Shown in pieces: positions 1-34,872 of a stretch of DNA of 34,872 nt. The notes under the pieces are model-generated. The model saw only the letters and a program-made list of their open reading frames with translations. It was not told where the DNA came from and did not search any database. How positions within the stretch are numbered: position 1 is the first letter of the stretch; every line of letters starts with the position of its first letter. The stretch comes from Gammaproteobacteria bacterium (lineage in GTDB: Bacteria; Pseudomonadota; Gammaproteobacteria; SURF-13). The position numbers and the translations under genes are program-made. The stretch covers positions 1-34,872 of the forward strand of contig QZKM01000047.1 in assembly GCA_003599485.1 (NCBI GenBank), in the 5' to 3' direction.

Positions 1-1
1 G

Positions 2-3000
2 TTGCTGGACAAAAACGCCACGCGCACGGTGCTGCGGTTCGGTGGCGCACGCATGAACGTCAATGTACTGGCCTATCTGCGCGAGCGGCGGCTGGAGGTG
101 AGCCATCTCACCATTTCCGGCGCCTCGTTGATGCTGACGCGCCGCGCCGACGGCACGATTGCCATCGAGGGCGTGGAACGCGGCGGCGACGGTCTGTTCC
201 AGCAGTGGCTGGCGCAACAGGGCTATCTCGCCCTGGAGGACAGCGCGGTTGACTGGATGGACCAGGCGAGCGGCAGCGTGCGGCGCTTTACCGATGTCAA
301 TCTGCGTTTGCGCAGCGATGGCCGGCGTCATCAGGCGAGCGTGAGACTGGGGTCACGCGCGGGACTGAAACAGGAACTGCGCGTGCTGGTGGATGCGAGC
401 GGAGACCTTACCCTCCCCGGCAGCCTGAGCGGTCAGTTCCATGTGATAGGCAATGGCGTCGAGACCGCGCAATGGCTCAAGCAGAAGAGTCTGGCCGGGT
501 TTGAGCTGAAGAACGGCCGCGTGGATGTAGAACTGTGGGGGGAGTGGCAGGGCGAACAATTGAATGCGCTGCAAGGTGAGGTAGAGGCGTATGATTTACG
601 CCTGGCCGGACAGGCAGGCGGCGCCGATTTGGCGATCAGCCGCGCAGGCGGGGAGTTGCGCTGGCAGCGCACGGCGCAGGGCTGGGACCTGGCGTTGCAG
701 CGTTTTATGGTGGTGCGCGACGGCGTCGCCGGCGCCCCGTCTTCGTTACGTGTGCTGCGCGCGGGAGACACCGTGGACGGGCAGTTCAGCCTGCTGCGTC
801 TGGAAGACCTCAGCAGCGCCTTGCTGGTCAACCGCGCGGTGGATGCCAAGCTCAAGGATAGTCTGCGCGCCGCGCAACCGCGCGGCGAACTGCACGACAT
901 GCGCGTGCGTTTTAGCCGCCCCCGGCTTCCTGCCGGCGCCGATCCCTTCGCGCCCGATGCGCGCTGGTATATCCGCACCCAGTTCCGCAACCTGCGCACC
1001 TCGCCCTGGCAATCCATGCCCGGTGTGCAGATGGTGAGCGGGCTGCTGCACGGCGATCACGCGGCGGGCGCCCTGACGTTGCAGGGTGTGCCATTGCGCC
1101 TGGATTTCGGCGCGGAGTTGCGCGCGCCGCTTGCCTTCGATAGCGCGCGCGGCCGCGTCGCCTGGAGCCGGAGCGCGGAAGGCTGGACGCTGGATGCCCG
1201 GGAACTGGCGTTAAAAAATCCTGACTTCGATCTGCATCTCAACACCAGACTGGAATGGACGCGCGGCGAACCTATGCCGTTTGTCAACGCACAGGCGCGG
1301 CTGCAACACGTCAATATTGCGACAGTGAGCAAATATCTGCCGGTGCAGCGCCTCAGCCCCAGGGCGCTGCGCTGGCTGGACCAGGCCCTGGTGAGCGGTG
1401 AAATCAGCAACGCCGCGCTGCTGCTGCACGGGCGTCTGGATGAGTTTCCATTCGACGCCCGCAACGGCAGTTTCGAGGCGCGCGCGAGCGTGAACGGCAT
1501 GGTGTTCGCGTATGAGCCCGGCTGGCCCTGGCTGGGCGAGGCGGAGGCGGAAGTCGTGTTACGCAACCGCGGTTTGCAGATTGACGTGGCGGGCGCGAAG
1601 ATTTTCAACGCGCAGGTGGTGGAGGCGCGCGCGCTGATACCGGACATATTCCTGCACGAACCGCAGCTCACGGTGCGGGGCAAGGTGCGCGCCCCGACGT
1701 CGGACGTATTGCGTCTGCTCAAGGAGAGCCCGCTCAATAAACGCCTTGGTGCATATCGAGAAGGCGTGAGCGCCACGGGGCAGAGCCTGTTGAATCTGGA
1801 CATGTTGATTCCGATTTCACCTGAACCGAACCGCGTGCGGGGTGCGTTGGAGTTGCGAGACAGCGCGCTGCGCATCACGCCGGATCAAGCCGGACGTCCC
1901 ATCGAGCTTAACGCCATTAACGGCACGATTAATTTCAACGAAGAGGCCAGGGTATTCAGCGCCAGCGGGCGCAACATCGCCGTGAGCCTGGGCGGCCGGC
2001 AGGGGCAACTGGACATACGCACGGAAGAAGCTCCCGGCGCAGTACGCAGTACGCTGATTGAACTGCACAGCCGCGCCACCCCGGCGCAGTTCATCAAACA
2101 ACTGAACGCGCTGACGCCGAATGTCAAAGCGGACTGGTTCAAAGACCTGGAGGGCGAGACCGATTGGGTCGCCGCGCTGCGTCTTGCGGGCGAGGCGCAA
2201 AAGGCGCAGGCTACGCTGATGCTCAGCTCCTCGCTGCGCGGCGTGGCGGTGCGGCTGCCGGCGCCGCTCGCCAAGCCTGCGCAGGAGCCGCTCGAGGTGC
2301 GTTTCGCCATGGAGCTGGGCAAGGCGCGGGATCGGCGTTTCACGCTGCGCTACGGCGAGCGCTGGAATGGAATTTTTGAGGTAACCGAAGACGGAGACAA
2401 GCAGGGCTGGAGCATCAAACGGGGTGAGTTGCGCTTGGGGGGCGCCGATGCGCTGTTGCCCGCGAAGGGCTTGCGCGTCAGCGGCGATGCTCCGCAACTC
2501 ACGCTCGACCTCGACGGGTGGAAGGCGTATTTTTCCCCGGCGCAGGGCGGCGCGCGCGCGGACAGTTCCTGGCAGATGCTGGACAGCGTGGATGTGCGGA
2601 TCGGTGCGCTGGAGCTTGCGGAACGGCGTTTTACCAATCTCAGCCTGCGCGCGCAGCGCAAGGCGCAGGCGTGGGATGCCGAACTCGACAGCGCCGAGAT
2701 CGCAGGCCGGGTGCAGTGGCTGGGGGGCGGCGCCGCGCCGAGTCTGACCATGACCCTGCAACGGCTGCATTTCGCCAAACGAAGCGACGAGCGCAAATCG
2801 GACTTTGACCCGCGCAACTGGCCAGCGCTGAATATCACCAGTCAAAGCGTGAAATACGGCGATGCCGATCTGGGCGGGCTCGCGCTGCAGGCGTCTAAAC
2901 AGCCAGGCGGCCTGCGTATTGAAAAACTGCAGTTGGTCTCGCCCGACGTGCAAATACAAGGCACTGGGGGGTGGACGGTGTCGGGTGACGAGCAACAGTC

Positions 3001-3664
3001 GCGCTTGGACGTCACCGTGGACAGCGGTGATTTCGGCAAGGCGCTGGCCCAGCTTGGTTACGCCGAAACCGTCGCGGGCGGCAAGGCGCACATGGAGGCG
3101 TCAGTGCACTGGCCGGGCGGGCCGGGCGATGTCGCCCTGGCGCGCTTAAGCGGCACGCTGACGCTCACCGCCAGGCAGGGGCGCTTTCTGGAGATCGAGC
3201 CGGGCGCGGGGCGCGTGTTCGGCCTGCTCAGCTTGCAGGCCCTGCCGCGCCGCCTCACTCTCGATTTCCGGGATCTGTTCGGCAAGGGGTTTAGTTTTGA
3301 TCGCATCGAAGGCGCCTTCACGCTGGATAACGGCGACGCCTATACCAATAATCTGATCATGGATGGTCCTTCGGCGCAGATCAGCGTGTCCGGGCGCATC
3401 GGCCTTGCTGCAAGGGATTACGACCAGGTGGCGACGGTGACGCCCAACATTGGCGCCACTTTACCGCTCGCCGGAGCCCTGGGCGGTCCGGTCGGCATCG
3501 GCATCGGCGCCGGCCTCTATCTGTTTGAGAAAATATTCAAGCCGGGTATTGACGGCATCGCGCGCGCGCAATACACGGTGAAGGGCTCGTGGCAGGACCC
3601 GGTCATCGAGCCGATCAAGTCCGGCGACAAGACGCCGGAGGCACAGGCGTCGCCCGCCGGATAA
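2..3664 (+). CDS. yhdP: YhdP family AsmA-like envelope protein (5' partial)
   Basis: This is a very large protein of the YhdP/AsmA-like family (TIGR02099 type). In Escherichia coli, YhdP is an inner-membrane-anchored periplasmic bridge protein implicated in phospholipid transport to the outer membrane. The frame is open from the first base of the window, so the true start lies upstream. The 1220 visible residues are close to the roughly 1270 of E. coli YhdP, so mainly the N-terminal membrane anchor and some tens of residues are missing. What is visible is a long, mostly beta-strand-rich, low-cysteine sequence with repeated amphipathic segments. It ends in the AsmA-type C-terminal region, with a Gly/Leu-rich stretch near residues 1155-1185 (GALGGPVGIGIGAGLYLFEK) and a final PVIEPI motif typical of the family. 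It is followed by a 113-base spacer before the cytochrome gene. Family assignment is firm; the exact function is inherited from the family. Confidence 0.9.
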   Translation: MLDKNATRTVLRFGGARMNVNVLAYLRERRLEVSHLTISGASLMLTRRADGTIAIEGVERGGDGLFQQWLAQQGYLALEDSAVDWMDQASGSVRRFTDVNLRLRSDGRRHQASVRLGSRAGLKQELRVLVDASGDLTLPGSLSGQFHVIGNGVETAQWLKQKSLAGFELKNGRVDVELWGEWQGEQLNALQGEVEAYDLRLAGQAGGADLAISRAGGELRWQRTAQGWDLALQRFMVVRDGVAGAPSSLRVLRAGDTVDGQFSLLRLEDLSSALLVNRAVDAKLKDSLRAAQPRGELHDMRVRFSRPRLPAGADPFAPDARWYIRTQFRNLRTSPWQSMPGVQMVSGLLHGDHAAGALTLQGVPLRLDFGAELRAPLAFDSARGRVAWSRSAEGWTLDARELALKNPDFDLHLNTRLEWTRGEPMPFVNAQARLQHVNIATVSKYLPVQRLSPRALRWLDQALVSGEISNAALLLHGRLDEFPFDARNGSFEARASVNGMVFAYEPGWPWLGEAEAEVVLRNRGLQIDVAGAKIFNAQVVEARALIPDIFLHEPQLTVRGKVRAPTSDVLRLLKESPLNKRLGAYREGVSATGQSLLNLDMLIPISPEPNRVRGALELRDSALRITPDQAGRPIELNAINGTINFNEEARVFSASGRNIAVSLGGRQGQLDIRTEEAPGAVRSTLIELHSRATPAQFIKQLNALTPNVKADWFKDLEGETDWVAALRLAGEAQKAQATLMLSSSLRGVAVRLPAPLAKPAQEPLEVRFAMELGKARDRRFTLRYGERWNGIFEVTEDGDKQGWSIKRGELRLGGADALLPAKGLRVSGDAPQLTLDLDGWKAYFSPAQGGARADSSWQMLDSVDVRIGALELAERRFTNLSLRAQRKAQAWDAELDSAEIAGRVQWLGGGAAPSLTMTLQRLHFAKRSDERKSDFDPRNWPALNITSQSVKYGDADLGGLALQASKQPGGLRIEKLQLVSPDVQIQGTGGWTVSGDEQQSRLDVTVDSGDFGKALAQLGYAETVAGGKAHMEASVHWPGGPGDVALARLSGTLTLTARQGRFLEIEPGAGRVFGLLSLQALPRRLTLDFRDLFGKGFSFDRIEGAFTLDNGDAYTNNLIMDGPSAQISVSGRIGLAARDYDQVATVTPNIGATLPLAGALGGPVGIGIGAGLYLFEKIFKPGIDGIARAQYTVKGSWQDPVIEPIKSGDKTPEAQASPAG

Positions 3665-3708
3665 GGAAGCGCGCCTACCGGACGGGGCGGGAATCTGCTA
3701 AACTTGGA

Positions 3709-3733
3709 CTGTGTCCTGCTATACGGGGCACAG
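3709..3733 (+). promoter_or_regulatory. Possible extended -10 promoter / hairpin upstream of cytochrome gene
   Basis: In the yhdP-cytochrome spacer, TG-C-TATACG (3717-3725) resembles an extended -10 element. It is flanked by an 8-base-pair imperfect hairpin (CTGTGTCC 3709-3716 with GGGCACAG 3726-3733, one G-U pair). There is no good -35 match. The same bases could be a weak transcript-end or leader hairpin. This is only a candidate. Confidence 0.25.
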
Positions 3734-3777
3734 TGTTAAACCCATCACTCATTTCAACAACCGTTCGAGGAAATAAA

Positions 3778-4299
3778 ATGAAGCATTCGTTAGTGATTGC
3801 CGCTGCGCTTGCCGTGTTACTGGCGGCCTGTGGCAAGGAAGAGCAACCCGCCCCCGCCGCTCCCGCGGAACAGGCCGCCCCTGCCGCGCCCGCGGCTGAA
3901 GCCCCGGCCGAGCCTGCCGCCGAAGCGCCGGCTGTTGAAGCTCCCGCCGCCGAGCCCGCCGTTCCTGCGGAAGGCGCTCCCGCGCCGAGCTCTGAGGCTC
4001 CAGCCACTGCCCCTACCCAGGGGCAGTCTGGCGTGCTGGACATGGAGGCCGGCAAGGCGCTGGCCAAGAGCAGCGGCTGCTTCGCCTGTCATCAGGTGGA
4101 GACCAAGCGCGTCGGTCCGGCCTGGACAGACGTGAGCAAGAAATACAAGGGCGATGCGGGCGCCAGAGACAATCTCATCAAGTGGATAAAAGCAGGTGGT
4201 AGCGGGCGCTGGCAGATGGGCGTGATGCCTCCGTATTCTCCGCGCGTGCCCGATGCCGATATTGAAAAGCTGACAGATTTCATCCTGGCGCTGAATTAA
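3778..4299 (+). CDS. Lipoprotein-anchored class I cytochrome c with Ala/Pro-rich tether
   Basis: This is a 173-residue periplasmic electron-transfer protein. Residues 1-17 are a lipoprotein signal with lipobox LAAC, and Cys18 is the lipidation site. The next residue is Gly, so the usual Lol rule predicts the outer membrane. Residues 22-82 are an almost pure Ala/Pro/Glu tether. Residues 88-173 are a small class I cytochrome c domain like c551/c552: haem motif CFACH at 101-105, a GPAW segment at 113-116, and the probable axial Met150 in VMPP. The start is chosen at ATG 3778 because GAGGA (3767-3771) is 6 bases upstream and the signal peptide begins there; the longer open frame reaching back into yhdP has no such support. 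An intrinsic terminator follows, so it is probably a single-gene transcript. The redox partner cannot be told from sequence. Confidence 0.9.
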   Translation: MKHSLVIAAALAVLLAACGKEEQPAPAAPAEQAAPAAPAAEAPAEPAAEAPAVEAPAAEPAVPAEGAPAPSSEAPATAPTQGQSGVLDMEAGKALAKSSGCFACHQVETKRVGPAWTDVSKKYKGDAGARDNLIKWIKAGGSGRWQMGVMPPYSPRVPDADIEKLTDFILALN

Positions 4300-4330
4300 A
4301 AACAGTCCGGCACAAGACGCACTCCTTTAT

Positions 4331-4360
4331 AAGCCAGCCTGGTGCTGGCTTTCTGTTTTA
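4331..4360 (+). terminator. Intrinsic terminator after cytochrome gene
   Basis: A perfect 8-base-pair stem (AAGCCAGC 4331-4338 with GCTGGCTT 4344-4351) has a 5-base loop and is followed by TCTGTTTTA. It lies 31 bases after the cytochrome stop and just before lepA. This is the clearest Rho-independent terminator in the window. Confidence 0.85.
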
Positions 4361-4364
4361 TAAT
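4359..4364 (+). promoter_or_regulatory. Candidate -10 element of the lepA operon promoter
   Basis: A consensus TATAAT (4359-4364) lies 27 bases before the lepA start, directly on the T-rich tail of the preceding terminator. The expected -35 position (about 4336-4341) falls in the terminator stem and matches TTGACA poorly, so the assignment rests on the -10 and on position. Confidence 0.4.
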
Positions 4365-4390
4365 GGCTGCAATCTCCGGGTAAAGTACTC

Positions 4391-6196
4391 GTGGTTCCCC
4401 TCAAACACATCCGCAATTTTTCCATCATCGCGCACATAGATCACGGCAAGTCCACGCTGGCCGACCGCATCATTGAAATCTGCGGCGGCTTAAGCAAACG
4501 CGAAATGGCGGAGCAGGTGCTGGACTCCATGGACCTGGAGCGCGAACGCGGCATCACCATCAAGGCCCAGGCGGTGTCGCTCACCTACCCGTCGCGCGAC
4601 GGCAATACGTATCTGTTGAATTTTATTGACACCCCCGGCCACGTGGATTTTTCCTACGAGGTATCGCGCTCGCTCGCCGCGTGCGAGGGCGCGCTGCTGG
4701 TGGTGGACGCCGCGCAGGGCGTGGGCGCGCAGAGCGTCGCCAACTGCTACACCGCGCTGGAGCAGGGGCTGGAAGTGCTGCCGGTGCTGAACAAGATTGA
4801 CTTGCCCACCGCCGAACCGGAGCGCGTCATCAAGGAGATCGAGGAAGTGATCGGCATCGAGGCGCACAACGCGCTGCGCATCAGCGCGCGCACCGGCCTC
4901 GGCGTGACGGATATGCTGGAAGAGCTGATCCTGCGCATTCCGCCGCCCAAGGGCGATGAGCAGGCGCCGTTGCAGGCGCTCATCATAGACTCCTGGTTCG
5001 ACAATTTTCTCGGCGTCATCATCCTGGTGCGCGTGATGCAGGGCGCGCTTGCCGTCAGGGACAAGATCAGGGTGATGTCCACGGGCAGAAGCCATCAGGC
5101 CGACAGGATCGGCATCTTCACGCCCAGGCGCGTGGAGACCGGCGTGCTCAAGGCGGGCGAGGTGGGGTTCATCATCGCCGGCATCAAGGAGATCAACGGC
5201 GCGCCGGTGGGCGACACCATCACCCATGAGGGCCGCCCCGCGCCGCAGGCGCTGCCCGGCTTCAAGCCGATACAGCCGCGCGTGTTCGCCGGACTGTTTC
5301 CGGTGGACTCCGAGGACTACGAAGACTTCCGCGAGGCGCTGGCCAAGCTGCGCCTGAACGATGCGGCGCTGCATTACGAACCGGAGACCTCACAGGCCCT
5401 GGGCTTCGGCTTCCGCTGCGGATTTCTCGGCCTGCTGCACATGGAGATCGTGCAGGAGCGCCTGGAGCGCGAGTACCGGCTCAACCTCATCACCACCGCG
5501 CCCACCGTGATCTACGAGGTGCTGACCACCCAGGGCGAGGTGCTGCGCGTGGATAATCCGGCCAAGCTGCCGGAGGTAAGCCGCATCGCGGAGACGCGCG
5601 AGCCCATTATCCGCGCCGACATGCTGCTGCCGCCGCAGTATCTGGGTGACGTGATTAAGCTGTGCGTGGAAAAACGCGGCGTGCAGAAGAACATGCAGTA
5701 TCTCGGCAGCCAGGTGTCGCTCACCTACGAGCTGCCCCTGAACGAGGTGGTGATGGACTTTTTCGATCGTTTAAAGTCGGTGAGCCGCGGCTACGCCTCG
5801 TTCAATTACAGCTTTGAGCGCTTTCAGCCCGCGGATTTGGTTAAACTGGACATCCTCATCAACGGCGAGCGCGTGGATGCGCTGTCGCTCATCGTGCACC
5901 GCGGGCAGAGCGCGTATCGCGGCCGCGAACTGGCGGAGAAGATGAAGGAGATCATCCCCAGGCAGATGTTCGAGGTGGCGATCCAGGCCGCCATCGGCGC
6001 GCACGTCATCGCGCGCGAGACGGTCAAGGCGTTGAGGAAAAACGTCACCGCCAAATGTTACGGCGGCGACATCACGCGCAAGCGAAAACTGCTGGAACGG
6101 CAAAAAGAGGGCAAGAAGCGCATGAAGCAACTGGGCAAGGTGGAGATTCCGCAGGAGGCGTTTTTGGCGGTGTTACAGGTGGGTAAAGGAAAATGA
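4391..6196 (+). CDS. lepA: Elongation factor 4 (LepA), ribosomal GTPase
   Basis: LepA/EF4 is a translational GTPase that acts on stalled or mispositioned ribosomes. At 601 residues it has the normal family length. The G1 motif AHIDHGKST is at residues 14-22, G3 DTPGH near 80 and G4 NKID near 134. The C-terminal half carries the LepA-specific domain with [12 protein letters not shown] and a basic tail ([22 protein letters not shown]). The start is GTG at 4391, fixed by homology because family members begin only a few residues before [18 protein letters not shown]; the upstream Shine-Dalgarno is weak. It is the first gene of a long co-directional run, and its TGA overlaps the lepB ATG by four bases, as in the usual lepA-lepB pair. 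Confidence 0.98.
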
Positions 6197-6954
6197 ATTT
6201 CGCATTGTTTCTGGTCGTTGCCACCGCCGTGTGCGGCGTGATCTGGGCGCTGGACGCGTGGCTGTGGGCGCCCAGGCGCACCGGGCGCGAGCCGGTGCTG
6301 GTGGAGTACGCGCGCTCGCTGTTCCCGGTGTTTCTCATCGTGCTGCTGTTGCGCTCATTTCTGGTGGAGCCGTTTCGCATCCCGTCCAACTCCATGATGC
6401 CGACCCTGCTCACCGGCGATTTTATCCTGGTGAATAAATTCGCCTATGGTCTGCGTCTGCCGGTGCTGAACAATAAATTCATTGATCTTGGCGCGCCGCG
6501 GCGCGGCGACGTGGTGGTGTTCCGCTATCCCAAAGACCCCAGGATAGACTACATCAAGCGCGTGGTAGGCTTGCCCGGTGATCGGATTGCCTATTACCAT
6601 AAGACGCTGACCGTGAACGGCAAGCCCATGCCACAACAGCCGGCCGGGACTTACCTGGGGTATGGCGCGGGTGCGGGCATGACGGGCGCGCAGATTTTCA
6701 ACGAGGACCTGGACGGGACGAAACATGCCATCCTGATTCGCCCCGGCCAGCTTTCCGGCGAGGGTGAATTCACCGTCCCGGAGGGCCGGTATTTCGTGAT
6801 GGGCGACAACCGCGACAACAGCAACGACAGCCGCTACTGGGGCACGGTCGCGGATGAAAACCTGGTGGGCAAGGCGGTGATGATCTGGATGAACTGGGAC
6901 TGGTCCGCGGACGGTGTCATCGCCTGGCGGCGCATTGGAACAACGATTAAATAG
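6193..6954 (+). CDS. lepB: Signal peptidase I
   Basis: This inner-membrane serine/lysine endopeptidase removes signal peptides from Sec- and Tat-exported proteins. It has 253 residues, with membrane segments at about 4-25 and 43-57. Catalytic Ser67 lies in the SNSMMPT motif and the general-base Lys122 in [11 protein letters not shown]. The late box [15 protein letters not shown] is also present. The start ATG overlaps the lepA stop (ATGA), giving translational coupling. It is shorter than E. coli LepB (324 residues), mainly in the periplasmic insertions, which is common outside the enterics. Confidence 0.97.
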
Positions 6955-6982
6955 CCGATCAACCTTGATAGAGAGGGCTCAT

Positions 6983-7348
6983 ATGCATAAACAACATGGC
7001 ATGAGTTTCATCAGTGTGCTGTTGCTGCTTGTATTCGTGGGCGCCTTTGCCCTGCTCAGCCTGAAGCTGCTGCCGATCTATCTGGAAAGCTTCAAGGTGC
7101 AGACCGCCCTGGAAAGCCTGAAAACCGATACCGAGATCGTGGCCAAGGGCAAGGAGGAAGTGCTCAAGGCCCTGGAACGGCGTTTTGACGTGGATGACGT
7201 GGAGCGTGTGGACAGCAGTAATGTTGAAATACAGACTCGTCCCGGCGGCATGCTGGTGCGGGTGGTGTACGAAGTGCGCGGTGAACTGGTGGGCAATCTG
7301 GACTTCGTCGCCAAGTTCGACAAGAGCGTGGAGCTTGCCGCCCGTTGA
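6983..7348 (+). CDS. DUF4845 single-pass membrane protein
   Basis: This small protein of 121 residues has one hydrophobic segment at about 8-30 (GMSFISVLLLLVFVGAFALL) followed by a charged periplasmic or extracytoplasmic domain. It matches the DUF4845 proteins found between lepB and rnc in many beta- and gammaproteobacteria; their function is unknown. The N-terminus loosely resembles a prepilin-type or minor-pilin leader (HGMSFISVLLLL), but the canonical Gly-Phe-Thr-Leu-x-Glu is absent. The start at ATG 6983 is preferred over an earlier in-frame one because GAGAGGG (6971-6977) is 5 bases upstream and the membrane segment follows at once. Its stop overlaps the proposed rnc start (TTGA). Confidence 0.85.
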   Translation: MHKQHGMSFISVLLLLVFVGAFALLSLKLLPIYLESFKVQTALESLKTDTEIVAKGKEEVLKALERRFDVDDVERVDSSNVEIQTRPGGMLVRVVYEVRGELVGNLDFVAKFDKSVELAAR

Positions 7349-8022
7349 CCTCATCCCTGAGCGCGCTGTGCCGGGAACTGGGCTACCGGTTTACCGAGAC
7401 ACGATTGCTGGAGGATGCGCTCACGCATCGCAGCGCCGGCGGCGCCAATTATGAGCGTCTGGAGTTTCTCGGCGACGCAGTGTTGAATTTCGTCATCGCC
7501 GCCGAGCTTTACCATCGCTACCCGCAGGCCACGGAAGGCGATTTGAGCCGGTTGCGCGCCAGCCTGGTGCGGCGCGAGACGCTGGCGGAGATCGCGCATT
7601 CGTTGCGGCTGGGCGCCTGTTTAACCCTGGGCTACGGCGAAAAGAAAAGCGGCGGACACCGGCGCGAGTCCACGCTGGCGGACGCCCTGGAGGCGGTGAT
7701 CGGCGCGATTTATCTTGATGGCGGCATGGAGCCGTGCCGCAAGGTGTTGCAGGCGCTCTATCAGGCGCGCCTGCACGAGATGCCGGAGGCCGTTACGCTT
7801 AAAGACCCCAAGACCCGGTTGCAGGAATATTTCCAGTCGCGCAAAATGCCGCCGCCGCAATACAGCGTGGTGCAGGTGAGCGGTGAGGCGCACGCGCAGA
7901 CCTTCAAGGTAGAGTGCCGCATGCCCGGCCTGCAACCGACGCAGGGCACGGGCAGCAGCCGCAGAAAGGCCGAGCAGGACGCGGCGCGCAAGGCGCTGGA
8001 GCTGCTGCAACCCCATGACTGA
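7345..8022 (+). CDS. rnc: Ribonuclease III
   Basis: This double-stranded-RNA endonuclease acts in rRNA processing and mRNA turnover. It has 225 residues. The RNase III signature ERLEFLGDAVL is at residues 37-47, with the metal-binding Glu40 and Asp44, and the second acidic pair Asp113 and Glu116 is in LADALEAVIGAIYLDGG. The C-terminal dsRNA-binding domain spans about 150-222. No ATG or GTG exists in frame at the N-terminus, so the start is taken as TTG 7345, which overlaps the DUF4845 stop and gives a family-like N-terminus; GGAG (7330-7333) is 11 bases upstream. The gene ends inside the era start (8-base overlap), the conserved rnc-era arrangement. Confidence 0.97.
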   Translation: MTSSLSALCRELGYRFTETRLLEDALTHRSAGGANYERLEFLGDAVLNFVIAAELYHRYPQATEGDLSRLRASLVRRETLAEIAHSLRLGACLTLGYGEKKSGGHRRESTLADALEAVIGAIYLDGGMEPCRKVLQALYQARLHEMPEAVTLKDPKTRLQEYFQSRKMPPPQYSVVQVSGEAHAQTFKVECRMPGLQPTQGTGSSRRKAEQDAARKALELLQPHD

Positions 8023-8902
8023 GCATCGCTGCGGCCTGGTGGCGATTGCGGGCCGTCCCAATGTGGGAAAATCCACACTGCTGAACCGTCTTATCGGGCA
8101 GAAAGTCAGTATCACCTCGCGCAAGCCGCAGACCACGCGCCAGCGCATCCTCGGCATCAAAAGCGAACCCGGTTTTCAGGCGATCTACGTGGACACGCCT
8201 GGACTGCATGAGCGCGGCAAGCGTGCGCTCAACCGCTATATGAACGAGAGCGCCAGAAGCGCATTGCGTGAAGTGGACGTGATTCTGTTTGTGGTGGAGG
8301 GCTTGCGCTGGACCGGGCAGGATGACTATGTGTTGCAAGTCATCAAGGCTTTGCCTGCGCCCGTGATTCTGGTCATCAACAAGGTGGACAAGATCGCCGA
8401 CAAGAAAAAGCTGCTGCCGCACCTCGATGTGCTGGCGCAGAAAATGTCCTTTGCGGAGATCATCCCGCTCTCGGCCAGGAGCGGAGACAACTTGGCCGCG
8501 CTGGAGGAGCAGGTGCGGCGGCGTTTGCCGGAAGGGCCGCCGCTCTACCCGGAGGATCAAGTCACCGACCGCAGCGAGCGCTTCTTGGCCGCGGAACTGA
8601 TACGGGAAAAGCTGATGCAAAGCCTCGGCGAGGAACTGCCCTATGCCGCGACAGTCGAGGTAAGCGCGTTTTCCAGGGAGGAAAAACTGCTGCGTATCGA
8701 GGCCGTGATCTGGGTGGAGCGCGCGGGGCAAAAGGCCATCGTCATCGGCAAGGGCGGCGCGCGCCTGAAGGCGATCGGCCGCGAGGCGCGGCTGGAGATG
8801 GAAAAAATATTTGACGCCAGGGTGTTTCTGCAACTCCTGGTCAAAGTCAAGCAGGGCTGGAGCGACGACCTTAAGGCCATGACCGGCTTGGGCTACCAAT
8901 GA
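8015..8902 (+). CDS. era: GTPase Era
   Basis: Era is an essential GTPase that binds 16S rRNA and helps mature the 30S subunit. It has 295 residues: G1 GRPNVGKS at 13-20, a Thr-rich switch I region around 38-42, G3 DTPG at 60-63 and G4 NKVD at 122-125. A C-terminal KH domain carries VIGKGGARLKAIG near residue 245. The ATG overlaps the end of rnc and the stop overlaps the recO start (ATGA), so it is in the middle of a coupled operon. Confidence 0.98.
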   Translation: MTEHRCGLVAIAGRPNVGKSTLLNRLIGQKVSITSRKPQTTRQRILGIKSEPGFQAIYVDTPGLHERGKRALNRYMNESARSALREVDVILFVVEGLRWTGQDDYVLQVIKALPAPVILVINKVDKIADKKKLLPHLDVLAQKMSFAEIIPLSARSGDNLAALEEQVRRRLPEGPPLYPEDQVTDRSERFLAAELIREKLMQSLGEELPYAATVEVSAFSREEKLLRIEAVIWVERAGQKAIVIGKGGARLKAIGREARLEMEKIFDARVFLQLLVKVKQGWSDDLKAMTGLGYQ

Positions 8903-9678
8903 TCCGGGTCAACAACGCACGCATCCATTTGCAGCCCGCCTACGTGCTGCACCAGCGGCCTTACCGCGACAGCAGTTTGCTGCTGGAGCTGTTCACGCCG
9001 GAGCATGGCCGCGTGGGTTTGGTGGCGCGCGGCGCGCGCGCGGCGAAATCGCGCCTGCACGGCGTGCTGCAGCCGTTTCAGCCGCTGCTGGTTTCCTGGG
9101 CCGGGCGCGGCGAGCTTGCCACCCTGTGCGGAGCGGAAAGCCACGGCCCGTTGCTGCGCCTCAACGGCCAAAGCCTGATCAGCGGCTTTTATCTCAATGA
9201 ATTGCTGCTGCGCCTGCTGACCCGGCACGACGCGCACCCCGCGTTGTTCGATATTTACCGGGAAACCCTTCCCCGGCTTGTCGTCGAGGAGCAGCGCGCG
9301 CTGCGTATTTTTGAAAAACATTTATTAAAGGAGATCGGCTACGCGCTGGTGCTGAGTCACGACGCGGAAAGCGGCGCGCCGGTCGAGCCGGACAAACTAT
9401 ACGCTTACCGCCTGGAACAGGGGCCGGTGCGGTATGATGGGGCCGATGGACAGGGCGCGGGGCTGACACTGCGCGGCGCGAGCCTGCTGTCCCTGATGAA
9501 CGAAGAGTTGCGCGATGAACAAAGCCTGCGCGAGATCAAGCCGCTGATGCGTGCCGCGCTGGCGCTGTATCTTGGCGGCAAACCTTTGCAAAGCCGCGCC
9601 TTGCTGATTAACATGCACAAGACCATGAACCCGCCCAAAGCCGCGCAGCAAACGGACGCGAGCGCCGAGCCCGCATGA
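8899..9678 (+). CDS. recO: DNA repair protein RecO
   Basis: RecO helps load RecA at single-strand gaps together with RecR (RecFOR pathway). It has 259 residues with the N-terminal OB-fold signature [20 protein letters not shown] at about residues 15-34, then [11 protein letters not shown]. The helical C-terminal region has the typical [14 protein letters not shown] segment near 135-148. No zinc-binding Cys cluster is seen, which is normal for gammaproteobacterial RecO. It overlaps era and pdxJ by ATGA at both ends. Confidence 0.95.
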
Positions 9679-10442
9679 AAACCCCGGGCGCAATTCTGCT
9701 GGGAGTCAATATTGACCATGTGGCCACGCTGCGCCAGGCGCGCGGCACGCGCTATCCCGACCCCGTTCAGGCCGCCATCGAGGCCGAGCAGGCGGGCGCC
9801 GACGCCGTGACGCTGCATTTGCGCGAAGACCGGCGTCACATTCAGGAGCGCGACGTGGACATGCTGCGCGGCATTTTGCAGACGCGCATGAATCTGGAGA
9901 TGGCGGTGACTGAAGCCATGCTGGCGTTCGCCGAGCGTATCAAGCCGCAGGATTGCTGCCTGGTGCCGGAGCGGCGCGAGGAACTGACCACCGAAGGGGG
10001 GCTGGACGTGGCTGGCCAGCCGGAGCGCATCGGTGCCGCTTGCGCGCGCCTGAAAGACGCTGGCGTGCGCGTGTCGTTGTTCATAGACGCCGATCCGCGC
10101 CAGGTGGAGGCCGCGGCGCGCGCGGGCGCCCCGGTGATCGAAATCCACACCGGCCATTATGCCGACGCCCCCGCTTTCGCGGGGGCAGGCTCCAGCGCCG
10201 CCGCGCGCGAGCAGGAGTTGCAGCGCATCGTGCGCGCCATGGAGCAGGGAAAAAAGCTCGGTCTGCAAGTCAACGCCGGTCACGGATTGAATTATCATAA
10301 TGTACAAGCCATCGCGGCCCTGCCGGAGATCGGCGAACTCAACATCGGCCACGCCATTGTGGCGCGCGCGCTGTTCACCGGATTCGGCGCGGCGGTGCGC
10401 GAGATGAAACAGTTGATGCGCGAGGCGCGCCATGGCCGATAG
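9675..10442 (+). CDS. pdxJ: Pyridoxine 5'-phosphate synthase
   Basis: PdxJ condenses 1-deoxyxylulose 5-phosphate with 3-amino-2-oxopropyl phosphate to make pyridoxine 5'-phosphate, the last ring-forming step of DXP-dependent vitamin B6 synthesis. It has 255 residues and the family motifs [17 protein letters not shown] (9-25), [11 protein letters not shown] and [17 protein letters not shown] (near 94-110). The late GHGLNYHNV carries the conserved catalytic His. It is placed recO-pdxJ-acpS, as in many proteobacteria, with a 4-base overlap upstream and 11 bases downstream. Confidence 0.97.
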
Positions 10443-10821
10443 AATCTTCGGCATCGGCGCCGACATCGTGCGCGTGGCGCGCATGGAAAAGAGCCTGGCG
10501 CGCTATGGAGACAAGTTCGCGCGCCGCATCCTGACCGGACCGGAGATGGAGGATTTTTCCCATGCAGAGCGCCCGGCGCATTTTCTGGCGCGCCGCTTTG
10601 CCGCCAAGGAGGCGGCGGTCAAGGCGCTCGGCACCGGATTCGGGCACGGCATCACGCCGCGCCAGATCGGCGTCGGGCATGAAGACAGCGGCAAGCCGGT
10701 GCTGCGCTATTACGGCAAGGCGCTGGCGTTCATGAAAAAGATGGGCGTGAGCGGCGGGCACATCAGCATCGCCGACGAAGACGATCACGCCGTGGCGTTT
10801 GTGACCCTGCTTGCGCGCTGA
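10432..10821 (+). CDS. acpS: Holo-[acyl-carrier-protein] synthase
   Basis: AcpS transfers the 4'-phosphopantetheine arm of coenzyme A to apo-ACP. It has 129 residues, the usual length. The magnesium-binding motif GIGADIV contains Asp11, and the [14 protein letters not shown] motif carries Glu60 and Lys64. The C-terminal [14 protein letters not shown] matches the closing strand of the family. Its ATG lies inside the end of pdxJ, and cysM starts five bases after its stop. Confidence 0.97.
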
Positions 10822-10826
10822 AGACC

Positions 10827-11717
10827 ATGTCCTACCCTATCATCGAGAGCTACATCGGCAACACGCCGCTGGTGCGTTTGCGGCGTTTGCCTGGTGCGAC
10901 GGACAATGCCGTGCTGGCCAAGCTGGAGGGCAACAACCCGGCCGGTTCGGTGAAAGACCGCCCGGCAATGAGCATGATCAAGCACGCCGAGGCGCGCGGC
11001 GAGATCAAACCCGGCGACACCCTGATCGAGGCCACCAGCGGCAACACCGGCATCGCACTTGCCATGGCCGCGGCGATACGCGGCTACCGGCTGCGGCTCA
11101 TCATGCCGGAGCACATGAGCCTGGAGCGGCGCGCGGTGATGAAGGCGTTCGGCGCCGAGATCATATTGGTCACGCGCGCGCAGAGCATGGAAGGCGCGCG
11201 CGATCTCGCCATGCAGATGCAGGCCGAGGGCAAGGGCCGCGTGCTGGACCAGTTCGCCAACCCGGACAATCCGCGCGCGCACTACGAAGGCACCGCGCCG
11301 GAGATATGGCGCGACACGCAAGGCGGAATCACCCATTTCGTCAGCTCCATGGGCACCACCGGCACCATCATGGGCTGCGCGCGCTTCTTCAAGGAAAAAA
11401 ATCCGGCGATACAAATCATCGGCGTGCAACCCAGCGAAGGCTCGCAAATCCCCGGCATCCGCCGCTGGCCGGAAGAGTATTTGCCGAAGATTTATGACGC
11501 CAAACGCGTGGATCGCATCATGGAGGTGAGCCAGGCCGAGGCCGAAGCCACCACGCGCGAATTGGCTGCGCGCGAGGGCGTCTTCGCCGGCATCTCCTCA
11601 GGCGGCGCGCTGCACGCCGCCTTGCGCCTGTGCGCGGAGGTGAAGAATGCCGTGATTGTCACCATCGTGTGCGACCGCGGCGACCGTTACCTTTCCACCG
11701 GCGTGTTCCCGCCATGA
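10827..11717 (+). CDS. cysM: Cysteine synthase B
   Basis: This PLP enzyme makes cysteine from O-acetylserine and sulfide (or thiosulfate). It has 296 residues. Lys43 in NNPAGSVKDRPA is the Schiff-base lysine, EATSGNTGIA (about 68-77) holds the substrate loop, and the SSMGTTGTIMG phosphate-binding loop is present. The segment RRWPEEYLPKIYDAKRVD is characteristic of CysM rather than CysK. The stop overlaps the ATG of the exonuclease gene (ATGA). Confidence 0.95.
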   Translation: MSYPIIESYIGNTPLVRLRRLPGATDNAVLAKLEGNNPAGSVKDRPAMSMIKHAEARGEIKPGDTLIEATSGNTGIALAMAAAIRGYRLRLIMPEHMSLERRAVMKAFGAEIILVTRAQSMEGARDLAMQMQAEGKGRVLDQFANPDNPRAHYEGTAPEIWRDTQGGITHFVSSMGTTGTIMGCARFFKEKNPAIQIIGVQPSEGSQIPGIRRWPEEYLPKIYDAKRVDRIMEVSQAEAEATTRELAAREGVFAGISSGGALHAALRLCAEVKNAVIVTIVCDRGDRYLSTGVFPP

Positions 11718-12487
11718 ACGTTCTGGTATTCGACATCGAAACCGTGCCCGACGTGGCGGGCGGACACAGGCTGTATGCGCTCGACGGTCTGACCGACAAG
11801 CAGGCCGCCGAGGCGATGTTCAACGCGCGCCGTCAGGAAACCGGAGGCTCGGATTTTCTGCGCCACCATCTGCAACGCATCGTGGCGATCTCGGCCGTGC
11901 TGCGCACGCGCGATCAGGTGAAGGTGTGGTCCCTGGGTGAGCCGGACTCGCCTGAGAAAGAACTAATCGAACGCTTTTTCGACGGGATAGACAAGTACAC
12001 GCCGACGCTGGTGTCATGGAACGGCGGCGGGTTCGATCTGCCGGTGCTGCACTACCGCGCACTGGTGCACGGCGTGGCCGCGCCCAGGTATTGGGACACC
12101 GGCGAGGAAGACAGTTCCTTTAAATGGAACAACTATCTCAGCCGCTATCACTCGCGCCATACCGACTTGATGGACCTGCTCTCGCTCTATCAGCCGCGCA
12201 CCGCCGCCCCGCTGGATGAAATCGCCACCCTGCTCGGTTTTCCCGGCAAGCTGGGCATGGATGGCGCGCAGGTGTGGCAACGCTATTTGCAGGGTGAGAT
12301 AACCGCCATCCGCGATTATTGCGAAACCGACGTGCTCAACACCTACCTTGTCTATCTGCGCTTCGAACTGATACGCGGCCATCTGAGCCAGGATGAATAC
12401 ACGCGCGAGTGCCAGCACCTGCGCGACGTGCTGACCAAGGAAAACAAACCACACCTCAACGAATTTCTCGCCGCCTGGAAGCCGTGA
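11714..12487 (+). CDS. Predicted 3'-5' exonuclease, PolB exonuclease-like
   Basis: This 257-residue stand-alone DEDD-type exonuclease is related to the proofreading domain of DNA polymerase B (PF10108 / COG3298 type). Exo I is VFDIETVPD, with metal ligands Asp7 and Glu9. The middle region contains LVSWNGGGFDLPVL (Exo II-like, with Asn and Asp). Exo III is near the C-terminus (YCETDVLNTYLVY). The start at ATG 11714 overlaps the cysM stop; the open frame extends upstream but only as a shadow of cysM. Such proteins occur beside rlmD or cysM in other gammaproteobacteria; substrate and pathway are not established. Catalytic residues look intact. Confidence 0.88.
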   Translation: MNVLVFDIETVPDVAGGHRLYALDGLTDKQAAEAMFNARRQETGGSDFLRHHLQRIVAISAVLRTRDQVKVWSLGEPDSPEKELIERFFDGIDKYTPTLVSWNGGGFDLPVLHYRALVHGVAAPRYWDTGEEDSSFKWNNYLSRYHSRHTDLMDLLSLYQPRTAAPLDEIATLLGFPGKLGMDGAQVWQRYLQGEITAIRDYCETDVLNTYLVYLRFELIRGHLSQDEYTRECQHLRDVLTKENKPHLNEFLAAWKP

Positions 12488-12490
12488 TCT

Positions 12491-12541
12491 GCGCAAGTTT
12501 GCGCCTTCCTGCCACTTGCAACTTGTCACTCGCTACTGTTT
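12491..12541 (+). repeat. Spacer with a small palindrome and 7-base tandem repeat
   Basis: The exonuclease-rlmD spacer contains the palindrome GCGCAA-GT-TTGCGC (12491-12504). It then has four degenerate 7-base units in register: ACTTGCA, ACTTGTC, ACTCGCT and ACTGTTT (12514-12541). The last unit ends four bases before the rlmD ATG, where no Shine-Dalgarno is visible. Confidence 0.6.
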
Positions 12542-12545
12542 CTCA

Positions 12546-13883
12546 ATGCCCCGCCGTCCACGTAATTTCAAACTGCTGCCGCAGGAACCGGTGGCGGCCC
12601 ACGTCGAATCCCTGAGCCACGACGGGCGCGGCGTGGCGCACGTCAATGGCAAGGCCGTGTTCATCGAGGGCGCCCTGCCCGGCGAGCAGGTGCTGTTTAC
12701 CTACGTCACCCAGCGCAAACGCTATGACGAAGCCAGGGTCGAGAAAATCATCGAACCATCGCCCGATCGCGTCGAACCGCGCTGCGCGCATTTCAACCTC
12801 TGCGGCGGGTGCAGCCTGCAGCACCTCGCACCCGAGGCGCAAATCGCGGCCAAGCAGCAGGTGCTGCTGGATGGCTTAAAACATATCGGCGGGGTCGAAC
12901 CTGGCGTGGTGCTCGCGCCACTCACCGGCCCGCACTGGGGCTACCGGCGCCGGGCGCGCCTGGGCGTCAAGTTTGTCATCAAGAAAGATAGATTGCTGAT
13001 TGGCTTCCGCGAGAAGCTCAGTTCCCTTCTGGCCGATATAGATCGCTGTGAAGTGCTGCACCCCGCCGTGGGAAGATTACTACCGGCGCTGCGCGAGTTG
13101 ATCGCCGGGCTGGAAGCCTACAACTGTATACCCCAGATCGAAGTGGCTGCGGGCGACGAAGCCACGGCCTTGGTGTTTCGCAATCTCGCGCCGTTGGGCG
13201 CGGCCGATCTGGAAAAGCTGCAAGCCTTCGGTGAAGCTCACGGCATACAGATTTATTTGCAACCGGCCGGGCCGGAGAGCGTGACGCTGATCTGGCCGGA
13301 AGCCGCAACGCTGAGCTACCGTTTGCCGAAGTACAATCTGGAACTATTCTTCACTCCGGCCGATTTCGTGCAGATTAACGCTGAAATCAATCGCGCCATG
13401 ATTGAGCGCGTGCTTGATCTGCTCAATCCGCAGGCGCACGAGCGCGTGCTGGATTTATTCTGCGGACTAGGCAACTTCACCCTGCCTCTGGCGCGCCATG
13501 CCGCCCACGTCACCGGCGTGGAGGGCGAGGCAAAGCTGGTGCAACGCGCACAGGACAACGCGCAACGCAACGGCATCCACAACGTGGAATTTCATGCCGC
13601 CGATCTCAGTCAGGATTTATCCGGGCAGCCGTGGGCCAAACAGCGCTTTGACAAAATCCTGCTCGACCCGCCGCGCACCGGCGCACTGGAAGTCATCAAA
13701 CAACTTTCCACGTTCGATGCCGCGCGCATCGTCTACGTCTCCTGCAGCCCCGCCACCCTGGCGCGCGACGCACGCGAGCTGGTTGCATGCGGCTACCGCT
13801 TGATGAGCGCAGGGGTAGCGGACATGTTCCCCCACACCACGCATGTTGAATCCATCGCACTATTTGAGCGGTGTGTTTATTGA
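12546..13883 (+). CDS. rlmD: 23S rRNA (uracil1939-C5)-methyltransferase RlmD
   Basis: This SAM-dependent methyltransferase makes m5U1939 in 23S rRNA. It has 445 residues from ATG 12546: an N-terminal TRAM domain (about 10-70), then [4Fe-4S] cysteines at 80, 86 and 89 (CAHFNLCGGC) with Cys168 as the fourth ligand. The Rossmann core has DLFCGLGNFTLP at 303-314 and DPPRTGA at 374-380. The catalytic Cys400 is in YVSCSP, with the assisting Glu435 in HVES. Spacing matches E. coli RlmD closely. The ATG is preferred over an earlier TTG (12516) because homologues start near PRRPRNFK; no Shine-Dalgarno supports either one. A palindromic repeat follows the stop. Confidence 0.95.
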   Translation: MPRRPRNFKLLPQEPVAAHVESLSHDGRGVAHVNGKAVFIEGALPGEQVLFTYVTQRKRYDEARVEKIIEPSPDRVEPRCAHFNLCGGCSLQHLAPEAQIAAKQQVLLDGLKHIGGVEPGVVLAPLTGPHWGYRRRARLGVKFVIKKDRLLIGFREKLSSLLADIDRCEVLHPAVGRLLPALRELIAGLEAYNCIPQIEVAAGDEATALVFRNLAPLGAADLEKLQAFGEAHGIQIYLQPAGPESVTLIWPEAATLSYRLPKYNLELFFTPADFVQINAEINRAMIERVLDLLNPQAHERVLDLFCGLGNFTLPLARHAAHVTGVEGEAKLVQRAQDNAQRNGIHNVEFHAADLSQDLSGQPWAKQRFDKILLDPPRTGALEVIKQLSTFDAARIVYVSCSPATLARDARELVACGYRLMSAGVADMFPHTTHVESIALFERCVY

Positions 13884-13914
13884 TATTTGCATGGCTAACA
13901 GGGAAAAGAAGGTG

Positions 13915-13954
13915 CCCCCTCTCCCGCCTTAGCGGGAGAGGGTTGGGGAGAGAG
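13915..13954 (+). repeat. GGGAGAGG-type palindromic dispersed repeat, copy 1
   Basis: A perfect 11-base-pair stem (CCCTCTCCCGC 13917-13927 with GCGGGAGAGGG 13932-13942) has a CTTA loop and is followed by TTGGGGAGAG. A second copy lies in opposite orientation at 19611-19652. There is no T tract, so it is more likely a REP-like element than an intrinsic terminator, though it could protect the rlmD mRNA 3' end. Confidence 0.7.
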
Positions 13955-13966
13955 TATGGATATTAT

Positions 13967-13990
13967 TATCATCAAAAATGATGATATAAT
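13967..13990 (+). promoter_or_regulatory. Toxin-antitoxin promoter with operator-like palindrome
   Basis: This AT-rich island in an otherwise GC-rich region contains a consensus -10, TATAAT, at 13985-13990. A perfect inverted repeat, TATCATCA (13967-13974) and TGATGATA (13979-13986) with an AAAA centre, overlaps the first two bases of the -10. Ribbon-helix-helix antitoxins usually bind such palindromes to repress their own operon, so this is the probable autoregulatory operator. The -35 region is weak. Confidence 0.6.
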
Positions 13991-14009
13991 ATACAAAGGA
14001 GGATATTTT

Positions 14010-14258
14010 ATGTCTGATACCGCGTTAATCTCAGTGCGAGTAGAAGAGGATTTGGCCAAGCGCCTGAACAGGCTTGCCAAGGCCACGGATCGCTCCAAGT
14101 CCTATCTTGCGGCACAGGCCATTGAAGAATACGTTGCCTTGCAAGAGTGGCAGGTGCAGGCAATACATCAGGGTATGGCCACAGCCAAGCGCGGCGAGGT
14201 GGTGAGTCACGATAAGGCGTGTGCTGAATTGAAACGCTGGGGCAAGCGTGCGCCTTGA
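14010..14258 (+). CDS. Ribbon-helix-helix antitoxin of a RelE-type TA pair
   Basis: This 82-residue protein has an N-terminal RHH DNA-binding fold: strand ALISVRVEEDL (5-15), helix AKRLNRLAKAT, turn DRSKSYLAAQAIEEYV (about 27-42). This is the CopG/RelB/ParD pattern. The C-terminal half (QVQAIHQGMATAKRGEVVSHD) resembles the toxin-binding tail of these antitoxins. The start is fixed by a near-perfect Shine-Dalgarno AAAGGAGG (13995-14002) seven bases before ATG 14010. The gene overlaps the toxin start by 11 bases, and it likely represses its own promoter. Confidence 0.9.
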   Translation: MSDTALISVRVEEDLAKRLNRLAKATDRSKSYLAAQAIEEYVALQEWQVQAIHQGMATAKRGEVVSHDKACAELKRWGKRAP

Positions 14259-14523
14259 GTGGACCCGTCTGGCGGTGAAGGATATTCAGGAAGCGGGTCA
14301 CTTCATCGCCTCGGACAACCCTTCAGCGGCGAGGCGCATGGCGCAGAGAGTGCGTGAGGCCGTGGAGCACCTGGTGGACCAGCCCAATATCGGGCGGCCG
14401 GGGCGTGTGCAGGGCACGCGCGAGCTTGTCATATCCGGCACGCCCTTTATCGCCATATACTGGGTGCGTGGAGACGCGGTAACGATTTTGCGTTTATTGC
14501 ATCACGCCAGGCAGTGGCCTTGA
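14248..14523 (+). CDS. RelE/ParE superfamily toxin
   Basis: This 91-residue protein has the RelE/ParE fold pattern: LEWTRLAVKDIQEAGHFI at the N-terminus, a helical centre (ARRMAQRVREAVEHL), then PNIGRPGRVQGTRELVISGTPFIAIYWV and a closing strand TILRLLHHARQWP. That last block is typical of plasmid-stabilisation (TIGR02385) members. Family members cut mRNA on the ribosome or poison gyrase; which one applies here cannot be told. The start is GTG 14248 inside the antitoxin gene, so the toxin is translationally coupled. It ends 16 bases before the convergent purL stop. The pair may be horizontally acquired, judged by its AT-rich promoter. Confidence 0.9.
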   Translation: MRLEWTRLAVKDIQEAGHFIASDNPSAARRMAQRVREAVEHLVDQPNIGRPGRVQGTRELVISGTPFIAIYWVRGDAVTILRLLHHARQWP

Positions 14524-14539
14524 TTTCCAAACAGGTGTT

Positions 14540-17500
14540 TTAATCAACCCATCTGCGCGCGTTACGGAACATATGCAGCCACGGGCCGTCTTCGCCCCAG
14601 TCGTCCGGATGCCAGGAATTGGTTATCGTGCGCACCACGCGTTCCGGGTGCGGCATCATGATGGTGTAGCGCCCGTCGGGCGTGGTGAGGCCGGCGATGC
14701 CGAGCGGCGAGCCGTTGGGGTTGGCGGGGTAGGTTTCGGTGGGCCGGCCGTAATGGTCCACCCAACGTAGAGCGACGATACCGGCATCGAGTGCTTGCTG
14801 GGCGCTGCCGGAGTGAAACTCGGCGCAGCCTTCGCCGTGGGCTACGGCGATGGGCAGTTGCGCGCCCGCCATGTCCCGCAAAAACAGCGAAGGCGATTTT
14901 GGGATGTGCACCAGCGACAGGCGCGCCTCGAATTGTTCGGAAAGGTTGCGCGCGAAGCGTGGCCAGTGCTCCGCGCCGGGGATGAGCTCGCTCAAGCTGG
15001 ACATCATTTGACATCCGTTGCATATCCCTAAACCGAAGGTATCCCTGCGGTTAAAAAATGCGCTGAATTCGTCGCGCGCGCGCGCGTTGAACAGGATCGA
15101 ATTGGCCCAGCCGCGTCCCGCGCCCAGCACGTCGCCGTAGGAAAATCCGCCGGGGGCGGCGAGGCCCTGAAAGTCGCGCAGGGAAACGCGGCCCTGCAGA
15201 ATATCGCTCATGTGCACGTCCACGCAGGCAAAGCCCGCGCGGTCAAACGCCCACGCCAGTTCCACTTGGCCGTTCACGCCCTGTTCGCGCAGAATGGCGA
15301 TGCGCGGACGCACGCCCTGCTTGGCCCTGTTTGATATACCAGGGGGCGCGGCGATGTCGTGCTTGGTGTCGAAGGTAAGTTTGACGTTCAGGCCGGGATT
15401 GGCGGCGTCGAGCAGCGCGTCGTACTCCTGCTGTGCGCACGCCGGGTTGTCGCGCAGAGACTGCATGCGATAAGAGGTTTCCGACCAGGCGCGGTGCAGG
15501 TTCACGCGCGTGTCGGAAAGAACCGTTTTGCCGTGGTGCGTGAACACAATGCGATCCATATCGTTCAATGTGCCGCAATCGTGGCTGTATGGGCCCAGGC
15601 CAGCCTGATGCAGCGCCTTGAGCACGGTTTGTTTGTCCGCCATGCTTGTTTGCACCACGGCGCCGAGTTCCTCGTTAAACAGCGCAGCGCAGGAATCCGA
15701 ACCCAGCGCGGCGAGTTCCACGCTGACGCCGGTATGGCCCGCGAAGGCCATCTCGCATACGGCGGCGAACAGGCCGCCGTCGGAGCGGTCGTGATAGGCG
15801 AGCAACAGGCCCTGCTCATTGAGCGTTTGAATAACGGTGAAGAATGACTTGAGCGCGGCGGCGTCCGGCGCATCGGGTGCGTCGCGCGTCATCTGGTTGT
15901 ACACCTGGGTGAGCGCCGAACCGCCGAGGCGGTTTTTACCCAGGCCGAGATCAATCACGATGAGCGCGGTTTCGCCTTGATGAGTGCGTAATTGCGGGGT
16001 GAGTGTTTTGCGGCAGTCCAGCACCGGCGCGAACGCGCTCACGATGAGCGACAGCGGCGCGGCGACGGATTTTTCCTGGCCGTGCTCGCGCCACACGGTT
16101 TTCATGGAGAGTGAATCCTTGCCTACCGGGATGGCGAGGCCGAGTTGCGGGCACAGTTCCATGGCGACTGCGCGCACGGTGTCATACAGCGCGGCGTCCT
16201 CGCCGGGGTGGCCCGCTGCGGCCATCCAGTTGGCGGAGAGTTTGATGGCGGAAACATCGGCGATGCGTGCGGCGGCGATGTTGGTGAGCGCCTCGCACAC
16301 GGCCATGCGGCCGGAGGCGGCGGGATGGATCAGCGCAAGCGGCGCGCGTTCGCCCAGCGCCATCGCCTCGCCGGCGTGGGTGTCAAAGCCGCTGCTGGTC
16401 ACGCCCACATCCGCCACCGCCACCTGCCACGGGCCCACCATCTGGTCGCGCGTGACCATAGCGCCCACCGTGCGGTCGCCGATGGTGATGAGGAAGCGCT
16501 TGTCCGCCACGGCGGGAAAACGCAGCACGCGCAATGCGGCCTCGTGCAGGTCAATGCGGGTGTCGAATAACGGGAGATCGGGCGCGCGCAAGCGGCGCAC
16601 GTCGCGCAGCATTTTGGGCGGCTTGCCGAGCAGCATGGGCAGCGGCAGATTGACCGGCTCGTTATGGAAATGCGCGTCGCTTACGATGAGCTGTTGTCCG
16701 GCGGTGGCGTGGCCCACGACGGCGTAAGGGCAGCGCTCGCGCGCGCACAGCGCCTTGAATTCATCCAGACGATCGGCTGACACCGCCAGCACGTAACGCT
16801 CCTGCGCCTCGTTGCTCCAGATCTGCATCGGCGACATGCCGGGGTCGTCGTTCAAAATCTCGCGCAACTCAATGCGCGCGCCGCGCGCCGCGCCGTGCAC
16901 CAGTTCCGGCAGCGCGTTGGACAAGCCGCCCGCGCCCACGTCATGGATGGAGAGAATAGGATTGGCGTCATCCTTCTGCCAGCAGCGGTCTATCACCTCC
17001 TGGCAGCGGCGCTGCATCTCGGCGTTGTCGCGCTGCACCGAGGCGAAGTCGAGCGTTTCATCGCCGCTGCCCGCCGCGATGGAAGAGGCCGCGCCGCCGC
17101 CGAGGCCGATCAGCATGGCCGGCCCGCCCAGCACGATGAGCGCGCTGCCGGAGGGAATGCCGGCTTTCTCCACCTGTTCGGGAGCGATGTTGCCCACGCC
17201 GCCGGCCAGCATGATGGGTTTGAGATAGCCGCGCTGCTGCATATTGCAGTGCGCCTCAAAGGTGCGGAAATAACCGCAGAGGTTGGGGCGTCCGAATTCG
17301 TTGTTGAACGCCGCTGCGCCGATCGGCCCTTCCAGCATGATGTCCAGGCTCGAGGCGATGTGCGCCGGTTTGCCGTAATCGCTTTGCTCCCACGGTTGCA
17401 ACGCATCGGGGATACGCAGGTGCGACACGGAAAAGCCACACAGGCCCGCCTTGGGTTTCGCGCCGCGCCCGGTCGCGCCTTCATCGCGGATTTCGCCGCC

Positions 17501-18421
17501 GCTGCCGGTGGCCGCGCCGGGATAAGGCGAGATCGCCGTGGGGTGGTTGTGCGTCTCCACCTTCATCAGGATGTGCGCTTGTCCGGGGTGATGACGGTAT
17601 TCGTTATTTCCGGCCTCGGGGAAAAAGCGTGCCGTTGCAAAGCCCTCGATCACCGAGGCGTTGTCCTTGTACGCCGACAGCACGCCGTGCGGGCTTTTTT
17701 CCGTGGTGTGGCGGATCATGGTGAACAAGGATTTTTTCTGTGGCTCGCCGTCTATGATCCAGTCGGCGTTGAAAATCTTGTGGCGGCAATGCTCTGAGTT
17801 CATCTGCGCGAACATCATCAGTTCCACGTCGGTGGGGTTGCGTTTGAGACGCCGGTAGTTGTCCAGCAGATAGGCGATTTCATCCGGGCTCAGCGCAAGC
17901 CCCAGTCTCCGGTTGATGTCGAGCAACGCCTGTTCTGAAATATCAACGGCGGTGAGCGGCGCGGGCTCGGCGTGAGAGAACAGGGAGTGTGCGACGTCGA
18001 GGCCGCGCCACACCTGCTGCGTCATGCGGTCGTGGATGAGCGGAGCGATGAGACTGGTCTCACGCTCCGCTAAAGGCGCGCCGTCTTGCGTGATGAAGTG
18101 GTAAAGTGTGCCGCGCTCGATGCGCGTGATTTTTTCGAGGCCGCACAGACGCAGGATGTCGCTTGTCTTGCTCGACCAGGGAGAGCGCGTGCCAGCGCGC
18201 GGCGTGACCAGCAATGACGCGGTGGAGGCTGCGCCGGGGTCATCTGCGAGCGCAGCGAGGATTTTTTTCAGGGTCGCGCTTTCGGCGGGTGAGAGCGCCG
18301 CGCTCAGTTCGGCGAAATATACCCACTCGGCGTGCAGCCCGGTGATGTGCGGCAGGGCCGCGCGCGCTGAGGCCAGCAGTTTGGCGCGGCGGAAGCCGGA
18401 TAGCGCGGCGGCGCCATACAA
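14540..18421 (-). CDS. purL: Phosphoribosylformylglycinamidine synthase
   Basis: Large-type PurL converts FGAR, glutamine and ATP to FGAM in purine synthesis. It has 1293 residues counted from TTG 18421, the length of the single-chain gammaproteobacterial enzyme. The N-terminal domain starts at [15 protein letters not shown]. The synthase core includes [33 protein letters not shown]-terminal glutaminase follows from about residue 1035, with the nucleophile Cys in GICNGCQMM and the His/Glu pair in PHPERVVR. No ATG or GTG is available in frame at the N-terminus. TTG 18421 has no Shine-Dalgarno, whereas AAGGA (18448-18444), overlapping the bamC stop, is seven bases before an in-frame ATA (18436), which would add five residues and match family N-termini. 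The start is therefore uncertain. Confidence 0.95.
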
Positions 18422-18435
18422 CTTAATTAAATTTA

Positions 18436-18448
18436 TAGCGATGTCCTT
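18436..18448 (-). promoter_or_regulatory. Shine-Dalgarno and possible AUA start of purL
   Basis: On the minus strand, AAGGA at 18448-18444 overlaps the bamC TAA and is followed after seven bases by in-frame ATA (18436-18434). The nearest conventional alternative, TTG 18421, is 22 bases from this site. This suggests initiation at ATA (or less likely ATT 18427). Confidence 0.45.
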
Positions 18449-19589
18449 ACTTTAGCTGTTCGTGCAGCAAGGTCAATATCCGGCCGGCGGTTTCCGAGTT
18501 GTCGCGCGTGCCATCCTGGCTGATCACCGCGATGTGCGTATTGTCCGCCTCGCTCGCCACGCTGACCAGATATTGTTCGGCCGGCGGCTTTTTGTCGTCC
18601 TTGCCCCAGAATTTCATCCTGGACATGAAGCCCTCCTTTTTCTCCTGATCCTTGAGCGGATCGGCGTAACGCACGTAGTACAGGCCGCGCGAGCGGTCGC
18701 GGTCCTCCACCGTGAAGCCGATGCGGTCCAGCGCCAGCCCGGTACGGCGCCAGGCGCGGGAGAAGTCTTCCTGCAGGGTCAGCGTGACGCCGCCGTTGCC
18801 GTCCTTGGTCAGCGCGGCGCGCGGCGCTTCGGCTTCACGCGCCAGCAGGGTCTTGGCCTTTTTCTCATCCACGCCGAAAAATACAATCAGGCGGTTGAGC
18901 ATCTCCGCCTCCAGTTCCGGGTCGGAAGGGCGCGGTTGCCAGATGGTCGAGTCGCCCTGCACCGTTTCTTCCACGCCGCTGTGGCTCAGGAAAAGTTCGG
19001 TGCCGCCCGGCTCCTGGGTGCGCTCCAGGCGCACGCGGAACTTGTCGCGCGTCGCGGCGGAATAGAGATTGTCGAACACCTTGCTCAGCACCGAGCGGAT
19101 GGGATCTTTGGGAATGTCGGCGCGGTTTTCCAGCCAGTCGGTCTCCATGATGCCGATGCGCGGGTCTTCCTGTTTAATGATATAGCCGCTTTGCAGCCAG
19201 AATTCGCGCACCCTGGGCCACCACTGATCGGGCTCGCCCTGCATCACCAGCCAGCGCTTGTTGCCGTCGCGCTCGACGCGCACGTTGTCCTGGCCGGGCA
19301 GGACATTCTCGCGCTGCGCGGTTTGCGGGTCGCTGCGCTCGCCGCTGTACACGGAATAGGTCGCGGTGCCGCCGGGGCTGATGTCGGGTACGGCGAGGGT
19401 GTCGTCCACGGTGGAACTGGTGAGATCGGGCGGGATTTCCAGCGGCGGAAGCGAGGAGCTCTTTTTATACTCCACGCGCTTTTCCGGGTCCACCTCATCG
19501 AGCTTGGCGGTGATCGCCTTGCACCCGCCGAGCGCGGCGAGCGCCAACAATACAACTCCACACTGTATCAACTGCTTTTTAAACTGCAT
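18447..19589 (-). CDS. bamC: Outer membrane assembly lipoprotein BamC
   Basis: BamC (NlpB) is an accessory lipoprotein of the BAM complex that inserts beta-barrel proteins into the outer membrane. It has 380 residues, somewhat longer than E. coli BamC (344). The lipoprotein signal ends at Cys23 in the lipobox LGGC. The following unstructured segment contains [13 protein letters not shown] (about 45-57), the conserved stretch that packs on BamD. Two helix-grip domains follow, about 110-220 and 255-375. The Shine-Dalgarno AGGTG lies just before ATG 19589. It is downstream of dapA, as in E. coli, and upstream of purL. Confidence 0.93.
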
Positions 19590-19610
19590 CAGTCACCTGT
19601 ATTTAAGGAA

Positions 19611-19652
19611 CCCTCTCCCCATCCTCCTCCCGCTCGCGCGGGAGAGGGGGTA
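19611..19652 (-). repeat. GGGAGAGG-type palindromic dispersed repeat, copy 2
   Basis: On the minus strand this reads CCCCCTCTCCCGC, a short loop, then AGCGGGAGGAGGATGGGGAG. It matches copy 1 at 13915-13954 with a few changes, in the opposite orientation. The stem here is reduced to CTCCCGC (19627-19633) with GCGGGAG (19638-19644). It fills most of the 71-base dapA-bamC spacer. Confidence 0.65.
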
Positions 19653-19660
19653 GGTAAGCT

Positions 19661-20533
19661 CTAATTGATCGCCTGTTGCATGGCGGCCCTGACCCGGCCG
19701 TGGCAGCTTGCCGACAAGGGGGTCAGCGGCAGGCGTATGCCGGGCGGGATCAGCCCCATCTCGTGCAGCGCCCACTTGACTGGAATCGGGTTGGACTCGA
19801 TGAACAAATCGCGGTGCAGCGCCTCGAGCCGCTGGTTGATCGCCTCCGCCTCTGCGCGCTCGCCGCGCAGCGCGGCCTTGCACATGTCGCTCATCAGCCT
19901 GGGCGCGACGTTGGCGGTGACCGAGATCACGCCCTTGCCGCCTTGCAGCATCACTTCCATGGCCGTGGCGTCGTCGCCTGCGTAAAGGTCTATTTTATCA
20001 CTACAGCGCTCCAATATCTCACGTGCGCGTGAGACATTGCCCGTGGCCTCCTTGATGCCCACGATGTTGGAGACGGGGGCGAGGCGCGCCACGGTGTCGG
20101 GCAGCAGGTCGCAGGCGGTGCGTCCGGGCACGTTGTACAGGATTTGCGGGATCGGCACGGCCTCGGCGATGGCCTTGTAATGCAGGTACAGGCCCTCCTG
20201 GGTGGGCTTGTTGTAATAAGGCGTGACCAGCAGGCAGGCGTCGGCGCCGGAATGCAGGGCCGAACGGGTGAGCTCAATGGCCTCGCTGGTGGCGTTGGCC
20301 CCGGTGCCCGCGATCACCGGCACGCGCCCGCGCGCCATCTCCACCACCTGGCGTATCACCCGGCAGTGTTCTTCCATATCCAGCGTGGCGGACTCGCCGG
20401 TGGTGCCGACCGCGACGATGGCGCCGGTGCCGTTCTCGATGTGGAATTCGACGAGCCGGGACAGGCTCTCCGGGTCGAGCGACCCGTCCGCGCGCATCGG
20501 CGTGACCAGGGCCACCATACTGCCGTGAAACAT
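19661..20533 (-). CDS. dapA: 4-hydroxy-tetrahydrodipicolinate synthase
   Basis: DapA condenses pyruvate with aspartate semialdehyde, the first committed step to diaminopimelate and lysine. It has 290 residues from ATG 20533. The Schiff-base Lys161 is in GIKEATGN, with catalytic Tyr133 in YNVPGRT and Thr44/Thr45 in VGTTGES. These sit at the same numbers as in E. coli. The start [13 protein letters not shown] is preferred over the upstream in-frame position because it matches family N-termini, and GGAG is nine bases upstream. A candidate promoter lies 28 bases upstream. It is first in a dapA-bamC-purL run. Confidence 0.97.
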
Positions 20534-20560
20534 GAAGCACAACTCCAATGATAAAGGGGC

Positions 20561-20589
20561 ATGGTACTTCGAGCCGCCGCGGATGACAA
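20561..20589 (-). promoter_or_regulatory. Candidate sigma-70 promoter of dapA
   Basis: On the minus strand, TTGTCA (20589-20584), a 17-base spacer and TACCAT (20566-20561) match the -35 in five of six positions and the -10 in four of six. This would start transcription about 20 bases before the dapA ATG. Confidence 0.45.
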
Positions 20590-20629
20590 GAAGCGGGCTC
20601 TCCAGCCGCCGTGCCGGGGGTGATCTCTA

Positions 20630-20658
20630 TTGGCTATTAGCGGGGAATCCACTACTAT
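20630..20658 (+). promoter_or_regulatory. Candidate sigma-70 promoter of pilB
   Basis: TTGGCT (20630-20635), a 17-base spacer and TACTAT (20653-20658), each four of six to consensus, lie 40 bases before pilB in the divergent dapA-pilB spacer. No sigma-54 site (GG-N10-GC in the right context) was seen. Confidence 0.35.
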
Positions 20659-20698
20659 TGGAAGCTGCTATGTGTCAATAAGTTAGGGGCAACAAGTC

Positions 20699-22417
<1,719 letters not shown>

Positions 22418-22425
22418 GACCGGCT

Positions 22426-23652
22426 ATGGCTGAGAAAGCGGCGAAGCCGCTCGAGACCTTTGTCTGGGAGGGCTCCAACAAGCAGGGCGCGCGCGTCAAG
22501 GGCGAAGCCAAGGGTGTCAGCCCCGCCCTGGTCAAGGCCGATCTGCGCCGCCAGGGCATCAACCCGCTCAAGGTGGGGAAAAAACCCGCGCCCCTGTTTG
22601 GCGGACGGTCGAAAAAGAAGATTACCCCGAAGGACATCGCCGTGCTGAGCCGGCAGTTGTCCACCATGATCTCGGCCGGCGTACCGCTGGTGCAGGCGTT
22701 CGAAATCGTGGGGCGCGGCCACGAAAACCTCGCCATGCAGGAACTCATTCTCGCCATTAAAGCCGACGTGGAGAGCGGCAGTTCCCTGGCCGAAGCCATG
22801 GAAAAGCACCCGCGCCAGTTTGATGAGCTGTACTGTAACCTGGTGCGTGCCGGCGAACAGGCCGGCATCCTGGAAAGTTTGATGAACAAGATCGCCACTT
22901 ACAAGGAAAAAACCGAGGCGATCAAGGGCAAGATCAAAAAGGCGCTGTTTTATCCCACCGCGGTGCTGGTGGTGGCCTTCATCATTACCGCCATCCTGCT
23001 CATTTTCGTGATCCCGCAGTTCGAGTCGCTGTTTAAGGGTTTCGGCGCCGACTTGCCGGCGCTGACCCAAATGGTGATTAATCTTTCCGCGATCTTCCAG
23101 AAGTGGTGGTGGCTGATCTTCGGCGCGCTCGGCGGCGGCGTCTACGCGATTATCGAGGCCAAGAAACGCTCCAGGGCAGTGGCGCACTTTTTTGACCGCG
23201 TCATGCTCAAGGTGCCGGTGATCGGCGCCATTCTCAACAAGGGCGCCATCGCGCGCTTCGCGCGCACCATGTCCACTATGTTCGCGGCGGGCGTGCCGCT
23301 GGTGGAGTCCATGGTCTCGGTGGCGGGCGCGTCCGGCAACGTCGTCTATTCGGACGCCATCCTGCGCATGCGCGACGAAGTGGCGACCGGCACGCAAATG
23401 AATGTGGCGATGCGCAACACGCAACTGTTCCCCAACATGGTGGTGCAGATGGTGGCAATAGGCGAGGAGGCGGGTTCGCTCGACGCCATGCTGGGGAAGG
23501 TGGCCGATTTCTACGAGGAAGAAGTGGACAACATGGTGGATTCACTTTCCAGTTTGCTGGAGCCGATGATTATGGCGATACTGGGCGTGCTGGTGGGCGG
23601 GCTGGTGATCGCCATGTATTTGCCGATCTTCAAGATGGGGTCGGTGGTTTAA
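22426..23652 (+). CDS. pilC: Type IV pilus inner-membrane platform protein PilC
   Basis: PilC is the inner-membrane platform on which PilB assembles pilin subunits. It has 408 residues: a short N-terminal segment FVWEGSNKQGARVKGE, then two GspF domains. The first (about 75-200) has LSRQLSTMISAGVPLVQAFEI and the second (about 275-400) has FARTMSTMFAAGVPLVESM. Membrane helices are near 180-200, 225-245 and 380-400. Eight bases separate it from pilB. Its stop is followed by a 54-base spacer largely built of 7-base repeats. Confidence 0.97.
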   Translation: MAEKAAKPLETFVWEGSNKQGARVKGEAKGVSPALVKADLRRQGINPLKVGKKPAPLFGGRSKKKITPKDIAVLSRQLSTMISAGVPLVQAFEIVGRGHENLAMQELILAIKADVESGSSLAEAMEKHPRQFDELYCNLVRAGEQAGILESLMNKIATYKEKTEAIKGKIKKALFYPTAVLVVAFIITAILLIFVIPQFESLFKGFGADLPALTQMVINLSAIFQKWWWLIFGALGGGVYAIIEAKKRSRAVAHFFDRVMLKVPVIGAILNKGAIARFARTMSTMFAAGVPLVESMVSVAGASGNVVYSDAILRMRDEVATGTQMNVAMRNTQLFPNMVVQMVAIGEEAGSLDAMLGKVADFYEEEVDNMVDSLSSLLEPMIMAILGVLVGGLVIAMYLPIFKMGSVV

Positions 23653-23706
23653 AAAACAGATACAAGATACTTTAAAGATACAAGATACGAGTTTATCCCC
23701 CCATCC
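23653..23706 (+). repeat. pilC-pilD spacer with duplicated AGATACAAGATAC
   Basis: The 13-base sequence AGATACAAGATAC occurs twice (23658-23670 and 23676-23688), 18 bases apart. It is itself two 7-base units (AGATACA AGATAC). GAGTTTATC follows. The array occupies the place where the pilD Shine-Dalgarno would be expected, and none is visible. Confidence 0.65.
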
Positions 23707-24600
23707 GTGATTGATCTCCTGCAGGCGTTTCCCTGGCTGTTTGTGCTGGCCGCAGGCGTAACGGGTCTGTCGGTGGGAAGCTTTCTCAACGTGGTCATCC
23801 ACCGTCTGCCGCGCATGATGCAGCGCGACTGGCAGGCGCAGTGCCGGCAACTGCTGGAGCTGCCGGCAGAAGTAAACCGGCATTTACCGAGTGAGCGCGC
23901 TGAACCGTTGCGTTTCAACCTCATCGTTCCGCGCTCGCGGTGTCCGCAGTGCGGGCACCTTATCACCGCGCTGGAGAACATTCCGCTGCTGAGCTACCTC
24001 GCGCTCAAGGGCAAGTGTTCCGCCTGCGGCGCGCGCATCTCACCGCGTTACCCGGCGGTTGAATTGCTGACCGCGATACTGTCCGCCGCCGCCGCCGCGC
24101 ATTTCGGGTTTACCTGGCTCAGCGCGGCGGCGCTGCTGTTCACCTGGAGCTTGATCGCCCTGACCTTCATTGACCTTGAACATCAATTGCTGCCCGACTC
24201 CATCACCTTGCCGCTGCTGTGGGGCGGACTGTTGCTGAGCATCACGGGCGTGTTTGTGGACAGCCGGGACGCGATCATCGGCGCGGTGGCGGGCTATCTC
24301 GCGCTGTGGGCGGTGTACTGGTTGTTCAAATTGGCCACCGGCAAGGAAGGCATGGGGCAGGGAGATTTCAAACTGCTTGCCATGCTGGGCGCCTGGCTCG
24401 GCTGGCAGGCGCTGCCGGTGGTGATACTGCTGTCTTCCCTGGTCGGCGCTGTGGTGGGCCTCAGCATGGTGCTGTTTCTGGGGCGCGACAAAAATATCCC
24501 CATCCCATTTGGTCCCTATCTCGCGGCGGCCGGCTGGCTGGCGCTGATCTGGGGAAAAGAGTTGACGGATGCTTATTTACATTTGGCTGGATTAGCATAA
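23707..24600 (+). CDS. pilD: Prepilin peptidase / N-methyltransferase PilD
   Basis: This inner-membrane aspartic protease cleaves the leader of type IV prepilins and N-methylates the new N-terminus. It has 297 residues. The N-terminal GSFLNVVIHRLP (24-35) is the family hallmark. The cytoplasmic zinc-binding cysteines are 79, 82, 104 and 107 (CPQC and CSAC). Catalytic Asp156 is in FIDLEHQLLPD and Asp220 in GQGDFK. There are about eight hydrophobic helices. The start is GTG 23707 by homology, without a recognisable Shine-Dalgarno. It lies between pilC and coaE, the usual order. Confidence 0.96.
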   Translation: MIDLLQAFPWLFVLAAGVTGLSVGSFLNVVIHRLPRMMQRDWQAQCRQLLELPAEVNRHLPSERAEPLRFNLIVPRSRCPQCGHLITALENIPLLSYLALKGKCSACGARISPRYPAVELLTAILSAAAAAHFGFTWLSAAALLFTWSLIALTFIDLEHQLLPDSITLPLLWGGLLLSITGVFVDSRDAIIGAVAGYLALWAVYWLFKLATGKEGMGQGDFKLLAMLGAWLGWQALPVVILLSSLVGAVVGLSMVLFLGRDKNIPIPFGPYLAAAGWLALIWGKELTDAYLHLAGLA

Positions 24601-24614
24601 TCGTCGCATCAAGC

Positions 24615-25232
24615 ATGTTTATAGTAGGATTGACGGGCGGCATCGGCGCCGGCAAGTCCACGGTGCTGGAGTTGTTTCAGGCACTGGGCGTGCCGGTGCT
24701 GGATGCCGACGCCATCGCCAGGGAATTGGTGGAGAAGGGCAAACCCGCGCTGACGCGGCTGGTACAGGAATTCGGGCGCGAGATACTGGATAAAGACGGC
24801 GCGCTCAACCGCGCCAGGCTGCGCGCTATGGTGTTCAGTGACGCGGCGCGGCGCAGGCAACTGGAGGCGCTGCTGCACCCCTTGATCCGCGAGGAGATGC
24901 AGGCGCGCCTTAAGCAACTCAAGGCGCCCTACTGTATCGTATGCATACCTTTACTGGTCGAGACCGGACAGACGGCCGGGGTGCAGCGGGTAGTGGTGGT
25001 AGATGCGCCCGATGATCTTCGCCGCCGCCGCGTCATGGCGCGTGACGGTTTGAGTGCGGCGGAGTTCAACGCCATCCTCGCCGCCCAGGCGAGCCGTGAG
25101 GAGCGGCTGGCGGCGGCGGATGATGTGATTGTCAATGACGATGGGCGCGACGCCCTCAAGCAGCGGGTGGACGAGTTGCACCGCCACTATTTACAACTGG
25201 CGTCCGCCAACTCCTCCTCCGGAAAAGTATAA
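24615..25232 (+). CDS. coaE: Dephospho-CoA kinase
   Basis: CoaE phosphorylates the 3'-hydroxyl of dephospho-CoA, the last step of coenzyme A synthesis. It has 205 residues, the usual length. The P-loop GGIGAGKST is at 8-16, the substrate region VLDADAIARELVEKG follows, then HPLIREEM and the VVVDAPDDLRRRRVMARDG lid region. The start is ATG 24615, 14 bases after the pilD stop; a much longer frame reaching into pilD is only its shadow. Confidence 0.97.
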   Translation: MFIVGLTGGIGAGKSTVLELFQALGVPVLDADAIARELVEKGKPALTRLVQEFGREILDKDGALNRARLRAMVFSDAARRRQLEALLHPLIREEMQARLKQLKAPYCIVCIPLLVETGQTAGVQRVVVVDAPDDLRRRRVMARDGLSAAEFNAILAAQASREERLAAADDVIVNDDGRDALKQRVDELHRHYLQLASANSSSGKV

Positions 25233-25267
25233 TAACGGCAACCATGACGCATCCAGGGGATAGTTGA

Positions 25268-26035
25268 GTGGACGAGCAAGTCTTCTATGAGCAGCCGCTG
25301 AGCGAGCGAATTCGCACCTTTCTGCGCCTGGAGTCGTTGTTTCTTCAGGCCAACCATACCCTGCCCGGCGCAAGCCCCTGGGATAGCCGCGCCACGTTGT
25401 CCACGCTGTTTGAAATTCTCAACGTCATGGGTCGCGCCGATCTCAAGGGGGAGATGTTAAAGGAACTGGAACGGCACGGCGCCGCGCTCACCCGCCTGGA
25501 GCAGGTGCCGGAGGTGGATCAACAGCGGCTTAACCAGATTCTCGATCAGCTGGACGCGCAAGTAGACCGCCTGCACAGCGTCGAAGGCCAGCTTGGCCAG
25601 GCGTTGCGCCAGAATGAGTTCATCAACAGCATCCGGCAGCGTGCCAGCATTCCAGGCGGCACTTGTGATTTTGATCTGCCCGCCTATCATTTCTGGCTGG
25701 AGCGTCCGGCGGCGGACCGGCTGCGTGATTTGCAGGAGTGGTTGAATATCCTGGGTCCGGTGCAAAGCGCCGTAGCGTTGCTATTGAAGCTGATCCGTGA
25801 AAGCGCGGCGCCGAGCCGGGAGCGCGCACAGGCCGGTTTCCTGCAAAAATCGCTGGATCCGGATATTCCCTGTCAACTGGTGCGCGTCGCCGTGCCGCCC
25901 AGCCTGTCCTGCTACGCCGAAATCAGCGGCGGCAAGCACCGCATCACGGTGCGTTTCATGGAGTACGTCAAAGACGGCCGCGCCGTGCAGGCCGCGCAAG
26001 ACATCGAGTTTGACCTGTACTGTTGTCTGATATGA
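25268..26035 (+). CDS. zapD: Cell division protein ZapD
   Basis: ZapD (YacF, DUF1342) binds the FtsZ C-terminal tail and bundles protofilaments in the Z ring. It has 255 residues, slightly longer than E. coli ZapD (247). It starts with [20 protein letters not shown] (6-25), the conserved N-terminal helix. [11 protein letters not shown] appears mid-protein, and the C-terminus has beta strands with [13 protein letters not shown]. The start is GTG 25268, with AGGGGA (25255-25260) seven bases upstream. It is placed between coaE and yacG as in other gammaproteobacteria. It shares the window with its partner ftsZ but not the operon. Confidence 0.95.
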
Positions 26036-26211
26036 AAAAGACGGACCTGTCTTGTCCCGTCTGCGGCAAGCCGGTGCAGTGGTCAGAGCGTTATCCCCAC
26101 CGCCCATTTTGCTGCGAACGCTGCAAGCTGATTGATCTTGGCGCCTGGGCGGGGGAGTCCTATCGCATCCCGGCGCAGCCTCCGGAAAAGCAGCCGGATG
26201 AAGAAGAATGA
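26032..26211 (+). CDS. yacG: DNA gyrase inhibitor / zinc-binding protein YacG
   Basis: YacG is a 59-residue zinc-finger protein; the E. coli homologue binds GyrB and inhibits gyrase. Zinc ligands are Cys8, Cys11, Cys27 and Cys31 (CPVC and CCERC). The motif [17 protein letters not shown] (24-40) is the family signature, and the tail is acidic. The ATG at 26032 overlaps the zapD stop (ATGA). It is the last gene of the pilB-yacG block. Confidence 0.95.
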
Positions 26212-26227
26212 CGCCGCGACGTGCTGA

Positions 26228-26310
26228 GTCGCTCCCGGCATCCTGTGCCGGGCAGGACGCCCCAATGTCGCGGGCGCAGGGACGCGCAGGAGCGACCCTC
26301 CCGCGACATT
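26228..26310. repeat. Interlocking palindromic element between convergent yacG and argJ
   Basis: Several perfect inverted pairs nest and interlock here. CCCGGCA (26234-26240) pairs with TGCCGGG (26246-26252), and its loop TCCTG is complementary to the next five bases, CAGGA (26253-26257). AATGTCGCGGG (26264-26274) pairs with CCCGCGACATT (26300-26310), extended inside by AGGG/CCCT (26278-26281 with 26296-26299). GTCGCTCC (26228-26235) is complementary to GGAGCGAC (26289-26296), which lies in the loop of the large hairpin. It may be a bidirectional transcript end, a mobile repeat, or a structured RNA; no T tract marks it as an ordinary terminator. Confidence 0.7.
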
Positions 26311-26370
26311 AGTAGAACCCTTCGCTGGCGTTCTTCCCTGTACGTCACAAATTGAATGTCCCATCACATT

Positions 26371-27591
26371 TCAAGTTCTGTACTCGGCGTTGATGCGCAC
26401 GTAGTCATAGGAAAAATCGCAGGTCCATACGGTGACACCGTGAGCGCCGCGCTTCAGGTCCACGCGCACGGCGATTTCCGCGCGGCGCATGATTTCCCTG
26501 CCTTGCTCCTCGGTGTAGTCCGGCGCGCGCGCGCCGTTTTGTACTATGCAGGCTTCGTCCAGGTGGATGCTGACGCGTTCCAGATCGAGATCGCCGATTC
26601 CGGCCCGGCCCACGGCGGCGAGGATGCGCCCCCAGTTGGGGTCGGAGGCGAAGAACGCGGTTTTCACCAGAGGTGAGTGGGCGATGGCGTAGGCTGCGCG
26701 GGCGCACTCCTCTTCGTTGGCGCCGCCGCTGACCTCGATGATGATGAACTTGGTCGCGCCTTCGCCGTCGCGCACGATGGCCTGCGCCAGCTCCACGCAG
26801 ATTTCCGTGATGGCGCTGGCCAGGGTTTGGTAAACGGCGCTCGCGCTGTCCGTGACGCACGGCAGCGTGCTCTTGCCGGTGGCGATCAGCACGCAGGCGT
26901 CATTGGTCGAGGTGTCGCCGTCCACCGTGATCCGGTTGAACGACAGCCGCGCGGCTTCATGTAAACAACGCTGTAAAAGCTCTGGCGCGACAGCCGCGTC
27001 GGTGGCGATGAAGGCGAGCATGGTCGCCATGTCGGGGCGGATCATGCCGGAGCCCTTGGCGATGCCGGTGATGGTGACTGGATGGCTATGCAGTGTGAAC
27101 TGACGCGAGACGCCCTTGGGCGCGGTGTCGGTGGTCATAATGCCGTGCGCGGCGTCTTCCCAGCCCATGCCGCCGAGCCCGGCGTACGCTTCGGGCAGCC
27201 CTTGCACGATTTTCTCCACCGGTAAGGGCTCGCCAATTACACCGGTGGAGAAGGGCAGCACCTCATTGGCCGCGCAGCCCGCGAGCCCGGCCAGCGCCGC
27301 GCAGCAGGCCCCGGCGTCGCGCAGACCCTGTGCGCCGGTGCCGGCATTGGCGTTGCCGGTGTTGATAAGCAGATAACGCGGGGCGGCCTGGGCAAGATGG
27401 TTGCGCGCCAGCACCACCGGCGCGGCGCAAAAGGCGTTTTGCGTGAACACCGCGGCGCAGTGCGCACCCGGTGAAATTTCCATCACCACCAGGTCGCGCC
27501 GCCCCGGTTTCCTGATTCCGGCGCGTGCCGTACCCAGGCGCACGCCAGCCACCGGATGCAATACGGACAACGGCTTGAGGCCTACCGGCAA
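26371..27591 (-). CDS. argJ: Bifunctional ornithine acetyltransferase / N-acetylglutamate synthase
   Basis: ArgJ transfers the acetyl group from N-acetylornithine to glutamate in the cyclic arginine pathway. It may also make N-acetylglutamate from acetyl-CoA. It has 406 residues. The self-cleavage site is Ala189-Thr190 in [13 protein letters not shown], where Thr190 becomes the nucleophile. The N-terminal [10 protein letters not shown] and the late [19 protein letters not shown] match the family. The start is TTG 27591: the preceding GAGGA, seven bases away and overlapping the secA stop, and homology both support it. It is 10 bases downstream of secA, so the two are likely co-transcribed. Confidence 0.96.
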
Positions 27592-27601
27592 AGCGCGTTC
27601 C

Positions 27602-30313
<2,712 letters not shown>

Positions 30314-30354
30314 GTTGTATATGATAACGGATAGTGCGGATTTAGAGAGGCGGG

Positions 30355-30360
30355 ATTATA
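30355..30360 (-). promoter_or_regulatory. Candidate -10 element for secA
   Basis: On the minus strand a consensus TATAAT sits 41 bases before the secA ATG. The -35 region about 17 bases upstream is poor. It lies over the start codon of the short leader ORF on the other strand. Confidence 0.35.
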
Positions 30361-30395
30361 TGAGCGCTGTCGCTACGGAGCGCGCTGCGCCGTGA
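30360..30395 (+). CDS. Possible 11-residue leader peptide before the DUF721 gene
   Basis: A short frame, ATG 30360 to TGA 30395, encodes [18 protein letters not shown] (30344-30350) lies nine bases before its ATG, a better ribosome site than that of the DUF721 gene itself. Its TGA overlaps the DUF721 GTG (GTGA), so it could act as a coupling leader. The Arg-Ala-Ala-Pro end recalls the tail of arrest peptides, but the peptide is very short and the frame may be chance. Confidence 0.3.
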   Translation: MSAVATERAAP

Positions 30396-30709
30396 GTTTA
30401 ACACGTTCCTTAAAGGAAGTGCTGGGCGGCGCGCCGGGTTTGGCCGGACTGCTGGCCCAGGCGCGGCGTATTGGGCAGTATGATGAGATGGTGCGCCAGT
30501 TGATGGCGGAGCCGCTCAAGCAACACTGCCGGGTGGCTACGGTGCGCGGCGAGACGCTGGTGCTGCTCGCGGATTCGCCGGTGTGGGCGGCGCGTCTGCG
30601 CTTTGAAACGCCCGCACTGCTCAAGCGGCTGGCATTGACGCCCGCGCTGAGCGGCATCAAGGCGATACAGGTGAAGGTGAGTGTGCGGCCTGAGGGCGGC
30701 CTTTATTAA
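30392..30709 (+). CDS. DUF721 / DciA-like protein
   Basis: This 105-residue protein of the DUF721 family contains the domain of DciA, the loader/partner of the replicative helicase DnaB in bacteria lacking DnaC. The sequence has the KH-like pattern: a first helix ([20 protein letters not shown]), a strand [36 protein letters not shown], then a closing strand [12 protein letters not shown]. The phrase ADSPxWAxRLRFxxPxLL is typical. The start is GTG 30392, which lies in a GTGA overlap with a short leader frame. It is alone on the plus strand between lpxC and secA, as in Pseudomonas-type gene orders, and its TAA overlaps the lpxC TAA on the other strand. The helicase-loader role is inferred from the family. 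Confidence 0.85.
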
Positions 30710-31620
30710 GAAGCAGCGGTGACCGGACGGATGTAGGAAATCGGCGCCTGATTGGGATCGCGGAAGGTGACCGTCTCCCAGGCTTCTTGATCGGTCATCA
30801 GGGTGCGCAACAGCTTGTTGTTCAACTGGTGTCCCGACTTGTGGCCGTGGAACGCGCCGATCAGGCTGTGTCCCAGCAGGTACAGATCGCCGATGGCGTC
30901 CAGTATCTTGTGGCGCACGAACTCGTCTTCGTAGCGCAGGCCGTCTTCGTTCAGGATACGGTAGTCGTCCATCACGATGGCGTTGTCCATGCTGCCGCCC
31001 AGGGCGAGCCCTTGGCTCTGCAACAACTCAACCTCGCGCATGAAGCCGAAGGTGCGCGCGCGGCTGACCTCTTTCACGAACGAGGTGGTGGAGAAATCCA
31101 CGGTGGAGGCGCGGCGGCGGCCCCTGAACACCGGGTGATCGAAGGCGATGCTGAAGGAAACCTTGAAGCCTTCATAGGGCTCGAAGCACGCGCGCTTGTC
31201 GCCGTCTTCCACCTCGACTCGGCGTTTGATGCGGATGAAGCGTTTGGGCGCGTTCTGCTCTTCGATGCCGGCGGACTGAATCAGGAACACGAAGGGGCCC
31301 GCACTGCCGTCCATGATCGGCACCTCAGCGGCGCTCAAGTCTATATAGGCGTTGTCCACGCCGAGACCGGCCAGCGCCGAGAGCAGGTGCTCCACGGTGG
31401 AGATGCGCACATTGCCTTTGGTCAGGGTGGTGGACAGGCGCGTGTCACCCACGTTTTCCGGGCGCGCGGCGATCTCGACCGGTTCGGACAGATCAATGCG
31501 GCGGAACACGATGCCGGTATCCGCTGCCGCGGGGCGCAGGGTGAGATAAATCTTTTCTCCGGTATGCAGGCCGACGCCGGTGGCCCTGATGACGTTACGC
31601 AGCGTGCGCTGTTTTATCAT
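30706..31620 (-). CDS. lpxC: UDP-3-O-acyl-N-acetylglucosamine deacetylase
   Basis: LpxC is the zinc deacetylase that commits UDP-acyl-GlcNAc to lipid A synthesis. It has 304 residues from ATG 31620. Zinc ligand His78 is in [14 protein letters not shown]; the second His and Asp are in [15 protein letters not shown], and the catalytic His is in FHGHKSGH. The inserts are normal. AAGGA is five bases before the ATG; the longer upstream frame has no ribosome site. It is the last gene of the division cluster, after ftsZ, with its own candidate promoter. The C-terminal end (VTAAS) lacks obvious extra residues for FtsH-dependent control. Confidence 0.97.
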
Positions 31621-31675
31621 TGTTGTCCTTAGTTTCCCCAAAACCCGTGTCAGGCGCAGGGACGGCTCTTTACTG

Positions 31676-31705
31676 AATTTACGCCAAATAGCATAGCACG
31701 GTCAA
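31676..31705 (-). promoter_or_regulatory. Candidate lpxC promoter
   Basis: On the minus strand, TTGACC (31705-31700), an 18-base spacer and TAAATT (31681-31676) lie in the 174-base ftsZ-lpxC spacer, 55 bases before the lpxC ATG. The -35 matches five of six and the -10 four of six. Confidence 0.45.
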
Positions 31706-31794
31706 GCCCCCCTGCCTAGTTTTTTTCGGCCAAGCCCATGATTTCTTTAATGATGGACGGGTCAGGGGTGTTTGATTATATCGTCTGAAATACT

Positions 31795-32925
31795 CTAATC
31801 CGCCTGACGGCGCAGAAACGCCGGGATGTCGAGGTATTCCAGGCTGCCCTCCTGGGCGGCGTTGACCGCCTGGCGCATCACGGTGGGGCGCTCCAGTTGC
31901 CCGTAGTCCACCGCCGCGGAGCTGGTCTTGGGCACCACCAGTTTCATCTGCCGGTCTTCCTGGCGCGCCTGCACCCCCAGGCCGGTGGCGACCACGGTAA
32001 CGCGCAGTTCGTCGGCGAGATCGGGATCGAGCACGGTGCCGACCACCACGGTGGCGTTGTCGGAGGCAAGATCCTTGACCGTGGTGCCGACTTCCTCGAA
32101 TTCGCCGATGGACATGTTGAGTCCGGCGGTGACGTTGACCAGGATGCCGCGCGCCCCTGCGAGGCTGATGTTCTCCAGCAGCGGGCTGGCGATCGCCGCC
32201 TCGGCCGCCTTGCGCGCGCGATTCTCGCCCGATGCGGCGCCGGTGCCCATCATGGCCATGCCCATCTCGGACATAACGGTGCGCACGTCGGCGAAGTCCA
32301 CGTTGATGAGACCGGGGCGGGTGATGAGGTCGGCGATGCCCTGCACCGCACCGAGCAGTACGTTGTTCGCCGCCTTGAACGCCTCCAGCAGGCTGATGTT
32401 CTTGCCCAGCACGGTGAGCAGCTTTTCATTGGGGATGGTGATGAGCGAGTCCACGTGCTGCGCCAGCTCCTTCATGCCGGCATCGGCGATGTGCATGCGC
32501 TTGTCGCCTTCGAACGGGAACGGCTTGGTCACCACCGCCACGGTGAGGATGCCCAGTTCCCTGGCGATCTGCGCCACCACCGGCGCCGCGCCGGTGCCGG
32601 TGCCGCCGCCCATGCCGGCGGTGATGAACAGCATGTCCGCGCCCGATATTACTTCCATGATGCGCTCGCGGTCCTCCAGCGCCGACTGGCGTCCCACTTC
32701 GGGATTGGCGCCCGCGCCCAGGCCCTTGGTGATCCCGGCGCCGAGTTGCAGAATGGTGCGCGCCGAGGTGTTGCGCAGCGCCTGCGCGTCGGTGTTGGCG
32801 CAGATGAAATCCACGCCCTCGATGTTGGTCGAGAGCATGTGCTTCACCGCGTTGCCGCCGCCGCCGCCGACGCCGATTACCTTGATGATGGCGTTTTGGG
32901 TAAAGGTGTCTAACAGTTCAAACAT
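31795..32925 (-). CDS. ftsZ: Cell division GTPase FtsZ
   Basis: FtsZ is the tubulin-like GTPase that forms the Z ring. It has 376 residues: an N-terminal nucleotide-binding loop VIGVGGGGGNAV (16-27) and the tubulin signature GGGTGTG at 106-112. The T7 loop NVDFADVRTVMSEMG completes the GTPase site. A short linker leads to the conserved C-terminal tail LEYLDIPAFLRRQAD, which binds FtsA, ZipA, ZapD and MinC. Strong Shine-Dalgarno AAGGAG lies eight to nine bases before the ATG. It follows ftsA by 29 bases. Confidence 0.98.
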   Translation of the reverse strand: MFELLDTFTQNAIIKVIGVGGGGGNAVKHMLSTNIEGVDFICANTDAQALRNTSARTILQLGAGITKGLGAGANPEVGRQSALEDRERIMEVISGADMLFITAGMGGGTGTGAAPVVAQIARELGILTVAVVTKPFPFEGDKRMHIADAGMKELAQHVDSLITIPNEKLLTVLGKNISLLEAFKAANNVLLGAVQGIADLITRPGLINVDFADVRTVMSEMGMAMMGTGAASGENRARKAAEAAIASPLLENISLAGARGILVNVTAGLNMSIGEFEEVGTTVKDLASDNATVVVGTVLDPDLADELRVTVVATGLGVQARQEDRQMKLVVPKTSSAAVDYGQLERPTVMRQAVNAAQEGSLEYLDIPAFLRRQAD

Positions 32926-32954
32926 GTGATGATCTCCTTATTTAGAATTAAAAA

Positions 32955-34187
32955 TCAAAAGTTTCCCTGGAACCAGCTTTTCATGCGGCCCCATACGCTT
33001 TTTACGCTTACGCCATGCGCGTAGGGGGAGCGCGCATGGCGGTGTTTTTGTCCGTACAGCAATAAACCCACGCCGGTGGCGTAGATCGGGTTGCGCACCA
33101 CGTCGGCGAGACCGCTGATGTGTTGCGGCAAGCCGAGCCGCACCGGCATGTGAAAGATTTCCTCGGCCAGATCAATGATGCCCTCGATTTTTGCGGTGCC
33201 GCCGGTGAGCACCACGCCGGCCGCGGCCAGGTCCTCGAAGCCGCTGCGCCGGAGTTCGGTCTGCACCAGCGTGAGCAGCTCTTCCAGGCGCGGCTCCACC
33301 ACCTCGGCCAGGGTCTGGCGCGCCAGGCGGCGCGCCGGGCGGTCGCCCACGCTCGGCACCTCGATCGTCTCATCGGCCTGCGCGAGCTGGGTGAGCGCGC
33401 AGGCGTATTTGATCTTGATCTCGTCGGCGTACTGGGTGGGGGTGCGCAGCGCGACCGCGATGTCATTGGTGACCTGGTCGCCCGCGATCGGGATCACCGC
33501 GGTGTGGCGGATCGCGCCGCCGGTGAACACCGCGATGTCGGTGGTGCCTCCGCCGATGTCCACCAGGCACACGCCCAAATCCTTTTCATCCTCGGTCAGC
33601 ACGGCGTAACTGGAGGCGAGCTGCTCCAGTATGATCTCGTCCACCTCCAGGCCGCAGCGGCGCACGCACTTGACGATGTTCTGCGCCGCGCTCACCGCGC
33701 CGGTGACGAGGTGCACCTTGGCCTCCAGGCGCACGCCGGACATGCCGATCGGGTCGCGGATGCCTTCCTGGTTGTCAATAATGAATTCCTGCGGCAGGAT
33801 GTGGAGGATCTTCTGGTCGGCGGGGATGGCCACCGCGCGCGCGGCGTCCACCACGCGATCCATGTCGCTGGCGGTGACCTCCTTGGTGCTGATGGCCACG
33901 ATGCCGTGCGAGTTGAGGCTCTTGATGTGCGACCCGGCGATGCCGGTGTACACCGAGTGGATCTGGCACCCGGCCATCAACTCCGCCTCTTCCACCGCGC
34001 GCTGGATGGATTGCACGGTGGACTCGATGTTCACCACCACGCCCTTCTTCAATCCGCGCGAGCGGTGCGAGCCGATGCCGATGATTTCGAGTTGACCCTC
34101 ATCGGTGATTTCTCCCACGATGGCGGCCACCTTGGAGGTGCCGATGTCGAGGCCCACAATCAAATTTTTCTCTGTCTTTTTGGACAT
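32955..34187 (-). CDS. ftsA: Cell division protein FtsA
   Basis: FtsA is the actin-like ATPase that tethers FtsZ filaments to the membrane and recruits late division proteins. It has 410 residues. The phosphate-1 loop GLDIGTSK (12-19) is present, with the FtsA-specific 1C domain at about 85-165. Phosphate-2 VDIGGGTTDIAVF and the adenosine motif VLTGGTAKIEG complete the fold. The C-terminal amphipathic membrane-targeting helix is SVWGRMKSWFQGNF. Its Shine-Dalgarno (AGGGA) overlaps the ftsQ stop, so the two genes are coupled. Confidence 0.97.
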   Translation of the reverse strand: MSKKTEKNLIVGLDIGTSKVAAIVGEITDEGQLEIIGIGSHRSRGLKKGVVVNIESTVQSIQRAVEEAELMAGCQIHSVYTGIAGSHIKSLNSHGIVAISTKEVTASDMDRVVDAARAVAIPADQKILHILPQEFIIDNQEGIRDPIGMSGVRLEAKVHLVTGAVSAAQNIVKCVRRCGLEVDEIILEQLASSYAVLTEDEKDLGVCLVDIGGGTTDIAVFTGGAIRHTAVIPIAGDQVTNDIAVALRTPTQYADEIKIKYACALTQLAQADETIEVPSVGDRPARRLARQTLAEVVEPRLEELLTLVQTELRRSGFEDLAAAGVVLTGGTAKIEGIIDLAEEIFHMPVRLGLPQHISGLADVVRNPIYATGVGLLLYGQKHRHARSPYAHGVSVKSVWGRMKSWFQGNF

Positions 34188-34199
34188 CTTTAAATTCCC

Positions 34200-34872
34200 T
34201 CACTCCGTTGTTGCCCAGCGCACGGCCAGCCCGTTGCTGTAACGCAAATCGGCACGCTGCATTGCGCCGCGCCGGGCGAGCAGCGGGTACATGCGCGTAA
34301 AGCGCGTGACGCGCGGGTAAATTTCATCGCGCCCCAGAATCAGTTCCGTGCCGTTGGAAAGCACGGCGCTTAATGCGCGCCGCTCGTCCATGGTGATCCG
34401 CGTCACCTCCAGTTTTAGCGGGGCCAGCATTTTCTGCATGGCGCGCTGGTGGCCGAGCAGCAGGCGTTCGCTGCCGTTTGGCCCTTCGATGAGCGGCAGC
34501 GCGGGCGGAAAACTCGCCGCGGCGGGCTTGAACGGAACGCCCTCGCTGTTAAGCAGCGCATCGCCGTTCCACTTCGCCGCCGCGCGCTGTTCGGTGACGG
34601 AGACGCGCAGGCCGTCCGGCCATACACGGCGCACCGTGACGTGATGCACCCAGGGCAGGGTTTGCGCGGCGCGCCGGATCGCGCCCACATCCACGCTGAA
34701 TAATCCGCCGCGCACCGCCCCGGCGATGGCCTGCTGCAATTCGTCGCGCGTGACGTGCGCGAATTCGCCTTCAATGCGCACCGAACGTATCGGTAACGCG
34801 CCGGGCCGGGTGAGCAGCCACAGGCCCGTGGCCAGTGACGCCGCGAGCAGGGCGCAGAGCACGAGAGGCAGG
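34200..34872 (-). CDS. ftsQ: Cell division protein FtsQ (5' partial)
   Basis: FtsQ is the bitopic divisome scaffold that binds FtsB and FtsL in the periplasm. The frame runs off the window, so the cytoplasmic N-terminus is missing; about 223 residues are visible. They begin in the transmembrane helix (LCALLAASLATGLWLLT). A POTRA domain follows, IRSVRIEGEFAHVTRDELQQ onward with FSVDVGAIRRAAQTLPWVHHVTVRRVWPDGLRVSVTEQ split by its loops, then the beta domain with EGVPF and GPNGSE. A GTG at 34862 is in frame but lies inside the membrane segment, so it is unlikely to be the true start. Confidence 0.93.
   Translation of the reverse strand, partial: LPLVLCALLAASLATGLWLLTRPGALPIRSVRIEGEFAHVTRDELQQAIAGAVRGGLFSVDVGAIRRAAQTLPWVHHVTVRRVWPDGLRVSVTEQRAAAKWNGDALLNSEGVPFKPAAASFPPALPLIEGPNGSERLLLGHQRAMQKMLAPLKLEVTRITMDERRALSAVLSNGTELILGRDEIYPRVTRFTRMYPLLARRGAMQRADLRYSNGLAVRWATTE

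Follow-up and report, generated by a model that had tools for sequence, protein, structure and literature searches.

Palindromic elements that insert into genes in frame have been described above all in Rickettsia. The RPEs of Rickettsia (Alphaproteobacteria) are ~150 bp of palindromic selfish DNA that lie in frame inside unrelated genes, encode a conserved peptide and have no known transposase (Ogata et al. 2000, 2002, as summarized in PMC10969869). CGTC REPs are single hairpins with 8-9 bp stems that begin with AT pairs, a loop of 4-5 nt and a CCA tail, and in the published families the CGTC tag borders a single hairpin (PMC3733652). The cleavage sites of IS200/IS605 elements are set by complementarity to guides located 5' of each hairpin, and TnpA-REP proteins may depend on particular bases in the loop (PMC8266576). 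The element analyzed here occupies the spacer between yacG and argJ in a gammaproteobacterial genome, and we are highly confident that it belongs to a family of mobile palindromic repeats. The full explanation, that two copies of such a miniature repeat from a gammaproteobacterial family lie nested and that the family spreads by the mechanism proposed below, we consider probable.

The window, i.e. the whole stretch of DNA that was analyzed, comprises 34,872 nucleotides, and its spacer is bounded by the yacG stop codon (26209-26211) and by the argJ stop codon at the low end of argJ (26371, minus strand). Three perfect inverted pairs of 7, 8 and 11 bp were found exactly where the original prediction had placed them (Table 1); the loop TCCTG (26241-26245) can pair with CAGGA (26253-26257), as it had noted, and a T tract is indeed absent. 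The structure of the spacer exceeds chance, since the 159-nt stretch folded better than shuffles on both strands, with a z-score of -3.55 on the plus strand (0/200 shuffles as good) and -3.06 on the minus strand. The decisive argument against chance is that the spacer sequence recurs across its own genome. A search of this genome (1.69 Mb, 50 contigs) with positions 26190-26400 returned 74 local matches, the best of which had 91-98% identity over 81-120 bases with E-values down to 1e-42; the genome holds ~50 copies, and the second copy that the original prediction had proposed looking for is thereby found. The element proper stops at 26347 and not at 26370. Unit A occupies the first hairpin loop of outer unit B, which itself gave an R1 match of 35.3 bits over 26228-26347. 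It is the opposite orientation of the two units that lets the interlocking arms pair: the 8-bp pair joins the GTCGCTCC starts of units A and B and the 11-bp pair joins their CCCGCGACATT segments, whereas in the outer unit 26228-26232 natively pairs with 26303-26307, and the other native hairpin lies near 26311-26347. Thus, the pairs behind the predicted pseudoknot-like topology exist, but the topology is a by-product of nesting and no property of a single unit.

Table 1. Features of the yacG-argJ spacer (positions in the window)
Feature	Position	Strand	Description
Nudix-ThiE remnant, far side of insertion	26212..26227	-	encodes QHVAA; match to the L298 gene
Whole composite element	26228..26347	+	120 nt = 40 codons (51 + 51 + 18); clean insertion relative to L298
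Outer unit B, 5' part	26228..26245	+	GTCGCTCCCGGCATCCTG; stem arm GTCGC and first half of inner hairpin
Nested unit A	26246..26296	-	GTCGCTCCTGCGCGTCCCTGCGCCCGCGACATTGGGGCGTCCTGCCCGGCA; exactly 51 bp; R1 match 38.9 bits, E=1.1e-7
Outer unit B, 3' part	26297..26347	+	CCTCCCGCGAC arm, ATTAG linker, hairpin 2 and CGTCA end
18-bp (6-codon) extension in hairpin 2	26315..26332	+	GAACCCTTCGCTGGCGTT; seen in other family members
Nudix-ThiE remnant, 5' end	26348..26370	-	VMGHSI, where L298 has VTEHLI; immediately follows the argJ stop codon
7-bp perfect inverted pair	26234-26240/26246-26252
8-bp perfect inverted pair	26228-26235/26289-26296
11-bp perfect inverted pair	26264-26274/26300-26310

In a genome of the same genus (G001), an intact 338-aa Nudix-ThiE fusion gene (MutT/thiamine-phosphate synthase; Pfam domains NUDIX and TMP-TENI; L298:1385-2398) lies between yacG and argJ, runs in the argJ direction and has no unit at the insertion position of the window. 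Alignment to this gene placed the composite in frame at codons 7-8. The order in the window is VMGHSI (the first codons), the 40 composite codons read in the favored frame described below (CDVQGRTPAKGSTNVAGG..MPGAT), QHVAA and then straight into the end of yacG, and ~0.95 kb of Nudix-ThiE sequence is absent as far as the yacG stop codon. Judged from this alignment, the window copy is not natively intergenic and the spacer is the stub of a deleted gene; the 120-bp composite invaded codons 7-8 and now sits in an apparent spacer because the remainder of the gene was deleted. The only relative of the Nudix-ThiE gene in its own genome is at 44%, on another contig, with one in-frame TGA. Two further genera of the family also have units in or at this gene, between its two domains at L302:3151-3201 (G003) and just upstream of its conserved part at L300:1337-1387 (G002), so the gene has been struck repeatedly and at differing positions. 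Alternatively, the spacer could be read as a resident terminator or other structured element at mRNA ends, which its position between convergent genes and its strong structure would fit; with no T tract, the same sequence inside many unrelated genes, a gene stub as the spacer and a same-genus relative without the unit, this reading is contradicted and we regard it as extremely improbable.

Side-by-side comparison of the copies gave a unit length of exactly 51 bp, and tandem copies recurred with a 51-bp period (L119, L131, L139). The unit consensus is GTCGCTCCCGGCATCCTGCCTCCCGCGACACTAGCACnTCCCTGTnCGTCG. Hairpin 1 has the form GYCGC-TCC-[CGGC-NTCCT-GCC]-TCCC-GCGRC, i.e. GTCGC..GCGAC around GGC-ATCCT-GCC. 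It is followed by a 5-nt linker, AYTRG (mainly CTAG, TTAG or CTGG among 137 distinct units), by hairpin 2, in which a variable 3-4 bp stem with a C-G closing pair surrounds NTCCNT, and by a 3' tail of 5 nt, CGTCG and variants. In the type A unit the loops are exchanged (GCCGCTCC-TGCGC-ATCCCT-GCGC-TCGCGGC-ATTGG-GGC-ATCCT-GCC-CGGCA, also 51 bp), and such units also stand alone (C4:2083, C8:6456, C34:10022). The units code for no protein of their own. Longer family members carry one or two copies of an 18-bp extension (C10:5246, 69 bp; C37:11263, 87 bp). The 18-bp module GAACCCTTCGCTNNCGCT, which occurs once or twice within hairpin 2 at L016, L021, L022 and L023 as well as in the window, comprises six codons and looks as if it had been independently amplified. 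Single hairpins with longer stems and AGGGAT or AGGAT loops were also noted (L066:105, L080:6833, L070:219 and other loci). These two were the most frequent hexa- and pentaloops in the loci examined, so that hairpins with GGA loops may form a class that extends past the 51-bp unit. Some of these longer-stem hairpins serve as targets of the unit (L199, L259, L112).

Most copies are inside genes, since at 115 of 133 sites the unit fell within ORFs of 150 aa or more. At the 76 sites with one clearly longest frame, a single strand and phase was used in 50, as compared to 22% expected (P=2e-16), and the peptide of this favored frame reads D-A/V-Q-G-x-x-S-V-A-G-G-R-M/T-P-G-A-T. The in-frame inserts measured 51, 69, 87, 102 and 153 bp, all multiples of three. 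Host genes named by NCBIfam were dnaG, valS, ligA, hemW, clpB, tgt, mpl, hrpB, rep, tsaD, gpmI and recN, in all 12 of which the family models ran through the insert; cysN was matched across its insert by one related NCBIfam model, and valS was invaded at two different positions (L171 and L077). Protein alignments with homologues lacking the unit were gapless across the junction. When the 51 bp were excised in silico, DNA alignments were likewise gapless at 96% (L141/L126) and 92% (L100/L147), and the L014/L081 junction was gap-free at 89% DNA identity. These are therefore clean insertions with a net gain of 51 bp, and from such comparative empty sites we infer that the unit is mobile.

Of the 369 gammaproteobacterial genomes sampled, 63 carried the family by the covariance model, with up to at least 16 copies per genome. 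Its occurrence is patchy; it is abundant in the taxonomic family to which the window belongs and in scattered others. An exact 33-mer core was present in 92 stretches of GTDB genomes, including Nitrosomonas, Methylomonas, Pseudomonas, Vibrio and Sedimenticola, and the records that carry it were all titled Proteobacteria and were nearly all Gammaproteobacteria by name. The spacer had no match in the plasmid collection, and the 51-mer consensus had none in the phage collection and one in the plasmids (85% identity, NZ_CP072857.1:3584-3634), a copy that lies within the DNA primase gene of a Lonsdalea populi plasmid. The copies at L069, L085 and L130 (Nitrosomonas, Methylomonas, Vibrio) lie in type I restriction-modification genes, which suggests that the unit is carried there on transferred defense islands; the hosts there being hsdM-like or hsdR, the unit is probably also carried along with genes that are transferred. 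Units at the same site of the same gene in the distant relatives Sedimenticola (L084:7209-7259) and Gilvimarinus (L135:2402-2452) point to probable horizontal transfer of a filled gene. Spread by gene conversion or by horizontal transfer of host genes, entirely without transposition, would agree with the copies in these often-transferred genes, as well as with the nested A units, which are near-identical at one position of B. As sole mechanism it is contradicted by the unrelated genes and sites within one genome and by the empty sites in close relatives, and we consider it very unlikely, although either process may contribute.

Both hairpins are supported by compensatory changes. A set of 67 units, fetched with the fixed 33-mer, had 97.4% paired cells and 71 double changes versus 21 expected from shuffles (0/500), so the covariation that the original prediction had proposed to look for is present. 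A second set of 137 distinct 51-mers was gathered from other genomes by the covariance model; since this model was built on the core, conservation of hairpin 1 is somewhat overstated in this set. In one unit set, positions 35-51 of hairpin 2 were unconstrained by the collection. Among the 137 units, compensated changes occurred in hairpin 1 at 2-28 (TA115/CG19) and 11-19 (GC131/AT5), and strong ones in hairpin 2 at 35-46 (CG62/TA61) and 36-45 (AT89/GC28/CG10). The linker was tied to the last base of the unit at 31-51 (CG95/TA34), which fits guide-like pairing, and 33-49 (A-T or G-G) fits it in part, being only partly Watson-Crick. The loop TCC was retained in 134-137 of the 137 units; loop positions 37, 39-41, 43 and 44 were nearly invariant while their neighbors 38 and 42 were free.

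No target duplication was detected, as flanking identity of 1-3 bp was at chance level and that of 4 bp occurred 3 times versus 0.8 expected. The lack of a target duplication and the covariation of the linker with the 3' end together suggest single-strand transposition of the Y1/RAYT type. Under the mechanism that we propose, the unit would spread as non-autonomous DNA by Y1 HUH, IS200/IS605- or RAYT-like single-strand transposition, with the transposing enzyme presumably supplied in trans. The TCC/GGA hairpin loops would be the recognized feature of the donor and of nested targets; copies would persist in genes because 51 bp preserves the frame and because the favored frame would give a small Gly/Ala-rich loop, DAQG..SVAGGRMPGAT, that proteins may tolerate. 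A trans-acting Y1 enzyme seems the likeliest route, which we put forward tentatively. Nesting was preferential, with 19 units directly 5' of CAGG (1.5 expected) and seven directly 5' of CAGG(G)AT (0 expected); the targets were CAGG(G)AT loops of the family itself and similar hairpins (L014, L125, L074, L149). Approximately 5% of sites were loops of 6-8 bp hairpins, versus 0.8% in the control. Sites in genes had flanks of the form YR|YM.G, a confounded preference that is partly explained by codon phase. Base -1 was a pyrimidine in the empty allele and G or A in the filled allele (L141 vs L126, L014 vs L081, L112 vs L080), and the insertion event may replace one target base. No covariation was seen between the -1 flank and element positions, where a left guide would predict some.

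RAYT genes were commoner in carriers than in non-carriers (41/44 vs 19/36, P=5e-5), also among genomes of at least 2.2 Mb (37/38 vs 14/20, P=0.005). Three carriers (G005, G104, G293) had no RAYT match. RAYT genes as local flanking partners were rejected, as ~34 RAYT loci from carriers and non-carriers had no confident unit beside the gene. The full-length RAYT gene of the host itself (NF047646, 197 bits), at L044, has no 51-bp unit upstream; an unrelated imperfect inverted repeat, GATGGGTGGAGCATGCG / CGTAAGCGCAACCCATC, lies just upstream of it (L044:1386-1433). A strict GTAG-REP mobilized by a RAYT encoded elsewhere in the genome would likewise be palindromic, dispersed and free of target duplications, and would agree with CTAG/TTAG directly 5' of hairpin 2 and with the enrichment of RAYT genes. 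We nevertheless find it doubtful, given the tag AYTRG instead of GTAG, the fixed 51-bp unit with two hairpins, the mostly intragenic copies and the absence of a unit flanking any of the RAYT genes examined. A MITE was rejected, as the ends GTCGC.. and ..CGTCG are not mutual inverted repeats and no target is duplicated. The idea of a mobile REP- or MITE-like unit in the original prediction therefore holds for a dispersed, palindromic, multi-copy element with clean empty sites and fails for either class in the strict sense. What it had overlooked was the 51-bp unit, the nesting of two units, the mostly in-frame copies in genes and the stub of a deleted gene.

The conserved loops raise the possibility that the unit is a portable CsrA/RsmA-binding RNA module, its copies serving in mRNAs as binding sites or decoys for CsrA. 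The loop sequences of the reverse strand, C-ANGGAN-G and C-AGGA(U/C)-G, match the CsrA/RsmE consensus and the CsrB repeat (both taken from PMC7652899); the pattern of fixed and free loop positions given above fits ANGGAN exactly, and the ANGGAN strand was the mRNA strand in 57 of 76 clear cases. csrA is present in its own genome and in 71 of 80 genomes, but so near-universal a gene makes its distribution uninformative. On the other hand, copies on the same strand were split 50:7 between phase 2 and phase 1 despite identical RNA, indicating that selection acts on the peptide. The copies in valS (L171), ligA and cysN put the other strand in the mRNA, the carriers G005 and G104 had no csrA match (their assemblies are possibly incomplete), and wobble pairs had no strand bias (15 vs 17). 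Nested insertions hit these same loops, so that the loop is plausibly a DNA recognition feature. In our view RNA binding does not explain why most copies are retained, and we regard the CsrA module as unlikely. The structured RNA of the original prediction was not supported: the pairs covary, but besides the unbiased wobble pairs, units occur in both orientations inside genes, and Rfam gave no family match at gathering or permissive thresholds. A slightly less likely variant is one selfish element that is at once a mobile hairpin pair in single-stranded DNA, a frame-neutral 17-codon module inserted into proteins and a predicted CsrA/RsmA site. If true, the spread of such a triple-role element would rewire proteins and post-transcriptional control alike.

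The preferred reading, a mobile palindromic repeat that invades genes in frame, gives a compact and constant 17-codon family in about a sixth of the sampled gammaproteobacterial genomes. Protein-invading repeats would then be a general route to new protein loops, as the invaded proteins simply acquire an extra loop of 17 codons or another whole codon number. Empty and filled alleles of the same genes, defined ends, a nesting target and a candidate enzyme class (RAYT) form a natural data set with which the long-open question of what moves RPE- and CGTC-type repeats becomes directly testable. For annotators, a recurrent 17-residue stretch in unrelated proteins (DAQG..SVAGGRMPGAT, or the other frames) would indicate an origin in mobile DNA.

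Among open-licence PMC papers, no account turned up of the DNA core, of its peptide or of in-frame palindromes in Gammaproteobacteria; a description in subscription journals is possible. The unit resembles the ends of IS200/IS605 elements in that hairpins lie close to either end, the target is not duplicated and the linker covaries with the 3' end, but it encodes no transposase and the covariation is only partly Watson-Crick. Its reverse strand resembles CsrB/RsmZ hairpins in the ANGGAN and CAGGA(U/C)G loops on short stems (PMC7652899), with GGA in a C-ANGGAN-G hairpin loop; in contrast to them, it lies in both orientations inside genes, and its CsrA sites are predicted ones. GTAG REPs and REPINs are also dispersed gammaproteobacterial palindromes with a tetranucleotide 5' of the hairpin and frequent RAYT genes in the carrier genomes (PMC2817692, PMC3116915, PMC8266576). 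Unlike those 20-40 bp single, mainly extragenic palindromes, the unit is a fixed 51-bp bipartite structure that is mainly intragenic, its linker is AYTRG in the 137 distinct units, and it co-occurs with RAYT genes at the genome level only. With CGTC REPs it shares an end that is often CGTC, intragenic copies and no dedicated transposase (Di Nocera et al. 2013, PMC3733652); CGTC occupies unit positions 47-50 in most units, and CGGC, CATC or CAGC in others. It differs from them in its two hairpins, GYCGC stems, short inner stems of 3-4 bp, TCC loops and lack of a CCA tail. In the way it works the unit resembles the RPEs, which are also palindromic, in frame in unrelated genes, marked by a conserved peptide and without a known transposase. 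As it lacks defining features of GTAG REPs, CGTC REPs and MITEs, we have filed the unit as a new family of protein-invading palindromic repeats, set apart from the RPEs, by their description, in being 51 bp (17 codons) long with two hairpins and in occurring class-wide in Gammaproteobacteria.
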